In this document: positions 1-64,000 of the stretch, one piece after another
Layout of the letters: each line of letters opens with the position of its first letter
Numbering within the stretch: position 1 is the first letter of the stretch
Source: Devosia sp. A16
Lineage (GTDB): Bacteria > Pseudomonadota > Alphaproteobacteria > Rhizobiales > Devosiaceae
Direction of reading: 5' to 3'
Assembly (NCBI RefSeq): GCF_001402915.1
Contig: NZ_CP012945.1
Location: forward strand, 1,651,501 to 1,715,500
Length of the DNA stretch: 64,000 nucleotides
The notes under the pieces: model-generated
The model's database searches: none
The model's input: the letters and a program-made list of their open reading frames with translations, nothing else
Told to the model about the DNA's origin: nothing
Program-made: the position numbers and the translations under genes

Positions 1-2
1 GC

Positions 3-653
3 TATTCGCTGGTGCATGACGACCTGCCGGCGATGGACGACGACGACCTGCGCCGCGGCCAACCCACCGTGCACAAGGCCTATGACGACGCAACCGCCAT
101 CCTCGCCGGCGATGCGCTGCTGACCCATGCCTTCGGCTTGTTGGCCGACGAGACCGCCCATCGCGACCCCGCCATCCGCGTTCGCCTTGTCACCGAGCTG
201 GCGGCCGGCGCCGGCGCCGGCGGCATGGTCGGCGGGCAGATGCGTGACATCGAGGGCGAGACCAGCTTCCTCACCGAGCGCGCCATTGCCCAGATGCAGG
301 CGATGAAGACCGGCGCGCTGATCCGCGCGGCCGTGCGGATGGGCGCTATCCTGGGCGGGGCGTCCGATGCCGACCTGGCCCATCTCACCACCTATGCCGA
401 GGCCGCCGGCCGCGCCTTTCAGCTGGCCGACGACATCCTCGACGTCACCGCCTCGGCTGAAGCGCTCGGCAAAGCCACCGGCAAGGATGCCGACGCCGGC
501 AAGCAGACCATCGTCGCCCGCATCGGCGTCGAAGCGGCACAACGCCAGCTTGCCGAAGTGATCCACGACGCGCTGAGCGCCCTGCTACCCTTCGACCAGC
601 GTGCCGACGGGTTGCGGGCGACCGCCCGGTTCTTCGCCGAGCGCGAGAGCTAG
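3..653 (+). CDS. ispA: Farnesyl diphosphate synthase, 3' part
   Basis: Trans-isoprenyl diphosphate synthase that condenses isopentenyl diphosphate onto allylic diphosphates, giving farnesyl diphosphate. The gene begins before the window; 216 codons and the stop are visible in the frame starting at base 3. The first aspartate-rich motif (HDDLPAMDDDD) lies at the left edge, GGQMRDIEGE follows in the middle, and the second motif (LADDILDVT) is about residue 140 of the visible part. These are the two Mg-diphosphate sites of the family. The chain-length determining residues before the first motif are outside the window, so geranylgeranyl or another short-chain product cannot be excluded. It converges with ispG, another isoprenoid gene, across a palindromic repeat. 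Confidence 0.9.
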   Translation, partial: YSLVHDDLPAMDDDDLRRGQPTVHKAYDDATAILAGDALLTHAFGLLADETAHRDPAIRVRLVTELAAGAGAGGMVGGQMRDIEGETSFLTERAIAQMQAMKTGALIRAAVRMGAILGGASDADLAHLTTYAEAAGRAFQLADDILDVTASAEALGKATGKDADAGKQTIVARIGVEAAQRQLAEVIHDALSALLPFDQRADGLRATARFFAERES

Positions 654-685
654 TCAGCTGATCACTGCCGGCGCCGGTGGCTGTG

Positions 686-790
686 GACCCCCACCCTTGA
701 TCCCTCCCCGCCAGGGGGAGGGAGATGCGGACTGCGATGCTGGTGTGAGGGTCTCCCTCCCCCTTGCGGGGAGGGGACAGGGGTGGGAGT
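686..790. repeat. GA/CT-rich palindromic repeat, copy 1
   Basis: An inverted repeat whose outer arms read GACCCCCACCC and GGGTGGGAGTC, with CCCTCCCC/GGGGAGGG inside. Together with its flanks it is nearly the same as copy 2 at 15104-15240 over about 135 bp. It sits between the convergent ispA and ispG units and could form a stem-loop on either transcript. Confidence 0.85.
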
Positions 791-834
791 CGGCCCGCGC
801 CGGCGCCAGAGTTGTCCCCAAAGCCGGCCCGGCC

Positions 835-957
835 CTACTGCTGCCTGAGATTCCCCGTCAGCCACAGCACGACGAGCAGCACCACCAGCACTCCGAGCCA
901 GAGCCAGCGCCGGCGCGCCGCTTCACCGGTGAACAGCCAGTCGCGCCACCGGCTCAT
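835..957 (-). CDS. Small single-span membrane protein overlapping ispG
   Basis: A 40-residue ORF whose ATG overlaps the ispG stop codon as ATGA, an arrangement typical of translational coupling. The protein starts [17 protein letters not shown] and continues with a hydrophobic stretch at residues 19-34 (a run of L, V and W) and a short polar tail. This predicts one membrane helix, with the Arg-rich N-terminus probably cytoplasmic. No family is recognised. It could be chance coding, but the coupled start and the clean positive-then-hydrophobic pattern argue for a real small protein expressed with ispG. Confidence 0.5.
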
Positions 958-2192
958 TCGGCGGCGGTCTTCTCGGCGGTGCCGAAGCGCTTCTCGATAT
1001 AGTCGGCAACCATGCCCTTGAACTGCTCGGCGACGTCGGCGCCGCGCAGCGTCGCGACCTTCTGGCCGTCGACGAATACCGGCGCCGCCGGGGTTTCGCC
1101 GGTGCCGGGGAGAGAGATGCCGATATTGGCGTGCTTGCTCTCCCCCGGGCCGTTGACGATGCAGCCCATCACCGCGACCGACAGGGTCTCGACACCCGGA
1201 TAGCGTTCCTTCCATTCCGGCATGGAGGCGCTGAGATGATCCTGGATTTCCTTGGCCAGCACCTGGAAGGTCTGGCTGGTGGTGCGACCGCAGCCGGGGC
1301 AGGCCGCCACCACCGGCAGGAACTGCCTGAAGCCCATGGTCTGCAGCAACTCCTGCGCCACCCGCACTTCCTGCGTGCGGTCGCCGCCCGGCTCGGGCGT
1401 CAACGACACCCGGATGGTGTCGCCGATTCCCTGCTGCAGCAGGATCCCCATCGCCGCCGACGAGGCGACGATGCCCTTCGAGCCCATGCCGGCTTCGGTC
1501 AGTCCCAGGTGCAGCGCGTAGTCGCAGCGCGCCGCCAGATCCTGGTACACGGCGATCAGGTGCTGGACGTCCGACACCTTGGTCGAAAGAATGATCTTGT
1601 CGCGCCCGAGCCCGAGGTCTTCGGCGCGCTGCGCCGAGAGCAGCGCCGACTGGATGATCGCCTCGCGCTGCACCGCCGCCGCGGAAACCGGCGCCGCCGA
1701 AGCCGAATTCTCATCCATCAGCCGGGTCAGCAGCTCCTCGTCGAGCGACCCCCAGTTCACCCCGATACGCACCGGCTTGTCATACTTCATCGCCAGCTCG
1801 ATCAGCGTTGCGAACTGCGTATCGCGTTTCGCCTTGAAGCCGACATTGCCCGGATTGATGCGGTATTTCGCCAGCGCTTCGGCGGCAGCCGGATGATCGG
1901 TCAGGAGCTTGTGGCCGATATAGTGGAAGTCTCCCACGATCGGCACATTGATGCCGCGCGCCGCTAGCCGGTCACGGATGTGCGGCACCGCGGCGGCCGC
2001 CTCGTCGCGGTCGACGGTGATGCGGACGATCTCCGAGCCGGCGCGCCACAGCTGCGCGACCTGGCGCACCGTCGCCTCGATATCGGCGGTGTCGGTATTG
2101 GTCATCGACTGCACGACGATCGGCGCGCCGCCGCCCACCATGACGCCACCGACATTGACACCGACCGACTGCCGGCGGGGAGAAATACTCAT
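954..2192 (-). CDS. ispG: 4-hydroxy-3-methylbut-2-enyl diphosphate synthase (flavodoxin)
   Basis: An Fe-S enzyme of the MEP isoprenoid pathway that reductively converts MEcPP to HMBPP. The 412-residue length fits the family. The TIM-barrel N-terminal part begins [24 protein letters not shown], and the C-terminal cluster-binding segment shows CPGCGRTT and [11 protein letters not shown], which supply the cysteines of the 4Fe-4S cluster. The start is the ATG at 2192, which gives the normal N-terminus. The gene is probably monocistronic apart from the overlapping 40-residue membrane ORF. Its stop lies about 300 bases from the convergent ispA, another isoprenoid biosynthesis gene. Confidence 0.97.
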
Positions 2193-2281
2193 CGAAGAAC
2201 CTCTTGCCGCCCCAGCAAATAGGCCTTTGAGGTTGGGGGCGCAATGTTACGATTGCGTGACCGATTGCAGCGAGCCGCTCC

Positions 2282-2491
2282 ATGACTTTCCAGGCTTATC
2301 TCGACAACATCGAAAAGCAGACCGGCGTCACCCCGGACGAGTGGATCCGTCTCGCCACCGCGAAGGGGTTCACCAAGCCCGGCACCAGGGCCACGCAGAT
2401 CACCGACTGGCTGAAGGCCGACTACCAGCTCGGCCATGGCCATGCCATGGCGATCGTCAAACTGCTGCGAGATCGCGCCGGGTTGAAATAA
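2282..2491 (+). CDS. DUF4287 domain protein
   Basis: A 69-residue protein beginning MTFQAYLDNIEKQTG and containing TPDEWI and a GHGHAMAIV segment, the pattern I associate with DUF4287. In larger members this domain is followed by a DUF5655 part, which is absent here. Its function is not known. It is divergent from ispG with 89 bases between the starts, so the two may share a promoter region. The following 2492-2758 contains no gene that I can support. Confidence 0.8.
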   Translation: MTFQAYLDNIEKQTGVTPDEWIRLATAKGFTKPGTRATQITDWLKADYQLGHGHAMAIVKLLRDRAGLK

Positions 2492-2758
2492 TAGCCCGCC
2501 GGCTTGCAGCGCCGATCCGGCGCCCGGAGGCCGATTTGACTTCCGCGGTGCTTTGGCCATGATGGTGGCCATGAACAGGTTCTTCGCAACAGCCCGCCCA
2601 ATCGAAAGTCGCCTCAGCCGGGCAGGCTGATTGCCTGATGTTGCCACCTGCCGAGCGGCAAGGGCGACATCAGGATCGTTCATCACCCCCAACACGACGA
2701 CTGCCGATTGCGGTGCCCCCAGGCCCCGGCGATCGCCTATGCGCATGAGGCGACGACC

Positions 2759-2983
2759 ATGACGTTCAAGTATTCCGTGACCCTGCCGATCAGCGGCGGC
2801 GACAAGCTTCGCCGCTTTCGCGACTGGGTCGAGCAGCATCTGCCCGACCTCAGCTACAGCCTGCCGCAGCAGACCCCCGTCAAGACCGAGACGATGACCA
2901 TCCGGCTGTTGTCCGTCGATGATCGGGCGCGCCTGCTCAACGCCTGGGCCATCGCACAACCGGCGACCCCGGAGGGGCCGTGA
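2759..2983 (+). CDS. Hypothetical 74-residue protein, first gene of a three-gene unit
   Basis: I do not recognise a family. The chosen ATG is preceded by a GAGG element about nine bases upstream and gives a protein beginning MTFKYSVTLPISGGDKLRRF. It looks like a small mixed alpha/beta protein with a central FRDWVEQHLPD helix; there is no signal peptide or membrane span. The stop TGA is directly followed by the ATG of the zinc-ribbon ORF at 2984, and that ORF overlaps the Rnk-like gene by four bases. The three are therefore probably translated as one unit. Confidence 0.65.
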   Translation: MTFKYSVTLPISGGDKLRRFRDWVEQHLPDLSYSLPQQTPVKTETMTIRLLSVDDRARLLNAWAIAQPATPEGP

Positions 2984-3142
2984 ATGTCGGCGCTCCGCTA
3001 TTGCCGATCCTGCAACGGCGCCCGCCCGCGCGCCGCCCTCAAATGTCCCTGGTGCCACGCGAGGCCATCGCCGGCGCCGCGGACGCCGCCCGCCTCGTTG
3101 TTCGACCTGAAGGCGCCGGGAGCTCCGGAGGTACTGTCATGA
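2984..3142 (+). CDS. Small zinc-ribbon-like protein
   Basis: A 52-residue ORF, short enough to be missed by a 60-residue cutoff. It starts MSALRYCRSCNGARPRAALK and continues CPWCHARPS, so it has two CxxC pairs (CRSC and CPWC) separated by about ten residues, as in a zinc ribbon or rubredoxin knuckle. A proline-rich linker and a short LFDLKAP tail follow. It abuts the preceding gene with no spacer, and its TGA overlaps the ATG of the Rnk-like gene as ATGA. A role in binding RNA polymerase or nucleic acid beside the Rnk-like partner is only inference. Confidence 0.65.
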   Translation: MSALRYCRSCNGARPRAALKCPWCHARPSPAPRTPPASLFDLKAPGAPEVLS

Positions 3143-3579
3143 CGACCATTTCCCTGATGGACTGGGTCCAGTCGCCCGAGATCGTGGTGGGCAAATCCGA
3201 GCATCACCGACTGACCGTGGTGGCGCTTACCCACGTGGGTGAACGCGGCCATGCCGACCTGCTGCTCTACGAACTCGACCGGGCCAGGGTCATCCCGGAC
3301 AGCATGCTGCCCGCGGACGTCGTCCGCATCGGCAGCATCGTGCGCTACGCGCCGGTTCCGGGCGTCGAACGTATCGCCAAGCTGGTCATCCCGGACGACG
3401 CTAACGGATCGGCAGGCTACAGCCTTGCCGTCACCTCCGAGCACGGCGCCGCGCTGCTCGGGACCCGATCGGGCCAGCGGATGTCGTGGCTGGATCGAAA
3501 TGGCGAGATGCAGCAGTTGCGCATCATTGCGGTGGTCAACGATACCCCCGATGACGATCCCGGGCCGCTGGCGGCATGA
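3139..3579 (+). CDS. rnk: Rnk/GreA-type transcription factor (nucleoside diphosphate kinase regulator family)
   Basis: A 146-residue protein whose C-terminal half matches the GreA/Rnk FKBP-like domain: RIGSIVRYAPV, then RIAKLVIPDDANGSAGYSLAVT and HGAALLGTRSGQ. Rnk-type proteins bind RNA polymerase near the secondary channel, but they lack the long coiled coil that lets GreA stimulate transcript cleavage. The chosen start MTTISLMDWV overlaps the stop of the zinc-ribbon ORF by four bases. A longer in-frame reading would run back through that ORF and is rejected. The symbol is by family and exact orthology is not certain. Confidence 0.75.
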   Translation: MTTISLMDWVQSPEIVVGKSEHHRLTVVALTHVGERGHADLLLYELDRARVIPDSMLPADVVRIGSIVRYAPVPGVERIAKLVIPDDANGSAGYSLAVTSEHGAALLGTRSGQRMSWLDRNGEMQQLRIIAVVNDTPDDDPGPLAA

Positions 3580-3706
3580 GCAGAAGGTGCAGGGCCGGAA
3601 CAATCCGAGCCCTGCCCTCGCTGCCATCTGCGTCTATCCAGGTGACGGCCTGCGACCGACTGCAGCACCTCTTGAAGCCGCCGCCGGCCGCGACCATCTC
3701 TTGGCC

Positions 3707-4015
3707 ATGAACAGGTTCTCGCTCCTCACCCGCTTTCTCACCTTCCGCAAGGAACTCGCAACGCTGTGGCAGGCCTTCGTCTCCCCCGAGACGTCGGTCC
3801 ACCTGAAGGCGCTGATGCTGCTGGTGCCGGCTTACCTCCTGAGCCCGATCGACCTGATCCCGGACGTGATCCCGGTTCTCGGCTGGGTCGACGATTTCAT
3901 CATCGTGCCGTTGCTGGTCAGTTGGATCGTTCGCATGCTGCCGCACAAGGCGCCGGTCTACCAGCGCACCGCCGATGGCGCCAAGGTGATCGACGGCACC
4001 TACCGCCGGCGTTGA
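3707..4015 (+). CDS. YkvA-like DUF1232 membrane protein
   Basis: A 102-residue protein. The segment SVHLKALMLLVPAYLLSPIDLIPDVIPVLG is characteristic of DUF1232, with the SPIDLIPD motif between two hydrophobic helices (about residues 30-50 and 55-78). The ATG at 3707 restores the usual N-terminus; the longer open frame upstream is an out-of-gene extension. The function of the family is not established; inner-membrane location is inferred from the hydrophobic segments. The 18 bases around this start also occur at 2566-2583, without a following DUF1232 gene. Confidence 0.85.
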   Translation: MNRFSLLTRFLTFRKELATLWQAFVSPETSVHLKALMLLVPAYLLSPIDLIPDVIPVLGWVDDFIIVPLLVSWIVRMLPHKAPVYQRTADGAKVIDGTYRRR

Positions 4016-4075
4016 CCACTGCCGGTTTCTGACAGCCGGCCGAGCGATGGTCTCCGACACCAACGGAGACCAATC

Positions 4076-4495
4076 ATGACGAAATACTGGATTGCAGTCG
4101 CTTCTGCCGAGCATGCCCGCCGCGGGCGGGCCGGCTTCATGCAGGTCAACCACGGCAAGAAGGCCCCGCTGCAGCGCATCCGCGCCGGCGACGGTGTGGC
4201 ATACTATTCCCCGGCCGAAACCATCGGCGGCAAGGATCGCCTGCAGAGTTTCACCACCATCGGCCGGGTCCGCGACGACGCGCTGTACCAGGGCGTGATG
4301 GGTGGCGATTTCACGCCGTGGCGGCGAAACGTCGACTACCTCGCAGCCAACGAAGCGCCGATCGCGCCTTTGCTCGACCAACTCGAATTCACGCGCGGCA
4401 GAGCGAACTGGGGCTACCAGATGCGCTTCGGTCTGTTCGAGATCAGCGAGACGGACTTCCGCACCATCGCCGCGGCAATGAACGCGGAAGTCTGA
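4076..4495 (+). CDS. EVE domain protein
   Basis: A 139-residue protein made almost entirely of an EVE (PUA-superfamily) domain: [17 protein letters not shown] at the start, then [24 protein letters not shown], and [12 protein letters not shown] in the middle. EVE domains bind modified bases in RNA or DNA; the target here is unknown. A GGAG ribosome site lies nine bases before the start. It converges with pyruvate carboxylase with only three bases between the stop codons, so the transcripts are likely to overlap unless a terminator acts inside a gene. Confidence 0.88.
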
Positions 4496-4498
4496 GCC

Positions 4499-7400
4499 TT
4501 ACTCGAACCGAACCAGCAGGTCCTTGGCGTCGATCTGGTCGCCCGGCTTCACCGTGACTTCGGCGACGATGCCGTCGGCCTCGGCATGGATGGCGGTTTC
4601 CATCTTCATCGCCTCGATCGACAGCAGCACGTCGCCGGCCACCACCTTGTCGCCGACCTTGATGCCGAGCGACGAGATCACGCCGGGCATCGGCGCGCCG
4701 ATCTGCTTGGCATCGCCCAAAGCCGCCTTGGCGCGAACCTTCACTTCGCCGACCTTCAGCCGGTCCGGCACGGTGATGGTGCGCGGCTGGCCGTTGAGGT
4801 CGAAGAAGACCCGTACTTCGCCCTTTTCGTTGGTCTCGGTGCGGCCCTGGTAAGTCAGCACCAGCGTCTTGCCCTTCTCGAGGTCGAGGAACACTTCCTC
4901 GCCCTCCTTGAGACCGTAGAAATAGATCGGCGTCGGCAGCACCTCGGTGGGGCCGTACTTGTCCTGCGTCTTGACGAAGTCCGAGTAGACCTTGGGGTAC
5001 ATCAGGTACGAGGCGAGCCGCTTGTCGTCGACCTCGCCGCCGATCTCCTTGGCCACCTTCTTGCGTTCGGCTTCGAGGTCGATCGGCTTGAGGTAGGACC
5101 CGGGCCGCTCGGTCAGCGGCGTTCGGCCTTTCAGCACCTTCTTCTGCAATGCCTTGGGGAAGCCGCCCGGCGGCTGGCCCAGGTCGCCGGCAAAGAACCC
5201 GACCACCGAATCCGGGAAGGCGATGTCGCGCGAGGGATCCTCGACATCGGCGCGGGTCAGCCCGGCCGACACCATGGCGAGCGCCATGTCGCCCACCACC
5301 TTGGACGACGGCGTCACCTTCACGATGTCGCCGAACATCTGGTTCACGTCGGCATAGGTCTGCGCCACCTGATGCCAGCGGCTTTCGAGACCGAGCGAGC
5401 GGGCCTGTTCCTTGAGATTGGTAAACTGCCCGCCCGGCATTTCGTGCAGGTAGACTTCCGAGGCGCCGCCTTTCAGGTCGCTCTCGAAGGCGCGATACTG
5501 GTTGCGCACCGCTTCCCAGTAGAACGAAATCTCGCGGATCACCTTCTGATCGAGCTCCGGCGCGCGGGGCCCATCGTTCAGCGCCGCGACCAGCGAACCG
5601 AGCGTCGGCTGCGAGGTTGTGCCCGAAAGCGCGTCCATCGCCGCATCGACCGCGTCGACCCCCGCTTCGACCGCCGCCATGATCGTCGCAGCTGCCGCGC
5701 CCGAGGTATCGTGGGTGTGGAGGTGGATCGGCAGGCCGATTTCCTGTTTCAGCGTCTCGATCAGTTTTTTGGCTGCGGCGGGCTTCAGCAGCCCCGCCAT
5801 GTCCTTGAGCCCCAGCACATGCGCACCGGCGGCCTCGAGCTCCTTGGCCAGCCCGACATAGTATTTGAGGTCGTACTTGGCCCGCTCCGGGTCGAGCAGG
5901 TCGCCGGTGTAGCAGATGGCGCCTTCGGCTACCTTGTCGGCCTCGATCACCGCGTCGATCGAGACGCGCATGTTCTCCACCCAGTTGAGGCAGTCGAACA
6001 CGCGGAAGATATCGACCCCGCCTTTGGCCGCCTGCGCCACGAAGAACTTCACCACATTGTCGGGGTAGTTGGTGTAGCCGACGCCGTTCGAGCCGCGCAG
6101 CAGCATCTGCGTCAGGATGTTCGGCGCGCCTTCGCGCACCGCGGCCAGCCGCTCCCACGGGTCCTCGTTGAGGAAGCGCATCGACACGTCGAACGTCGCG
6201 CCGCCCCAGCACTCGAGCGAGAACAGGTTGGGCAGCCCGCGGCTATAGGCCCGGGCAATACGGGTGATGTCGAACGAGCGCATGCGGGTCGCCAGCAGCG
6301 ACTGGTGCGCGTCGCGCATCGTCGTGTCGGTGAACAGCACCTGGCTCTGCGCCTTCATCCAGCGCGCCAGCCCCTTGGGCCCGTCGCGATCGAGGATCTG
6401 CTTGCTACCCTCGACGACGATCAGCGGTTCGTATTCGGGCACCACCGGCGCCGCCGCATCGGCGGGCGGGCGCGGCCGGTCCCGCACCTCCGGGTGCCCG
6501 TTGACGGTGACGTCGGCGATATAGGTCAGAAGCTTGGTGGCCCGGTCCTGCCGCTGCTTGAAATCGAACAGCGCCGGCGTCGTGTCGATGAAGCGCGTGG
6601 TGTAGCGGTTCTCGATGAAATCGGGATGGGTGATAATGTTCTCGAGGAACGCCAGGTTGGTGGCGACGCCACGGATGCGGAACTCGCGCAGCGCCCGGTG
6701 CATGCGGGCGATCGCCTCGTCGGCGGTCGGCGCCCAGCAGGTGATCTTTTCGAGCAGCGGATCGTAGAAGCGGGTCACCACCGCCCCGGCATAGGCGGTA
6801 CCCCCATCAAGGCGCACGCCGAACCCGGTCGCCTCTCGGTAAGCGGTGATCCGGCCATAGTCGGGAATGAAATTCTGCTCGGGATCCTCGGTGGTTACCC
6901 GGCACTGGATGGCGTTGCCGTTGAGGTGGATGTCCTCCTGCTTCGGCACGCCCGATTCCGGCGTCCCGATCACCGCGCCTTCTAGCAGCCGGATCTGCGC
7001 CTTCACGATGTCGATGCCGGTGACCACTTCGGTCACCGTGTGCTCGACCTGGATGCGCGGATTCACTTCGATGAAGTAGAACTTGTTCGTGTCGGCATCG
7101 AGCAGGAACTCGACCGTGCCGGCGCCGCGATAATTGGCGGCATTGCCGAGCCGGATGGCCGAGGCAGTCAGCTCGTCGCGCACCGCCTGCGGCAGATACG
7201 GCGCCGGCGCCCGCTCCACCACCTTCTGGTTGCGCCGCTGCACCGAACAGTCGCGCTCGAACAGGTGCACCAGGTTGCCGTGATCGTCGCCGACCAGTTG
7301 CACCTCGACATGGCGGGCCCGCTCGATCAGCTTTTCGAGATACATCTCGTCCTTGCCGAACGCGGCCTTGGCCTCGCGCTTGCCCTCGGAGACCTCGTGC

Positions 7401-7939
7401 ACGAGGTTCTTCTCGTCCATGATCCGGCGCATGCCGCGGCCGCCGCCGCCCCAGCTCGCCTTCAGCATCAGCGGATAGCCGATCTCGGCGGCCATGCGCT
7501 TGACCGCATCCATGTCGTCGGGTAGCGCCTCGGTCGCCGGCACGACCGGCACCCCGGAGGCGATCGCCATGTTGCGGGCCGCCACCTTGTTGCCGAGATC
7601 GCGCATCGTCTGCGCCCGCGGCCCGATGAAGATGATCCCCGCGTCTTCGCAGGCATCGGCGAACTCGGGGCTTTCCGAGAGCAGGCCATAGCCCGGATGG
7701 ATGGCGTCGGCGCCCGAGATGCGGGCAATGCGTATATACTCGTCGATCTGCAGGTAGGCTTCGACCGGGCCTTTGCCCTTGCCGATCAGGTAGGCCTCAT
7801 CGGCCTTGAACCGGTGCAGCGCCAGCTTGTCCTCTTCGGCATAGCAGGCGACCGTCTTGATGTTCAGTTCATTGGCGGCGCGAAACACCCGGATGGCGAT
7901 TTCGCTGCGGTTGGCGACAAGGATTTTCTTGATCGGCAT
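4499..7939 (-). CDS. pyc: Pyruvate carboxylase
   Basis: ATP-dependent, biotin-dependent carboxylation of pyruvate to oxaloacetate, an anaplerotic step. The length of 1146 residues is normal for the single-chain enzyme. In order: biotin carboxylase (KKILVANRSEIAIRVFRA at the start, GGGGRGMR ATP loop, EVNPRIQVEHTVTE), carboxyltransferase (DTTMRDAHQSLLATRMRS, HLHTHDTSG), the central tetramerisation part, and a biotinyl domain with EAMKM, in which the biotinylated lysine is about residue 1112. The start MPIKKILV at 7939 is preferred over a 16-residue in-frame extension that is not conserved in the family. It stands alone, with the next gene 84 bases upstream. Confidence 0.97.
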   Translation of the reverse strand: MPIKKILVANRSEIAIRVFRAANELNIKTVACYAEEDKLALHRFKADEAYLIGKGKGPVEAYLQIDEYIRIARISGADAIHPGYGLLSESPEFADACEDAGIIFIGPRAQTMRDLGNKVAARNMAIASGVPVVPATEALPDDMDAVKRMAAEIGYPLMLKASWGGGGRGMRRIMDEKNLVHEVSEGKREAKAAFGKDEMYLEKLIERARHVEVQLVGDDHGNLVHLFERDCSVQRRNQKVVERAPAPYLPQAVRDELTASAIRLGNAANYRGAGTVEFLLDADTNKFYFIEVNPRIQVEHTVTEVVTGIDIVKAQIRLLEGAVIGTPESGVPKQEDIHLNGNAIQCRVTTEDPEQNFIPDYGRITAYREATGFGVRLDGGTAYAGAVVTRFYDPLLEKITCWAPTADEAIARMHRALREFRIRGVATNLAFLENIITHPDFIENRYTTRFIDTTPALFDFKQRQDRATKLLTYIADVTVNGHPEVRDRPRPPADAAAPVVPEYEPLIVVEGSKQILDRDGPKGLARWMKAQSQVLFTDTTMRDAHQSLLATRMRSFDITRIARAYSRGLPNLFSLECWGGATFDVSMRFLNEDPWERLAAVREGAPNILTQMLLRGSNGVGYTNYPDNVVKFFVAQAAKGGVDIFRVFDCLNWVENMRVSIDAVIEADKVAEGAICYTGDLLDPERAKYDLKYYVGLAKELEAAGAHVLGLKDMAGLLKPAAAKKLIETLKQEIGLPIHLHTHDTSGAAAATIMAAVEAGVDAVDAAMDALSGTTSQPTLGSLVAALNDGPRAPELDQKVIREISFYWEAVRNQYRAFESDLKGGASEVYLHEMPGGQFTNLKEQARSLGLESRWHQVAQTYADVNQMFGDIVKVTPSSKVVGDMALAMVSAGLTRADVEDPSRDIAFPDSVVGFFAGDLGQPPGGFPKALQKKVLKGRTPLTERPGSYLKPIDLEAERKKVAKEIGGEVDDKRLASYLMYPKVYSDFVKTQDKYGPTEVLPTPIYFYGLKEGEEVFLDLEKGKTLVLTYQGRTETNEKGEVRVFFDLNGQPRTITVPDRLKVGEVKVRAKAALGDAKQIGAPMPGVISSLGIKVGDKVVAGDVLLSIEAMKMETAIHAEADGIVAEVTVKPGDQIDAKDLLVRFE

Positions 7940-8023
7940 CGATTTAACCCGAGCAGGAGGGGGCGAGGCACACGCGTGTGCCGGCAAGGGATGTCCAGGA
8001 CATGGCCCGAGGGGCCGCTGCCC

Positions 8024-8440
8024 CTATTTCTGGCTCAGATGTCCCGCGAGGTGGGACATGTCGTAACCCGCATTCGCCGCCGCCGAGATGATCTCGGAGG
8101 CGGGTGCTTTGCCGGCCTGGCTCAACGCCCACAGGGTCGTCGAGCGCGTGCCGGAACGGCAGTAGCAGAACACGGGCCCGGTGCTCCCCTCGAGCACCTG
8201 TTTGGTCTCTTCGACCATCTGGGCGCTGACGCCCTCGCGGCCGAGCGGAATGTAGTGATAGGCGAGGCCGGCGTCGTGCGCCGCTTGCTCGATCGTCGCG
8301 CTGGAAGGCTGGTCCGGGGATTCCCCGTCCGGCCGGTTATTGATGATGGCGACGAAACCCTGGGCCTTGATGGCGGCCACATCCTCGGGGCTGATCTGCG
8401 GGGACACGCTCACGTGGTCGTTGATCCGCTTCACGTCCAA
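8024..8440 (-). CDS. DUF442 / TIGR01244 family sulfurtransferase or phosphatase
   Basis: A 138-residue protein with a cysteine loop CRSGTRS at about residues 95-101, inside FCYCRSGTRSTTLWAL. The loop recalls both rhodanese and dual-specificity phosphatase active sites. IINNRPDGE and YHYIPLGREGV are also typical of the family, whose members are often fused to or encoded with Blh-type persulfide dioxygenases. The start is a TTG at 8440 (LDVKRINDHVSVSP) preceded by GGAG seven bases upstream; the longer ATG frame lacks such a site. The substrate is not known from the sequence. Confidence 0.8.
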   Translation of the reverse strand: MDVKRINDHVSVSPQISPEDVAAIKAQGFVAIINNRPDGESPDQPSSATIEQAAHDAGLAYHYIPLGREGVSAQMVEETKQVLEGSTGPVFCYCRSGTRSTTLWALSQAGKAPASEIISAAANAGYDMSHLAGHLSQK

Positions 8441-8550
8441 ATCACATACTCCGATAGATATGGCAGGGTCTTCCCGGACGCCTTTATAGACATCGGCGCA
8501 TCCGTGAGGCAAGGCACCGCGGCGCTCGTCCTAAGTCTCACGACTTTGGG

Positions 8551-9021
8551 TTAGGTGCCGTGGAACGGCTTGCGCATGTAAACCGCCTTGCCGTTCATGA
8601 AGTCCTCGATGCGGTCCACCACGAAACCAAGCCGCGAGTAGAGCGCAATATTGCTCTCGAACACGCCGTTGGTGACGAGCCGCAGTTCGGGAAAGCCGGT
8701 CGAGATCGCCCGGGCCTCGGTGAAGCCCAGCAGCATTCGCCCGATGCCCCGCCCCTGCGCCGCCGGCGCCACCGCGACATTGTCGATCCACAGGTGATCG
8801 GGGCGCGGCACGGTTTCGATCAGCCCGAGAATGCTGCCGCCTTCCACCGCAAGGTCGAAGCGGTGTTCCAGCACTGCCTTGTCGTAGTCGACCCGCATCG
8901 GCATCGGCTCGCGCCCCAGCAGCGGCACCCACTTGGCATAGGCCGCCATCACGACGGCAGCGATCGCGCCCGACTCGTGCGGTTCGGCCAGGCGGATCTC
9001 GATGGAATTGTCGGCGCTCAT
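8551..9021 (-). CDS. GNAT family N-acetyltransferase
   Basis: A 156-residue protein with the GNAT acetyl-CoA site: VAVAPAAQGRGIGRMLLGF (Q/R-x-x-G-x-G/A) at about residues 87-105. It is followed by the helix and strand containing LVTNGVFESNIALYSRLGFV, typical of motif B. The acceptor is unknown. It is followed 19 bases upstream on the same strand by the GGDEF-EAL gene and may be transcribed with it. Confidence 0.88.
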   Translation of the reverse strand: MSADNSIEIRLAEPHESGAIAAVVMAAYAKWVPLLGREPMPMRVDYDKAVLEHRFDLAVEGGSILGLIETVPRPDHLWIDNVAVAPAAQGRGIGRMLLGFTEARAISTGFPELRLVTNGVFESNIALYSRLGFVVDRIEDFMNGKAVYMRKPFHGT

Positions 9022-9039
9022 GGCTTAAGGCCTACGCCC

Positions 9040-10542
9040 TCAGGCCGCCGAAGCAAAGCCCGGCGATCGCAGCGGCTCCGGCCGCGCCAGCAGGTAGCCC
9101 TGCAGCGCCGTCACCCCGGCCCGCTGCAGGAACTGCAGCTGTTCGTCGGTCTCCACGCCTTCGGCGATCACCTCGACCTCGAGCGAACGGGCGATCTCGG
9201 CGATCGAGGCGACGATCAGCCCGTCGATCCGGCTTTGCGGCAGGTTGGCCACATAGGAGCGGTCGATCTTGATGATGTCGAACGGGAAGCCGCGCAGGTA
9301 CTCGAGGCTGGCAAAGCCGGTGCCGAAATCATCGATCGCCACCCGCACCCCGAGGGCCCGCAGCGCCTCGATGTTGGTGAGCTCGACGGTGCCGGTCCTG
9401 AGCGGCAGCGACTCGGTGATCTCGATGACGATTTCGTTCCCCCTGGTCGCGCTCTCGAAAAGGATATCACTGAAGCGTTCGGCGAAATCGGGCCGGCTCA
9501 GTTGCACGACCGAAACGTTGATGCCGACCGTGGGGGTGCCCAATTTCGCGCGGTCGGCGCAGGCGCGCCGCAGTACCCAGTCGCCCAGCTTGTCGATCAG
9601 GTCGGATTGCTCGGCAATTGGAATGAAATCGCAGGGCGGCACTCGTCCGCGCACCGGGTGCTGCCAGCGGACCAGGGCTTCATGGCTGAGCGGAGTTGAG
9701 CCGTCGACGGCAAAAATCGGCTGGTAGTAAAGCTCCAGCTCATTGAGCAGGATCGCCGCCCTGAGGTCGCGCTCGACGAAGCGCTTGTGCCGCTCGTCGG
9801 CCAGCAGCTCGCTTTCGAACGCCACGGTCGAGGCACGCCCCTGCTTCTTGCCCTTGTAGAGCGCCAGGTCGGCCTTCGAGATCAGTTCGTCGGCCTCGGC
9901 GGCATCGTGCGGCCACAGCGCCACCCCGATGGTGGCCGACAGCCGGATCGGCCGGCCTTCGATGCTGATCGGCTGCCCGAGGGTCGCCAGCACGCGGTCG
10001 CCCAGCCGGACCAGGGCGGGCTTGCTGTCCTGCCCCACCAGCACGATGCCGAACTCGTCGCCGCCCAGCCGCCCGACCAGCGCGTCGGGCAGCAGCGCCT
10101 TCAGCGTCTTCACCAGATGCACCAGCGCCGCATCGCCTGCCGCGTGACCATGCGAGTCGTTGAGCACCTTGAGGTTGTCCATGTCGATCTGCAGGTAGGC
10201 CACCGGACGATCATCGGCCCTGAGGCTCTCGGTGAGCGCGCTGAAGAAATACGAACGGGTATGCGCCCCGGTCAGCGCGTCGCGATAAGCGAGATCCAGC
10301 AACTGCCGCTGTTCCTCGGCGGCGCGCTTCAGTTCCTGCTTCAGCCGGACATAGCCCCAGCGCAGCAACAACAGCAGGCTGGCGCCGGCCAGCACCCGCA
10401 CCACCACCATTTCGATGGCCCTGGGGTCGGTGAAATAGCCCAGCAGCGCGATGGCGCCGGTGATCACCACCAGCGCCGCTACGCCGGCGAACACCAGCCT
10501 GTAGGTGCCGATGATGTCCTGCAGCGAGGCTTGACGTTGCAA
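9040..10542 (-). CDS. Membrane GGDEF-EAL cyclic-di-GMP enzyme
   Basis: A 500-residue protein that may both make and degrade cyclic-di-GMP. Two hydrophobic segments (about residues 13-36 and 46-64) anchor it, followed by a short helical linker. The GGDEF domain has an intact GGDEF at 160-164. The EAL domain has EALVRW, NVSVVQL, EITES, DDFGTGF, IKIDRSYV and AEGVET, so the known metal- and substrate-binding residues appear present. No periplasmic or PAS sensor is seen between the membrane segments. The downstream GNAT gene is only 18 bases away. The 214-base gap upstream shows no gene. Confidence 0.93.
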   Translation of the reverse strand: MQRQASLQDIIGTYRLVFAGVAALVVITGAIALLGYFTDPRAIEMVVVRVLAGASLLLLLRWGYVRLKQELKRAAEEQRQLLDLAYRDALTGAHTRSYFFSALTESLRADDRPVAYLQIDMDNLKVLNDSHGHAAGDAALVHLVKTLKALLPDALVGRLGGDEFGIVLVGQDSKPALVRLGDRVLATLGQPISIEGRPIRLSATIGVALWPHDAAEADELISKADLALYKGKKQGRASTVAFESELLADERHKRFVERDLRAAILLNELELYYQPIFAVDGSTPLSHEALVRWQHPVRGRVPPCDFIPIAEQSDLIDKLGDWVLRRACADRAKLGTPTVGINVSVVQLSRPDFAERFSDILFESATRGNEIVIEITESLPLRTGTVELTNIEALRALGVRVAIDDFGTGFASLEYLRGFPFDIIKIDRSYVANLPQSRIDGLIVASIAEIARSLEVEVIAEGVETDEQLQFLQRAGVTALQGYLLARPEPLRSPGFASAA

Positions 10543-10756
10543 CGGGTTGGCCTCCTGGCGCCGGTGTCGTGCGCGGCGCGCCCGATCGCGCGGCAGCCTC
10601 CTCCCAGAAGCTTTCGGAAGCCCTAACGGGGATGGATTATGACAGCGAATACAAGCTCGTAGGTGTCATCCAGAACCGTGCGGCGCGCACCCTACGGCCG
10701 CGTCATGACAGGGCTGCAACGGCGGGGTGGACGGCCCGATCATGGCTAACGCGGAG

Positions 10757-11821
10757 TTACTGCGGCGCGGGCTCCGCCGGTTGCGCCGGCAGCCCGACCC
10801 ATGGCCGCCACACTTCGCCGCGTTCGGCTATGAAGCGGTCGGCGACGCTCTCCACCGTCTCCCCCGCTTCGCCCAGTTGCTGCAGCATCCTGTCCATCTC
10901 GGCGAACGGCATACGCGCCCGGCCGAAATAGGCTGCGACCTGCGGCGCGTCGAGATACACCCATTCGGCCAGCGCCACCACCACCGGATCCGGCGCGAAA
11001 CCGGTCGGCGTCGGGGTGGCGCAGGCAGTGCGGCCCATGCAGAGGAAGGCGTCTCGATCATAGGGCGCCAGCGTCACCGGCTTGAAGGCGAACTGCGCCA
11101 GCACCGCGTTGGGTTGCCAGTAGTAGAACAGGATCGGCTGCTTGCGTCCCACCGCTTCGGCGATCAGCGTATCGAGTTCGAAGCGGTTGGCTGGCTCGAC
11201 GATGTCGAAGCTCTGGTCCAGCCCATAAGCCTTGAGCATGTTGCGGTTCACCACCGCGCAGCCCCAATCGACCGGGCAGGAGATGAACCGGCCACGGCCG
11301 TTGCCGTCGCCGAATGCCGCGGCATGCGCCTTGAGTCCGTCGATGCTGGTCACCTCCGGCCACTGCGCGGCGGCGTAGTCGGGTACGAACCAGCCTTCGA
11401 AGGTGGTATCGGCATAGGGCGTGCCGGCCTGCCGCACCTTCTGGCCCTTCATGGCAGCGTTCCAGATGTCGGCGATGCGGCCGATCCACAGTTCCGGCGC
11501 TACCGCCGGCTGCCCTGTCGCCCCCATCGAGGAGCCGGTCGCTGCCAGGTCGCCCTCCTGCACCGCGACATTGCAGTAATAGTTTGCCGTCAGCAGCCGC
11601 GAGTGCACTTCGGCGAGCAGCGCCGCCGATGGCCAGCTCATGCGGGCGATGCTCAGTTGCTGCGTGCCGCAGGGCGGCGGTGGCGGCGCTTCGCCGATCG
11701 TCGCATCGGCCGCCGCCCCCGCGACCGGCGGGTCTAGGGTCTGCACCGACTCCTGCGCCGTGGCGCTGCCGAACGCCAGGAGCAGCGCGAAGGTAACGAG
11801 GCAGTGGCGGAACTTTGTCAT
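10757..11821 (-). CDS. Glycine betaine/proline ABC transporter binding protein (OpuAC-like), orphan
   Basis: A 354-residue secreted protein. The start at 11821 (MTKFRHCLVTFALLLAFGSATAQ) gives a clear signal peptide with cleavage after ATAQ; a 40-residue upstream extension is rejected because it buries that signal. The mature part has the OpuAC-type features: the ISCPVDWGCAVVN loop, QPILFYYWQPNAVLA, and a tail with VADRFIAERGEVWRPWVG. No ABC ATPase or permease of this class is adjacent, so it either serves a transporter elsewhere or acts as a sensor. Four or more cysteines in the mature domain suggest disulfides. The ligand is inferred by family only. Confidence 0.75.
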   Translation of the reverse strand: MTKFRHCLVTFALLLAFGSATAQESVQTLDPPVAGAAADATIGEAPPPPPCGTQQLSIARMSWPSAALLAEVHSRLLTANYYCNVAVQEGDLAATGSSMGATGQPAVAPELWIGRIADIWNAAMKGQKVRQAGTPYADTTFEGWFVPDYAAAQWPEVTSIDGLKAHAAAFGDGNGRGRFISCPVDWGCAVVNRNMLKAYGLDQSFDIVEPANRFELDTLIAEAVGRKQPILFYYWQPNAVLAQFAFKPVTLAPYDRDAFLCMGRTACATPTPTGFAPDPVVVALAEWVYLDAPQVAAYFGRARMPFAEMDRMLQQLGEAGETVESVADRFIAERGEVWRPWVGLPAQPAEPAPQ

Positions 11822-11870
11822 CGGACCGGGCGCAGCGACGGAGTGGACGCCGAACTTATAGAGCCAGATC

Positions 11871-11892
11871 GGCAAAAGTCGCAGACTTTTCC
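11871..11892. repeat. Remnant of a Rhizobiales-type palindrome
   Basis: GGCAAAAGT, a five-base loop, then ACTTTTCC. It resembles the inner arms of the fuller copy at 63387-63429 but lacks the GCGCTTTC outer arms. It lies in the 317-base divergent gap 11822-12138 between the orphan binding protein and the branched-chain amino acid binding protein. That gap holds no gene that I can support and presumably carries both promoters. Confidence 0.4.
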
Positions 11893-12138
11893 ACCTCGAT
11901 CGCACGCCCAAACAAGGACTTGGCAACCCGCCGCCGCGCAATGGCGCATGCGGGCGAAACCGGCGCAGCCAAACGCCCGGCGCCCTTTTACCACTTGATC
12001 AAAAGCGGATGACTCGCCTTCGCAATTTATGCAATATCGCGCGCAGTGGGGCATGGGTTGTGCCCCCATTGATTGTTGCTCCGATGGAGACGGCGGTAAA
12101 CAACGCCGCGTGGCGGGGCAACGTTACAGAGGGACATC

Positions 12139-13347
12139 ATGAACAAATCCAGTATCCTTGGCCTCGCCGTTGCCGCGACCGTGCTCGGTCTCGCAGTTCC
12201 GGCGCTCGCCGAAGACGTCAAGATCGGCATTCTGGGCGATCTGACCGGGCCGATCGAAAGCCTGGCTCCCCCGATCGTCGCCGGCGCCCAGCTCGCCTTC
12301 GACCAGGTCAATGCCCAGGGCGGAATCCTCGGCGGCGGCAAGATCGTCTCCGTCACCGGCGACTCTGCCTGCGATCCGTCGGTTGCCGGCCCGGCCGCCG
12401 ACAAGCTGGTCAACACCGACCAGGTGACCGCCATCGTCGGCGCCTTCTGCACGGGCGCCACCATCGGCGCCGCCACTGCCGCCGGCATCCCGGGCGGCGT
12501 CGTGATGATTTCGCCGTCGGCTTCGGCGCCGGCGCTCACCACGCTCGAAGACAACGACCTGGTCTACCGCACCACGCCGTCGGACGCCTTCCAGGGCGTG
12601 AAGATGGCTGACCTCTTGATCCAGAAGGGGATCAAGGACGTTGCCGTCACCTACGTGAACAACGACTACGGCAAGGGTCTCGCCGACGTGTTCGTGGCGA
12701 CCTTCACCGCCGCCGGCGGCACCGTGTCGGCCAACGTCGCTCATGAAGACGGCAAGGCGGACTATCGCGCCGAGCTGGGGCAGCTCTCCTCGGGCGGCTC
12801 GCAGAACCTGGTTATCCTCGCCTACGCTTCGGGCTCGGGCAAGACTGTGCTGCAGCAGGCGATCGAAGGCGGCGAGTTCACCGCGTTCGTCGGCGGCGAC
12901 GGCATGATCGGCGACGACCTGGTGACCGGCCTCGATCCGGCTGCCGTCAACGGCAAGATCATCGCCACCCGCGCCGGCGCCTATACCGGCGAGTCGGCCG
13001 GCATCTACAAGAAGCTGGCGACCGATGCCGGTCAGGATCCGGCGGCGACCTATGCCCCGCAGGCCTATGACGCGGCGTTCCTGCTCGCTCTCGCGATCGA
13101 GAAGAACGGCTCGGCCAAGCGCGAAGGCCTCGCCGCCGCGCTGCGCGAAGTCGCTTCCGCTCCGGGCGAGAAGATCCTTCCCGGCGAATGGGCCAAGGCG
13201 CTCGAGCTGATCAAGGCCGGCACCGACATCGACTATGACGGCGCCGGTGGTCCGGCCGATTTCGACAAGGCCGGCGACGTCGACGGCATCATCGTCGAGG
13301 TCGACGTTGAGGACGGCAAGTTCGTCGAAGTGGGCCCGGTGAAGTAA
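12139..13347 (+). CDS. livK: Branched-chain amino acid ABC transporter, periplasmic binding protein
   Basis: A 402-residue protein with a signal peptide (residues 1-24, ending VPALAE) and a type-I periplasmic binding fold: VKIGILGDLTGPIESLAPPIVAGAQLAFDQVNAQGG, then VTAIVGAFCTGATI, and AVTYVNNDYGKGLADVF. A good AGAGGGA ribosome site precedes the ATG. It stands alone between a divergent gene and a strong terminator. The only liv membrane and ATPase genes in the window (16512-20290) lack their own binding protein and lie about 3 kb away on the other strand, so they are its likely partners. The ligand may be another amino acid or an amide. Confidence 0.88.
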   Translation: MNKSSILGLAVAATVLGLAVPALAEDVKIGILGDLTGPIESLAPPIVAGAQLAFDQVNAQGGILGGGKIVSVTGDSACDPSVAGPAADKLVNTDQVTAIVGAFCTGATIGAATAAGIPGGVVMISPSASAPALTTLEDNDLVYRTTPSDAFQGVKMADLLIQKGIKDVAVTYVNNDYGKGLADVFVATFTAAGGTVSANVAHEDGKADYRAELGQLSSGGSQNLVILAYASGSGKTVLQQAIEGGEFTAFVGGDGMIGDDLVTGLDPAAVNGKIIATRAGAYTGESAGIYKKLATDAGQDPAATYAPQAYDAAFLLALAIEKNGSAKREGLAAALREVASAPGEKILPGEWAKALELIKAGTDIDYDGAGGPADFDKAGDVDGIIVEVDVEDGKFVEVGPVK

Positions 13348-13372
13348 GCCGCCGCTCATCTCCTCGTTCGAA

Positions 13373-13399
13373 GGCCCGGGATCGATGCCGGGCCTTTTT
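13373..13399 (+). terminator. Rho-independent terminator of livK
   Basis: GGCCCGG, an eight-base loop, then CCGGGCC followed directly by TTTTT. It lies 25 bases after the livK stop codon. Confidence 0.9.
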
Positions 13400-13414
13400 C
13401 TTTGCGCCGCAACC

Positions 13415-13457
13415 TTGACAGAAGAACATCAGTCTCTTAATTGCAGACCATTGTTCT
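13415..13457 (+). promoter_or_regulatory. Promoter with TetR-type operator candidate for the SDR-TetR pair
   Basis: A TTGACA box at 13415-13420 is followed 17 bases later by TAATTG, a plausible sigma-70 pair. Over it lies an imperfect 35-base palindrome at 13423-13457: AGAACA-TCA-GTCT, nine bases, AGAC-CAT-TGTTCT. The arms match at 10 of 13 positions. Position, length and symmetry suit autoregulation by the TetR protein encoded downstream; that link is inference. Confidence 0.5.
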
Positions 13458-13474
13458 CTTATTGAGGTGCAGCC

Positions 13475-14410
13475 ATGAGCTGGTCGACCAAGGATATTCC
13501 TGAGCAAACGGGCAAGCTCGCCCTCGTCACCGGCGCCACCGGCGGGCTCGGTTACGAAACCGCGCTGGAGCTGGCGCGCGCCGGCGCCGAGGTGGTGTTG
13601 ACCGGCCGCAACGCTGACAAGGGCGCGTCCGCCCTCGCCCGCATCCGCGCCGAGGTGCCACGCGCCCGCGTTTCCTATGAGAACCTCGATCTCTCCGCCC
13701 TCGCCAACGTAACCGCCTTCGTCGAGCGCTTCGCCGCCACGCGCGATCGGCTCGATATCCTCGTCAACAATGCCGGCGTCATGGCCCCGCCGCAGCGCGA
13801 GTTGACCGCCGATGGCCTCGAGCTGCAGTTCGCCACCAACTACCTGTCGCATTTCGCCCTGACCGGTCTGCTGTTGCCGCTGCTGGTGGCGGCGGCAGCG
13901 CCCCGGGTCGTCTCGCTCGCCAGCGTGGCAGCCCGGGGCGGCCGGATCGATTTCGCTAACCTCCAGTCCGAGCGTGACTACAAGCCAATGGTTGCCTACA
14001 GCCAGACCAAGCTGGCTTGCCTGATGTTCGGCTTCGAGCTGCAGCGGCGCAGCAACGCCAATGGCTGGGGGATCGCGAGCATGGTTGCGCATCCCGGGGT
14101 GGCGCGCACCGAACTCATCGTCAACGGCATGGGAGACGCGAGCCCCGCCGGCTTTGCCCGCCGCTACCTCTCCATGCTGTTCCAGCCGGTGCCGCAGGGC
14201 GCGCTGCCGACGCTGATGGCGGCCACCGACATTCATGCCCGGCCTGGCGGCTATTATGGACCGCAGGGGCTGTTCGAGGTTCGGGGCCATCCGGGCGAAG
14301 CTTCGGTCCCTACCCAGGCGACCGACCTCGAGGTTGCCCGCAGGCTGTGGCAGGTCTCCGAGCAGCTGACCGGCATCCGCTTTGCTGATCGCGCCAGCGT
14401 TGCGGCTTGA
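13475..14410 (+). CDS. Short-chain dehydrogenase/reductase (retinol-dehydrogenase-like)
   Basis: A 311-residue NAD(P)-dependent oxidoreductase. The Rossmann motif is TGATGGLG (about residues 19-26); NNAG is at about 97-100 and the catalytic YxxxK is YSQTK. The long C-terminal region with VAHPGVARTEL resembles the retinol dehydrogenase/WW-domain-oxidoreductase-like group, which often has 300 or more residues. The substrate is unknown. The TetR-family gene follows after 33 bases in the same orientation, and an operator-like palindrome lies over the promoter. A regulator-plus-inducible-oxidoreductase pair, possibly for aldehyde or xenobiotic detoxification, is the likely reading. Confidence 0.88.
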   Translation: MSWSTKDIPEQTGKLALVTGATGGLGYETALELARAGAEVVLTGRNADKGASALARIRAEVPRARVSYENLDLSALANVTAFVERFAATRDRLDILVNNAGVMAPPQRELTADGLELQFATNYLSHFALTGLLLPLLVAAAAPRVVSLASVAARGGRIDFANLQSERDYKPMVAYSQTKLACLMFGFELQRRSNANGWGIASMVAHPGVARTELIVNGMGDASPAGFARRYLSMLFQPVPQGALPTLMAATDIHARPGGYYGPQGLFEVRGHPGEASVPTQATDLEVARRLWQVSEQLTGIRFADRASVAA

Positions 14411-14443
14411 CAGTGGCCACGGCGGGCCGCACCACAGCAGCCG

Positions 14444-15091
14444 ATGACCACGACGACCTTCCAGCGGGCCCGCAAGCCCGAGGAAATCAGTGCGCGCCGC
14501 GAGACCCTGCTCGCGGCGGCAGCTGAGCTGTTCGACGCCGAGGGCCCGCTCGGCACCGGCCTCAACGCCATTGCCGCCCGCGCCGGCTTCACCAAGTCCA
14601 ATGTCTACCGCTACTTCGAGAGCCGCGAGGAGGTATTGCTCAGTCTGTTCCTCGCCGAGATGGAACGGCTCGTACCGGCGCTCGCCGCCGCCGTCGCGGC
14701 CACGCCGGCTGGCGATCTCGACGCGCTGGCCCGCAACCTCACCGAAGAGTTCATCTCCCGGCCCCGGTTTGCGCACCTCGCGTCGATCCTCTCCAGCACG
14801 CTCGAGGCCAACGTCTCCGAGGACACCATCGTCATGGTGAAGCGCACCATGGGCGGCATGACGGCCGAAATGGCAGCGGCGCTCCGTACTCGATTGCCGC
14901 AAGCCTCGACCGAGGATGCGGTATGGGCCCTCAGCATGGTCGGAGCGCTGGTCACCGGGCTGTGGCCCGGCGCCCACCCGGCGCCAGCTGCCGAGCGGGT
15001 GCTGTCGCGGCCGGAGTTCGCCGCGCACCGCCCCAATCTCGAACGCGACCTGCCCCGCGCCGTCCGGGCGATCCTCGCGAGTATTGCTTAG
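14444..15091 (+). CDS. TetR/AcrR family transcriptional regulator
   Basis: A 215-residue repressor-type protein. The N-terminal helix-turn-helix (about residues 18-65) reads TGLNAIAARAGFTKSNVYRYFESREEVLLSLF, close to the TetR_N consensus. The C-terminal ligand and dimer domain is helical and poorly conserved, with a TetR_C-like region of TIVMVKRTMGGMTAEMAAALR. It is encoded immediately after the SDR and is expected to repress both genes through the palindrome at 13423-13457. The inducer is unknown. Confidence 0.9.
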   Translation: MTTTTFQRARKPEEISARRETLLAAAAELFDAEGPLGTGLNAIAARAGFTKSNVYRYFESREEVLLSLFLAEMERLVPALAAAVAATPAGDLDALARNLTEEFISRPRFAHLASILSSTLEANVSEDTIVMVKRTMGGMTAEMAAALRTRLPQASTEDAVWALSMVGALVTGLWPGAHPAPAAERVLSRPEFAAHRPNLERDLPRAVRAILASIA

Positions 15092-15103
15092 CGCATAGCA
15101 CGG

Positions 15104-15240
15104 TGCCGCCGGTGGCTGTGGACCCCCACCCTTGATCCCTCCCCGCAAGGGGGAGGGAGACGCAGACTGCGAAGCCGGTGTTTTCGTCGCCCTCCCCCTT
15201 GCGGGGAGGGGACAGGGGTGGGGGTCAGCCCGCGCCGGCG
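15104..15240. repeat. GA/CT-rich palindromic repeat, copy 2
   Basis: Nearly the same as copy 1, including the flanking GCCGGTGGCTGTGG and CCCGCGCCGGCG. The core arms are CCTCCCCGC and GCGGGGAGG. It lies between the TetR gene and the convergent RES toxin gene. Confidence 0.85.
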
Positions 15241-15247
15241 TCAGGGA

Positions 15248-15901
15248 TCATCCACCAAGCCGCGTCGCCCCGATCCGCTTGTCGCCGACGCTGACCGTCA
15301 CCTCGAAATGCTCGGCCTGGATCACGTCGAGCACTTTGCTCGGCCGATAGGCGCAGATATTGCTGCCGCCCCGATGCCGCACGCTGTCGTACAGCACCCC
15401 GTCCTCGCCGGCGGCCCGCAACGCCTCGCCGAACGCCTGCCCCGCGGCATAGCTGTCGGCGGCGTGCAGCTCCGGTTCGCTCCCGCGAATGTCGCGATAG
15501 CTGCCCTCGAGCCGCGCGGTGTAGCTGCGGAAGGTACGCTGGGTCGTGTCGAGGCCGCGGGCCAGCGCTTCGCGCCTGAGATGGTGTCCGACTTCGGCGA
15601 GGGCGGTGGTGAGCGTCGCCGCCGCGTACCAGGCGCCGAGCTCCGGCCCGTTGAAGCGCGATCCACTCGGCGCGGCATGCAGAAACGCTGCCATCACGAT
15701 GCTGGAGTTTGCCCGGCCGAACACCCACTCGCTCTGCGGCAGTCGCGCCAGCCGTTGCCGTACCAGCCGATCATTGGTCCAGCCGGCGAGTTCCATCACC
15801 GCCTCGGCATCGGCGGCAGTGGCCACGGTGTCGAACAGCCCGATCGGCGGAAAACGCGACGGGATCAGCCGGTGGCTCGGCTGTGGGGCGGGCGCCTGCA
15901 T
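15248..15901 (-). CDS. RES-domain toxin
   Basis: A 217-residue protein of the RES family, whose toxins deplete cellular NAD+. The conserved arginine, glutamate and serine can be placed in SRFNGPELGAWYAA, TALAEVGHHL and YDSVRHRGGSNI. The start ATG at 15901 overlaps the stop of the upstream antitoxin gene by one base (TGATG), as in other Xre-RES operons. It may alternatively be an ADP-ribosylating enzyme of the same fold. The short N-terminal extension (MQAPAPQPSHRLIPSRFPP) is common in the family. The convergent neighbour is the TetR gene, beyond a repeat. Confidence 0.88.
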   Translation of the reverse strand: MQAPAPQPSHRLIPSRFPPIGLFDTVATAADAEAVMELAGWTNDRLVRQRLARLPQSEWVFGRANSSIVMAAFLHAAPSGSRFNGPELGAWYAAATLTTALAEVGHHLRREALARGLDTTQRTFRSYTARLEGSYRDIRGSEPELHAADSYAAGQAFGEALRAAGEDGVLYDSVRHRGGSNICAYRPSKVLDVIQAEHFEVTVSVGDKRIGATRLGG

Positions 15902-16440
15902 CAGCGGATGACGATGTCGCTGTCTTCGTACGGGGTGAACGCCGCATCGAGCGCATTGGGTGGCATGTAGAGCCCGCCGCGTGCCGCATCGAGGAAGCGC
16001 CGCACCGCCAGCAACCCATCCTGGGTGCCCGAGGTGATGAGCGTCAACGGCGGTTGCCCGCCGAACAGCGGCGCCATGTGCGGCCCCTTGAGCCAGCGCA
16101 CCCCCTCCGCCGGGTCGGCGAACAGGACGCCGAGCGCCTGGTGGATGCCGAACACCGCCGAAATGCGCAGCAGCGCATCGAGATCGAGGGTGAACGGCTG
16201 CTGCTCGCGCGCCAGCTTCGCCCAATGGTGGTAGGTCGAGCGCTGCGGATAGCCCAGCACCAGCCGGCGCTGCTCCTCATTGAGGCCCCAAAGCTCGGCA
16301 ATGTTGAGAAACGTGCGCAGCGCCGGCCCGCTCAACCGGCGCCGGTTGGGCCCCGAGAAGCGGCTGAAATCGACGATGTCGTCAGCGCCGCCGGCCGGAG
16401 CGAACTCCCTGTGAGGCTTTTCACGGAAACCGAATTGCAT
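15901..16440 (-). CDS. Xre/MbcA/ParS-type antitoxin of the RES toxin
   Basis: A 179-residue protein. The N-terminal part (about 45-105) is the Xre-like helix-turn-helix found in these antitoxins (TFLNIAELWGLNEEQRRLVLG, then STYHHWAKLA). The C-terminal toxin-binding domain has VFGIHQALGVLFADPAEGVRWLKGPHMAPLFGGQPPL, the DUF2384-type signature. The start chosen is MQFGFREKPH at 16440; an in-frame ATG at 16488 would extend it by 16 residues into the operator region. It is expected to neutralise the RES protein and to repress its own operon through the palindromes at 16453-16512. Confidence 0.88.
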   Translation of the reverse strand: MQFGFREKPHREFAPAGGADDIVDFSRFSGPNRRRLSGPALRTFLNIAELWGLNEEQRRLVLGYPQRSTYHHWAKLAREQQPFTLDLDALLRISAVFGIHQALGVLFADPAEGVRWLKGPHMAPLFGGQPPLTLITSGTQDGLLAVRRFLDAARGGLYMPPNALDAAFTPYEDSDIVIR

Positions 16441-16452
16441 GACGCGCTCCTT

Positions 16453-16512
16453 GTCTGGATTTAGACATAGTCCAAATCCAGACTTCATACAAGAGGACGT
16501 CCAGTTCTGGAC
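16453..16512 (-). promoter_or_regulatory. Operator region of the RES-Xre operon
   Basis: Two palindromes lie before the antitoxin gene. The first is a perfect 10-base inverted repeat, GTCTGGATTT and AAATCCAGAC, at 16453-16462 and 16474-16483. The second is the 14-base palindrome GTCCAGTTCTGGAC at 16499-16512. Both share a TCTGGA/TCCAGA core, as expected for one regulator binding cooperatively. The second touches the livM stop codon. Confidence 0.6.
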
Positions 16513-17801
16513 TACGCTTCGCGCTTCACCACTTCCGGGATCAGCCCCCGCGGCGCGTAACGGAGCGCGATGGTGATCACCACGCCGAGCACGAACACCC
16601 GCATCTGGCTGGCGCGCGACTGGATTTCGGGGATGGCTCCCCAGCCCATGTCGGTCGACCAGTTCGAGATGTTGTTGAACAGCCACTGCGACAGCGGGTC
16701 GGAAATCATCCAGGTGATGTAGATCAGCAGCGCGCCGAACACCGCACCCCAGTTGTTGCCCGCCCCGCCGACGATCACCATCACCCAGATCAGGAAGGTG
16801 TGGTTGATCGGCTGATAGGCGCCCGGATCGTAGATCTGCTGGAAGCTCACCAGCATGGCGCCGCCGATCCCCATCAGCACCGAGCCGAGCACGAAGATCT
16901 CGAGCTGCCGGCGCGTGACGTTCTTGCCCATCGAACCGGCGGCGATGTGGTTGTCGCGAATGGCGCGCATCATCCGGCCCCACGGGCCGCCATAGGCGCG
17001 CTGCACCAGGAGGAACGCCACGGCGAGGATGACGATGACCAGTCCGAGAAACCCCAGCCGCGCATAGACGAACGAGTCGGCAATCGACACCCCCTGCCCC
17101 TGCAGATCCTGCGGGATCGGCGTCGGCCACGGGATCGGTGAGACGGTCAACGTTCCGCGCGTCAGCCAGTCCATGTTCTTGAGCAGCGCCCGGATGATCT
17201 CCGAGATGCCGATGGTGGCGATGGCGAGGTAGTCGGTCCTCAGCCCCAGACAGATCTTGCCCACCACATAGGCGACGCCGGCCGCCAGCACGCCGCCGAA
17301 CAGCCAGCCGAGCACCGGGTGCAGCCCCAGGCCGCCGATCCAGCCGCCGCCGGCCGTCTCGATATAGGCCGCGGCCGGGTCGATCTGGCTGCGATAGACG
17401 ATATAGGCGACGACCCAGGCGATAATGGTGACGAAGGTCTTCCAGCCTCCCCTGATGCCGATGCGGTCGGCACGGCGCGCTGCCCAGACCAGCAGGAACC
17501 CGGCGAGGAACGCCATCAGCGCCTTGCCCAGCATCAGTGGCCCTTCTGAGCCCCAGAACTGCGCATTGATCGGATACGAGATGAAGGTGACCGCCGCGCC
17601 GCCCAGCATCAGCATGCCCATGATGCCGAAATTGAACAGCCCGCCATAGCCCCACTGGATGTTGAGGCCGAGCGCGATCAGCGCATAGGCAAAGCTCTGG
17701 ACCAGGAGCAGCGAGATATTGGCGGCGCCCAGTAACAGCCCGATGATCGTGAACAGCACGAACAGGCCGGCGAACATCACCAGGGAGCGACGCGCGATCA
17801 T
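16512..17801 (-). CDS. livM: Branched-chain amino acid ABC transporter permease
   Basis: A 429-residue membrane subunit with about ten hydrophobic segments. The family core is seen in ALGLNIQWGYGGLFNFGIMGMLMLGG near the N-terminus and LFGGVLAAGVAYVVGKICLGLRTDYLAIATIGISEIIRAL, followed by QRAYGGPWGRMMRAIRDN. It is longer than E. coli LivM because of inserts between membrane segments. The start MIARRSLVMF at 17801 has a GGGAG site seven bases upstream and overlaps the livH stop as ATGA. It is the last gene of livGFHM. Confidence 0.93.
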   Translation of the reverse strand: MIARRSLVMFAGLFVLFTIIGLLLGAANISLLLVQSFAYALIALGLNIQWGYGGLFNFGIMGMLMLGGAAVTFISYPINAQFWGSEGPLMLGKALMAFLAGFLLVWAARRADRIGIRGGWKTFVTIIAWVVAYIVYRSQIDPAAAYIETAGGGWIGGLGLHPVLGWLFGGVLAAGVAYVVGKICLGLRTDYLAIATIGISEIIRALLKNMDWLTRGTLTVSPIPWPTPIPQDLQGQGVSIADSFVYARLGFLGLVIVILAVAFLLVQRAYGGPWGRMMRAIRDNHIAAGSMGKNVTRRQLEIFVLGSVLMGIGGAMLVSFQQIYDPGAYQPINHTFLIWVMVIVGGAGNNWGAVFGALLIYITWMISDPLSQWLFNNISNWSTDMGWGAIPEIQSRASQMRVFVLGVVITIALRYAPRGLIPEVVKREA

Positions 17802-18799
17802 GTCGAGGCTCCCTTGAAGATACCGGTAGGACGCCACAGCAGCACCACCACGAGGATGACGAACGCCACGGTCAGCTTGTATTCGGTGGGCACGATTGCC
17901 AGCGTCCCCGGCAGTTCGAACGGCAACGCACCGGCCAACGGCCTCAGCAGCACCGACCAGTTGAAGATCGCCAGCGTCTCGGCAAAACCGATCAGGAAGC
18001 CGCCGGCGATGGCGCCGTAGGATTGTCCCAGCCCGCCCACGATCGCCGCCGCGAAGATCGGCAGCACGATGTTGAACGCCAGGTCCGGCTTCAGGTTGAC
18101 GTCGAGCGCCAGCATGGTGCCGGCCATCGCCGCGAGCGAGCCGGCAATGATCCAGGTCACCCGCACCACCAGCTTGGTGTTGATGCCCGAGACCTGCGCC
18201 AGGTCGGCATTGTCGGCCATGGCCCGCATCGCCTTGCCCAGCCGCGAGCGGGTGAGGAAGAAATGCAGCGCCAGCACCGCCACCGCGGTGCAGAGCACCA
18301 TCAGCAGTTGCGGCTGAGTGAAGTTGATGGTGCGCGTCACCCCTTCGAGCGGCACCGGAATGCGGACCAGCTGCTTCTGTTCGGTCTCGAAGAACGAATA
18401 GGTGCCCGAGCCGAAGAACAGCCGGATCGCCCCCTGGATGATCAGCGTCACCCCGATCGAGGCGATCAGCATGGTCACCGGCCGCGCCCCGCGTTTCCTC
18501 AGCGGCGCATAAAAGCCCTTGTCGAGCCCCAGCGCGATGACCGCCGCAAGGATCATCGCCACCGGCAGCACCAAAAAGCCGGTCGGCACGATCGGCGTGG
18601 TGATGCCGAGCGCCGTCGCCGCCATGGCGAGGAGAAAGGCGATGAACGCCCCCATCGTCATCATGTCGCCATGGGCGAAATGCGCGAACCTGAGGATGCC
18701 GAAGATCAGCGTCACGCCGATGGCGCCGACCGCATAGATCGAGCCCAGCACCACGCCGGCGACGACCACATTGTTGAAAAAGAAGATCAGTTCGTTCAT
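17798..18799 (-). CDS. livH: Branched-chain amino acid ABC transporter permease
   Basis: A 333-residue multi-span inner-membrane subunit. GSIYAVGAIGVTLIFGILRFAHFAHGDMMTMGAF at the N-terminus is the LivH signature, and RSRLGKAMRAMADNADLAQVSGIN is the cytoplasmic loop that contacts the ATPase. The start MNELIFFF at 18799 is chosen because the upstream extension lies in livF. It has a four-base gap to livF and a four-base overlap with livM. It forms the translocation pathway together with LivM. Confidence 0.93.
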   Translation of the reverse strand: MNELIFFFNNVVVAGVVLGSIYAVGAIGVTLIFGILRFAHFAHGDMMTMGAFIAFLLAMAATALGITTPIVPTGFLVLPVAMILAAVIALGLDKGFYAPLRKRGARPVTMLIASIGVTLIIQGAIRLFFGSGTYSFFETEQKQLVRIPVPLEGVTRTINFTQPQLLMVLCTAVAVLALHFFLTRSRLGKAMRAMADNADLAQVSGINTKLVVRVTWIIAGSLAAMAGTMLALDVNLKPDLAFNIVLPIFAAAIVGGLGQSYGAIAGGFLIGFAETLAIFNWSVLLRPLAGALPFELPGTLAIVPTEYKLTVAFVILVVVLLWRPTGIFKGAST

Positions 18800-18803
18800 G
18801 CCG

Positions 18804-19508
18804 TCAGCCTCCCAAGAAGCTCTTGGCGACTTCGGGATCGGCAATGAGCTCCTGGCCCGTGCCGGTGAAACGGTTCCTGCCGGTAGCGAGGACGAACCCG
18901 CGTGAGGCGAAGGCGAGGGCCTGCCGGGCGTTCTGCTCCACCATCAGGATTGCGACGCCAGCCTTGTTGACCTTGACGATCTGCTCGAAGATTTCGATCA
19001 CGTAGCGCGGCGAGAGCCCCGCCGACGGTTCGTCGAGCAACAGCAGCTTGGGCTGGCTCATCAGCGCCCGGCCCATCGCCACCATCTGCCGCTGCCCGCC
19101 CGACAGCTCCCCCGCCGGTTGCCGGCGCTTTTCGCGCAGCACTGGGAACATCTCGTAGACCCACTCCATCGTCGGCCTGAAATCGTCGCTGCGGGTGAAC
19201 GCCCCCATTTCGAGGTTTTCCTCGACGCTCATCGAGGTGAAGACGTTCTTTTCCTGCGGCACGAAGCTCAGCCCCCTGGGCACCAGCCGATCGGGCAGCG
19301 AGTTCTGAATCTCGTCGCCGGCAAAGCTGATCGAGCCCTCGGTGACTTTCAGCAGCCCGAAGATCGCCTTCAGCGTCGTCGATTTGCCCGCCCCGTTGGG
19401 GCCGACGATCACCCCGATATCGGACTGTTCGATCGAGAGATTGACGCCGTTGAGGATCGGCGCGCCGCCGTACCCGCCGACGACGTCCTTGATGTCGAGC
19501 AGCGCCAT
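18804..19508 (-). CDS. livF: Branched-chain amino acid ABC transporter ATP-binding protein
   Basis: A 234-residue cytoplasmic ATPase. The Walker A is GPNGAGKST (about residues 38-46), the signature LSGGQRQMVAMGRAL, and the Walker B LLLLDEPSAGLSP; the His-loop position is held by LMVEQNARQA, with Gln-Asn in place of His, which is usual for LivF. The ATG at 19508 overlaps the livG stop by one base (TAATG). It pairs with LivG. Confidence 0.94.
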   Translation of the reverse strand: MALLDIKDVVGGYGGAPILNGVNLSIEQSDIGVIVGPNGAGKSTTLKAIFGLLKVTEGSISFAGDEIQNSLPDRLVPRGLSFVPQEKNVFTSMSVEENLEMGAFTRSDDFRPTMEWVYEMFPVLREKRRQPAGELSGGQRQMVAMGRALMSQPKLLLLDEPSAGLSPRYVIEIFEQIVKVNKAGVAILMVEQNARQALAFASRGFVLATGRNRFTGTGQELIADPEVAKSFLGG

Positions 19509-20290
19509 TACGCAGCCTCCACCGGAGAGCCGAAATAGGCCTCGATGATCTCGGGATTGGCGCGGATCTCCTCCATCGGCCCCTCGGCGATCTTCTCGCC
19601 CTGCGCCATCACGATTACCGGATCGCACAGTCGCCCGATCAGGTCCATGTCGTGTTCGATGACGAAAAAGGTGTAGCCCAGCTCCTGGTTCATCCGCTCG
19701 ATATTGGCGGCCAGGTCCTGCAGCAGCGTGCGGTTGACGCCGGCCGCCACTTCGTCGAGCAGCACCACCTTGGCGTCGACCATCATGGTGCGGCCGAGCT
19801 CCAGCAGCTTCTTCTGCCCGCCCGAGAGGTTCCCGGCGAGCTCGTGCTTGACGTGTCCGAGCTTGAGGAAATCGATGACGTCGAGCGCCTTCTGGCGCAC
19901 ATGGCGCTCGGCGTCCTTGACCACGCCGGGCGTCAGCCAGGTACGGATCAGGCTCTCGCCCGGCTGTCCGGAGGGAACCACCATCAGGTTCTCCAGCGCC
20001 GTCATGTTGGAGAATTCATGCGCGATCTGGAAGGTGCGCAGCATGCCCCGATGAAACAGCTGATGCGGTTTCAGCCCGGTAACGTCCTGGCCATCAAAGA
20101 TAATCTGTCCGCTATCGGGCACGATATTGCCGGCGACCAGGTTGAACAGCGTCGATTTACCGGCGCCGTTCGGCCCGATCAGCCCGGTGATCGAGCCGCG
20201 CTCGACCCGGAGCGAACAATCGTTGACTGCGCGCAAGCCGCCAAAGCGCTTGCTGACGTTCTTGACGTCGATGACTGCGTCGAAGGACAC
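19508..20290 (-). CDS. livG: Branched-chain amino acid ABC transporter ATP-binding protein
   Basis: A 260-residue ATPase with Walker A GPNGAGKST, signature LSGGQKKLLELGRTMM, Walker B VVLLDEVAAGV and the switch region FFVIEHDMDLI. The Walker B continuation DEVAAGV instead of DEPxxGL is typical of LivG. The probable start is the GTG at 20290 (VSFDAVIDVKNVSKRFGG), preceded by a purine-rich AGGACGGGGGCGGG stretch; an upstream ATG gives an extension that does not look like protein. It is the first gene of the operon. The gap to mgsA (20291-20438) shows no gene. Confidence 0.92.
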   Translation of the reverse strand: MSFDAVIDVKNVSKRFGGLRAVNDCSLRVERGSITGLIGPNGAGKSTLFNLVAGNIVPDSGQIIFDGQDVTGLKPHQLFHRGMLRTFQIAHEFSNMTALENLMVVPSGQPGESLIRTWLTPGVVKDAERHVRQKALDVIDFLKLGHVKHELAGNLSGGQKKLLELGRTMMVDAKVVLLDEVAAGVNRTLLQDLAANIERMNQELGYTFFVIEHDMDLIGRLCDPVIVMAQGEKIAEGPMEEIRANPEIIEAYFGSPVEAA

Positions 20291-20424
20291 CCCGCCCCCG
20301 TCCTGATGAAATCGTTCTTCTTCGCGGCTTGTGCCGGTTTTGCGGTCATCTGCGCATATGCACAAACACCGGTCAACCAAGCACCGCGTTTCGATTGGGG
20401 GCGGCTCTTAAAGGGTTGTGGAGA

Positions 20425-20444
20425 CTTTGACCAGATGGTCAAAG
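20425..20444. promoter_or_regulatory. Perfect 20-base palindrome at the mgsA stop, upstream of livG
   Basis: CTTTGACCA, GA, TGGTCAAAG: nine-base arms with no mismatch. It overlaps the last codon of mgsA and lies 134 bases before livG. No T-run follows on either strand, so an operator is more likely than a terminator. The regulator is unknown. Confidence 0.45.
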
Positions 20445-20801
20445 CGCTGCAAGCACCGCATCGGCGGTTCTGTGGTTCGGCGCCAACAGGATGTTGTAGA
20501 GCGTTGCGAGCCGCGTCAGCGACTTGATGTCGACGTCGTGCGGCATGGCGGTGAGCGGATCCTGAAAGAAGATCAGCGCATCGAGCCGCCCCTCGGCGAT
20601 CATCGCGCCCAGTTGCGCGTCGCCGCCCAGCGGCCCGCTGAGCAGGCGCGTCACCGGCAAACCGGTGCCCTCGGTGACCCGCCCGCCGCTGGTGCCGGTG
20701 CCCCACAGCTCGTGCCCGGCGAGCTTGTCGCGGTTGAGCCTGGCCCAGGCGACCAGTTCATCCTTCTTGTCGTCGTGCGCCACGAGCCCGATACGCGCCA
20801 T
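20439..20801 (-). CDS. mgsA: Methylglyoxal synthase
   Basis: A 120-residue cytoplasmic enzyme that converts dihydroxyacetone phosphate to methylglyoxal and phosphate, a bypass of lower glycolysis. It shows MARIGLVAHDDKKDELVAW at the start, TGTSGG phosphate loop, the catalytic aspartate in SGPLGGDAQLGAMIAEGRLDALIFFQDP, and the final NILLAPNHRTAD. All are family signatures. The chosen ATG has a GGAG site 12 bases upstream. It is shorter than E. coli MgsA (about 150) but similar to other compact members. Confidence 0.95.
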   Translation of the reverse strand: MARIGLVAHDDKKDELVAWARLNRDKLAGHELWGTGTSGGRVTEGTGLPVTRLLSGPLGGDAQLGAMIAEGRLDALIFFQDPLTAMPHDVDIKSLTRLATLYNILLAPNHRTADAVLAAL

Positions 20802-20841
20802 GGAAATCTCCGAGCCAATCGTCCCGGGTTTTCTGCACGGC

Positions 20842-21219
20842 TCACGCCTTGAGCGCAATGGCCTCGGCGAGGAGGATGGCGATCTCGTCCTCGGGAATCT
20901 CGGTGCCCGGCTCGAAGCGGATGAAGCGCACCTGCTTGCCGTCACCCTCGAGCAAAGGCGAGCTCAACAGCCGCCCCTGCTCGAACACCAGCGACACGTG
21001 GTCCTCCATCGGAAAGATGGCGCAGACGAACCCCGCGCTGGGATGGCGATAGTTCACCGAGCCCCAGCCCAGCCGCGCCTTGGCGTCGAGGTCCGGCCGC
21101 ACCGACAGCAGGGTCAGGGCCAGCTTCTGCGCCAGCTCCGCGACCGGCTGCGGAAAGGAGCGGACGATTTGCAGGAGGTCGGCGACCATTTCAGTCGACC
21201 GAGAGTCGGATTGTGCCAT
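20842..21219 (-). CDS. DUF1801 domain protein
   Basis: A 125-residue protein with the DUF1801 (YdhG-like) pattern: LALTLLSVRPDLDAKARLGWGSVNYRHPSAGFVCAIFPMEDHVSLVFEQG and a C-terminal VRFIRFEPGTEI followed by a helix. Function is not known for the family. The ATG at 21219 makes it overlap the monooxygenase-like gene by 29 bases. An internal ATG at 21189 (MVADLLQIVRSF) would leave a one-base gap and is almost as likely. Confidence 0.8.
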   Translation of the reverse strand: MAQSDSRSTEMVADLLQIVRSFPQPVAELAQKLALTLLSVRPDLDAKARLGWGSVNYRHPSAGFVCAIFPMEDHVSLVFEQGRLLSSPLLEGDGKQVRFIRFEPGTEIPEDEIAILLAEAIALKA

Positions 21220-21490
21220 GGCTCATCTCGAGGCCCATTGGATCGATCATGGTCATGGCCTCGCTCTGGGCCATCTCTTCCATCATTTTCCCGCTCGCCG
21301 CCAGTGCCGCTTCATGCGTCTGCCAGAACACGATGTCGACGAAGCTGCCGTCATCGCGTTCGGCGAGGTGACGCGACACAAATCCCGGCTGTCGCTGCAG
21401 CCAGTCGTTGATCGCCGCATTGGCGTCGATGAATTGCTGCCCGCTGCCGCGGGCGAGGCGGAAGGTGACGAGCTCGAGTGTCTGGGTCAT
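21191..21490 (-). CDS. Small dimeric alpha/beta-barrel protein (monooxygenase-like)
   Basis: A 99-residue protein resembling antibiotic-biosynthesis-monooxygenase or NIPSNAP-type ferredoxin-like folds: ELVTFRLARGSGQQFIDANAAINDWLQRQPGFVSRHLAERDDG, then VDIVFWQTHEAALAAS. The start at 21490 (MTQTLELVTF) has a strong GGAGAGGG ribosome site; the upstream frame is rejected. No catalytic residue can be assigned, so the function is open. It is grouped with the DUF1801 gene and mgsA on the same strand and may be cotranscribed with them. Confidence 0.7.
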   Translation of the reverse strand: MTQTLELVTFRLARGSGQQFIDANAAINDWLQRQPGFVSRHLAERDDGSFVDIVFWQTHEAALAASGKMMEEMAQSEAMTMIDPMGLEMSHGTIRLSVD

Positions 21491-21617
21491 CAAGAAACCC
21501 TCTCCGTTGTAACGCGGCAGAGGGTGTCGCATGGGTCGCCTGACACCGAGTGTCAGGGTTACCGCTGGCGGCTCACAATGTGAGCCGCTCAGCATCGGTC
21601 GGGTGGAATTGGGCGGA

Positions 21618-24047
21618 TCAGAACTCCGCCCAGTCCCTGTCGATCGCCGCGTTGCCCTGGCTCAGATAGGAGCTGGCGGCCTGCTTCACGCGCTCCTGCA
21701 ACCCCCTGATGCCACGAGCCGGCGGCGGCGTGACCTCGACGGCCCGGGTCGGCGCGCCGCCCGAGATGGTGAAGATATCGACGATCCGGTCGAGTTCGTT
21801 CACCTGTCCGTCGGTCTGCTCGATCGCAGCGTTGGTCTGTTCGACCAGCGCCGCGTTGTGCTGGGTCATCTCGTCGAGCTGACGCACCGCGGTGTTGACC
21901 TCTTCGATCCCCGAGGCCTGCTCGCGGCTGTCGCGCGCGATGCCGTCCATCAGCAGGTTGCTCGAACGCGCCGCTTCCAGCATGGCGGCCAGCCGCCCCG
22001 CCGCGTCCGCCACCAGCTTCGAGCCCGTCTTCACCTCGGTGCCCGATTGCTCGATCAGCGCTTTCACTTCGCTCGACGCACTCGCCGCCGACTGCGCCAG
22101 CCGCCGCACTTCCACCGCGACCACCGCAAAGCCCTTGCCGGCGTCGCCGGCGCGTGCAGCTTCCACCGAGGCGTTGAGCGCGAGGAGGTTGGTCTGGAAG
22201 GCGATATCGTCGATCAGCCCGATGATGTTGGAGATCTTGGCCGAGGACTGGGTGATCCGCTCCATCGCCGCATTGGCCTCGCCCATCACCTGGCCGCCCT
22301 CTTCGGCGGTGCGGGTGACGGTGCTGGCGACTTCGCTGGCCTCGCGCGCCCGTTCGGCATTCTGCAGCACGGTCACCGCCAGCTGCTCCATCGCCGCCGA
22401 GGTCTCCTCGATGGTCGCCGCCTGCTTGGTGGTGCGCTCGGAAAGGTCGTTGGCGCCCGACAGGATCTCGCCTGTCGCCGTCTTCAACGAGCGCGAGGTC
22501 GCCTTGAGCTGGCCAACGATATGGCTCAGCTTGTCGCCCACTGCATTGGTGTCGTCGCGCAGCCGGGCGAAGGCGCCTTCATACTCGCCTTCCATGCGCT
22601 TGGTGAGGTTGGTATCGGCCAGCGCCGCCAGCACTTCGCCGGTTTCGCCCAGCCCGCGGTCGACGGTCGCCACCAGGTTGTTGATCGAACCGGCAATGGC
22701 ATTGAGCTCGGCATCGGGGAACTCGGTCTCCACCCGGCGGGAGAAGTCGCCGGCAACCGCCGCATCGACCACCTGGCCGAATGCCTTCTGCAGCTCGGCC
22801 ATCATCGCTGTGCGGGCCTCCTGGTCGCGGATGATCCGCGCCGCTTCCGCTTCGGTCATTTCGGCAACCTTGAGGCCGTTATCGCGGAACACCTCCACTG
22901 CCTTGGCCATGTCGCCGATCTCGTCGCGGCGGGCGTGATAGGGCACCTCGACCTGGTAGTCGCCATCGACGAGCTTGCGCATCACGCCGGTCATCCGGCT
23001 CACCGGCTTGGCGATCGAACTGCCGAGCAGGAAGAAGGCCACGAGGCCCAGCGCAAAGACCACCAACCCACCGGCGATCAGCGTGTTGCGCTCGTTGACG
23101 GCGGCAGCGAGCAACGTCGCCTCAGGCACCGCGACCATCACCGTCCACTCGATGCCGAACTGCGGCAAGGGCAGGTTGGTGGCGGTGAGCCGCCACTGCT
23201 GGCCTTCGACCGGCACGCTGGCGTGGTAGTCGCCGGCCTTGGCGCCGCCCACCGCGGCGAGCCCGGCGGCGTCATTGGCAGGCTGGCCGATCAGCGCCGG
23301 ATCCGGCGGCACCACCCAGTTGCCTTCGGCATTGATGATCCCGACCCAGCCGGTCCCGAGCGGACGATCCTGGCCGATCAGCTGCGCGAACACGCCGCCA
23401 TTGTAGTCGACACCGACCAGGCCCACCGCCTTGCCCGCCTGGTCGCGAACCACCGAGGTGCTCGAGGTGTAGAGCATCTTGTCATAGAGGTAGGGGCCGA
23501 CCAGAGACGGCGAGCCCTTGGCGAGCGGATCGAGGAACCAGTTCTGGAAGCCGCTCTCCATCGACAGGTCGAGCGCTCCCCAGCTGATCGCGCCGGTCTT
23601 CACGTCGCGAGTGATGCTCGGGCCGAAGAAGTTGGCCGGCAGCGCGAACTGCGATGCCATCAGCTCCGGATTGCTCGCCGTCGGTGCGTCGGCGGTGAGC
23701 AGCGACCAGATGCCGACGGCGTTGGGCACGATACCGATCTGGCGTTCGAACATGTCCTTGTAGGTGGCCGCCGTGACCCCCGGCGCCGACATCACCGAGG
23801 TCATCGTCTGGGCAATCGAGTCGGCGACCGCCGAGTGCTCCTTGAGCACCACTTCGATCCGCGCTGCCTCGGTCTGGGCGAGGCTGCTCAGCAGCTCGTC
23901 GGCAGTGGCTACGGCGCGCTCGCTGGCCGAGTTGACGACATAGAACAAGGCGCCGGCGATCGCCGCGGTGAAGACCGCTGCCGCGGCAAGGACGATTTTG
24001 CCCCGAAGCCTGAGCGTCGGAAGCCTGGGAGTAGATTTGGCCGGCAT
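21618..24047 (-). CDS. Methyl-accepting chemotaxis protein with dCache-like sensor and DWAEF tail
   Basis: An 809-residue receptor. Membrane helix 1 is about residues 16-38; the periplasmic sensor of about 280 residues ([23 protein letters not shown] is dCache-like) runs to helix 2 at about 321-343. HAMP follows ([22 protein letters not shown]), then a second HAMP-like helical repeat and the signalling hairpin with [20 protein letters not shown]. The chain ends DWAEF, resembling the CheR/CheB-docking pentapeptide of E. coli receptors (NWETF). ATG 24047 is preferred, with AGAAGGAT upstream. The ligand is unknown. It is close kin of the next receptor. Confidence 0.93.
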
Positions 24048-24161
24048 GGAGAGGTCGTTATCCTTCTGGAGTGTCGACAGGCTGAAATGCGTTCTGCGTC
24101 CATCCACGACCTGATCATGACGGCGTTAACATCGCGTCAAGTCGTGGCGTAGCCGACAGTC

Positions 24162-24198
24162 GAGCAGGAGAGGCAGCCGACGGCGGCCTCTCCTGCTC
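24162..24198 (-). terminator. Strong stem-loop between the two receptor genes
   Basis: A perfect 13-base inverted repeat (GAGCAGGAGAGGC and GCCTCTCCTGCTC) with an 11-base loop, 16 bases after the stop of the upstream receptor. It lacks a T-run, so it may stabilise the mRNA end rather than terminate transcription alone. Confidence 0.55.
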
Positions 24199-24213
24199 GC
24201 CAGGCAGGCCGCT

Positions 24214-26727
24214 CTAGAACTCGGCCCAATCCTTGTCGATCGCCGCGCTGCCCTGGCTGAGATACGACCTGGCGGCGTTGCGCACCTGCTCCTGCAGGGC
24301 GCGCACGCTCTTCGTCGGCGCCTCGGTGGCCCGCAGCGGCGGCGCCGCCGCCTCGGTGCGGAACACCTCGACGATATGGTCGAGCTCGGTGGCCTGCGCC
24401 TCGGTCTGCTCGATCGCTGCATTGGTCTGTTCCACCAGCGCCGCGTTGTGCTGGGTCATCTCGTCCATGGTGCGCACCGCGGCGTTCACCTCCTCGATCG
24501 CCGACGCCTGTTCCTGGCTGGCCCGGGCGATCGAATCCATCAGCTCGTTCGACGAGCGCGCCGCCACCAGCATGGCCTCGAGCTTGGCTGCGGCTTCCGC
24601 CACCAGCTTCGAGCCGCCCTTCACCTCGCTGCCCGATTGCTCGATCAGCGCCTTCACCTCGCTGGAGGCCCCGGCCGCCGACTGCGCCAGTCGCCGCACT
24701 TCCACCGCCACGACCGCAAAGCCCTTCCCGGCATCGCCGGCGCGGGCCGCTTCCACCGACGCGTTCAGCGCCAGGAGGTTGGTCTGGAACGCAATGTCGT
24801 CGATCATCCCGATGATGTTGGAGATCTTGCCCGACGAGTGGGTGATCCGCTCCATCGCTGCGGTCGCCTGCTGCATCACCTGCCCGCCTTCCTCGGCGGT
24901 GCGGGTCACCGTCGCCGCGACGTTCGAGGCATCCTTGGCGCGCTCGGCATTGGCCAGTACCGTGCCGGACAATTGCTCCATCGCCGCCGAAGTCTCCTCG
25001 ATCGTCGCCGCCTGCTTGGTAGTGCGTTCGCTGAGATCGTTGGCGCCCGACAGAATCTCGCCCGTCGCCGTCTTCAGCGACCGCGAAGTGCCCTTGAGCT
25101 GTCCGACGATCTCGACCAACCGCTCGGCCACCGCATTGGTGTCGTCCTTGAGCCGTGCGAACGCACCGCCATACTGGCCGCCGACGCGCTGCGTCAGATC
25201 GGTCTGCGCCAGCGCGGACAGCACGGCGCCGGTTTCGCCCAATCCGCGATCCACGGTTTCGACCAGTTGGTTGACCCCGCGGGCCAGCGCGTTCAGCTCC
25301 GGATCCGGAAACTGCGCGCCGACGCGCCGCGAGAAGTCGCCCGCAATCGCCGCATCGACAACCGCGCCGAACGCCTGCTGCAGCTCCTGCATCATCTCGG
25401 TGCGCTCGACCCGGCGCTGCGTCGCAGCCAGCCGCTCGTCTTCAGTCATCTCGTTGACCTTGAGGGCGTTCTCCTTGAACACCTGCACGGCCTTGGCCAT
25501 GTCGCCGATCTCGTCCTTGCGGCCGGCGCCCTGCACCTCGGTGTCGAGTTTTCCCTCCGCCAGCGCCGCCATCGTCTCGGTCAACCGGCCAATCGGCCGC
25601 GAGATGCTGCGCGAGAACAGCAGGCCCGCGACGGCCGCCAGCGCCAGCAGCCCGATGCCGATCAGCAGCATGGTATTGCGCAACTGCGCCACCGGGGCGA
25701 ACGCTTCGTCCTCGCTCATCGTGGTGACCATGGCCCAGGTCGTCCCGTTGAACGTCACCGGCATCGCGTTGGCGATCATCCGAAGGCCGCGATAATCCGT
25801 GGTGACGCCTGTGCCGGTGTTTCGGGCCAGCGCCGCGTCGACCACCGGGTTGTCGTAGGCGGTGGTCAGCGTATCGTCGCCATCCGAGAAGACCGAATCC
25901 GAGCGCAGCAGCTTGTCCGCCCCGACATAGAAGCTCTCGCCGGTCTGGCCGAGCTGGCTGTTGTCCTGCAGCATCTGGTTGATCGGGGCGACCGGCATCT
26001 GGATCGCCATCACCCCCATCAGCTTGCCGCGCACATCGAGCATCGGAGTGGCGATGAAGCTCGCCGGCGCGCCGGCAATGGTGTAGACCGCGGCATCCTC
26101 ATAGGCCACTTGTCCGCGCTCGGTCAGCGCCACCGCCTTGCGGAACACCCGGCCCAGCCCGCTGTCGGCGAGATCGCTGCCTTCGGCGAAGTTGGCGGCG
26201 AAATCGTCGTTCTTCATCACCGAATAGACCAGGTTGCCGGCCGGATCGAGGATGTAGAGGTCGCGGTAGCCGCGCATCTCCAGTTGCCGCCGGAACGTCG
26301 CCTGCACCTTGTCATGCGTGGTGTCGTAGTTGGTACGACCCCGGTCGTTGATGTCGAGCAACTGCCGCTCGCCGGCCGGGTGCGGGTTGTTGGTGATGAA
26401 CGCCTCGCGCAGCACCACCACCGGGTCAGCCGGCGGCGTCGCCTTGGCGAAGTTCCGCCACGCAATGGCGAAATCCCGCGCCGCATTCACCGCGCTGTCG
26501 GTGGCCGCGCTGTTCACCAGGTCGGCTTCGATGGTCTTGAGATAGGTGGTGAACTTGTCGGCATGGGCGGATGCGACGGTCTGCATCTGCCTGGCGCTCA
26601 TCTCGGCAACGATCGCCGAACCGACGAAATAGCTTCCGAGGCCTACGCCCAGGCTGACCACCAGCGCCGAGCCCACCATCGCCAATGGCAGTTTCTGCGC
26701 AATCCTGAATTTCGGAAGCCAACCCAT
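24214..26727 (-). CDS. Methyl-accepting chemotaxis protein with Cache-type sensor and DWAEF tail
   Basis: An 837-residue receptor. Membrane helix 1 is about residues 12-36, followed by a large periplasmic sensor (DLYILDPAGNLVYSVMKNDDFAANF and GVMAIQMPVAPINQML are Cache/sCache-like). Helix 2 (NTMLLIGIGLLALAAVAGLLF), HAMP (SRSISRPIGRLTETMAALAEGKLDTEV), a second HAMP-like segment, and a signalling hairpin nearly the same as that of the neighbouring receptor follow. It ends DKDWAEF, the adaptation-enzyme docking tail. The start MGWLPKFRIA at 26727 is preceded by GGGGGAAAG. The sensor differs from its neighbour, so a recent duplication of only the cytoplasmic half, or sensor swapping, is suggested. 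Confidence 0.93.
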   Translation of the reverse strand: MGWLPKFRIAQKLPLAMVGSALVVSLGVGLGSYFVGSAIVAEMSARQMQTVASAHADKFTTYLKTIEADLVNSAATDSAVNAARDFAIAWRNFAKATPPADPVVVLREAFITNNPHPAGERQLLDINDRGRTNYDTTHDKVQATFRRQLEMRGYRDLYILDPAGNLVYSVMKNDDFAANFAEGSDLADSGLGRVFRKAVALTERGQVAYEDAAVYTIAGAPASFIATPMLDVRGKLMGVMAIQMPVAPINQMLQDNSQLGQTGESFYVGADKLLRSDSVFSDGDDTLTTAYDNPVVDAALARNTGTGVTTDYRGLRMIANAMPVTFNGTTWAMVTTMSEDEAFAPVAQLRNTMLLIGIGLLALAAVAGLLFSRSISRPIGRLTETMAALAEGKLDTEVQGAGRKDEIGDMAKAVQVFKENALKVNEMTEDERLAATQRRVERTEMMQELQQAFGAVVDAAIAGDFSRRVGAQFPDPELNALARGVNQLVETVDRGLGETGAVLSALAQTDLTQRVGGQYGGAFARLKDDTNAVAERLVEIVGQLKGTSRSLKTATGEILSGANDLSERTTKQAATIEETSAAMEQLSGTVLANAERAKDASNVAATVTRTAEEGGQVMQQATAAMERITHSSGKISNIIGMIDDIAFQTNLLALNASVEAARAGDAGKGFAVVAVEVRRLAQSAAGASSEVKALIEQSGSEVKGGSKLVAEAAAKLEAMLVAARSSNELMDSIARASQEQASAIEEVNAAVRTMDEMTQHNAALVEQTNAAIEQTEAQATELDHIVEVFRTEAAAPPLRATEAPTKSVRALQEQVRNAARSYLSQGSAAIDKDWAEF

Positions 26728-27022
26728 GCCCAACTTTCCCCCTCGACAATCGACCTCGTCATGGGGGAGCAGCAATTCTGCCGCAGCGAGACGGAAGCAT
26801 CCTGCTTCCGCTGTTCACGCCAACCTCATCCCCCGAGGCCCGTGTACAACGGCAGGAAGACTAGGGACGTCGCCTTAATTTAGGATTACGGGCTGATGCT
26901 TAGTTCGGCCAGTATTTTCGGCCGACCGTCAGCAGCCGGCCGCCCGGCGTACCAGCGCTGCGACAGGTCCTTGCCCGGCGAAGGACTGCCCGTCGGAACG
27001 GCCACTCGCGGCAAAATGACAA

Positions 27023-27040
27023 GGCCGCCCGAAGGCGGCC
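27023..27040 (-). terminator. Terminator after cheY
   Basis: On the minus strand GGCCGCC, a TTCG tetraloop and GGCGGCC are followed by a T-rich TTGTCATTTT. It lies 28 bases after the cheY stop. The rest of the 340-base gap 26728-27067 holds no gene that I can support and presumably carries the receptor promoter. Confidence 0.75.
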
Positions 27041-27067
27041 TGGCGCAGAAGACCGGCAAAGACGGGC

Positions 27068-27457
27068 TTAGGACAACACCCCGATCACCGCCTCGATCCG
27101 CTTCTTCATGGTCGAGGCGTCGAACGGCTTGATGATGTAGTTGTTGACGCCCGAGGAGATCGCTTCCTTCACCTGCTCCTTGTCGGAGCGGCCGGTGGCC
27201 ATGATGAACGGCATGGCCTGCGTCTTGGGGTGCTTGCGGATGACGCGCAGCAGCGTCAGCCCGTCGATATCGTCCATGTTCCAGTCGGAGATGATCAGGT
27301 CGACACTGCTCTTTTCGAGCTTGCCGAGCGCATCGCGTCCCGACTTGGCTTCGACGATGTTGGTGAATCCCAGCTGGGTAAGGATGTATTTGCAGATGCC
27401 CCGCATCGACTGCTGGTCATCGACAATCATCACACTGACTGCACTTGCCTTCGGCAT
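27068..27457 (-). CDS. cheY: CheY-type single-domain response regulator
   Basis: A 129-residue receiver domain. The acidic pair is D13-D14, the phospho-acceptor is D58 (IISDWNMDD), the conserved Thr is in MATGRSD, and the Lys is in IIKPFD. The KYILTQLGF helix and the FDASTMKKRIEAVIG end are CheY-like. It is followed by a hairpin terminator and preceded by cheB with about 100 bases between, so it may have its own promoter. Rhizobial species carry several CheY proteins. Whether this one is the motor-binding form or a phosphate sink cannot be told from this sequence. Confidence 0.93.
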   Translation of the reverse strand: MPKASAVSVMIVDDQQSMRGICKYILTQLGFTNIVEAKSGRDALGKLEKSSVDLIISDWNMDDIDGLTLLRVIRKHPKTQAMPFIMATGRSDKEQVKEAISSGVNNYIIKPFDASTMKKRIEAVIGVLS

Positions 27458-27555
27458 CGTTACGCTGCGCCTTCTAGCTGCCCGAAATACGCCCGGGTCG
27501 CGTATCGAAAAACCCTAGGGACATTCCGTTACCAAACCTTCAATCCGCTCCCGCG

Positions 27556-28602
27556 TTATGCTGCGGATTTGAGCCGGGTGAGCGCCGCCGCCAGCCGCGC
27601 CGCGATGGCTTCGACCGGCGCCTGCTCGATCACCGCGCCCTCTTCGAACGCCACCCGCGGCATGCCGTAGACCAGCGCCGAGGCTTGGCTCTGGCCCACG
27701 GTGTAGGCGCCTGCCTCCCGCATCAGCTTCAGTCCGCGCGCCCCGTCGCGGCCCATGCCGGTAAGGATGGCCCCGACCGCCATCGACCCCACGGTCTTGG
27801 CCACCGACTCGAACAGCACGTCGACGCTCGGCCGGTGCCCGGACGTCAGCTCGTCCTGCGTCACCCGGCATTTGAGCTGACCGGAACTGCGCTCGACGCG
27901 CAGATGGAAATCGCCGCGCGCCACATAGGCGTGGCCGGCGAGCAGCGGCATGCGATCCTCGGCCTCCACCACAGTGAGCTCGGTCAGCTCGTCGAGCCGA
28001 CCGGCAAAGCGACCGGTGAAGCCCGCCGGCATGTGCTGCGCGACGACGATCGGCGGACAGTCGGGCGGCATCTGGCTCAGCACCACGCGGATCGCCTCGA
28101 CTCCCCCCGTCGAAGCGCCGATGGCGATCAGCGCGCCGCTCGGCGCCGCCGCGGTGCGCACCGGCACATTGGCCGTCGGCGCCTTCATGGCGCGCCCTTT
28201 CACGTCGGAGTTGGCCGCCGCCCGCACCTTCTGCCGCAGGTTTTCGCCGAACGCCTCGAGCCCGCCCGACAGCGTCGCGTTGGGCTTGGCGACGAAATCC
28301 ACGGCGCCCAGTTCCAGCGCCAGCAGCGTCTCGCTCGCGCCCTTGGTGGTCAGCGTCGAGACCATCACCACCGGCAGCGGATGGAGCCGCATCAGCTTGT
28401 CGAGAAACTGCAGCCCGTTCATGTTGGGCATCTCGATATCGAGGGTCAGCACATCGGGATTGAGCTCCTTGACCTTGGAGCGCGCTTCGATCGGATCCTC
28501 GGCGGTGCCGACGACGATGATGTCGCCGTCCTTGCCCAGCGTGCGGCTCAGCACCTCGCGAATGAGTGCGGAATCATCGACGACCAGCACCTTGATGCTC
28601 AT
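27556..28602 (-). CDS. cheB: Chemotaxis protein-glutamate methylesterase/deamidase
   Basis: A 348-residue response regulator that removes methyl groups from receptor glutamates. It has a receiver domain with D55 in LTLDIEMPNMNG. The catalytic triad falls at S164 (IGASTGG), H190 (VAQHMPAGF) and D286 (TGMGRDGARG), the same positions as in E. coli CheB. Its ATG overlaps the cheR stop as ATGA, so the opposing methyltransferase and methylesterase are translated together. Confidence 0.97.
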   Translation of the reverse strand: MSIKVLVVDDSALIREVLSRTLGKDGDIIVVGTAEDPIEARSKVKELNPDVLTLDIEMPNMNGLQFLDKLMRLHPLPVVMVSTLTTKGASETLLALELGAVDFVAKPNATLSGGLEAFGENLRQKVRAAANSDVKGRAMKAPTANVPVRTAAAPSGALIAIGASTGGVEAIRVVLSQMPPDCPPIVVAQHMPAGFTGRFAGRLDELTELTVVEAEDRMPLLAGHAYVARGDFHLRVERSSGQLKCRVTQDELTSGHRPSVDVLFESVAKTVGSMAVGAILTGMGRDGARGLKLMREAGAYTVGQSQASALVYGMPRVAFEEGAVIEQAPVEAIAARLAAALTRLKSAA

Positions 28603-29462
28603 GCTGCGTCCCTTGTTTTGTGCTGTGCGCGCGCCTGATAGATGGTCTTGCCGACCAGCCGGAAGCTGGCGCCCCCGGCGCCGAGATTTTCCGAGTGCCC
28701 GATATAGAGGAAGCCATCCGGCACGAGGATCGCCCCCAGCCGCGCGAACAGCTCGCCTTGCGTCTGCTTGTCGAAGTAGATGGCGACGTTGCGGCAGAAC
28801 ACCGCGTCGAACGGCCCCTTCATCGGCCAGGGGTTGTTCATCAGATTGAGCGGCTTGAAGGCGACGAGTTCGCGCGCCGCCATCGGGATCTGCACCTGCC
28901 CCGCCCCGGCGCGCTCGAACAGCGACGCCCGCTGGCGCGACAGCCCGTTGAGCTCGACCTCGGGATAGACGCCGCCTGCCGCCTTGGCCACCACGCTGGT
29001 GTCGATATCGGTGGCCAGGATACGGAAATCCCAGCGCTTCAGTTCCGGGAAGGCCGAGAGCAGGCTCAGCGCGATGGTATAGGGCTCCTGCCCTGTCGAG
29101 CAGCCGGCGGACCAGATGCGCAACTTCGGCCGCCCATTCGCCCCCATCCGCGGCCGCTGCGCCATCAGCTGACGCACATAGTTCTCGAGATGCTCGAAGT
29201 GGTGGTCCTCGCGCCAGAACCGGGTAAGGTTGGTGGTCAGCGCGTTGATGAAGTCCTGCGCATCGACCGGCGTGCCCTGGCGCTCAAGATAATCGAGATA
29301 GGCGTCGAACGAGCTCAGCCGCAGCGCGCGAACGAGCTTGCCCAACCGCGACACCACCAGGGTGCGCTTGGCCTCCGACAACGAAATTCCGGCCTGTTGA
29401 TAGACGCGCGCCTTGACCCGATTGAACTCGCGGTCACTGAGGGCAAATTCGCCCTGATCCAT
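28599..29462 (-). CDS. cheR: Chemotaxis protein methyltransferase
   Basis: A 287-residue SAM-dependent enzyme that methylates receptor glutamates. The N-terminal helical domain (LSDREFNRVKARVYQQAGISLSEAKRTLVVSRLGKLVR) is followed by the Rossmann domain with TRFWRE, IWSAGCSTGQEPYTIAL, ILATDIDTSVV and VFCRNVAIYFD. The start MDQGEFALSD at 29462 has a GGGGG site upstream; a 44-residue extension into the receptor-like gene is rejected. It lies 22 bases after that gene and overlaps cheB. Confidence 0.96.
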   Translation of the reverse strand: MDQGEFALSDREFNRVKARVYQQAGISLSEAKRTLVVSRLGKLVRALRLSSFDAYLDYLERQGTPVDAQDFINALTTNLTRFWREDHHFEHLENYVRQLMAQRPRMGANGRPKLRIWSAGCSTGQEPYTIALSLLSAFPELKRWDFRILATDIDTSVVAKAAGGVYPEVELNGLSRQRASLFERAGAGQVQIPMAARELVAFKPLNLMNNPWPMKGPFDAVFCRNVAIYFDKQTQGELFARLGAILVPDGFLYIGHSENLGAGGASFRLVGKTIYQARAQHKTRDAA

Positions 29463-29484
29463 ATCGCCCCCTGCTGGGCCCCTT

Positions 29485-30996
29485 CTAGGCCCGCTTGCGC
29501 GCCGGCAGTTGCAGGGCTTTCGCCGCTTCCGAACCGACGGCAGCCACGCTGCCGTCCAGCCGGGCGATGGCGCCGCTGCCCTCATCCAGTGCACCGGCGA
29601 TCATGTCCGTCTCATTGCTTAGATTCTCTAAATGTCCGCCGAGGCCGGAGAGAATCTTTTTGAGCGATGCCGCTTCCTCGATCGAAGCGCTGGCCTCGCG
29701 TCGCGAGGTGCCGACCAGCGCCTTGATCTCGCGTGCCGCCTTCTGCGTCGCCTGCGCCAGGGTGCGCACTTCGGCCGCCACCACCGCGAAGCCGGCGCCC
29801 TTCTCGCCGGCGCGCGCCGCCTCCACCGCGGCGTTGAGCGCCAACAGGTTCGTGCGGAAGCTCACATCCTCGATGCTCGACACCATGCGGTCGATCTCCG
29901 CCGCGGTGCTTTGCACTCCGCCGACCGAAGCGCTGGTGCGCTGCACCGCGAGCGCCGCGTCGGCCGCCAGCGCCACCGCCTGCCGCTCCAGGATCCGCAC
30001 CGCCTGCGCCTTGGCGCGACCTTTCTCGATAGCGCTCGAGGCAACCGTGAGTCCGGCCCGGCTCTGGTCTGCGAGTTCGGCAAGGCTGGTGACACTCGCC
30101 CGGTAGCGGTCGATGGCGCGGAGGATCGCCTCCATCTTGGCTTCGAGATGCGCCCGCGCCATGAGCGCTTCCTCGCGTTCGATCAGGATGGCTTTGAGAT
30201 CCTGTTCGAACTGCCTCAGTTCGGGCGCCAGCGCCCCGGCGCCCATCAGCAGCAGTGCGTCCACCGGTTCGCCGCGCAACAGCTGGCCGATTGCCTTCAC
30301 CGATCTGTCGAACTGCTCGAGCGCACCGCCCAGCGCCTTCAGCGCCGGCGAATGCTGCATGCCCCAGTCGTCGAAGCGGAAGCCGGTGCGGCCGTTGGCG
30401 AGCGCGGTGACGAAGGCGTCGAGATCGTCGTCGGCGATGTGATAGCCCGCCGGGGTGAACTCGATGATCGAACGCCCGCCGCCCAGCTCGCGCCGTTCAG
30501 CCACATAGCGGCGGTCGCCGACGGTAACGATGCTCTCCTCGGCCATGTCGTCGAGCAGCACCCTGCCGCCCAGCACGTCGGAAATCAGCCCACCTTCCTC
30601 GGCCTTCGGCTCGGCCAGCACGAGACCGTTGCTGACCCCGAGGATCTCGCCATCGCCATCGACCAGCGCGGCCGGCTGCCTGAGGCTGCCGAATGCCGCC
30701 TTGAAATTGTAGGCCCGGTCGAGCCGGCTGCAGAGGCTCTGCACAATGGCTTCGAGACTGCTGGCCTCACCGGCCCGCACGCCCACCGCCTCGGCGATCG
30801 TGCTCAGCCGGCTCGAGAAGGCCCGGTCGGCGCGCCGTGCAACCATGATCGACCCAGTCGCCGCGGCGACTGCGGCGAGCAGCGCCACCAGCGCGCTCCA
30901 CAGTCCCACCCCGAGCAGCAGCACACCACCACCCGCAAGCAGCAGCGCGGCAAGCCAGCATAGATTAGCGATGAGCGCCATGCGCAAGCGCCGCAC
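29485..30996 (-). CDS. Receptor-like protein with two membrane helices and MCP signalling domain, no HAMP
   Basis: A 503-residue protein. Two hydrophobic segments (about 7-25 and 28-46) form a hairpin with almost no periplasmic loop. A PAS-like region follows (about 95-190; [32 protein letters not shown]). The MCP-type coiled coil has the tip [42 protein letters not shown] see neither HAMP nor a DWAEF tail (it ends LQLPARKRA). It may sense a cytoplasmic or membrane signal and feed CheR/CheB, whose genes follow after 22 bases. The start may be the GTG at 30996 or the ATG at 30981. Confidence 0.8.
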
Positions 30997-31128
30997 GAAT
31001 CACCGAGCCCCGTCAGGCCTCCCCAGGCCTTCACGGACGACCCTAGCGTGGGAATGGTTAATCAAATCTATACTTGGGCTGTCGGGCGTAACGACTTGGT
31101 AATGATGCGCGCTGGGCACGGGCCTTCG

Positions 31129-31237
31129 GCTCCCCTCCCCCTTGAGGGGAGGGGTGGGGGTGGTGAGGGACGCTCGGTGCTGACTGCACCACCGCCTCCC
31201 TCAATCCCTCCCCTCAAGGGGGAGGGAGGCGGCGTGG
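31129..31237. repeat. GA/CT-rich palindromic repeat, copy 3
   Basis: Arms CTCCCCTCCCCCTTGAGGGG and CCCCTCAAGGGGGAGGGAGG with CACCACC/GGTGGTG inside. It is closely related to copy 10 at 48295-48393, and lies between the receptor-like gene and cheD. Confidence 0.8.
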
Positions 31238-31261
31238 AAACTCCGGTGAAACCGGCGAGTC

Positions 31262-31858
31262 TCAGAACAGTTCGACGTCGTCGACCACCGGCTTGCTCAG
31301 CACGCTGCGGCGGCTCGCCGCCACGGCCAGTTCCTCTCTCGCGATCGAGGCGTTGGCGGCATTGTCGAGCCGCTTGACGAAGGCCCGGCCGGAATAGGGC
31401 TTGAACATCACCCGGCGGGCATAGGTGCCGCCGAGATCTTCCTTGCTCATCTGGTAGCCCTCGTCGGCGAGGAACTCGCGTACGAACTCGATGTTCTTGA
31501 GTCCGATATCGTCGAGCGCGCCGTTGATCTTGCCGCCGCCGAACACCTTGATCTCGAGGTTGGCCTTGCGGCCGGTGCCGCGGCTCAGCACCTTGTTGAT
31601 CAATTGTTCCATGGCGAACGCCCCGTAGCGCGCCGAGGCGCCGTAGCGATCTGCCGCCGAGGCCGACTGCTCGGCCAACAGGAAGTGGTTCATGCCGCCG
31701 ACATTGGCGACCCGGTCTCGTATGCAGGCCGAGATGCAGCTGCCGAGCACGGTCGAAAAAGTCAGGTCCACTTCGTTCGACACCAGGCAATCACCCTGGT
31801 GAACGGTCGTCACCACACCACGATCGAACTCGGGCGGCAGTGAACTCGACATGACCAT
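31262..31858 (-). CDS. cheD: Chemoreceptor glutamine deamidase
   Basis: A 198-residue protein that deamidates receptor glutamines. The catalytic Cys is C41 in TVLGSCISACIRD and the His is H58 in GGMNHFLL; GRKANLEIKVFGGGKI and LGGTYARRVMFKPYSG are further CheD features. The C-terminus extends about 30 residues past the core and ends VDDVELF. The start may be M1 or M3. A repeat separates it from the receptor-like gene upstream in the cluster, and it is divergent from the frameshifted gene at 32020. Confidence 0.95.
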   Translation of the reverse strand: MVMSSSLPPEFDRGVVTTVHQGDCLVSNEVDLTFSTVLGSCISACIRDRVANVGGMNHFLLAEQSASAADRYGASARYGAFAMEQLINKVLSRGTGRKANLEIKVFGGGKINGALDDIGLKNIEFVREFLADEGYQMSKEDLGGTYARRVMFKPYSGRAFVKRLDNAANASIAREELAVAASRRSVLSKPVVDDVELF

Positions 31859-32019
31859 GGTAACCGTTGGACCCGATAGGCTTCCATGTCATCGTTACCG
31901 GCAATTCCTTAGTGAAGCGCTAACCAAGAGCCTCGGGTCCGGCTGACGGCCCTCCGTTCGCAAGGAGCCATTCAGGATTCCGCGCTAGTGTGCGACGGCA
32001 TTACGGGGGTTTCGTCTAC

Positions 32020-32372
32020 ATGTCTCTGCAAAGGCTCGCCCGCGAGCTCGATGAAACGGCGCGCCAGACCGCCGGCATGGTCGAAGGCGTGACGCAGGCC
32101 CTCGAACTGCTCGCCGACACCTCCCTCGCTGCCGACGAGGCCCGTCGCCAGGCCGCCCGCATCATCGTCAACGCCCTGCAGGGCCAGGACCGGATCGAGC
32201 AACGCTGCCAGAACATGGCGCTCGCCGTCCGCCAGTTCGCCCTCCTGCCACCCGACGCCCCCCGGCCGTTTACGACGAGATCTGGTCGAGCCTGGTGCTC
32301 GACGAGTTACGCGTCCCCGCCTTGTCGGGCAGCGCGAGTTTTGGCGTGCATGGCGAAGCCGAGCTGTTCTGA
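32020..32372 (+). pseudogene. Frameshifted small helical protein with a DxxxQ motif (CheT-like candidate)
   Basis: The open frame from ATG 32020 (GGGGG ribosome site) encodes a helical protein, MSLQRLARELDETARQTAG onward, with GQDRIEQRCQN at about residues 54-64. It loses protein character after a run of six C at 32258-32263. Shifting the frame back by one base there gives a good-looking end (VYDEIWSSLVLDEL ... GEAELF, stop at 32372) and a 117-residue product. DxxxQ is the CheZ phosphatase motif and has also been described for CheT of Sinorhizobium meliloti, a protein of similar size encoded beside cheD. Loss of one C by mutation or by sequencing error, or a slippery site, could each explain the break. 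Confidence 0.55.
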
Positions 32373-32398
32373 GGACGGCGCCTGGGCTGACTGATGGA

Positions 32399-32521
32399 GA
32401 CGGCCCCCTCCCGGCCTCCCCCATAAAGGGGGAGGTGAAGAGTGAGGCTTTGTCTTCGATTGTGCCAAACCCACCGGCGGGGCACCTCCCCCTTCATGGG
32501 GGAGTATGGGAGGGGGCCGTC
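32399..32521. repeat. GA/CT-rich palindromic repeat, copy 4
   Basis: Ends in a perfect 14-base inverted repeat (GACGGCCCCCTCCC and GGGAGGGGGCCGTC), with a second inner pair CCTCCCCCAT/ATGGGGGAG. The same type as copies 6, 9 and 11. Its edge is 15 bases from the kynU stop. Confidence 0.9.
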
Positions 32522-32536
32522 TTTGTCGGCAAGCGC

Positions 32537-33757
32537 TCAAACCACCTTGGCGCGCAGCTTGTAGCGCGGCTGGTCCCACGCTCCGGTCCGCATCACCTCG
32601 CCGAGGATTTCGGCAGCCCGTTTCACCTCGGCATAGCTCAGGTAGAGCGGCGTCAGGCCGAAGCGCAGGATGTCGGGCTCGCGAAAATCCCCGATCACGC
32701 CGCGTTCGATCAGCGCCTGCATCACCGCATAGGCCTGCGGGTGCCGCAGCGACACCTGGGTGCCGCGCCGCGCCGCATCGGTGGGGGTCGCGAGGCTCAG
32801 CTCCGGCGCCAAGCGCGCCACCTCGCCGGTGAACAGCTCGAACAGCTGGTCCGCCTTCGCCCTCAGCGCAGCGAGATCGACTCCGTCGAACACCTCGAGC
32901 GCCGCGTCCAAGGCCGACATCGACAGCACCGGCGGCGTCCCCACCCGCATCGCCCCGATGCCCGCTGCCGGGCGATAGGCATCGGCAAAGCTGAACGGCG
33001 CCGCGTGCCCCAGCCAGCCGCTGAGCGGTTGGCGCAGCCCGTCCAGATGCCGCGGCGCGGCGTAGACGAAGGCCGGCGCGCCAGGCCCGCCATTGAGATA
33101 TTTGTAGCCGCAGCCCACCGCGAAATCGGCATCGGCGCCACCGAGATCGACCGGAAACGCTCCGGCCGAGTGGCAGAGGTCCCAGATCGTCAGGGCGCCG
33201 GCAGCGTGCGCCGCGGCGGTCAGCCCTGCCATGTCGAGCCGCGCCCCCGTGCGGTAGTTCACCTCGGTCAGGAGCAGCACCGCGACGTCATCGCCGAGCG
33301 CCGCCTCGATCTCTCCGGCTTGGACCAGCCGCAGCTCGTGCCCCTGCCCCATCAGCTCGGCGACACCCACCGCGATATAGGCGTCCGTGGGGAAATTCCC
33401 CTGCTCCGAGACGATCACCGTGCGGCCCGGCCAAAGCCGCAGCGCCGCCACCAGCACCTTGAAAAGGTTGACCGAAGTGGAGTCCGCCACCATCACCGTG
33501 CCGGGTGCCGCGCCGACCAACCGCGCGATCCGCTCCCCCACCCGCCCCGGCAGGTCGATCCAGTCATGCGTGTTCCAGCTGCGGATCAGCCCCTCGCCCC
33601 ACTGCGTGGCGACCACCTCGGCCATCCGCCCCTTCACCGCGCGCGGCAGCGCCCCGAGCGAGTTGCCGTCGAGATAGATGACGCCATCGGGCAGGTCGAA
33701 GAGGGTCCGGGTGCGGGCGAAGGGATCGGCGGCGTCGAGGGCGGTGATGTCGGTCAT
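32537..33757 (-). CDS. kynU: Kynureninase
   Basis: A 406-residue PLP enzyme cleaving kynurenine to anthranilate and alanine (or 3-hydroxykynurenine to 3-hydroxyanthranilate). FDLPDGVIYLDGNSLGALP at the N-terminus, IWDLCHSAGAFPVDL, and the PLP lysine K219 in GCGYKYLNGGPGAPAF are diagnostic, as is RFGLTPLYLSYAEV near the end. Tryptophan dioxygenase and kynurenine formamidase genes are not in the window, so the rest of the pathway must lie elsewhere. It is flanked on both sides by palindromic repeats and appears monocistronic. Confidence 0.96.
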   Translation of the reverse strand: MTDITALDAADPFARTRTLFDLPDGVIYLDGNSLGALPRAVKGRMAEVVATQWGEGLIRSWNTHDWIDLPGRVGERIARLVGAAPGTVMVADSTSVNLFKVLVAALRLWPGRTVIVSEQGNFPTDAYIAVGVAELMGQGHELRLVQAGEIEAALGDDVAVLLLTEVNYRTGARLDMAGLTAAAHAAGALTIWDLCHSAGAFPVDLGGADADFAVGCGYKYLNGGPGAPAFVYAAPRHLDGLRQPLSGWLGHAAPFSFADAYRPAAGIGAMRVGTPPVLSMSALDAALEVFDGVDLAALRAKADQLFELFTGEVARLAPELSLATPTDAARRGTQVSLRHPQAYAVMQALIERGVIGDFREPDILRFGLTPLYLSYAEVKRAAEILGEVMRTGAWDQPRYKLRAKVV

Positions 33758-33814
33758 GGGGTCTTCTACAGCATCCGAAGCAGCCTGTTGTCCACCGGCC
33801 GTCCCCCAGCGTCC

Positions 33815-33928
33815 CCTCTCCCTTGGGGGAGAGGGTCAGGGTGAGGGGGCCTTGCCGCAAACACGGAGCGCGTCGCCAGGCCCCCTCACCCGGCCCTCCG
33901 GGCCGACCTCTCCCCCAAGGGAGAGGTG
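33815..33928. repeat. GA/CT-rich palindromic repeat, copy 5
   Basis: Arms CTCTCCCTTGGGGGAGAGG and CCTCTCCCCCAAGGGAGAG with an inner GTGAGGGGGCC/GGCCCCCTCAC pair. A variant of the family. It lies in the gap between kynU and the end of the sugar transporter operon. Confidence 0.85.
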
Positions 33929-33934
33929 AAGAGC

Positions 33935-35449
33935 CTACGCCACAACCTCATCGGCATGCCGGTGGATCGCGCCCATCACCTTGCGGCTCATCGCCTCATA
34001 ACTGCGGTCATTGTCGAAACCGTCGACCAGGCGGAATTCGTGCATCATCAGGATGCGGTCGGCCAAAGCCACCATTTCCGGCAGTTCCGACGAGATCAGC
34101 AGGATGGCGAGGCCATCGTCGGCCAGCTTGCCGATCAGCTCGTGGATATAGGCCTTGGTCTTGATGTCGATGCCGACCGTCGGCTCGTCGATGATCAGGA
34201 GATCCACCTTGGCCGCGAGCCATTTGGCCAGCGATACCTTCTGCTGGTTGCCGCCCGACAGGTTCCCCACCGCCTGTTCGAGGCTGGGCGTGCGGATCTC
34301 GAGCTGCCGCGCAAAGGGCTCGGCCGCCTTCCGCTCCCCGGCCGCGGTCTGGAAGCCGAGGAACTTCGCCAGCCGGTCCCAGATGGTCATCGCCACGTTG
34401 AAGCGGATCGGGTGCAGCAGCACCACGCCCTCATACTTGCGGTCCTCGCTGAGATAGCCGATGCGGTAACGCTTCAGCGCTTCCTCCACGGAGCGGATCG
34501 CTGCCGGCTTGCCGTCGATCGACAGCGTCCCGCCGGTCAGTTTGTCCTTACCCACCAGCGCCCGCGCCAGCTCTGTCCGCCCCGCGCCGACCAGCCCGTA
34601 GAGTCCGAGGATTTCCCCGCGCCGTACCGTGAAGGAGATGTCCCGGTGCCCCGCTGCCGTTGCGATCGCCTGGGCCTCGAGCTTGATCGCCCCGGTGGCG
34701 GGCTTGGGCGGCCGCACCACCGCGCTGCGCTCGGCCCGTCCGATCATCGCCTCGATCAGCCGGCCGCGCGTCATGTTGGCCATCGGCTCGCCCACCAGCG
34801 TCGTTTCGCCATCGCGCAGCACCGTCACCCGATCCGAAATCGCCAGCACTTCCTCGAGCTTGTGCGAGACGAAGAGGATTGCCGCGCCCTGCGCCTGCAG
34901 GCGCTTCACCAGTGCGAACAGCGCCTCCGCCTCTTCGCCGGTCAGCGAGGCGGTGGGTTCGTCGAGCAGCAGCACCTTGGCTTCGTGGCTCAGCGCCTTG
35001 GCGATCTCCACCATCTGCATCTGCGCCACGCTCAGGTGCCGCACCTCGGTCCGGGTGTCGACGGTGAGCCCGATCATCTCGAGGTACTTCTTCGCCTCGG
35101 CATTGGCCGTGGCATAATCCACCAGTCCGGCCCGTCGCGGCAGGTTTTCCAGCAGGATATTCTCGGCCACCGAGAAGCGCGGGATCAGGTTGCGCTCCTG
35201 ATGCACCGCCGAGATGCCCAGCCGGATCGCATCGCGCGGGCTCGAGAGCGAAATCTCCTGCCCATCGAGCAGCAGCCGCCCCGCATCGGGGCGATGCACC
35301 CCGGTGATGATCTTGATCAGCGTCGACTTGCCGGCGCCGTTCTCGCCCATCAACGCATGCACCTCGCCCGGTTTGAGCTCCAGCGATGCGTCCTTCAATG
35401 CCCGGACGCCGGGGAAGGACTTGCTCGCCTTGTCGACCGTCAGCGCCAT
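33935..35449 (-). CDS. Sugar ABC transporter ATPase, two fused ATP-binding domains
   Basis: A 504-residue RbsA/MglA-type protein of the CUT2 class. The first domain has Walker A GENGAGKST, signature LSVAQMQMVEIAKAL and Walker B VLLLDEPTASL. The second has the degenerate GLVGAGRTEL loop, signature LSGGNQQKVSLAKWL and LLIIDEPTVGID. The unequal domains are normal for the class. The ATG at 35449 overlaps the stop of the adjacent permease by one base. It is the last gene of a binding protein, permease, permease, ATPase operon. The substrate is probably a monosaccharide and is not defined by neighbours. Confidence 0.92.
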   Translation of the reverse strand: MALTVDKASKSFPGVRALKDASLELKPGEVHALMGENGAGKSTLIKIITGVHRPDAGRLLLDGQEISLSSPRDAIRLGISAVHQERNLIPRFSVAENILLENLPRRAGLVDYATANAEAKKYLEMIGLTVDTRTEVRHLSVAQMQMVEIAKALSHEAKVLLLDEPTASLTGEEAEALFALVKRLQAQGAAILFVSHKLEEVLAISDRVTVLRDGETTLVGEPMANMTRGRLIEAMIGRAERSAVVRPPKPATGAIKLEAQAIATAAGHRDISFTVRRGEILGLYGLVGAGRTELARALVGKDKLTGGTLSIDGKPAAIRSVEEALKRYRIGYLSEDRKYEGVVLLHPIRFNVAMTIWDRLAKFLGFQTAAGERKAAEPFARQLEIRTPSLEQAVGNLSGGNQQKVSLAKWLAAKVDLLIIDEPTVGIDIKTKAYIHELIGKLADDGLAILLISSELPEMVALADRILMMHEFRLVDGFDNDRSYEAMSRKVMGAIHRHADEVVA

Positions 35450-36393
35450 CAGCTCTCTCCCACCCGGATGGCTCGGTAGCGGTTGAACCACACCGCGGCG
35501 AGGATCAGTGCACCGAGCAGGAACTGCACCCAGTAGGGGTCGACCTTGACCAGCACCATGGCGTTCTGGATCAGCCCGATCAGCATCACCGCGAGGAGCG
35601 TGCCGACGATCGAGATGGCCCCCCCGGCGAGACTCGCCCCGCCGATGATCGGCGCGGCGAACGAGATCAGCAGCCAGTCCGAGCCGATGGTGGGCTGCGC
35701 CGAGCCGAGCTGCGCCACCGCGAGAATGCCCGCCACCGCGGCCAGAAGCCCCGACAGCACGTGCGCCGAGATGATCGCCCGGGGTACCGAGACACCGCTC
35801 AGTTGCGCCGCCGGGGCGTTGCCGCCCACCGCCAGCATGTGCCGCCCCGGCACCGCCCGCGCAAAGAACAGCGCCAGCACCCCCGTGACGATCAGTGGCA
35901 CGATCAGCAACAGCGGGAACAGCCCCAGCCGTCCGTTGCCGAACGCCACGAAATCGGCCGGCAGGTTGTAGAACGGCACAGCCTTGGTGATCCCGAGGTT
36001 GATGCCGGCAAAAGCCGAGGCCGTCGCCAGCGTCACGATGAACCCATTGATGCCGGTCCTGACCGTCAGCCAGCCATTGACGAAGCCGGCTGCACCACCC
36101 GCGGCGACGCCAATCATGATGGCGGGCAATGTCGGGATGCCAAGCGCGTCCATCAGCCCGCCGGTGACCACCGCCACGAGACCACCCAGCGCCCCGACCG
36201 AGAGGTTCATCTGCCCGACGCCGAGCATCACCATCTGCGCATAGGCGACCAGCAGCGACACGCAGATCGAACGCAGCAGCACGAACAGGTTGAACTCGGA
36301 AAGGAACGCCGGCGCGCTCAGCGCCAGGGCAATGCCGCCGACGATGATGCCGACGAGGATTCCCGACCATTGCAGGCGGAAGAACGCACCCAT
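35449..36393 (-). CDS. Sugar ABC transporter permease, second of two
   Basis: A 314-residue inner-membrane protein of the BPD_transp_2 (RbsC-like) family, with about eight to ten hydrophobic helices. Family signs are AQMVMLGVGQMNLSVGALGGLVAVVTGGLMDALG, RTGINGFIVTLATASAFAGINLGI, and GGASLAGGAISIVGTLLAVMLIGLIQNAMVLV. The start MGAFFRLQWS at 36393 overlaps the upstream permease stop as TGATG. It probably forms a heterodimer with that permease, because the operon encodes two different ones. Confidence 0.92.
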   Translation of the reverse strand: MGAFFRLQWSGILVGIIVGGIALALSAPAFLSEFNLFVLLRSICVSLLVAYAQMVMLGVGQMNLSVGALGGLVAVVTGGLMDALGIPTLPAIMIGVAAGGAAGFVNGWLTVRTGINGFIVTLATASAFAGINLGITKAVPFYNLPADFVAFGNGRLGLFPLLLIVPLIVTGVLALFFARAVPGRHMLAVGGNAPAAQLSGVSVPRAIISAHVLSGLLAAVAGILAVAQLGSAQPTIGSDWLLISFAAPIIGGASLAGGAISIVGTLLAVMLIGLIQNAMVLVKVDPYWVQFLLGALILAAVWFNRYRAIRVGES

Positions 36394-37454
36394 CACGCTC
36401 GCCTCGCCTGCTCGCGCGCCACATAGGCGGCACGCCCGCGCTCGATCAGGATCGCCGCGAGCAGGAACGCTCCGAGGAACAGCGGCAGCCAGAAGTTGCC
36501 GATCTCCAGCACCAGCAGGCCCGAGCGGATGGTCGAAACCAGCAGGGCCCCGAGGACCGTTCCCACCACCGAAACGATGCCGCCCGATAGCGCCGTGCCG
36601 CCGATCACCGGCGCGAGGAAGCTCGGCAGCAGCCAGTCGTCGCCCGCCACCGCCGGCATCGCCGCCGCCAGCCGGGCGGTCAGCATCAGCGCCGCGGCAG
36701 CCGCCAGGACGCCTGACAGCGCATGGACGAAGACGATGGTGCGGTCGACCGGAATGCCGCTCATCTCGGCCGCCCGCGCATTGGCGCCTACCGCGAGGAT
36801 CTGTCGTCCCAGCGTCGAGTGCTTGAACAGCAGGTAGAGCCCGAGCCCGATCAGCAGCGCCACCACCGCGAGGCTGGGGATCGCCGGCAGGCTGCCGATC
36901 GCCGGGCCCACCGCGCTCTTGCCGAACGCACCGAATTCCGGCGGCAGGCCGTTCAGCGGCACCGCCTTGGTGAGGATCAGCATGCCGCCGGAGAAGAGGC
37001 TCGCGCTCGCCAGCGTCACCACGAAGCTGTTGACCCCGGTCTTGACGATGGCAAAGCCATTGAGCCAGCCGAGCAGCGCCCCCAGCGCCAGCGTACCGGC
37101 AATCGCCACCGGGATCGGCAGGCCCAGCACCTGCATCAGGTAGCCCGAGAACATCACCGCGCAGACCCCGATCGCCCCAACCGAAAGGTTCATCCCGCCG
37201 GTCGCCAGCACCACCATCTGGGCGAAACCGACCACGATATCGACCGCTACCGAGCGCAGCAGCGAGTTGAGGTTGAACTTCGACAGGAACCCGGGCGAGA
37301 GGTTGGCGAACACCGCCCACAGCACCACGAGGATCAGGAACAGCCCGACCTGTGTCGAGCCGCGCAGCAGGAATGAGGTGAGCGAACGGCGAGGGGCCGG
37401 GTCCATGGTCGAGGCTGAACTCGGTCGAGGCTCGGCGTCAAGCGCAGAGGTCAT
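36393..37454 (-). CDS. Sugar ABC transporter permease, first of two
   Basis: A 353-residue BPD_transp_2-type membrane protein. VVGFAQMVVLATGGMNLSVGAIG, KTGVNSFVVTLASASLFSGG and GGTALSGGIVSVVGTVLGALLVSTIRSGLLVL are the family motifs. The probable start MTSALDAEPRPSS at 37454 gives a 40-residue cytoplasmic tail rich in Pro and Ser. The ATG at 37406 (MDPAPRRSL) is an alternative. A palindromic repeat separates it from the binding protein gene, so it may be expressed less than that gene. Confidence 0.9.
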   Translation of the reverse strand: MTSALDAEPRPSSASTMDPAPRRSLTSFLLRGSTQVGLFLILVVLWAVFANLSPGFLSKFNLNSLLRSVAVDIVVGFAQMVVLATGGMNLSVGAIGVCAVMFSGYLMQVLGLPIPVAIAGTLALGALLGWLNGFAIVKTGVNSFVVTLASASLFSGGMLILTKAVPLNGLPPEFGAFGKSAVGPAIGSLPAIPSLAVVALLIGLGLYLLFKHSTLGRQILAVGANARAAEMSGIPVDRTIVFVHALSGVLAAAAALMLTARLAAAMPAVAGDDWLLPSFLAPVIGGTALSGGIVSVVGTVLGALLVSTIRSGLLVLEIGNFWLPLFLGAFLLAAILIERGRAAYVAREQARRA

Positions 37455-37484
37455 TGCGGGGTCTCTGGTGCGAAACAGTTGACA

Positions 37485-37609
37485 GACGGCCCCCTCCCAT
37501 CCTCCCCCATGAAGGGGGAGGTGCCGCATCGAGTGCTTGGCACGATCTCGACCAAGCACCGGCCCTTCTTCACCTCCCCCTTCATGGGGGAGGCCGGGAG
37601 GGGGCCGTC
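37485..37609. repeat. GA/CT-rich palindromic repeat, copy 6, inside the sugar operon
   Basis: Perfect 14-base end repeat (GACGGCCCCCTCCC and its complement) with an inner CCTCCCCCATGAAGGGGGAGG hairpin split around the centre. It lies between the binding protein and permease genes, 20 bases past the stop of the former. Confidence 0.9.
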
Positions 37610-37629
37610 TCTATCAGTCAGGTCTCAGA

Positions 37630-38664
37630 TCACGGGCAGCTCAGGAACTTGTCCTTGAAGCTCGCCTGCAACTCGCCGGTCAGCTTCTTGAGGTCATCCT
37701 TGTAGCTCTCGAGGTTGGCCGCGTTGATCAGCAGCGTGCCCGAGTCGATGAACTTCGCCGTCTGCGGCGTGGTGATGAACGGCGCATCCGCCTTCACCGT
37801 GCAGCCCTCGGCGAGGAGGTCGACCGCATAGGCCCCGATATAGCCTTGGCCATAGGGGTTCTGCGCCATGGTGCCGGAAACGAAGCCGTCCTTGATGCCG
37901 TCGAGCACGATCTTGTCGTCGTCGATGCCGATCAGCTTGATCTTTTTGTCGCCGAGGTTCTTCAGCGCCGTCGCGGCGACAACCGAAGAAATGTAGCCAG
38001 TGGCAATCATGCCGCCGATCTGATCCTTCTGCGCGGCGAGCAGCGCGTTGATCTTCTGGTCGCCCTGCTCCTGGTTGTCGGTATCCCCCAGCGTCTGCAG
38101 CAGCGTCACCGCGCCATTGGTCTCGGCCACTGCCTTTTCCACCGCCTGGACGCGCAGCGTGGTGTTGGGGTCGACAAGAAGCCCGGCCAGATGCACCACC
38201 GCGCCCTTGCCGCCCATCGCCTCGATCAGCGCCTTGGTGCCCAGATACGCCGAGGCGTAGACGTCGGTCGCCATGCAGAACGCAGTATCGGTGGGGTCCT
38301 GCGCGCAGCCGCCCAACGCCACGGCCGGGATATCGGAACCCTTCAGCTCGGCGATCGTCGAGTTCACCCCTACCGCGTCACCCGGGAAGTAACCGATGCC
38401 GGCATAGCCCTGCGCCGCGAGGCTCTCGAACAGTTCGGTCTGCAGCTCCAGCTTCCACTCGGCCGGCACTTTGTACTCGACCGAGGCGATGCCGAAATCC
38501 TTCTGCGCATCCGCCGCAGCCTGCTCCCAAGGCGCGAAATACGGGTGCGGACCGCCCGGCACGAGGGCGATCTTGTTGTCCGACGCCATCGAAGCGAGCG
38601 GCGACAAAGCCACGCCCAGGGCGAGGCCCACGGCGAGCGCGCCGCGCATACGGGTAACCTGCAT
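37630..38664 (-). CDS. Sugar ABC transporter periplasmic binding protein
   Basis: A 344-residue secreted protein with a type-I periplasmic binding fold (Peripla_BP_4-like). The signal peptide is about residues 1-27 (ALGVALSPLASMAS). The mature part has IALVPGGPHPYFAPWEQAAADAQKDFG, YKVPAEWKLELQTELFESLAAQGYAGIGYFPGD, and LIGIDDDKIVLDGIKDGFVSGTMAQNPYGQGYIG. The cysteines in GGCAQDPTDTAFCMATD and the C-terminal FLSCP could pair. A GGGAG site precedes ATG 38664. It is the first gene of the operon and sets its specificity. The ligand cannot be named from the sequence. Confidence 0.88.
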   Translation of the reverse strand: MQVTRMRGALAVGLALGVALSPLASMASDNKIALVPGGPHPYFAPWEQAAADAQKDFGIASVEYKVPAEWKLELQTELFESLAAQGYAGIGYFPGDAVGVNSTIAELKGSDIPAVALGGCAQDPTDTAFCMATDVYASAYLGTKALIEAMGGKGAVVHLAGLLVDPNTTLRVQAVEKAVAETNGAVTLLQTLGDTDNQEQGDQKINALLAAQKDQIGGMIATGYISSVVAATALKNLGDKKIKLIGIDDDKIVLDGIKDGFVSGTMAQNPYGQGYIGAYAVDLLAEGCTVKADAPFITTPQTAKFIDSGTLLINAANLESYKDDLKKLTGELQASFKDKFLSCP

Positions 38665-38743
38665 GATCTTCTCCCTTTGTCGGCAGATGCCCCCAAATCC
38701 TCCTCGGGCAACATCGGCTCTGTTCAAGGCGTAGCACTAACGC

Positions 38744-38759
38744 ATATCGCATGCAATAT
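38744..38759. promoter_or_regulatory. Operator-like palindrome between the sugar transporter and the esterase
   Basis: ATATCGCATGCAATAT, a 16-base palindrome with two mismatched positions, lies 80 bases before the binding protein gene and 69 before the divergent esterase gene. Its AT-rich ends stand out in this GC-rich DNA. It could serve either gene. No regulator gene is adjacent. Confidence 0.3.
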
Positions 38760-38827
38760 TCTTTCCATTGACTTTCCTCGCCCCTCTGCTGTTATGGCGC
38801 CGCCTTCGGCGAGTGAGGGAGGAAGGC

Positions 38828-39772
38828 GTGGACGATTGCAACGACGGGCGCCCCGACCGGTCGCGCCTGAGGGCCGAACTGCGCCTGATGCTCGAGGCGG
38901 CCGAACGCGCCGGCACGCTCAGCAACGACCGGCTCGGGGTGGTGAAGGCACGCGCCGCCTCGGAACTGAGCCTCGCCGCCTACTGGGACAATAAGGACGA
39001 GCTGCCTCAGCCGCTCAGCTTCACCATCGGCGATCCCGCCATCCGCTGCCGGCTCTATCGGGGCGGCGATGTCGACGGCACCCTCCTGTTCCTCCATGGC
39101 GGCGGCTGGATGGTCGGCAGTCTCGACACCCATGACGGCGCCGCCCGCGCCCTTGCCAGGGCCGCCGGCTGCAACCTGCTCTCGGTCGAATATCGCAAGG
39201 CCCCCGAACATCCATTCCCGGCCGGCCTCGACGATGCCGAGCGGGCGCTGCGCTGGGTCATTGCCGAAGGCGGCAGCCTGGGCTTGGGCAACCGCGTCAT
39301 CCTCGCCGGCGACAGCGCCGGCGCCAACATCGCCGCCGCCCTGGCGCTGCGCGCCCGCAATGCCGGCATCATCCTCGCCGGCCAGATGCTGATCTACCCG
39401 GCGACCGACCTGGCGCACGAAACTGCCAGCACCGCCGCCTTCGCCCGCGGCTTCTTTCTCTCCCGCGCGACGCTGCGCTGGTACATCGCCAATTACCTCG
39501 CCGGCGCCGACCCGACAGATCCAGAAGCCTCGCCGCTGCTCGCCCCCGACCTCGCCGGCCTCTGCCCCACCCTGCTGGTCACCGCCGACCACGACCCGCT
39601 GCGCGACGAAGGCCGCGCCTATGCGGCCCGTCTCAGCCAGGCCGGCAACGCGGTGACGTTCCACGAGTGGCCCGGCACCACCCACGGCTTCATGATCATG
39701 GCCGGGGTCACGCCGGCCGCGCGGGAGCTGATCGGGGTGATGGGGGCGTGGGCGAGGGAGATGTGGAGCTGA
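38828..39772 (+). CDS. Alpha/beta hydrolase of the HSL / acetyl-esterase family
   Basis: A 314-residue esterase. The oxyanion motif is HGGGW, the nucleophile motif GDSAG, the acid is in VTADHDPLRDEG, and the His in TTHGF, the complete triad of the hormone-sensitive-lipase group. The start chosen is the GTG at 38828, with GGAGG five bases before it; a longer ATG frame begins in the promoter region. The substrate is unknown. It is divergent from the sugar transporter operon, so a role in releasing acylated sugars is possible but only inferred. Confidence 0.9.
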   Translation: MDDCNDGRPDRSRLRAELRLMLEAAERAGTLSNDRLGVVKARAASELSLAAYWDNKDELPQPLSFTIGDPAIRCRLYRGGDVDGTLLFLHGGGWMVGSLDTHDGAARALARAAGCNLLSVEYRKAPEHPFPAGLDDAERALRWVIAEGGSLGLGNRVILAGDSAGANIAAALALRARNAGIILAGQMLIYPATDLAHETASTAAFARGFFLSRATLRWYIANYLAGADPTDPEASPLLAPDLAGLCPTLLVTADHDPLRDEGRAYAARLSQAGNAVTFHEWPGTTHGFMIMAGVTPAARELIGVMGAWAREMWS

Positions 39773-39787
39773 GCTGCCGGAGCGTCT

Positions 39788-39931
39788 GGCCACCCACACC
39801 CTTGATCCCTCCCCACAAGCGGGAGGGAAACCCGACTGTAGGCTCTCGGCTCCATCGCCTCCCTCCCCCTTGTGGGGAGGGTAGCGCAGCTTCGGGTCGC
39901 CGGCCCGTAGCGAAGCTGGGTGGGGGTGGCC
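39788..39931. repeat. GA/CT-rich palindromic repeat, copy 7
   Basis: Ends GGCCACCCACACCC and GGGTGGGGGTGGCC with an inner CCTCCCCACAAG/CTTGTGGGGAGG pair and a further AGCTTCGG/GTAGCGAAGCT hairpin. It occupies much of the 321-base gap 39773-40093, which contains no gene. Confidence 0.85.
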
Positions 39932-39965
39932 ATGCGCTAATGTCGCCACGGGGCACTCCACATAC

Positions 39966-40000
39966 GACTTTAGTATCAGTCTTTCCATAGACTTTAGTCT
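39966..40000 (+). promoter_or_regulatory. Direct repeats upstream of the UgpC-type ATPase gene
   Basis: GACTTTAGT occurs twice, at 39966-39974 and 39990-39998, 24 bases apart. The second copy sits in AGACTTTAGTCT with five-base palindromic arms. Such spacing could place two regulator half-sites on one face of the helix. The site lies about 95 bases before the gene. Confidence 0.35.
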
Positions 40001-40093
40001 AATCTCTGCCGATCCTGCCTTGACGCTGGCGGCACCCCCGCGGAAGGTGCGGGCCGACAAGCGGGGCATTCCCGCGAGGGACGAGGAACCTTC

Positions 40094-41134
40094 ATGGCAC
40101 CAGTAACTATCAACAAGGCCGGCAAGCACTATGGCGGCTTCGAAGCGCTGAAGGGCGTTTCGGTCGATATCGCCGACGGCGAGTTCGTCGTGCTCGTCGG
40201 CCCGTCGGGCTGTGGCAAGTCCACGCTGCTGCGCATGATCGCCGGCCTCGAGGAAATCACCTCGGGTGAGATCGGCATTGGCAACCGCGTGGTCAACGAC
40301 CTGCCGCCCAAGGAACGCGACATCGCCATGGTGTTCCAGAACTACGCGCTCTACCCGCACATGACGGTGGCGCAGAACATGGGCTTCTCGCTGAAGCTCA
40401 AGGGCGTGCCCAAGCCGGAGATCAAGGCCAAGGTCGATCGCGCCGCGCAGATCCTCGGCCTCGAGAAGCTGCTCGACCGTCAGCCGCGCCAGCTCTCGGG
40501 CGGCCAGCGTCAGCGCGTCGCCATGGGCCGCGCCATCGTGCGTGATCCGCAGGTCTTCCTGTTCGACGAGCCGCTGTCGAACCTCGACGCCAAGCTCCGC
40601 GTGCAGATGCGTTCCGAAATCAAGGAACTGCACCAGCGGCTGAAGACCACCACCATCTACGTGACCCACGACCAGGTCGAAGCCATGACCATGGCCGACA
40701 AGATCGTGGTGATGCGCGATGGCGTCATCGAGCAGATGGGCACCCCGCTCGATCTCTACGATCGTCCGCTCAACACCTTCGTTGCCGGCTTCATCGGCTC
40801 GCCGTCGATGAACTTCATCAACGGCTCGGCTGCCGATGGCGGTTTCAAGACCACCGACGGCATCCTGCTGCCGGCCGTCAATGCCCCGGCCAATGCCGCC
40901 ATCTACGGCATCCGCCCCGAGCACCTGCACCTCGACCCCAACGGCATCGAGATCGAAGTGGTGGTGCTCGAGCCGACCGGTTCCGAGACCCAGGTCATCG
41001 GCCGCCTCGGCACCCAGTCGATCAACGGCATCTTCCGCGAGCGCATCACCGCGCAGCCGGGCTCCAAGATCAGGGTGGCGCCGGACCTGTCCGTCGTCCA
41101 CCTGTTCGACAAGGACGGCAAGCGCGTCAACTAA
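40094..41134 (+). CDS. Orphan UgpC/MsmK-type carbohydrate ABC transporter ATPase
   Basis: A 346-residue CUT1-class ATPase. Walker [11 protein letters not shown]-loop [14 protein letters not shown], signature [15 protein letters not shown], Walker [17 protein letters not shown] and [14 protein letters not shown] are all intact, followed by the regulatory TOBE domain with [12 protein letters not shown]. No binding protein or permease is nearby, and it has its own strong terminator. In some bacteria one such ATPase energises several sugar importers; that role fits here but is inference. I leave the symbol blank because ugpC, msmK and others cannot be separated by sequence alone. Confidence 0.93.
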
Positions 41135-41155
41135 GCGCTGCGAAACGAAATGCGA

Positions 41156-41190
41156 GGCCGCCGTGGGCAACCACGGCGGCCTTCTTGTTT
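41156..41190 (+). terminator. Rho-independent terminator of the orphan ATPase gene
   Basis: An 11-base perfect stem (GGCCGCCGTGG and CCACGGCGGCC) closed by a GCAA tetraloop and followed by TTCTTGTTT, 21 bases after the stop codon. Confidence 0.92.
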
Positions 41191-41249
41191 GTGGGTGTGG
41201 CTGTGGCGTCCCCCATGTCTGGCTGGATCCCGCCAAATACACTGAGCGG

Positions 41250-41381
41250 CACCTCCCCCCTTGTGGGGGAGGCTGGGAGGGGGGTGGCCACAAACACCGG
41301 CAGGTGAAAAGGCGCCACGACACTTCTAACATTGGGCGTGCGGCCCCACCCCTCCCGGCCTCCCCCATCAAGGGGGAGGTG
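41250..41381. repeat. GA/CT-rich palindromic repeat, copy 8
   Basis: CACCTCCCCCCTTGTGGGGG ... GGGGTGGCC on the left and GGCCCCACCCC ... CCCATCAAGGGGGAGGTG on the right. It lies between the orphan ATPase terminator and the end of the phnE gene that is convergent with it. Confidence 0.85.
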
Positions 41382-41432
41382 TAGGGCGGTGGGTTGAGCA
41401 GGATTGTGCCCAGAACAGGCACGCCGCCCGAC

Positions 41433-42782
41433 CTAATGCGCTCTTGGCCCGATCAACCGCGACCGCAGTGCATTGGAGAGGTTGTCGAACACGAACACCA
41501 CGATGAGGATCAGCAGCACCATGTACGCCACCTTGTCCCAGTCGGAATTGGTGCCCATCGCCTCGAGCAGCTTCAATCCGATGCCGCCGGCGCCGACCGC
41601 CCCGATGACCGTCGCCGAGCGGGTGTTGCTTTCCCAGAAGTAGAGCGACTGCGAGATGAACACCGGCAGCACCTGCGGCACCACGCCGAAGCGGTTGACC
41701 ACGCTCTCCGACGCGCCGACGGATTTGACGCCTTCGCGCTGCCGGTCGTCGACATTCTCCAGCGCCTCGGCATAGACCTTCCCCAGCGCCCCGGCGTCGG
41801 TGAAGAAGATCGCCGCGATTCCCGGGATCGGCCCCGGGCCGAAGCCACGGGTGAAGAACAGCGCCCAGATCAGCATGTCGATCGAGCGCAGGAAATCGAA
41901 CGTCCGCTTCATCAGCCAGTTCACCGGCCGCGACCGCGTGATGTTGCGCGCCGCGATGAAGGCCAGCGGGAACGCGAACAGCGTCGCAAGGAGCGACCCG
42001 ACAAAAGCCATCACCAGCGTCTGCAGCAGCTTGGAGAGGATATCGCCGTGCTGCCACACCCCATTGCCGAGGAAATCCTTCACCGCGGTATCGAAGTTCG
42101 AGCGGGCCGGGTCGACGCGCTCGGGGCTCAACATCAGCTGCAGCACTTCGAGCGGGTTGAGCCCCCAATAGGCCGAGCGCGTGTCGAACCAGAAGTTGGC
42201 CCAGCCGAGGAAGCGGCGCTGCACGTAGACCTGGTTGCCGCGGATTTCCGCCTGCCCGGCAAAGCCGTAGTCGACCACCACCTTGCTGGGGTCCTGGCGC
42301 ACCGCGCCCGGTGCATCGGCAGGCGCGGTCACCGCGTCGGGGCCGATGGTGACCGGGTAGGCCGCGCCGTCGACATAGGCGGTGACCAGCGTCGGCGTCA
42401 CCTCCAGCCGGTTGGCGTCGCCGCCGAACGTCACCGTCATCGAGCCGTCGTCATGCGGGGTCAGCCAGTCGATCTTCGCGTCGGCCGGATATTGTCCGCG
42501 GCTCGACCAGGTGGCCGTCACCCTGCCGTCGGCGAATTTCAGCCGGGGCTGGGCCCGCCACGAATACCAATCCTGCAGGTACAGCGCTGCGCGGTCCCAT
42601 TTGCCGTTCTCGAACGCCGGACCGACATTGAAGAACGCGTAGCAGAAGCCGAGATAGAGCACCGTGACCACGAGACCGATCAGCAGCGCCCAGCGCTGCC
42701 ACCACGGCTTGTGCAGTACCGCGGCGTGTTCCGCTTTCAGCCGCGCGCGTTCGGCGCCATCCATTGCGAGCACGTTCGACAT
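41433..42782 (-). CDS. phnE: Phosphonate ABC transporter permease, long form
   Basis: A 449-residue inner-membrane permease. The C-terminal half is the normal PhnE domain (LLQTLVMAFVGSLLATLFAFPLAFIAARNI, RSIDMLIWALFFTRGFGPGPIPGIAAI, VGAGGIGLKLLEAMGTNSDWD). The N-terminal half has one helix (about 35-52) and then about 170 residues before the next, including LKFADGRVTATWSSRGQYPADAKIDWLTP, probably periplasmic. This makes it much longer than E. coli PhnE. Its ATG region overlaps the upstream phnE by one base (TGATG). It is the last gene of phnCDEE. Confidence 0.93.
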   Translation of the reverse strand: MSNVLAMDGAERARLKAEHAAVLHKPWWQRWALLIGLVVTVLYLGFCYAFFNVGPAFENGKWDRAALYLQDWYSWRAQPRLKFADGRVTATWSSRGQYPADAKIDWLTPHDDGSMTVTFGGDANRLEVTPTLVTAYVDGAAYPVTIGPDAVTAPADAPGAVRQDPSKVVVDYGFAGQAEIRGNQVYVQRRFLGWANFWFDTRSAYWGLNPLEVLQLMLSPERVDPARSNFDTAVKDFLGNGVWQHGDILSKLLQTLVMAFVGSLLATLFAFPLAFIAARNITRSRPVNWLMKRTFDFLRSIDMLIWALFFTRGFGPGPIPGIAAIFFTDAGALGKVYAEALENVDDRQREGVKSVGASESVVNRFGVVPQVLPVFISQSLYFWESNTRSATVIGAVGAGGIGLKLLEAMGTNSDWDKVAYMVLLILIVVFVFDNLSNALRSRLIGPRAH

Positions 42783-43759
42783 CACGCCGCTCCCCGTCCG
42801 AATTCGAAAGCCTGCTTGCCGACCAGCCGGCGCCGCAGCCAGCCTGAGAACTGATCGACAGCGATGATGGTGACGAGCAGCAGGATGATGATGGCGTAGG
42901 TCTTGGCCGCGTGGTTGTTGCCGATCGACAGGCGGAACGCCTCTCCGATACCCCCGCCGCCCACCGCGCCGATGATGGTCGAGGCGCGCACATTGATCTC
43001 GGTGCGCAGCAGGGTGTAGCTGACGAAATTCGGCAGCACCTGCGGCAGCATGCCGTAGCGCACCCGCTCGAGCCAGGTGGCGCCGACCGCCCGCAGCCCC
43101 TCGTCGGGCTTCATGTCGGCATTCTCGACCACTTCGAAGAACAGTTTGCCGAGCGCGCCGATGGTATGGAGCGAGACCGCAAAGATCGCCGCAATCGGGC
43201 CGATCGACAGGATGGCGGTCAGCAGGCCCGCAATGACGATCTCGGGGAAGGCGCGAAGGATTTCCATGATGCGCCGCACCACGAAGCGGACGGCGCCGGC
43301 GCCGACCAGGTTGGTGGCGGCGAAAAAGCAGAGGCAAAAGGCGAGCCCGCCGCCGATGATGGTGGAAACGATCGCGATGTTCACCGTGACGACCAGCTCG
43401 TAGATGAAATGCGGCACGTAGAGCGTGTCGGTGAAATACATCCGCTGCGAGGTGAAATCGTACTTCATCGAGCCGTCGGCATAGGGCGACGGCAGGTCGA
43501 ACATGGCTCGAAAGATCTCGAGCGGATCGTTAGGCACGAAGCTGCGAAGGAAATCCAACAGGTAGGGCAGCCGCTCGAAGAACTTGCCCGAGTTCGCCGC
43601 GTTGGCGAAGTTGAGCGACAGGGCGAGCACGATGGCAAACACCCCCAGCGCAATGAGGGAATAGACGCGCCGGGTGCGGATCTGCTGGCGATAGTGACCG
43701 TAGATGGTCCGCGTCGCCTCGCTGAGGCCGCCGGCTGGCTGGTGCGCGATATCCGCCAT
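42782..43759 (-). CDS. phnE: Phosphonate ABC transporter permease, short form
   Basis: A 325-residue permease that probably pairs with the longer PhnE. One helix at about 35-55 is followed by a periplasmic segment, then the transport domain: YELVVTVNIAIVSTIIGGGLAFCLCFFAATNLVG, MEILRAFPEIVIAGLLTAILSIGPIAAIFAV, and TIIGAVGGGGIGEAFRLSIG. The start MADIAHQPAG at 43759 has an AGGAG site nine bases before it; the 14-residue extension is rejected. A strong stem-loop separates it from phnD. Confidence 0.94.
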   Translation of the reverse strand: MADIAHQPAGGLSEATRTIYGHYRQQIRTRRVYSLIALGVFAIVLALSLNFANAANSGKFFERLPYLLDFLRSFVPNDPLEIFRAMFDLPSPYADGSMKYDFTSQRMYFTDTLYVPHFIYELVVTVNIAIVSTIIGGGLAFCLCFFAATNLVGAGAVRFVVRRIMEILRAFPEIVIAGLLTAILSIGPIAAIFAVSLHTIGALGKLFFEVVENADMKPDEGLRAVGATWLERVRYGMLPQVLPNFVSYTLLRTEINVRASTIIGAVGGGGIGEAFRLSIGNNHAAKTYAIIILLLVTIIAVDQFSGWLRRRLVGKQAFEFGRGAA

Positions 43760-43778
43760 GTCCTGCTCCTGATGTCGA

Positions 43779-43808
43779 AACGGCGGCGCCCCCGGGGGCA
43801 CCGCCGTT
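43779..43808 (-). other. Long stem-loop between phnD and phnE
   Basis: A 15-base inverted repeat with one mismatch and no separate loop (AACGGCGGCGCCCCC and GGGGGCACCGCCGTT), 20 bases after the phnD stop. No T-run follows. It may protect the phnD message and limit downstream expression, as seen for other binding protein genes. Confidence 0.65.
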
Positions 43809-43828
43809 CGCGTTCATTGGGTGTTCGA

Positions 43829-44737
43829 TCAGTCGCCGATCACGGATTTACGCGCCGCCACGATGGTGTCGTAGAAGGACGGATCGACTTCGACATAGGC
43901 GGTGTTCTCGCCGCCCGAGAAACCGACGAAGCAGGCATGGTCCTTGGTCGGCAGCTCGAGGAAGAACGCCTGGATCTTCGCCTTGAGGTCTTCCGGCAGC
44001 TTGTTGGAGACCATGAGCGGGCCGTTCGGGATCTGCGGCGAGCGCCACAGCTCGACGATATCGTCGGTGTCGAGAATGCCCTTCTCGACCATGGTGTGGA
44101 GGTTGCCGGAGGTATAGCCCTCGGCCCAGTCGCCGACGCCCGAACCGAAGGTGGTGCCGGCATCCCAGGTGCCGTCGAGCACGCCGAGCACCAGGTTCTC
44201 ATGGCCGCCGCCGAAGCCGGTCTCGCCGAAGAACTCGGCCACCGGAGCGCCGATATCGGCGGGCAGCGAGACGTTCGGCACCAGGTAGCCCGAGGTCGAA
44301 TCCGGGTCGGCGAAGCCGAGCTTCTTGCCCTTGAGGTCGGCGAGCTTGGTGAAGCCCTTGTCCTTGCGGGCAACCAGCAGCGAATAGTAGCCGGTGGAGC
44401 CGTCGGCGCCGGCGGTGGTCAGGATCGGATCGACCGCGGCCGGATCCTGCAGCACGATGGCCGCATAGGACGAGGCGCCCATCTGGGCGATGTCGATGGT
44501 GCCGCCGAGCAGGCCCTGGATGACGCCGTTATAGTCGGGCGACGGGAAGATCTGCACTTCCGGCACGCCGGTCGCGGCCTTGAGGCCCTCGGCGACGCAT
44601 TCGGTCTTGCGGATCTGGTCGGCTTCGTTCTCCGAGCCGTCGAGGCCGATGCGGAGGACCGAGATGTCCTGCGCGAAGGCAGTGCCGGTCATGGTGAGGG
44701 CGAGGGTCGCCACGAGGACGTTACGGATCGCGGACAT
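43829..44737 (-). CDS. phnD: Phosphonate ABC transporter periplasmic binding protein
   Basis: A 302-residue secreted binding protein. The signal peptide is residues 1-22 (TLALTMTGTAFAQ). The mature part has the PhnD-type pattern VLRIGLDGSENEADQIRK, FPSPDYNGVIQGLLGGTIDIAQMGASSYA, FADPDSTSGYLVPNVSL and WRSPQIPNGPLMVSNKLPEDLKAKI. The SPDYNGVIQGL segment and STSGYL loop bind the phosphonate group in the family. A GGAG site precedes the start. It is the second gene after phnC, 90 bases away. Confidence 0.95.
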   Translation of the reverse strand: MSAIRNVLVATLALTMTGTAFAQDISVLRIGLDGSENEADQIRKTECVAEGLKAATGVPEVQIFPSPDYNGVIQGLLGGTIDIAQMGASSYAAIVLQDPAAVDPILTTAGADGSTGYYSLLVARKDKGFTKLADLKGKKLGFADPDSTSGYLVPNVSLPADIGAPVAEFFGETGFGGGHENLVLGVLDGTWDAGTTFGSGVGDWAEGYTSGNLHTMVEKGILDTDDIVELWRSPQIPNGPLMVSNKLPEDLKAKIQAFFLELPTKDHACFVGFSGGENTAYVEVDPSFYDTIVAARKSVIGD

Positions 44738-44827
44738 GGATGTCTCCTTTGGTGACGCGATTGGCTTTCCGCCACCTGCCGCGCCGCGCGAGCAGGCGGC
44801 CGACCGGCAGGAGCGGAAACTCTGATT

Positions 44828-45700
44828 TCAGTTGGGCAAGCCGGCCGAAGCGAGCGGGGCCTCGAGGGCGCCCGGCGGCAGATCGGCGTGCTTCTTCTTT
44901 CTCTTCTTGGGGACGATCGCCTCGAGGCTGGTCGAGGTCATCTCCTCCGAGAAGGCTTCTTCGAGGCCGTCGGCGCCGTAGAGTTCACGCGCCACCTCGG
45001 TGGTCAGTTGCTCGGGCGTGCCGTCGAACACCACACGACCGGCCGACATGCCGATGATCCGCTCGCAATAGGCACGCGCCGTGTCGAGGGTGTGGAGATT
45101 GGTGATTACGGTGATCCCCTGCTCCTCATTGATCGCCTGCAGCGAGTCCATGACGATCTTGGCGTTGCGCGGGTCGAGCGAGGCGATCGGCTCGTCGGCG
45201 AGGATGACCTTGGGCTCCTGCATCAGCGCCCGGGCAATGGCAACGCGCTGCTGCTGGCCGCCCGACAGGGTCTGCGCCCACTGGCTGGCGGTCTGCGCGA
45301 TATCGAGGCGCTCCAGCGCCTTGAGCGCCATCAGCTGCTCGTCCTCGGAAAAGATCTGCAACAGGCTCATGATGGTGTTGCGGCGGTTGAGCCGGCCGAG
45401 CATCACATTGGTGATGACGTCGAGGCGCGGCACCAGGTTGAACTGCTGGAAGATCATGGCGCAGTCGCGCTGCCAGTCCCGCAGCGCCTGGCCGCGCAGC
45501 GACGATACGGCGGCGCCGTCGAACGCAATGCTGCCTTCGCTGACATCGATCAGCCGGTTGATCATCCGCAGCAGCGTCGACTTGCCGGCGCCGGAGCGGC
45601 CGATGACGCCGACCATCTGCCCGGCGGAGATTTCGAGGTTGACGTTGTCGACTGCCAGCTTGGCGCCGAAGCGACGTGTAACCTGAGAAATCTTCAGCAT
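44828..45700 (-). CDS. phnC: Phosphonate ABC transporter ATPase
   Basis: A 290-residue ATPase. Walker A is GRSGAGKST, the Q-loop [23 protein letters not shown], the signature [17 protein letters not shown], and Walker [14 protein letters not shown]. The C-terminus carries about 30 extra residues with a basic patch (KKRKKK). The start [17 protein letters not shown] at 45700 is the standard one. It is the first gene of phnCDEE with a 310-base gap upstream that contains a Pho-box-like site and a palindromic repeat, so this unit seems to have its own promoter. Confidence 0.95.
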
Positions 45701-45770
45701 GCGCGGGCACCCCGTCCAATCGACGGGGCCAACACCTAAGGCGGCTACACGAAGCGCGCGTGAAGGTTGG

Positions 45771-45788
45771 GTGACGTCTTCATGACAG
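45771..45788 (-). promoter_or_regulatory. Pho-box-like site upstream of phnC
   Basis: Minus strand CTGTCAT, four bases, ACGTCAC. The first half matches the PhoB half-site CTGTCAT exactly; the second matches CTGTCAC at 5 of 7. Seventy bases separate it from the phnC start, the same distance as for the site before phnG. No clear -10 box is seen at the usual spacing. Confidence 0.55.
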
Positions 45789-45842
45789 TGGAAAAGCGCG
45801 GGTCGCATGGCGCTAACCCGCTCCGCGATCACGCCTTTCCAT

Positions 45843-45937
45843 CACCGGGTCATTCCCGCGAAAGCGGGGACCCCCGTTTGAAATGGTGCCGCATGCAAGA
45901 AAACAGAGGTTCCCGCTTTCGCGGGAATGACCCGGTG
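45843..45937. repeat. 26-base perfect inverted repeat of a second family
   Basis: Arms at 45843-45868 and 45912-45937 are exact reverse complements (beginning CACCGGGTCATTCCCGCG, ending CGGG) with a 43-base centre. A partial third copy (CTTCGCGGGGATGACG) follows directly. The sequence is unlike the GA/CT-rich family. It lies in the 310-base gap between the hexapeptide gene and phnC. Confidence 0.9.
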
Positions 45938-46010
45938 CGCCTTCGCGGGGATGACGCCGTGAGTAGGTCCAGGGTTGAGTCCAACCTCTGAGCCAATGCG
46001 GCAAAGCTCG

Positions 46011-46619
46011 CTACTCGTACTTTTCGAGGAAGGCGTCGATCTCGAGCGCGCGGAAATCCGGCAGGGCCTGATGGAGCTTGTCGTGGCTCCAGTCCCACCA
46101 GCCGAGCGCCAGCAGCCGGTCGGCGATCGGGCCGGGGAAGCGCTGGCGGATCGGCTTGGCCGGCACGCCCACCGCGATGGCGAAGTCAGCGACATCCTTG
46201 GTGACCACGGCGTTCGAACCGACGATCGCGCCGTGCCCGACCTTGACGCCCGGCATGATCACCGCGCCATGGCCGATCCAGGTGTCGTGGCCGATCTCGA
46301 TGCCGTTCTCGGCGCGCCACTCGAAGAACGCAGCGTCATCCGCTTCGCCCTCGAAGTACCAGCTCGAGCGGTAGGTGAAGTGATGCAGCGACGCGCGCTG
46401 CATCGGATGCTTGCTGGCATAGATGCGCACATTGGCCGCGATATTGGCGAACCTGCCAATCTCTGCATACGCCACCTGCGTGCCGTCGACGAGATAGGAA
46501 TAGTCCCCCAGCGTCGAGCGGTGCACGTGGCAGTTGGCGCCGACCTCGGTGTAGCGGCCGAGCGTCGAGTCGTGCACTTCGGCAGTCGGGTGCACCACCG
46601 GCGTTTCCGAGAGCTTCAT
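46011..46619 (-). CDS. Phosphonate-locus hexapeptide-repeat transferase
   Basis: A 202-residue left-handed beta-helix protein of the chloramphenicol-acetyltransferase type found in phn operons (TIGR03308-like). Hexapeptide rungs are visible in VHPTAEVHDSTLGRYTEVGANCHVHRSTLGDYSYLV and IEIGHDTWIGHGAVIMPGVKVGHGAIVGSNAVVTKDV, with an insert HPMQRASLHHFTYRSSWYFEG holding the likely catalytic His. The acceptor may be a phosphonate or an intermediate. The gene overlaps phnL by four bases, so it belongs to the lyase operon. Confidence 0.9.
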   Translation of the reverse strand: MKLSETPVVHPTAEVHDSTLGRYTEVGANCHVHRSTLGDYSYLVDGTQVAYAEIGRFANIAANVRIYASKHPMQRASLHHFTYRSSWYFEGEADDAAFFEWRAENGIEIGHDTWIGHGAVIMPGVKVGHGAIVGSNAVVTKDVADFAIAVGVPAKPIRQRFPGPIADRLLALGWWDWSHDKLHQALPDFRALEIDAFLEKYE

Positions 46620-47320
46620 GCGGCCTTCCTCGCGGCGAACAATGTGACATCGACGATACGGTCGGCAACCTGGGCGCGCACCTCCTCGTCGTGGAAGATG
46701 CCGAGCAGCGCGACACCCGCCCGCTTCTTTTCGGCGATCATTTCCACCACTACCGCGCGGTTGGTGGCATCGAGCGAGGCCGTCGGCTCGTCCAGCAGCA
46801 GCACCGGGTGCTCCGTGATGAAGCCGCGGGCGATATTCACCCGCTGCTGCTCGCCACCCGAGAAGGTCGCCGGCGGCAACGACCACAGCCGCTCCGGCAG
46901 GTTGAGCCGCGCCAGCAGCTCGCGCGCCTTCGCCGTTGCCTCCTCGCGCGCCGTACCGCGGCTGACCAGCGGCTCCGCCACCACGTCGAGCGTGGTAACG
47001 CGCGGCACGGTGCGGAGGAACTGGCTGACATAGCCGATGGTATCGCGCCTCAGGTCGAGCACGGTGCGGGGGCTGGCGGTCGCCAGATCGACCGGCTGGC
47101 CGTGATGGATCAGCGAGATCGAGCCGGCATCGACGCCGTAATTGCCGTAGACCATCTTGAGCAGGCTCGATTTGCCCGCTCCTGACGGCCCGCCAAGCAC
47201 CACGCACTCGCCGGCATTCACTTCGAACCCGACGCCGGAAACGACCGGAAGCACGATGCCGTCGCGCAGGTGCATGGTGAAGGATTTGGCGACGTCTGAG
47301 ACTGAAAGCAGGGCGGTCAT
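46616..47320 (-). CDS. phnL: C-P lyase locus ABC-type protein PhnL
   Basis: A 234-residue ATPase-like protein. Walker A is GGPSGAGKSS, the signature FSGGEQQRVNIARGF, and Walker B VLLLDEPTASLD. The N-terminus MTALLSVSDVAKSFTMHLRDGIVLPVVSGV and IGYVSQFLRTVPRVTTLDVVAEPL are PhnL-like. It acts with PhnK at the PhnGHIJ core rather than in transport. It overlaps the hexapeptide gene by four bases. A palindromic repeat lies in the 172-base gap between phnK and phnL. Confidence 0.95.
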   Translation of the reverse strand: MTALLSVSDVAKSFTMHLRDGIVLPVVSGVGFEVNAGECVVLGGPSGAGKSSLLKMVYGNYGVDAGSISLIHHGQPVDLATASPRTVLDLRRDTIGYVSQFLRTVPRVTTLDVVAEPLVSRGTAREEATAKARELLARLNLPERLWSLPPATFSGGEQQRVNIARGFITEHPVLLLDEPTASLDATNRAVVVEMIAEKKRAGVALLGIFHDEEVRAQVADRIVDVTLFAARKAA

Positions 47321-47347
47321 GCGGCTTCCCTTTCGTTGACTGAGAGA

Positions 47348-47472
47348 GACGGCCCCCTCCCGGCCTCCCCCATGAAGGGGGAGGTGAAGAAGAGCCGGTG
47401 CTTAGGCACGATCGTGCCAGATACTCGATGCGGCACCTCCCCCTTCATGGGGGAGGATGGGAGGGGGCCGTC
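47348..47472. repeat. GA/CT-rich palindromic repeat, copy 9, between phnK and phnL
   Basis: Has the GACGGCCCCCTCCC/GGGAGGGGGCCGTC ends of copies 4, 6 and 11. It fills most of the space between two genes that are normally adjacent in phn operons. Confidence 0.9.
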
Positions 47473-47492
47473 TGCGAGCGGTGTGCACATCG

Positions 47493-48266
47493 TCACACCT
47501 GCAAGATCGAAGAAACGAGCAACTGCGTATACGGCTCGCGGGGATCATCCAGCACCCGGTCGGTGAGCCCCTGCTCGATCACGTGGCCATCCTTCATCAC
47601 CATCATCCGGTGCGACAGCAGCCGCGCCACCGCCAGATCATGGGTCACGATGATGGCCGAGAGCCCGAGATCGGCGACCAGCCCGCGGATCAGGTCGAGC
47701 AGCCGCGCCTGCACCGAGACGTCGAGCCCGCCGGTCGGCTCGTCCATGAAGACGAGACGCGGATGGGTCACGAGGTTACGGGCGATCTGCAACCGCTGCC
47801 GCATGCCGCCGGAGAAGGCGCGCGGTTCGTCATCGACCCGGTCCTCGGCGATCTCGACGCGACCGAGCCATTCGATGACCGTCGAGCGTATCCGGCCATA
47901 ATGCCGGTCGCCGACCGCCATCATCCGCTCGCCGACATTGGCGCCGGCCGAGACCGTCATCCGCAAGCCATCCGCCGGGTTCTGGTGCACAAAACCCCAG
48001 TCGGTCCGCATCAGGAAGCGCCGCTCGGCCTCGCTGAGATCGTAGAGATTGCGCCACACCTCGTCGCGCATCCGGTATTCGGCGAGGCCGGAGCTCGGCT
48101 CCAGCCGGGTCGAGAGACAGTTGAGCAGCGTCGTCTTGCCGGAGCCGGATTCCCCGACAATGGCCAGCACTTCGCCCGGCCACAGCTCGAACGACACATC
48201 GGCGCAGCCCATGCGGCTGCCGTAGAACTTGCTGAGGTCGCGGACGCGGAGGAGAGGTTCGGTCAT
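47493..48266 (-). CDS. phnK: C-P lyase locus ABC-type protein PhnK
   Basis: A 257-residue ABC ATPase that binds the PhnGHIJ core complex. Walker A is GESGSGKTT, the signature FSGGMRQRLQIARNL, Walker B LVFMDEPTGGLD, and the His loop IVTHDLAV. The RTDWGFVHQNPADGLRMTVSAGANVGERMM segment is typical of PhnK. The start MTEPLLRVRDLSKFYG at 48266 excludes a 24-residue extension that would be translated from a repeat. Confidence 0.96.
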   Translation of the reverse strand: MTEPLLRVRDLSKFYGSRMGCADVSFELWPGEVLAIVGESGSGKTTLLNCLSTRLEPSSGLAEYRMRDEVWRNLYDLSEAERRFLMRTDWGFVHQNPADGLRMTVSAGANVGERMMAVGDRHYGRIRSTVIEWLGRVEIAEDRVDDEPRAFSGGMRQRLQIARNLVTHPRLVFMDEPTGGLDVSVQARLLDLIRGLVADLGLSAIIVTHDLAVARLLSHRMMVMKDGHVIEQGLTDRVLDDPREPYTQLLVSSILQV

Positions 48267-48294
48267 TTGAGGACTCCGGTGCTGGAGGCTGTCG

Positions 48295-48393
48295 GCTCCC
48301 CTCCCCCGTGAGGGGAGGGGTTGGGGGTGGGGGTCCATCGGTGATCACCGCACCACCCCCTCCCTCGATCCCTCCCCTCAAGGGGGAGGGAGG
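48295..48393. repeat. GA/CT-rich palindromic repeat, copy 10, between phnJ and phnK
   Basis: Arms CTCCCCTCCCCCGTGAGGGG and CCCCTCAAGGGGGAGGGAGG, with TGGTG/CACCA inside. Most like copy 3 (31129-31237). It sits between phnJ and phnK. Confidence 0.85.
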
Positions 48394-48417
48394 CGCAGAA
48401 CTGCGGGGACGCGAGCC

Positions 48418-49299
48418 TCATTCCGCTGCCTCCAGCGCATGACCCGCGAGCTTGCCGCGGTGGCCGTGCTCGCGGCGGTCCTCGCAGTTGTCGGTGTCGG
48501 AACAGACGAACATGTGCCCGCCCTTGTCATCGAGGATCACCTCATCGAGGTAGACCCCGGTGGCGCCGCAGAGCGCACACGGTTCCTCGAAATGCTGGAT
48601 CTCGAACGGATGGTCCTCGAAATCGAGGCTCACCACTTCGGTATAGGGCGGCACCGCATAGATGCGTTTCTCGCGCCCGGCGCCGAACAGCTGCAGTGCC
48701 TCCGACATGTGCATTTTGGGGTTGTCGAATTTCGGCGTCGGCGAGGGGTCCATCACGTAGCGGCCCTCGACCTTCACCGGATAGGCGTAGGTCGTGGCGA
48801 TGCGGCCATTCTTGGCGATGTCCTCGTAGAGCTTCACATGCATCAGCCCATATTCCTCGAGCGCATGCATCTTTCGCGTCTCGGTTTCGCGCGGCTCGAG
48901 GAAGCGTAGCGGCTCGGGGATCGGCACCTGGTAGACCAGCACCTGCCCCTCGGTCAGCTTTGCCTCAGGGATGCGATGGCGGGTCTGGATGATCGTCGCC
49001 TCTTCGGTGTGGGTGGTGACCGCGACTTCGGCGACCTTGGCGAAGAAGGCGCGGATCGACACTGCGTTGGTGGTGTCGTCGGCGCCCTGGTCGATGACCT
49101 TCAGCACATCGTCCGGACCGATGATCGAAGCGGTGACCTGCACCCCGCCGGTGCCCCAGCCATAGGGCATCGGCATCTCGCGGGATGCGAACGGCACCTG
49201 ATAACCCGGCACCGCAATGGCCTTGAGAATGGCCCGGCGGATCATCCGCTTGGTCTGCTCGTCGAGATAGGCGAAGTTGTATTTGGCGATCATGCTCAT
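48418..49299 (-). CDS. phnJ: C-P lyase radical SAM subunit PhnJ
   Basis: A 293-residue enzyme that cleaves the carbon-phosphorus bond of 5-phosphoribosyl-1-phosphonate, using a 4Fe-4S cluster and SAM. The cysteines are C241, C244, C266 and C272 (EEPCALCGA and FVCSDTDNCEDR), and Gly-32, the glycyl radical site, is present in VPGYQVPF. All fall at the E. coli numbering. It appears fully functional. The C-terminus is His/Arg rich. A 247-base gap upstream of its start holds a small ORF on the other strand. Confidence 0.97.
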   Translation of the reverse strand: MSMIAKYNFAYLDEQTKRMIRRAILKAIAVPGYQVPFASREMPMPYGWGTGGVQVTASIIGPDDVLKVIDQGADDTTNAVSIRAFFAKVAEVAVTTHTEEATIIQTRHRIPEAKLTEGQVLVYQVPIPEPLRFLEPRETETRKMHALEEYGLMHVKLYEDIAKNGRIATTYAYPVKVEGRYVMDPSPTPKFDNPKMHMSEALQLFGAGREKRIYAVPPYTEVVSLDFEDHPFEIQHFEEPCALCGATGVYLDEVILDDKGGHMFVCSDTDNCEDRREHGHRGKLAGHALEAAE

Positions 49300-49349
49300 G
49301 CTCGCATATCCTTCAGCTCGTACGCCGCCAGCGCAGGGGAATGGCGCGG

Positions 49350-49544
49350 ATGCCCATGGAAGACCTGGTGCTCAGCATCGCCATCATCGTCGTGGTGGTG
49401 ACTGTCGTTCTCGTTGCGATCTGGCGATCCCGCCGCAAGCGGCCATATGCCGGCGGAGGTGCTGGCGGTGATGGTGATGGCGGCGGCTGGAGCACGTCCG
49501 ACAGCGACGGCGGTGGCGGCGATGGCGGTGGCGGCGGCGACTGA
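49350..49544 (+). CDS. Small membrane protein with glycine-rich tail, antisense within the phn operon
   Basis: A 64-residue ORF starting MPMEDLVLSIAIIVVVV. It has one hydrophobic helix (about residues 5-23), a basic stop-transfer patch RSRRKRPY, then a Gly/Asp/Ser-rich tail ending DGGGGDGGGGGD. I have the impression that small proteins of this shape are found in many proteobacteria, with unknown function. It fills the space between phnI and phnJ on the opposite strand, with its stop two bases from the phnI stop. GGGGA lies nine bases before the start. ATGs at 49341 and 49356 are alternatives. Confidence 0.6.
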   Translation: MPMEDLVLSIAIIVVVVTVVLVAIWRSRRKRPYAGGGAGGDGDGGGWSTSDSDGGGGDGGGGGD

Positions 49545-49546
49545 GG

Positions 49547-50647
49547 TCATTCTGCCGCCTCCGGATAGGCTTCTGCTTCGTCGGCGCTGTCGTGCTCGGC
49601 CCGCATTTCGCGCAGCAGCCCGAGTTCACCCTGGAAATCTACATAGTGCGGCAGCTTCAGGTGTTCGACGAAGCCGGTCGACTGCACGTTGTCGGAGTGC
49701 GAGATGACGAATTCCTCGTCCTGCGCCGGGTGCTCGACATCCTCCCCCAACTCCCGGGCGCGCAGCGAGCGATCGCAGAGCGACATCGCCATGGCCTTGC
49801 GCTCGGCCTGCCCGAACACCAGCCCGTAGCCGCGGGTGAACTGCGGCGGCACCTTGGCATTGCCCTTGAACTTGTTGACCATCTGGCACTCGGTGACCCG
49901 GATGCGTCCGAGGTTCACCGCAAAGCCGAGCTCCGGAATATCGAGCTCCACCTCGACTTCGCCGATGCGGATCTCGCCGACGAACGGATGCGAGCGGCCA
50001 TAGCCGCGCTGTGTCGAGTAGCCGAGCGCCAGCAGAAACCCCTCGTCGCCGCGCGCCAGCGCCTGCAGGCGCCGGTCGCGGTTGAGCGGGAACTCGAGGG
50101 GTTCGCGGGTGAGGTCGCCGATCTCGTCCTGCACTTCGGACACATCGGGCTCGATCAGCCCCTGGTGGTCGAGGAGGTCGGTGACCCGCGGCGCCGGCTC
50201 GTCCAGGCTGGGGCGGGTGATCGCCTCGTCCACCGCAGCGCCCTCGGCAATATCAGGGTCCAGCAGGCGGTGCGTGTAGTCGAAGGTCGGCCCGAGCAGC
50301 TGGCCACCCGGCAGGTCCTTGAACGTCGCCGAAACACGCCGCTCGATCTTCATCGCGGCGGTGTCGATCGGCTTGGAGTAGCCGAAGCGCGGCAGCGTGG
50401 TGCGATAGGCGCGCACCAGGAAGATCGCTTCGATCAGGTCGCCGCGCGACTGGATGATGGCGAGCGCCGCCAGCTCGCGGTCATAGAGCGAGCCCTCGCC
50501 CATGGCGCGATCGACCGCAAGGCCGAGCTGTTCGATGATCTGGTCGAGGCGCAAAGCCGGCACCGAGCGGTCGCCGCGACGGCGATCGGCGAGCAGCCGG
50601 TGAGCATTGGCAATGGCGGCCTCGCCGCCCTTGACGGCAACATACAT
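49547..50647 (-). CDS. phnI: C-P lyase core subunit PhnI
   Basis: A 366-residue subunit of the PhnGHIJ core that attaches the phosphonate to the ribose of ATP, displacing adenine. MYVAVKGGEAAIANAHRLLADRRRGD at the N-terminus, LGYSTQRGYGRSHPFVGEIRIGEVEVEL and SHSDNVQSTGFVEHLKLPHYVDFQGELGLL are strongly typical. The gene lies three bases after phnH. Its length is close to that of E. coli PhnI (354). Confidence 0.97.
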   Translation of the reverse strand: MYVAVKGGEAAIANAHRLLADRRRGDRSVPALRLDQIIEQLGLAVDRAMGEGSLYDRELAALAIIQSRGDLIEAIFLVRAYRTTLPRFGYSKPIDTAAMKIERRVSATFKDLPGGQLLGPTFDYTHRLLDPDIAEGAAVDEAITRPSLDEPAPRVTDLLDHQGLIEPDVSEVQDEIGDLTREPLEFPLNRDRRLQALARGDEGFLLALGYSTQRGYGRSHPFVGEIRIGEVEVELDIPELGFAVNLGRIRVTECQMVNKFKGNAKVPPQFTRGYGLVFGQAERKAMAMSLCDRSLRARELGEDVEHPAQDEEFVISHSDNVQSTGFVEHLKLPHYVDFQGELGLLREMRAEHDSADEAEAYPEAAE

Positions 50648-50650
50648 GGC

Positions 50651-51241
50651 TCAAGCCTCCGAGATGCGGGTGGTGCGCGGCAGGCCGACCACGGTGCCAT
50701 CGCGCACCAGCAGCAGGTCCACTCCGCGCGGGAACCGCTCGCGGTTCTCCGCCCATTGGTCGATGAAATCGCCGCCGGGCAGCGGCAGCGCGGTTGTCAG
50801 CTGGTCCTTGATGCCGGGCCCCTTCAGGGTCACGGAGCGATCATCGGCTGCGGCAGCCAGCACCACCGTGGTCGAGCGGTCCGGGTATTCATCGGTGCCC
50901 TGCCCGAAGCGCTCGAGCGCCGGCAGCAGCGCCACATCGCTGACCAGCGCGAATGCCGCTTCGCCGATCTCCGAGGTCAGCGGCGCACCGCAGTGGAAAG
51001 CCAGCCAGGCCCTCACCGCTTCGTTGGCGGCCAGCACCGGGTCGAGCCACACCAGCGTATCGTGGTCGCAAAGCGTCAGCGCCACCGCGCCAAGCTCCGG
51101 CGTCAGCGGCGCCGGCGGCAGCGCGTCCGACGCGATCGACTGCACCGAGCCCGGACGGGCCAGCGCCTCCATCACGGCGCGGAACACGCTCTGTCCCCCC
51201 AGCACCAGGTCGGCGAAGCCGCCTTCGATCGTTGTGTCCAT
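50651..51241 (-). CDS. phnH: C-P lyase core subunit PhnH
   Basis: A 196-residue core subunit. GGFADLVLGGQSVFRAVMEALARPGSVQSI at the N-terminus and GPGIKDQLTTALPL, FPRGVDLLLVRDGTVVGLPRTTRI near the end are PhnH signatures. PhnH dimerises through a PLP-transferase-like fold without the cofactor. Its ATG at 51241 overlaps the phnG stop by one base (TGATG), which indicates coupling. Confidence 0.95.
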   Translation of the reverse strand: MDTTIEGGFADLVLGGQSVFRAVMEALARPGSVQSIASDALPPAPLTPELGAVALTLCDHDTLVWLDPVLAANEAVRAWLAFHCGAPLTSEIGEAAFALVSDVALLPALERFGQGTDEYPDRSTTVVLAAAADDRSVTLKGPGIKDQLTTALPLPGGDFIDQWAENRERFPRGVDLLLVRDGTVVGLPRTTRISEA

Positions 51242-51690
51242 CAATCGTCTCCCCGGACCATGGTGAAGAAGTCGACCTTGGTGGCCGCCGTCTCGTCGCG
51301 AAGCTTGGCGTCCGCCGCCGCCTGCTCCTGCCGCAGCGGCTGCAGCACCAGCGTCTCCACCGCCTCGGCGTCGCGCTGCAGCAGCGCGTCGAACAGCGCC
51401 GACTGCACCGCCTTGTCCCCATCGCGGCCGAGGCAGTAGGCGTGCCCGACCTCGCCGGTTTCGAGCCGCACCGTGGCGCGCGTGACCGTCGCTTCGCCGA
51501 GGTTGAAAGCATTGCCGCCGCCGCCGGCGCGACCGCGCACCATCACCAGCCCGGTCTCCGGGCCACGCACCTTGTGGAAGGCCGGCTTGTCGGCCCAGGC
51601 GGCCCACAGTTCACCAAGCCGCTTCGGCGTGGCGTGGCTCAACACCGCCATCGCCTCCCGCCTGGGGTTATGCTGAGGCGCCTCAAACAT
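51241..51690 (-). CDS. phnG: C-P lyase core subunit PhnG
   Basis: A 149-residue core subunit: MAVLSHATPKRLGELWAAW, ETGLVMVRGRAGGGGNAFNLGEATVTRATVRL, and GHAYCLGRDGDKAVQSALFDALLQ are the PhnG pattern. A GGAG site lies nine bases upstream of the start at 51690. It is the first gene of phnGHIJKL and the hexapeptide gene. Upstream are a PhnF operator candidate, a TATAGC box and a Pho-box-like site. Confidence 0.95.
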   Translation of the reverse strand: MFEAPQHNPRREAMAVLSHATPKRLGELWAAWADKPAFHKVRGPETGLVMVRGRAGGGGNAFNLGEATVTRATVRLETGEVGHAYCLGRDGDKAVQSALFDALLQRDAEAVETLVLQPLRQEQAAADAKLRDETAATKVDFFTMVRGDD

Positions 51691-51704
51691 TGGCTCTTGC
51701 TCCA

Positions 51705-51728
51705 ACTTGTATAGTAAAATAGACAAGT
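51705..51728. promoter_or_regulatory. PhnF operator candidate
   Basis: ACTTGTATAG, four bases, then ATAGACAAGT: a 24-base imperfect palindrome with matching six-base ends (ACTTGT/ACAAGT). It lies 15 bases before phnG and 43 before phnF, downstream of the inferred phnG start of transcription. Location and symmetry suit a HutC-type GntR regulator. Confidence 0.55.
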
Positions 51729-51760
51729 AATGTCGTTTCGCCCCGCTATAGGCCGACCGT

Positions 51761-51778
51761 GTGAAGATGCAATGACAA
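51761..51778 (-). promoter_or_regulatory. Pho-box-like site upstream of phnG
   Basis: Minus strand TTGTCAT, four bases, TCTTCAC. The first half matches CTGTCAT at 6 of 7; the second half is weaker. Ten bases downstream is TATAGC (51745-51750), a fitting -10 box for a PhoB-activated promoter. The gap to the phnG start is the same as at phnC. It overlaps the phnF start codon. Confidence 0.5.
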
Positions 51779-52509
51779 TCTTGAGCCGCACCGAAATCGC
51801 CCCGGCCGGCGGCGTCGCCCTGTGGCGGCAGATCGCCGACGCCATTCGCCTCGACATCGTCGGCGGCAAGCTCGAGAGCGGCGACAAGCTGGAGGGCGAG
51901 CTGAGCCTTGCCGAGCGCTTCGGCGTCAACCGCCACACCGTTCGCCGTGCCCTCGCCGTGCTGGAGGAGGAGGGCGTGCTGCGCGCCGAACACGGCCGCG
52001 GCACCTTCGTCGCCGAGGCGCGGCGGTTGAGCTACCCGATCGGCCGCCGCACCCGCTTCTCCGAAGGCCTCGCCGGGCAGGTGCGCCAACGCAGCGCCGA
52101 GCTGCTGTCATCGAAGATCGAACGCGCCACGCCGCGCCTCGCCGAAGCGCTGGCGATCAAGCCCGGCACGCGCCTCTTGCGGCAGGAAACGGTGTCCTTC
52201 GCCGACGGCCGCCCCCTCGCTCGCGCCACCGGCTGGTTCCCTGAAGCCCGCTTTTCCGGCATCGATCGCGCCTATGCCGAAACCGGCTCGATCACCGAGG
52301 CGCTGAAGCGCTACGGCATCGACGACTACTCGCGCGGCACCACCCGCATCTCGGCCCGCCACGCTACCGTGGAAGAAGTGCAGGCCCTGAAGCTCGCGCC
52401 CGGCGCCGTCGTCCTGGTGTCCGACGCGGTGGATCTCGATGCCGCGGGTGTGCCGATCCACGCCATGCTGACGCGATTTCCGGCGGATCGGATGGAGTTG
52501 GTGGTTTAG
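51772..52509 (+). CDS. phnF: GntR/HutC-family regulator of the phn operon
   Basis: A 245-residue regulator. The winged helix-turn-helix (about residues 10-80) has LWRQIADAIRLDIVGGKLESGDKLEGELSLAERFGVNRHTVRRALAVLEEEGVLRAEHGRGTFV. The UTRA effector domain follows, with KPGTRLLRQETVSFADGRPLARATGWFP and RISARHATVEEVQALKLAPGAVVLV. The chosen ATG is 51772; an ATG at 51730 would add 14 residues encoded within the promoter. Divergent from phnG, so it probably represses both from the shared region until phosphate is low or a phosphonate is present. Confidence 0.95.
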   Translation: MTILSRTEIAPAGGVALWRQIADAIRLDIVGGKLESGDKLEGELSLAERFGVNRHTVRRALAVLEEEGVLRAEHGRGTFVAEARRLSYPIGRRTRFSEGLAGQVRQRSAELLSSKIERATPRLAEALAIKPGTRLLRQETVSFADGRPLARATGWFPEARFSGIDRAYAETGSITEALKRYGIDDYSRGTTRISARHATVEEVQALKLAPGAVVLVSDAVDLDAAGVPIHAMLTRFPADRMELVV

Positions 52510-52526
52510 GGTGAGTCACTGAGAGA

Positions 52527-52649
52527 GACGGCCCCCTCCCATCCTCCCCCATAAAGGGGGAGGTGCCCGCCGGTTTACTAGGCACGATCGAAGACAGAGC
52601 CTCGACTCTTCACCTCCCCCTTTATGGGGGAGGCCGGGAGGGGGCCGTC
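52527..52649. repeat. GA/CT-rich palindromic repeat, copy 11
   Basis: GACGGCCCCCTCCC/GGGAGGGGGCCGTC ends, as in copies 4, 6 and 9. It lies between the stops of the convergent phnF and oxidoreductase genes, where a bidirectional stem-loop could end both transcripts. Confidence 0.9.
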
Positions 52650-52664
52650 GGCTTCAGTCAGCAC

Positions 52665-53957
52665 CTACCGCGCCAGACTGATCCCCGCCTCCTTGAGCAT
52701 CCGATCCACATCCACCGTCTGCCCCGAAGCGATCGACGCATTCGCCGCAATCCCGGTAAGGATCGACCACGCGCCTTCCTTGTGCGTCGATGCGCGGTTG
52801 TAACGATCGGGCTCCATGCTCTCGGGCGCGAACAGATAGCCCAGCATCACCGGGTCGGCGCCGCCATGGTCGCCCTCGCCGGCCCACACGTCGACCGCCT
52901 CCGGCAACCCGCCGGCGAGATGCAGCGTCGTCGTCATCGCATCTTCCTGAGCCTTGTCGCGCACGCCGCCGAACACCCCGTGCACTTCGACATGCCGATG
53001 CGTCAGCTCGCCCTTGGTGCCGTGGAACTTGATCTCCAGCCCTTCCCACGGGCTGTAGGCGCAGAGCGTATAGTTGAGGAACACGTCGTTGGCGTATTTC
53101 ACCTGCACCTGCATGGTGTCTTCGATGGTGATGTCGTCGGCGAACACGCACTTGTCGCGGAGGTACCCGTCGTCGTCCTCGGCATCGAGGTAAAGCTCGC
53201 GCAGCGCCGGATCGCCCGCGAGGTCGAGCCGATACTCGCAGCGGTCGAACACCGGGCAGGTGTGGCAACGCTCGCCATGCGCGCCGAGCCCCAGTTCCTC
53301 GGCCATGACAGGGGTGTAGAACACCCGCTTGCCATTGGCGCTGACGGTCTTGGGGGTCGAGGCGACCCACCAGTTCATCAGGTCGAAATGGTGCGTGGAT
53401 TTGTGCACCAGCAGGCCACCGGATTTCTCCTTGTAGCGGTGCCAGCGGCGGAAATAGTCGGCGCCGTGCACGCGGTCGAGATACCAGCGGAAATCCACTG
53501 CGGTGATGTCGCCGATGACGCCCGACATCAGCAGGTCCTTGAGCTGTGTGCGGGCCGGCGTGTAACGGTAGTTGAAGGTGACGGTGAGCCGCTTGCCGCT
53601 CTGCTGCTGCGCCTCCAGCACGGCGCGCAGCTTTTCGAGATCCACCGTCATCGGCTTTTCGGTCATCACGTTGCGCCCGGCCTTGAGCGCGGCCACGATA
53701 TACTCGTGATGCAGGTAATCCGGCGTGGTGACGATCACCGTATCGGGCTGCTGCTCGGCGATCATCCGGCCGAAATCGGCCGCCTCGTAAGTGGCGATGC
53801 CGTTGCCCTTCTGCGGGATCTTGCCGGCCGACAGCGCCAGCCGCGTCCCGTTCACGTCGCACAAGGCGACAAGGTCGTTGCCCTCCGCATGCGTCTCGGT
53901 GATCGCCTTGCGGAACATGGCATGGCGCCCGCCGACGCCGACTATCGCGTACTTCAC
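52665..53957 (-). CDS. Gfo/Idh/MocA family oxidoreductase with internal cysteine cluster
   Basis: A 430-residue NAD(P)-dependent sugar or polyol oxidoreductase. The start VKYAIVGVGGRHAMF (GTG at 53957, GAGG upstream) gives the Rossmann GxGxxG-like GVGGRH; MTEKPMTVDLEKL is the EKP motif, and the catalytic Lys-His region includes GGLLVHKSTHHFDLMNWW. An insert CHTCPVFDRCEYRLDL at about 250 has three closely spaced cysteines, which might bind metal. The substrate is unknown. It follows the terminator of the rhamnose operon, so cotranscription is doubtful, but a related role in sugar breakdown is reasonable. Confidence 0.88.
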   Translation of the reverse strand: MKYAIVGVGGRHAMFRKAITETHAEGNDLVALCDVNGTRLALSAGKIPQKGNGIATYEAADFGRMIAEQQPDTVIVTTPDYLHHEYIVAALKAGRNVMTEKPMTVDLEKLRAVLEAQQQSGKRLTVTFNYRYTPARTQLKDLLMSGVIGDITAVDFRWYLDRVHGADYFRRWHRYKEKSGGLLVHKSTHHFDLMNWWVASTPKTVSANGKRVFYTPVMAEELGLGAHGERCHTCPVFDRCEYRLDLAGDPALRELYLDAEDDDGYLRDKCVFADDITIEDTMQVQVKYANDVFLNYTLCAYSPWEGLEIKFHGTKGELTHRHVEVHGVFGGVRDKAQEDAMTTTLHLAGGLPEAVDVWAGEGDHGGADPVMLGYLFAPESMEPDRYNRASTHKEGAWSILTGIAANASIASGQTVDVDRMLKEAGISLAR

Positions 53958-54142
53958 TGGGGGTATCCTCGTCGGGTGGTCACGCGACCCGAGCTCCTCC
54001 AGCGGACCGCCCACGCATAATTCACCGTCTGGTTACTTAGGTCAAGCCGACCTCAAGGGGGAGGTTTGGGGGTGGTGCGGATGAGCCACGAAGGGTCCAC
54101 ACCCACCAGCGTCATCTCCCGAACCCTTGGTATCGTGGCTTT

Positions 54143-54273
54143 CCCCTCATCCGGCGCTACGCGCCACCTTCTCCCCGACGGGGAGAAGAATCCGGAGAGT
54201 GCGGCGGTAACCTCTTTTCCTCTCCCCGTCGGGGAGAGGGTGGATCGGCCGTAAGGCCGAGACGGGTGAGGGG
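54143..54273. repeat. GA/CT-rich palindromic repeat, copy 12 (variant)
   Basis: Outer ends CCCCTCATCCGGC and GACGGGTGAGGGG; inner CTCCCCGACGGGGAG and CTCCCCGTCGGGGAG, each a hairpin in itself. It lies in the 414-base gap 53958-54371, which holds no gene. A short GGGGGAGG fragment of the main family at 54055-54063 is nearby. Confidence 0.8.
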
Positions 54274-54342
54274 TGGAGGGCACGTTCCCACCGCGCCCAT
54301 ATGAGCCCTTCGCGGGGATAACGCCTGTGCAGAAAGCAAGAA

Positions 54343-54361
54343 GGCCGCCCGATGGGCGGCC
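54343..54361 (-). terminator. Terminator at the end of the rhamnose operon
   Basis: GGCCGCCC, a three-base loop and GGGCGGCC. On the minus strand it is followed by TTCTTGCTTTC, on the plus strand by TTTT. It is 11 bases after the SDR stop. Confidence 0.88.
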
Positions 54362-54371
54362 TTTTGGACGA

Positions 54372-55118
54372 TCAGTACGTCGCCCGGCCACCGCTCAGAT
54401 CGAACACCGACGCCGTGGTGAAGCTGTTTTCCTTCGACACCAGCCAGGCCACCATGTTGGCGGCTTCCTCGACTTCGAGGAAACGGCCGCGCGGGATGCG
54501 GCTCAGCATGTAGTCGATGAACTCGGGCTTCAGTTCCTCGAGGATGCGGGTCTTGGCGGTCGCCGGGGTGATGACGTTGATGGCGATGTCGTATTTCGCC
54601 ACTTCCTTGCCCACCGCCTTGGTCATGCCGATGACGCCGGCCTTGGCTGCGGCATAGGCCGAGGCGTTGGGGTTGCCTTCCTTGCCGGCGATCGAGGCGA
54701 TATTGACGATGCGGCCGTAGTTGCGGGCCTTCATGCCCGGCAACACGGCGCGGTTGACGTAGAACGCGCCGTTGAGGTCGATGTCGATGACCCGGCGCCA
54801 CTCGTCGAGCTCATACTCGTCGAGCGGGGCGTTCTTGCCGGCAATGCCGGCCGAGTGCACCAGGATATCGAGCTTGCCGAGGCCTTTTTCCACTTCCGCC
54901 ACGGCGGCGGCAACGGCGTCATAATTGGTGATGTTGACCGCAACGCTCGAAGCGGCAGCGCCGAGTTCGGCCTTGGCACTGGCCAACAGGTCGGCATTCA
55001 TGTCCCAGAGGCTCACTTTGGCGCCGGAGGCGACCAGCCGCTTGGCGATGGCGAAGCCGATGCCCTGCGCACCGCCGGTGATGACGGCCACCTGGCCGTT
55101 GAGGTCTATCTGGTTCAT
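54372..55118 (-). CDS. Short-chain dehydrogenase of the rhamnose operon
   Basis: A 248-residue NAD(P)-dependent oxidoreductase with TGGAQGIG (about 15-22), HSAG, and the catalytic YAAAK preceded by the NIASIAG serine. It ends FDLSGGRATY, an ending that I associate with SDRs of 2-keto-3-deoxy sugar acid pathways. With L-rhamnonate dehydratase and mutarotase upstream, the most likely roles are 2-keto-3-deoxy-L-rhamnonate 4-dehydrogenase or L-rhamnose 1-dehydrogenase. The choice cannot be made by eye. It is the last gene of the operon, 17 bases after the dehydratase. Confidence 0.85.
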   Translation of the reverse strand: MNQIDLNGQVAVITGGAQGIGFAIAKRLVASGAKVSLWDMNADLLASAKAELGAAASSVAVNITNYDAVAAAVAEVEKGLGKLDILVHSAGIAGKNAPLDEYELDEWRRVIDIDLNGAFYVNRAVLPGMKARNYGRIVNIASIAGKEGNPNASAYAAAKAGVIGMTKAVGKEVAKYDIAINVITPATAKTRILEELKPEFIDYMLSRIPRGRFLEVEEAANMVAWLVSKENSFTTASVFDLSGGRATY

Positions 55119-55135
55119 GAAACTCTCTTATTGGC

Positions 55136-56320
55136 TCACGCGAACGGCTTTAGCAGACCGCGATCAGCTATTTCCATACCGAAGCCCGGCGCGCTACTGA
55201 CCTTTAGTCGACCGTTCTGCGGCAGGTCTTCGCCGCTGAACAGCTTGCCGAAGATCGGCCGGATCGAGCGCCCGTCGGGACTGGCCGCCACGTATTCGCA
55301 CAGCGACTGTGCCGGCTGGCTGGCGATGAACTGGTACGAGTAGGGTCCCGAGCCATGCGGGATGACCGGGATATCGTAGGCCGCCGCCTGCGCCGCGATC
55401 TGCAGCAGCGCCGTCAGCCCGCCCACCCACATCACGTCCGGCTGCAGCACGTCGATGGTGCGCTCTTCGATCAGCCGGCGGAACCCATAGCGGGTATATT
55501 CATGCTCGCCGGTGGTCCACTTGAGGGTCGGATGCGCCTGCTTCAGCAGCCGGAAGCCCTCGACATCGTCGGGGTGCAGCACCTCTTCCCACCAGTAGAT
55601 GTTGAGGTGTTTCGTCTTTTCGGCGAGCCGGATGGCATAGGGCACGGTCAGCGCCATGTAGCAATCGACCATCAGCGGGAAATCAGGGCCGACCAGCTCG
55701 CGTTGCGCCGCGAGGAATTCGACATTCTTCAGCAACCCGTCTTCGCCATCGAAATGGCTATGAGGCAGCGGCACCTTGGCGCCCCAGAAACCGAGATCCT
55801 TCACCGCGTCGGGCGCCGGGCCGGTGCAGTAAAAGCTGATCTCGTCATGGCACTTGCCGCCGATCAGGTTGTAGACCGGCTCGCCCCGGAGCTTGCCGAC
55901 GAGGTCCCACAGCGCCAGGTCGACCACCGAGATGGTGGCGATCGGCATGCCCTTGCGGCCGTAGGGCATCGAGGCGCGGAACATCTGGTCCCAGATCTTC
56001 GAGATGTTGCGCGCGTCCTCGCCGACGAGGAAACGGGTGAAATGGTTGGCCACCAGCCACGCCGCCGGCGGCCCGCCGAAGCCCGTGGCGACGCCGGTGA
56101 CGCCGGCCTCGCTCTCGATCTCGACGACGATCGAGCCCATCACCCCGATACCCCAGGATTGGCGTGACGCCTTGTATTTCTCGTAGCCCGACATCGGGTT
56201 GGCGATCAGCGTGTCGATCAGCCAGTGGCCGCGACCCTGCTGGAAGTAGTCGCCGCCATCCCCCTCGCTCTCGACGAGCGAAACGCGCACGGCCTTGATG
56301 GTGAAGTCTGAGGTCGTCAT
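55136..56320 (-). CDS. rhmD: L-rhamnonate dehydratase (enolase superfamily)
   Basis: A 394-residue Mg-dependent enzyme converting L-rhamnonate to 2-keto-3-deoxy-L-rhamnonate. QGRGHWLIDTLIANPMSGYEKYKASRQSWGI near the N-terminus, PYGRKGMPIATISVVDLALWDL, the metal ligands in LMVDCYMAL, WWEEVLHPDD and TTGEHEYTRYGF, and the catalytic His in IPHGSGPYSYQF match RhmD. Neighbouring rhaM supports the substrate. The start MTTSDFTIKAVRV at 56320 is preceded by GGAC; a long upstream extension is rejected. Confidence 0.9.
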   Translation of the reverse strand: MTTSDFTIKAVRVSLVESEGDGGDYFQQGRGHWLIDTLIANPMSGYEKYKASRQSWGIGVMGSIVVEIESEAGVTGVATGFGGPPAAWLVANHFTRFLVGEDARNISKIWDQMFRASMPYGRKGMPIATISVVDLALWDLVGKLRGEPVYNLIGGKCHDEISFYCTGPAPDAVKDLGFWGAKVPLPHSHFDGEDGLLKNVEFLAAQRELVGPDFPLMVDCYMALTVPYAIRLAEKTKHLNIYWWEEVLHPDDVEGFRLLKQAHPTLKWTTGEHEYTRYGFRRLIEERTIDVLQPDVMWVGGLTALLQIAAQAAAYDIPVIPHGSGPYSYQFIASQPAQSLCEYVAASPDGRSIRPIFGKLFSGEDLPQNGRLKVSSAPGFGMEIADRGLLKPFA

Positions 56321-56408
56321 GCGACGGTCCTTGTATGAAGAGCCAGACCAATTGCTGCCAGGAGCGGCCTTGGGTGGCAGGCGCCGGCCGCAGGGACAAA
56401 CGTCGTCA

Positions 56409-56726
56409 TCAGGGGAGATGGAAGACCTGTTTGAGGTCGACGACATGCGGGGTGCCGTCGTCATTGTAGTCCATGATGTCGCTCATGAACGCCCACCAGC
56501 GCTTGTTGATCTCGGTCCTGGGGAGATCGGTCATGCTGTGGTCGGCGGTACGCACCAGCGTCGCGAACAGCTCGTCGGTTTCCGCATCGTGCCAGATCGA
56601 GTAGTCGGACACGCCGGCATCGCGCAGCGCCTGGCTGAGCTCGGGCCAGATCTCGTCATGCCGTTTCTTGTACTCGGCGATCTTGCCGGGGTGCACCTTC
56701 ATGCGGAAGGCGATGCGCTCGGACAT
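56409..56726 (-). CDS. rhaM: L-rhamnose mutarotase
   Basis: A 105-residue enzyme interconverting alpha and beta L-rhamnose. RIAFRMKVHPGKIAEYKKRHDEIWPELSQALRDAGVSDYSIWHD and RWWAFMSDIMDY are diagnostic; the catalytic Tyr and His fall in YKKRHDEIWPEL (Tyr-19, His-23). A strong GGAG ribosome site precedes the start. It lies between the GntR gene and the dehydratase, and helps to identify the whole operon as one for L-rhamnose. Confidence 0.95.
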   Translation of the reverse strand: MSERIAFRMKVHPGKIAEYKKRHDEIWPELSQALRDAGVSDYSIWHDAETDELFATLVRTADHSMTDLPRTEINKRWWAFMSDIMDYNDDGTPHVVDLKQVFHLP

Positions 56727-56749
56727 GGCTGTCTCCTTGGGGTTAGGGG

Positions 56750-57475
56750 TCAGGCGCCCTTGGCCTGCATCACGTCGAGGGTCGAGCGGTGGACGCTGAG
56801 CAGATGCGCCTGCATCGCCGCTTCGGCCGCTGCCGCGTCGCGCGCCTCGAGCGCTGCAAGGATCACCCGGTGCTCGGCCAGCGAGCGCTCCAGCACATTG
56901 GGGGTTTCGGCCGCGATCCGCCGATATTCCATGCCGAGCACGTAGAGCGAGTGCGAGATGGTGACGAGGAAAGTGTTGCCGGTGGCGGCCGCGATGGTTT
57001 CGTGGAACTCGGTATCGGCGAGCCGGAAGCCTAGCGAGTCGCTGGTCAGGTGCACCTGCGCCTCGACCAGCTTGTGGAGGCTCGCAATCTGCGCGTCGGT
57101 GATCCGCTCGGTGGCGAGCCGGGCGATCGAGCCATCGATCATATGCCGGCTTTCGTAGAGCGCGCCCAGGTTCTGGCTGTCGAGCGTGATGAGGAACTGC
57201 AGCGGGCCGAGCAGGTCCGAGGCCTCGAGCCCGGTGACGTAGATGCCGCCACCCTGCCGCATCTTGAGGACACCGAGGATCTGCAGCCCCCGCAATGCCT
57301 CGCGCAGGCTCGGCCGGCTGACCTGCATGTAGGTGGCGAGTTCTCGTTCGGGCGGCAGTTGGTCGCCCGGCTTCAGCGCCTTGGTCCGCACCATCTCGAG
57401 CAGGCGCTTGGCCACCTGCTCGGCAACCGAGCTGCTGCGTTCGATCGGCGCATAGGACTCAACCGCGATCATCAC
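56750..57475 (-). CDS. FadR-type GntR regulator of the rhamnose operon
   Basis: A 241-residue regulator. The winged helix-turn-helix (about 15-80) has LKPGDQLPPERELATYMQVSRPSLREALRGLQILGVLKMRQGGGIYV, and the FCD effector domain follows with the metal-binding His pattern FHETIAAATGN and LAEHRVILAALEARDAAAAEAAMQAHL. It overlaps the permease stop by four bases and precedes rhaM, so it is inside the operon that it probably represses. Its DNA-binding helix is close to that of the second GntR protein at 63582. The candidate operators are at 61279 and 61347. Confidence 0.92.
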   Translation of the reverse strand: MMIAVESYAPIERSSSVAEQVAKRLLEMVRTKALKPGDQLPPERELATYMQVSRPSLREALRGLQILGVLKMRQGGGIYVTGLEASDLLGPLQFLITLDSQNLGALYESRHMIDGSIARLATERITDAQIASLHKLVEAQVHLTSDSLGFRLADTEFHETIAAATGNTFLVTISHSLYVLGMEYRRIAAETPNVLERSLAEHRVILAALEARDAAAAEAAMQAHLLSVHRSTLDVMQAKGA

Positions 57476-58470
57476 TCACCCAGGGCGCGATTGCGCAACT
57501 GATCCAGACTCACCGCGAGCATCAGGACGACGCCGCGCGTCACATCCTGCCAGAAGCTCGATACGTTGAGCAGGGTCAAGCCATTGTTGAGTGTCCCCAG
57601 GATCAGCACCGCCAAGAGCGTGCCCCACACCGAGCCGCGTCCACCATTGAGGCTGGTGCCGCCAAGGATGATGGCGGCGATGACGGTGAGCAGCTGCGAG
57701 CCCGCGGCATTGGGTCCGGCCGCCCCGAGCATGGCGCCGAGGATGGTGCCGGCGATGGCGCCGGCCAGCGCCGAGATCACGTAGAGCACGATCACCGTGC
57801 GCTCGACCGGAATGCCGATCAGCCGCGACGCTTCGGCATTGCCGCCGGCCGCGTAGATGAAGCGGCCGAACTTGGTCTTGGTCATCACCAGCCACAGGCC
57901 GAAGAAAGTGACCAGCATGATGATCAGCGGAATCGGGATCGAGAACAGCCGCTCGTTGCCGATCCAGTTGAAGCCCGGAATCATCAGCGGCCGGGTCAGG
58001 CCGCCGGTGAGGACCAGCGCAATGCCGGAAACGATGCTCATCATCCCCAGCGTGGTGATCAGCGGATTGAGCTTGAGCCGGGTGGTGAACAACCCGTTGA
58101 CCACGCCGATCGCCGCGGCGAGCGCCAGGGCCAGCCCGACCGCCACCCAGACCGGCACGCCCAGCCCGACGAGCAGCGAGATCATCACCCCGGTGAGCCC
58201 GGCGATCGCTGCCACCGACAGGTCCAGCCCGCCGGCAATGATCAGCGGCGTTCCTGCCGCCGCCATCAGCCCGATATAGGCGACGTTGAGCCCGATCTGC
58301 AGCATGTTGCGGGTGTTGAAGAAGAACGGCGACAGGATCGAGAACACCGCGATCAGGATCAGGTAGAACACCAGCAGCATGGCGACGCCCGACCAGGGCT
58401 TGGCGAGCAGGTCCATGAACCGGCGCTTGAGCGACGGGGCGGCAGCAGTGGTCTCGGCAGTGGTGGCCAT
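57472..58470 (-). CDS. Sugar ABC transporter permease, probable rhamnose importer
   Basis: A 332-residue RbsC-like membrane protein. Family motifs are GTPLIIAGGLDLSVAAIAGLTGVM, TTRLKLNPLITTLGMMSIVSGIALVLTGG, and GGTSLNGGRGSVWGTLLAVLILGTLNNGLTLL. A single permease gene is present, so a homodimer is likely, unlike the two-permease transporter at 35449-37454. It lies 10 bases after the ATPase gene and overlaps the GntR gene by four bases. The rhamnose assignment rests on the operon. Confidence 0.9.
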   Translation of the reverse strand: MATTAETTAAAPSLKRRFMDLLAKPWSGVAMLLVFYLILIAVFSILSPFFFNTRNMLQIGLNVAYIGLMAAAGTPLIIAGGLDLSVAAIAGLTGVMISLLVGLGVPVWVAVGLALALAAAIGVVNGLFTTRLKLNPLITTLGMMSIVSGIALVLTGGLTRPLMIPGFNWIGNERLFSIPIPLIIMLVTFFGLWLVMTKTKFGRFIYAAGGNAEASRLIGIPVERTVIVLYVISALAGAIAGTILGAMLGAAGPNAAGSQLLTVIAAIILGGTSLNGGRGSVWGTLLAVLILGTLNNGLTLLNVSSFWQDVTRGVVLMLAVSLDQLRNRALGE

Positions 58471-58480
58471 GGCAGTCCCT

Positions 58481-60001
58481 TCAGGCGGCAGTGGTTTCGG
58501 TTTCGGCCGTGGCGGCCATCAGCGCGGCGGGGGTTGCCCCGCGCGGGAACTCTTGGACGATGCGGCCGCGGTCGAGCACCAGCGAGCGGTCGGAAATCCC
58601 CGCGACTTCCTCGACGTCGGAGGAGAGGATGATCACCGCAAAGCCCCTGGCGGTCAGCTCGCGCAGCTTGCCGTAGATCTCCCGGCGGGCGCCGATATCG
58701 ACACCGCGGGTCGGCTCTTCGAGGATCAAGAGCTTCACACCCTCGACCAGCCAGCGCGCCAGGCACACCTTCTGCTGGTTGCCCCCCGACAGGGTCCTCA
58801 GCTTCTGCTCCGGTCCACGCGTGCGGATGCCGAGATCGCGGATCCAGTTCTGTGCGTGCCCGGTCTCGGCCTCGGTCGAAACGAACAGCCCGCGGGTGAA
58901 GCGGTTCTGGAACGGCAGCGCGATGTTCTCGCGCACCGTCAGGTCGGCGATGATGCCTTCCTTCTTTCGTTCGGCGGCAACGAACCCGATACCGGCCTCC
59001 TTGCCGTGCTGCGGCGTCGACGGTCGATAGGGACGCCCGTCGAGCGTCACCTGGCCGCTGCGTTCGCTATGCACCGCGCCATAGAGCGCCCGCCCCAGCA
59101 CCTCGACACCCGAGCCGACCAGCCCGAAGATGCCGAGGATCTCGCCCGAGCGCACCGCAAAGCTCACATCGGCGATCTTACCGCGAACGCCAAAACCTTC
59201 GACCTTCAGCACATCGGTACCGGCCGGCGGGGGCGGCTCAGTCGGATAGAGGTCACCGGCCGTGGCGCCGAGCATGGCGGCCAGCACCTCGGCCTTGCTG
59301 GTGTCGCGGGTGATGAAATCGCCCGCATTGCGCCCGTCGCGCAGCACCACGATGCGATCGGAAATTTCGAACACCTCGCTCATGTAGTGCGAGATGTAGA
59401 CCACCGAGACCTTCTGCGCTTTCAGCCGGCGGATGATGGCGAACAGCAGCTCCGCCTCCTGCTCGGTCAGGGCGGCGGTCGGCTCGTCCATGATCAGGAT
59501 TCGCGCCTGCCCGGCAATGGCGCGCGCGATCTCGACGATGCGCTGTTCGGCCACCGACAGGCGCTTCACGTCCTGGTGCGTATCGAGTGCCTCAAAGCCC
59601 AGTTGGGCGAGGAGCTCAGTGGCGCGGATGTGGATGGTCTTGTAATCGACCTGCCTGAACCCGAAACCCGGCTTCATCGGCAGATCGCCGAGCAGGATGT
59701 TCTCGCCGACGCTGAGGTCGGGCATGACCGAGATTTCCTGCGGCAGCAGTTTTACGCCGGCGGCGATCGCATCGGCGGGCCTGGTGAACAGCACCGCCTG
59801 GCCGTCGACTTCGACGATCCCGGCATCGCGGCTGTAGAGCCCGGTCAGGATCTTCACCAGTGTCGATTTGCCGGCGCCGTTCGAGCCGAGCAGCGCCACG
59901 ACCTCGCCCGCTTCGAGCGTGAGCTCGACATTGCTGAGCACCGGGACGCCACCGAAGGACTTGTCGATGCCGCGCATCGAAAGTCGTGCTGTGCTGGACA
60001 T
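58481..60001 (-). CDS. Sugar ABC transporter ATPase, probable rhamnose importer
   Basis: A 506-residue RbsA-type protein with two ATP-binding domains. The first has GSNGAGKST, signature LSVAEQRIVEIARAI and LIMDEPTAAL. The second has the degenerate GLVGSGVEVL loop, signature LSGGNQQKVCLARWL and LLILEEPTRGVD, where the usual Asp of Walker B is Glu. It is the second gene of the operon, downstream of the binding protein and a stem-loop. Confidence 0.92.
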   Translation of the reverse strand: MSSTARLSMRGIDKSFGGVPVLSNVELTLEAGEVVALLGSNGAGKSTLVKILTGLYSRDAGIVEVDGQAVLFTRPADAIAAGVKLLPQEISVMPDLSVGENILLGDLPMKPGFGFRQVDYKTIHIRATELLAQLGFEALDTHQDVKRLSVAEQRIVEIARAIAGQARILIMDEPTAALTEQEAELLFAIIRRLKAQKVSVVYISHYMSEVFEISDRIVVLRDGRNAGDFITRDTSKAEVLAAMLGATAGDLYPTEPPPPAGTDVLKVEGFGVRGKIADVSFAVRSGEILGIFGLVGSGVEVLGRALYGAVHSERSGQVTLDGRPYRPSTPQHGKEAGIGFVAAERKKEGIIADLTVRENIALPFQNRFTRGLFVSTEAETGHAQNWIRDLGIRTRGPEQKLRTLSGGNQQKVCLARWLVEGVKLLILEEPTRGVDIGARREIYGKLRELTARGFAVIILSSDVEEVAGISDRSLVLDRGRIVQEFPRGATPAALMAATAETETTAA

Positions 60002-60020
60002 GCGAAAACCTGTCGAAAAA

Positions 60021-60055
60021 GACCGGGACGATGGCAGGTGCCACCGTCCCGGGTC
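60021..60055 (-). other. Stem-loop between binding protein and ATPase genes
   Basis: GACCGGGACGATGGCA and TGCCACCGTCCCGGGTC form a stem of about 16 pairs with one bulge and one mismatch. No T-run follows. It probably protects the binding protein message and lowers expression of the distal genes. Confidence 0.65.
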
Positions 60056-60066
60056 AGGGGTCAGGA

Positions 60067-61254
60067 TCAGTTCGTGGGGATCAGGTTCAGCGAGTCCTGC
60101 AGCTCGGGGAGCTTGCGGATCTCTTCGAGGTGCGCCTTGTAGGCGGCTTCGGGCAGTTCGAAGGTGATCGCGTCCGGCGTCGCCGAGCAGGCGAAGTCCT
60201 TGTAGAACTCGCAGACATTGCCGTCGGTGACCATGTAGTGGGTCATCAGCACGGTATCCGGCACCTCCTTGCCGGCCAGCTCCATCAGGGCCAGCGGCAC
60301 GAGGAAGTTGCCGTAGCGCTCGGGGAAGTAACCCACCGAAGCGACGAAGGCCGGCTCGTCGATCATCGTCTGGATCTCGTCCGCCCCCATGCCGACGACG
60401 ATCAGGTCGGCCTCGCGGCCCGCCTGCTTGACGGCGCGCAGCATGCCGGCCGAGGCTTGGTCGTTGATCGCCGTCACCATGATCGGCACGCCCTCGGGAA
60501 TCCGCCCGATGACGTTGTTCATCTGGGTGAAGCTCTCTTCGAGGGTGTTCTTGGTGTCGATCTTGATGATCTGCGCATCGGGGAACTCGCCGACCGCACC
60601 CTTGAAGCCGGCCACCTGGCCGTTGGTGCGCATGGCCGGCACGGCGCCCGACTGCGGCAACTCGCCGACCACCAGGAAACCGGTCTTCACCTTGTCGGCG
60701 CCGAACTTCTGGATCGCCGCCTGGCCGAGATAGGCGCCGCCCATGAAGCCCGATTTCGGGTTGTTGGCGCCGAAGAAGGTCGCGCCCGGCATCGGGATGT
60801 CGATGGCGATGACCTTGGTCTGCGCGTCATTCATCTTCTGCATGATGGTCGCGCCGAAATTCGCATCGGTCTGAAATTCGATGACGAAGTCGACATTGCG
60901 CTGCAGGAAGCTCTCGGCATTGGCCAGCGCCGTCGCACCGTCGAGGCGGTTGTCGACGACCTGCAGGTCGATGCCCGCGGCTTCGGCATTGGCGATGATG
61001 CCCTGCTCCACCTTCAGGCAGAACGACACGTCGCGCGCCAGATTGGCAAAACCGATGCTGAGCTTGCCGCCATTGCGCGGCGCATGGGCGGCAATCGCGT
61101 CGACCACCATGGCAGCGAGCTGCTCGGGGCTCACCATGTTGCCGTCGAAATTGGCCGGGTCGAAGCCGTGGAAATCCTCGGCAAGGGCAGCGCCCGACAT
61201 AAGGGCCGCCGTCAGCCCGGCTATCGCCGCCAGGCGCAGACTCTTCAGTCGCAT
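60067..61254 (-). CDS. Sugar ABC transporter binding protein, probable L-rhamnose
   Basis: A 395-residue secreted binding protein. The signal peptide is residues 1-26 (TAALMSGAALAED). It has a Peripla_BP_4 type fold: LSIGFANLARDVSFCLKVEQGIIANAEAAGIDLQVVDNRLDGATALANAESFL, VIEFQTDANFGATIMQKMNDA, VIAIDIPMPGATFFGANNPKSGFMGG and VGMGADEIQTMIDEPAFVASVGYFPERYGN. A GGGAGAGAG site precedes ATG 61254. As the first gene behind a doubled operator it sets specificity. Rhamnose is inferred from rhaM and rhmD downstream. Confidence 0.88.
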   Translation of the reverse strand: MRLKSLRLAAIAGLTAALMSGAALAEDFHGFDPANFDGNMVSPEQLAAMVVDAIAAHAPRNGGKLSIGFANLARDVSFCLKVEQGIIANAEAAGIDLQVVDNRLDGATALANAESFLQRNVDFVIEFQTDANFGATIMQKMNDAQTKVIAIDIPMPGATFFGANNPKSGFMGGAYLGQAAIQKFGADKVKTGFLVVGELPQSGAVPAMRTNGQVAGFKGAVGEFPDAQIIKIDTKNTLEESFTQMNNVIGRIPEGVPIMVTAINDQASAGMLRAVKQAGREADLIVVGMGADEIQTMIDEPAFVASVGYFPERYGNFLVPLALMELAGKEVPDTVLMTHYMVTDGNVCEFYKDFACSATPDAITFELPEAAYKAHLEEIRKLPELQDSLNLIPTN

Positions 61255-61278
61255 GTTTCTCTCTCCCATTTATTGGAC

Positions 61279-61295
61279 AATTGGTCAGTCCAATT
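61279..61295. promoter_or_regulatory. GntR (FadR-type) operator candidate 1
   Basis: AATTGG, five bases, CCAATT, with a TTGGTCAGTCCAA core. An overlapping palindrome ATTGGAC/GTCCAAT spans 61272-61294. It lies 24 bases before the binding protein start, close to where transcription should begin. Confidence 0.6.
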
Positions 61296-61346
61296 ATCCA
61301 AGCTAATATCGCGTCCGATTTTCGGGCGCAAGCCGGTTCTGGCTAT

Positions 61347-61359
61347 TTGGTCAGACCAA
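61347..61359. promoter_or_regulatory. GntR (FadR-type) operator candidate 2
   Basis: TTGGTCAGACCAA, a perfect 13-base palindrome of the TGGTC-N-GACCA type bound by FCD-class GntR proteins. It is 57 bases before the arylesterase gene and 92 before the binding protein gene, so it could control both. Confidence 0.65.
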
Positions 61360-61416
61360 TTATCGTTGACCGTTCCCTCCGCTTGACCGTAGGGCTAGCG
61401 AAAACGGGAGGTCCGA

Positions 61417-62082
61417 ATGGCAGATCAGGCGTCCGCACCGCTGACGGTGCTGGCTTATGGCGATTCCAACACCTGGGGCGCCGTGCCCCAGCCTTTTCGC
61501 GGTGCCGGCGGCCGCTTCGGCGTCACCCAGCGTTGGCCCCGCATCATGCAGGCGGCGCTCGGCGCCGGCGTGAACGTTTTCGAAGAGGGGCTCAACGGCC
61601 GCACCACCTGCGTCGACGATCCGATCGAAGGCGAAATCCGAAATGGCGAGCGCTACCTGCCGGTGTCGCTGATCAGCCATATGCCGCTCGACCTGGTGAT
61701 CATCATGCTGGGCACCAATGACCTGAAAGCTCGACTGTCGATGACCGCCGGCGACATCGCCGATGGCGCCGGCAAGCTCGCCGACCTGGTGCGCCGCTCC
61801 ACCGCCGGCCCCGAAGGCCTCGCGCCCGAAGTGCTGCTGGTGTCGCCCGCCCCACTGGCGAGGCTCACCTGGCTCACCGAAATGTTCGAGGGCGGCAGCG
61901 CCAAATCGCAGAAATTCGTCACCGAATATGCCCGCGTCGCCAAGTCCTATGGCGTGCACTTTTTCAATGCCGGCACCGTCATCGCCTCCAGCGACGACGA
62001 CGGCATCCACCTCGATGCCGGCGCGCATGAGACGCTCGGCCTGGCGCTGGCGGGGGAGGTAAGGCGGATACTCGAGGTTTAG
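61417..62082 (+). CDS. SGNH/GDSL arylesterase
   Basis: A 221-residue cytoplasmic esterase. The four blocks are GDSNTWG (Ser), EEGLNGRTT (Gly), LGTNDLK (Asn) and DGIHLD (Asp-His). The spacing and the segment DLVIIMLGTNDLKA resemble the mycobacterial arylesterase/acyltransferase group. No signal peptide is seen. A GGGAGG ribosome site precedes the start. It is divergent from the rhamnose operon and shares its operator region, so removal of acyl groups from imported sugars is a reasonable inference. Confidence 0.9.
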   Translation: MADQASAPLTVLAYGDSNTWGAVPQPFRGAGGRFGVTQRWPRIMQAALGAGVNVFEEGLNGRTTCVDDPIEGEIRNGERYLPVSLISHMPLDLVIIMLGTNDLKARLSMTAGDIADGAGKLADLVRRSTAGPEGLAPEVLLVSPAPLARLTWLTEMFEGGSAKSQKFVTEYARVAKSYGVHFFNAGTVIASSDDDGIHLDAGAHETLGLALAGEVRRILEV

Positions 62083-62095
62083 CACCGGCCTCTCG

Positions 62096-62228
62096 GTGAT
62101 CCTCCCCCGCGGGGCGGGGGAGGGGGACCGCCGAAGGCGGTGGAGGGGGCGGCAAGAGTCACCGGCTTGGACTCCCCCCTCCACCAGCTTCGCTGGTCCC
62201 CCTCCCCCGCCACGCGGGGGAGGATCAC
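62096..62228. repeat. GA/CT-rich palindromic repeat, copy 13
   Basis: Perfect 15-base ends (GTGATCCTCCCCCGC and GCGGGGGAGGATCAC) with inner CACCGCC/AGCGAAG-type hairpins. It lies between the convergent arylesterase and enolase-family genes. Confidence 0.9.
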
Positions 62229-62242
62229 TGTGAGTCCGGTGG

Positions 62243-63370
62243 CTACCCAAGGCTCAACGCCTTCACCACCGACTCGTCCACCTCGATCCCAAGCCCTGGA
62301 CGCGTCGGCGCATACGCCTGCCCGTCTCGCTGGCGGATCGGTTCGTCGACCAGGTCCGTCTGCACCACCACGGGGATCGGCTTGAACTCGAACAGCCGGG
62401 CATTGGGCGAGCAGAGCGACAGATGCAGGCTCGCCGCGCTGAGGATCGCCGTGCTCCAGGCATGAGCGTTGATGGCGATCCCGGCCGCGCCGCAGAGCGC
62501 GTCAATCTTGGAGAAGCCGGTCACTCCTTCGGCCCGCGACGGATCGACGCCCAGCACGTCGACCGTGCCGGTCTCGATCAGCCGCTGGTAGCCGGTCACC
62601 GTGAACTCACGCTCGCCGGTGCCGATCGGCAGCTCCGGCAGCGCCGCCTTCAGCGCACGGTAGTCGTCGATCCGCGTCGGATAGAATGGCTCCTCGATCC
62701 AGCCGATCTCGTACTCGGCCATTCGCCGGGCGGTGGCGATGCCGGTCTCGCGGTCCCATTTCACCCCATTTCCGACATCGACGATGATCTCGAAATCCGG
62801 CCTCAGCGCTTCCCGCAACTCGCGCACGAAGGCGACGTCGTTGTCCGGATCCTGCCCGATATCGGAAAGCCCGCGCTTGCCGAAGCCGAGCTTGGCGCCG
62901 CGATAGCCTTCCGCCTGGTAGCCGACGATTTCGTCGACGCACAGCGCCCGGGTCGCCTTGTTGACGTGGCTCGAGGAATAGGCCGGCAAACTCTCCCGTA
63001 CCTTGCCGCCCAAGAGCTCGTAGAGCGGTTTGCCCTGGAGCTTGCCTTCGATATCCCACAGCGCCATGTCGAGTGCCGAATAGGCGAAGCACGCAATGCC
63101 ACCCTCGCCATACCACCAGGCGTGCGCCCGCATCTTCTCCCATGCCGTCGTGATGCTGATCTCACCGGCATCCCTGAGGAGCGGTGCGAAGCCCGTATCG
63201 ATCAGCGTCTTGGTTGCCCAGCAGGCCTCTGGCCACATGGCGATGCCCTCGCCCCAGCCGACCACGCCGTCCACGGTCTCGACCCTGACCAGCACCGTCT
63301 GGCGGAGGTTCCCGTGGTCGTTGGTGTCGGCATAGCGGATCACGTAGCTGGTGATCTGGCCCACGTGCAT
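62243..63370 (-). CDS. Mandelate racemase/muconate lactonizing enzyme family protein
   Basis: A 375-residue enolase-superfamily enzyme, probably an acid-sugar dehydratase. The lysine region is GAKLGFGKRGL, the metal ligands are in IIVDVGNGVKWD, WIEEPF and GTGEREFTV, and the likely general acid/base His is in INAHAWSTAIL. It is not close to the RhmD sequence at 55136, so its substrate differs; I cannot name it. The start MHVGQITSYV at 63370 has GGGAGGA upstream. It is divergent from the second GntR gene, its likely regulator. Confidence 0.88.
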   Translation of the reverse strand: MHVGQITSYVIRYADTNDHGNLRQTVLVRVETVDGVVGWGEGIAMWPEACWATKTLIDTGFAPLLRDAGEISITTAWEKMRAHAWWYGEGGIACFAYSALDMALWDIEGKLQGKPLYELLGGKVRESLPAYSSSHVNKATRALCVDEIVGYQAEGYRGAKLGFGKRGLSDIGQDPDNDVAFVRELREALRPDFEIIVDVGNGVKWDRETGIATARRMAEYEIGWIEEPFYPTRIDDYRALKAALPELPIGTGEREFTVTGYQRLIETGTVDVLGVDPSRAEGVTGFSKIDALCGAAGIAINAHAWSTAILSAASLHLSLCSPNARLFEFKPIPVVVQTDLVDEPIRQRDGQAYAPTRPGLGIEVDESVVKALSLG

Positions 63371-63386
63371 GCGGCATCCTCCCTGA

Positions 63387-63429
63387 GCGCTTTCAGGAAA
63401 AGTTGCAGACTTTTCCGGTTCGAAAGCGC
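63387..63429. repeat. Rhizobiales-type nested palindrome
   Basis: GCGCTTTC, then GGAAAAGT, a five-base loop, ACTTTTCC, and GAAAGCGC: two nested perfect inverted repeats of eight bases each. I associate this motif with intergenic DNA of Rhizobiales. It lies in the divergent gap 63371-63581. Confidence 0.75.
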
Positions 63430-63509
63430 GACAAATCAAACCTGTGGCCCGTTGCTCGAGCTCGGCATTGTCTGGCGTTGACTAGCACCGGGGGCGCTGC
63501 TAGGTCAAG

Positions 63510-63526
63510 AAGTGGTCAGACCACTT
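63510..63526. promoter_or_regulatory. GntR (FadR-type) operator candidate 3
   Basis: AAGTGGTCAGACCACTT, a perfect 17-base palindrome with the same TGGTCAGACCA core as candidate 2. It lies 55 bases before the second GntR gene and 139 before the enolase-family gene. Confidence 0.65.
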
Positions 63527-63581
63527 GGCCATCTACTACAACACGGCCAAAGATGCCGCGGACGTAAGGGGGAGCGAAACA

Positions 63582-64000
63582 GTGCCGATCAGCGACCTCA
63601 GCGGCGAAGCGCCGTTGCGCCGTTCCGGCCTGACCGAGATGCTGGTGGCGCGCCTGCTCGGCCTCGTCAGCACCGGCAATCTGAGGCCGGGCGACCAGTT
63701 GCCGCCCGAGCGCAAGCTCGCCGAGACCTTCGAGGTCTCGCGTCCGACGCTGCGCGAAGCGCTGCGCGCTCTCGCCGTGCTGGGGGTCATCGAGGTGCGG
63801 CATGGCGGCGGCGTGTTCGTCTCGCAGCTCGAAGCCTCAGACCTCCTCGCGCCGCTGACCTTCTTCCTCACCCTGCGCGCCGCCGAAGTCGAAAAGCTAT
63901 ATGAGGCGCGCCGGCTGATCGAAGGCGAGATCGCCGCTCTTGCGGCCACCCATGGCGAGGCCGCTGGCTTCGACGAACTGGACACACTCATCGCGGCGCA
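63582..64000 (+). CDS. FadR-type GntR regulator, 5' part
   Basis: The visible 139 codons run off the window end. The GTG start has GGGGGAG seven bases upstream. The winged helix-turn-helix reads NLRPGDQLPPERKLAETFEVSRPTLREALRALAVLGVIEVRHGGGVFVSQLEASDLLAPL, and the beginning of the FCD domain follows (VEKLYEARRLIEGEIAALAATHG). It is clearly a paralogue of the regulator at 56750, with near-equal recognition helices. The expected target is the divergent enolase-family gene and itself. Confidence 0.92.
   Translation, partial: MPISDLSGEAPLRRSGLTEMLVARLLGLVSTGNLRPGDQLPPERKLAETFEVSRPTLREALRALAVLGVIEVRHGGGVFVSQLEASDLLAPLTFFLTLRAAEVEKLYEARRLIEGEIAALAATHGEAAGFDELDTLIAA

Follow-up and report, generated by a model that had tools for sequence, protein, structure and literature searches.

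The stretch at 32020-32372 on the plus strand of Devosia sp. A16 holds a CheT-like gene, which begins with an ATG at 32020 and loses its frame at a run of C. Its product is probably the Devosiaceae form of CheT, a phosphatase of phosphorylated CheY (CheY~P) with a docking tail, and the copy as sequenced should not work. Signal termination in bacteria without CheZ is only partly understood, and CheT itself has reportedly been characterised only recently, in one rhizobium. The window referred to below is the whole stretch of DNA analysed, 64,000 nucleotides in length.

The gene and its conservation in Devosiaceae

The first frame, 32020..32262 (+), encodes the N-terminal helix and the DxxxQ helix. 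It is protein-like up to the run of six C at 32258..32263 (+), the site of frame loss, just as the original prediction had read it. Left unshifted, the frame from ATG 32020 continues to a stop at 32394 and gives 124 residues. The second frame, 32259..32372 (+), reads PPAVYDEIWSSLVLDELRVPALSGSASFGVHGEAELF and then meets a stop at 32372; it supplies the last predicted helix with W89, then LDEL, a flexible linker, the tail and the stop. An open frame would need one base more or two fewer, and reading through both frames gives a protein of 117 residues. The proposal that a one-base shift restores a good ending agrees with the relatives, which encode about 117 residues in one frame; most intact homologues have 117 codons, and among the 29 and the 80 homologues examined none ends in the unshifted frame. 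The motif D57-R-I-E-Q61 (GQDRIEQ, numbered in the repaired protein and placed in an alignment of 78 sequences) lies at 32188..32202 (+) and is of the CheZ/CheT type, the catalytic residues of CheZ being an Asp and a Gln. The C-terminal tail, EAELF at 32355..32369 (+), follows the family pattern [DEQ]x[DE][LF]F.

A search with the read-through protein covered 61 genomes, 37 from Devosiaceae and 24 from other families of the order. It found matches in 33 of the 61, comprising 33 of the 37 Devosiaceae (including the genome under study, which matches in two pieces) and none of the 24 others. The matches in 31 of the 32 relatives extend over at least residues 2-116 and in one (G021) over 1-71, and no relative's match in this search has an internal stop. 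The Devosiaceae genomes without a match are G013, G014, G020 and G026. In G013, cheD is present with only 105 bases upstream and the locus seems to be cut by the contig end, so the CheT-like gene cannot be judged there; G014, G020 and G026 gave no CheD match, and two of these three are 82% and 60% complete.

The loci of named genomes tell the same story. They were the best 80 of 96 relatives, 64 labelled Devosia or Pelagibacterium and 16 labelled otherwise, and overlap in genomes with the set of 61 (L004 and L055, for example). All 80 have an ATG-started, unbroken CheT-like frame with cheD on the opposite strand, 74-287 bases upstream. The DxxxQ motif that the original prediction had seen in the N-terminal part is present in all 80 as well, in 79 by pattern and in L097, which has R before the D, by eye. 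The pattern [DEQ]x[DE][LF]F describes the C-terminal five residues at 79 of these 80 loci, the exception being L060, whose frame continues ten codons beyond the usual stop. Aligning 78 sequences, of which 70 come from the 80 named loci and eight from the genome searches, shows that the invariant positions include Q54, D57, R58, I59, Q61, R62, E96, L97 and F117, with W89 nearly so. Conservation in 33 of 37 family genomes and at 80 of 80 loci rules out a chance open reading frame; the CheT-like frame is a real gene. Two of the loci are unusual in other respects. The Devosia-type pair of cheD and CheT-like gene in L075 lies on a 3.9-kb contig that is labelled Thermomicrobiaceae and was probably mis-binned. 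In L097 (Devosia sp. A8/3-2, a complete genome) the CheT-like gene is unbroken but the neighbouring cheD has lost its frame, possibly through a sequencing error or as a second case of decay in this locus.

Four homologues searched against Pfam and NCBIfam matched no family above its curated cut-off. The sub-threshold hits (such as DUF982, DUF7553, WXG100_2, MCPsignal and an NCBIfam hypothetical family at E 0.001) mostly differ between homologues, look like helical noise and were set aside. Of the genomes without a match in the 61-genome search, 25 were searched again with a profile; seven gave matches, none below E 0.07. Across the order, 24 of 397 genomes matched the profile, 21 of the 24 in Devosiaceae; G204 is a member outside the family, and the matches in G243 and G092 turned out to be receptor modules.

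Nature of the frame break

The break is private to the genome under study, all 80 of the other loci (best 80 of 96 relatives) being unbroken. Compared with the nearest relative, codons 1-79 show 13 silent and 4 replacement base changes, and codons 84-116, behind the break, 11 silent and no replacement differences. Selection has therefore acted on the latter part until very recently, if it does not act still, and the break is either a very young mutation or an error of sequencing. Rather likely, it arose in sequencing or assembly and the strain's own gene is intact: the site is a homopolymer, replacement differences are missing behind it and the frame is unbroken everywhere else. However, a genuine mutation of very recent date would leave the same picture, and the other indels of the window do not suggest a generally faulty assembly. 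Both close relatives align to 34,481 bases of the window (counting BLAST pieces of at least 500 bases and at least 84% identity), and within these bases 15 indels not divisible by three separate the window from both. The C-run indel is the only one of them placeable inside conserved coding sequence by open reading frame positions, with the indel at 63579 not placed; the others, 63579 aside, lie between genes or near starts. As none of the other 14 can be placed in conserved coding sequence, errors of this sort are uncommon in the assembly. The break is thus a sequencing error or a very recent mutation, two events that look alike here.

A run of C at the junction of two frames that are both under constraint in relatives could also be thought of as a slippery, programmed frameshift site from which both products are made. 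This idea is extremely improbable and was rejected, as the relatives (29 and 80 examined) encode the protein in a single frame. If the sequence is taken as it stands, the break in the C run would remove W89, LDEL, the last helix and the tail, so that the product should be inactive or unstable and hence non-functional.

The che locus and the genome-wide che inventory

The neighbouring gene had been called cheD, and a match to PF03975 (E 1e-24) at 31262..31858 on the minus strand bears this out; it is divergent from the CheT-like gene. Further along the minus strand are a receptor-like protein with an MCPsignal domain (29485..30996, Pfam), situated between cheR and cheD, then cheR (28599..29465, Pfam, start chosen by hand), cheB (27556..28602, Pfam) and a CheY (27068..27457, PF00072), which is one candidate substrate. 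Neither QFQDxxxQ nor an ELF tail was seen by eye in the translation of the receptor-like protein. Two larger receptors lie beyond the che genes, at 24217-26775 (Pfam) and at 21618-24107 (named by eye).

The window had been said to lack cheZ, and at the sensitivity of the Pfam model this can be extended to the whole genome. PF04344 finds no match in this genome, nor in any of the 19 genomes of the genus, this one included. It does match in 6 of 37 Devosiaceae genomes, and the same six also carry the CheT-like gene. CheA domains occur at two further places in the genome. At one of them, near 2.175 Mb (L253:1489-2139, L246), STAS_2, CheY, CheA and CheW genes stand in a row, the STAS_2 protein having 96 residues (Pfam) and the CheY 119 residues, with CheW named by eye. 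For Agrobacterium, a review lists CheS, two CheYs, CheD and CheT (PMC12654446). The parts found here resemble a rhizobial che operon that in Devosia is split over two places, and the genome has what is expected of a CheT host: a CheS-like protein, more than one CheY and no CheZ match. In G204, a STAS protein, cheD and the CheT-like gene lie within a few kilobases, with CheY and CheA recognised by eye.

Comparison of upstream regions revealed a palindrome between cheD and the CheT-like gene, TTAG-N7-CTAAC at 31909..31924. It recurs as TTA[GT]-N7-CTAAC, at a distance of 101-127 bases upstream of the start, in 78 of the 81 regions compared, the window included, and we take it to resemble a CtrA box. 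When up to one mismatch is allowed, 5 of the 81 regions contain the strict TTAA-N7-TTAA. Genome-wide, the palindrome with up to one mismatch has 14 matches versus 41 in the reversed control, which is no excess, and therefore no regulon can be claimed. A scan for sigma-70 promoters and terminators found none. The window also contains GGGGGAGGTG-type repeats (32428-32443, 37514-37580, 41244-41387, 47377-47443 and 52605-52620), some in facing pairs between genes; there are 13 matches in the window versus 0.8 expected, one of them inside the CheT-like gene.

Probable kinship with rhizobial CheT and receptor modules

The suggestion that the protein might be CheT-like is supported, with the kinship running through intermediate profiles. 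The rhizobial CheT query came from the rhizobium-type genome G058, where it was identified as CheT by its position between cheD and fliF; it matches 39 of the 61 genomes. Thirty rhizobial CheT loci were fetched, and 26 of them form set A2, four having been omitted as identical or nearly so. Direct comparison of the Devosiaceae and A2 profiles is not significant (E 0.019 and probability 2.4%; E 0.036 in a second comparison), and the alignment is in register over both motif and tail. The proteins known as CheT in S. meliloti and as atu0522 in Agrobacterium share with the Devosiaceae protein the DxxxQ in a predicted helical hairpin, a length of about 120-130 residues and the cheD neighbour, as well as an acidic-hydrophobic tail (DFDFF in the position-defined CheT set) and a host with a CheS-like protein, several CheYs and no CheZ match. 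However, the rhizobial gene follows cheD whereas the Devosiaceae gene is divergent from it, and the motifs differ, QGIDLAVQK in the rhizobial set against LQxQDRIxQR in Devosiaceae, where R58 is invariant and the rhizobial proteins have L at the same place.

A wider sample of 38 cheD loci from other Alphaproteobacteria (36 fetched, with L043 and L049 added) provided the intermediates. The Devosiaceae profile picks out two kinds of protein in these loci: cytoplasmic receptor-like proteins, which are the more frequent, and small DxxxQ proteins. Its best matches outside Devosiaceae are the stand-alone protein of G204 and the C-terminal QFQDxxxQ modules of the receptor-like proteins. The search of the repaired protein against che-locus proteins called for in the original prediction thus shows, in profile comparisons, that it resembles other proteins of such loci. 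In the alignments with receptor modules, LQGQDRIEQ falls on [LM]QFQDRxxQ; the L.L.E[MLV]R stretch and the kind of tail are shared as well. In the receptor-like proteins the module is preceded by a receptor signalling domain, whereas the Devosiaceae protein stands alone.

One receptor set (rec) had been chosen by motif and tail, and reliance was placed instead on rec2, 11 receptor-like proteins chosen by their signalling hairpin only and not by motif, of which all 11 have the tail and nine the motif. The last 170 residues of rec2 match 77 Devosiaceae rows with a probability of 93% and E 2.7e-7, and when the last ten residues are cut the values are 82.5% and E 9.8e-6; reversed decoys gave 0.32 and 0.28, respectively. 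From rec2 the chain leads to five rhizobial-side CheT-like proteins (82.7%, E 9.5e-6) and from these to A2 (97.9%, E 4.1e-13), the last link being partly circular because two of the five, L212 and L218, were first picked with the rhizobial profile; L229, L223 and L221 were first found by place and motif. Reversed decoys for the three links gave 0.32, 0.2 and 0.51. Three Devosiaceae-side small proteins also match the five rhizobial-side ones (89%, E 2.2e-6). Three comparisons that skip links are not significant: receptor modules with A2 (E 0.49), Devosiaceae with the five rhizobial-side proteins (E 0.031) and A2 with the three Devosiaceae-side proteins (E 0.26). Some values were left out as circular, since candsB contains rows that the Devosiaceae profile had itself retrieved and L049 belongs to both sets of one comparison. 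The kinship with CheT through intermediate profiles is, in sum, supported but indirect.

Receptors with QFQDxxxQ and an IELF-type tail were seen in L197, L198, L201, L202, L208, L210, L211, L213, L214 and L222. The receptor-like protein at L199:6098-8185, about 700 residues long, seemingly has two tandem signalling hairpins; QFQDRNSQ follows the first of these, and the protein ends in IELF. The QFQDxxxQ receptors may carry a CheY phosphatase of their own.

The shared C-terminal tail

The ending of the repaired protein had been said to recall the VDDVELF of CheD, and this likeness is real and general across CheD and CheT-like proteins. A pattern search of the genome for D[IV]ELF followed by a stop gave a single match, the DVELF at the end of CheD (31265..31279, minus strand), and no other tail bearer. 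In Devosiaceae, CheD ends in [DE]IE[LM]F at 79 of 80 loci (best 80 of 96), the exception being L097 with its broken cheD. Among 37 wider cheD loci, a script using a permissive pattern recovered 32 CheD frames, 31 of them with the tail at the end or a few residues from it; in the CheD of L222, MELF lies eight residues inside the end. Of the five loci missed by the script, L200, L227 and L220 (four residues inside) have the tail, L205 has a CheD without it (ending EYEIFKQV) and L225 has no CheD frame. Altogether, the tail lies within the last 14 residues in 35 of 36 wider CheD proteins. Rhizobial CheT ends in DFDFF at 30 of 30 loci.

Receptors fall into two kinds. Of 37 stop-ended receptor frames caught by the hairpin pattern, 16 end in an IELF-type tail and 21 otherwise, and 18 of these 21 have a [DEG]WxxF tail. 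QFQDxxxQ occurs in 13 of the 16 with an IELF-type tail versus none of the 21 others, for which Fisher's exact p of 1.6e-7 is overstated because related loci are not independent. CheD, CheT-like proteins and QFQDxxxQ receptors share a tail of approximately [DE][IV][ED]LF, unlike the DWxxF of ordinary receptors. Among the papers listed by the literature searches, no title or abstract opening names this tail. We tentatively propose that Alphaproteobacteria have, beside DWxxF, a second C-terminal address peptide of this form, which would dock CheD, CheT-like proteins and QFQDxxxQ receptors on one partner, so that receptor modification and CheY~P removal would take place at the same site; CheT would then be the phosphatase module that elsewhere is built into the receptor. 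Such an arrangement is plausible, though somewhat less likely than not.

Predicted structure and comparison with CheZ

A two-helix hairpin had been anticipated, and a helical hairpin is indeed predicted for the intact homologue of Devosia sp. 66-14, which is 97% identical to the read-through protein. Its model has helices at 2-32, 38-53, 56-74 and 82-91 with a mean pLDDT of 82, and residues 104-117 are of low confidence. The rhizobial CheT model has helices at 16-35, 37-45, 47-51, 53-81 and 91-108 with a mean pLDDT of 73. Structure searches with Foldseek and VIA-align gave no match at E<=0.001, and generic helical hairpins were among the matches listed, as they were for the rhizobial model; CheZ is absent among the matches listed, which says nothing either way on a CheZ fold. 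A sequence search of solved structures with set A3 returned seven weak matches (best E 0.0034), which were rejected; they include designed coiled coils, Mediator subunit 10, a fragment of a spike protein and a protein with an ACT domain.

The CheT-like protein might be regarded as a shortened CheZ, given the QDxxxQ that it shares with the CheZ active site. The receptor modules, too, weakly resemble CheZ around the motif (E 4.3e-4 with motif-selected rows; E 0.002 and probability 14% with rows not so selected). However, PF04344 matches neither the four homologues nor anything in this genome, its model has 203 positions against 117 residues, and the comparison of the Devosiaceae and CheZ profiles is not significant (E 0.094). 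The CheZ motif is given as AXXFQ-DXXXQ, with the Asp and Gln called catalytic (PMC7750401); in the Devosiaceae proteins, Q and DXXXQ are present and the F is replaced by G, A, W, S or M. Taken together, the profile comparisons are no more than suggestive of kinship with CheZ, and descent by shortening is very unlikely. None of the Pfam models for CheC, CheX and FliY matched among the four homologues.

Putative function

The preferred reading is that of a CheT-type phosphatase. A small cytoplasmic helical hairpin, presumably dimeric, would insert Asp57 and Gln61 into the active site of phosphorylated CheY. By analogy with CheZ and CheT, D57/Q61 would act on the phosphorylated Asp and speed the loss of phosphate; the substrate would be the CheY of the che locus or the CheY beside CheA. 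The flexible tail [DEQ]x[DE][LF]F closely resembles the CheD tail and would tether the protein to a common chemotaxis partner. According to a review, S. meliloti CheT has a DXXXQ motif, acts as a phosphatase on one of two CheYs and forms a complex with CheR (PMC12654446). Because of this complex, CheR is the first candidate partner.

The same complex, together with the conservation of the C-terminal part (invariant E96, L97 and F117, nearly invariant W89), would also suit a protein that is no enzyme but an adaptor, linking the signalling array with CheR or CheD and using DxxxQ for CheY~P binding only. This is unlikely, since D57 and Q61 are invariant and correspond to the catalytic pair of CheZ and since CheT is reported to dephosphorylate one CheY (PMC12654446).

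Read as a CheT-type phosphatase, the protein extends this class to Devosiaceae, through a family whose four searched homologues have no curated Pfam or NCBIfam match. The shared tail ties CheT-type proteins to CheD and to the C-terminal modules of receptors, and it gives a direct, testable prediction of their binding partners.
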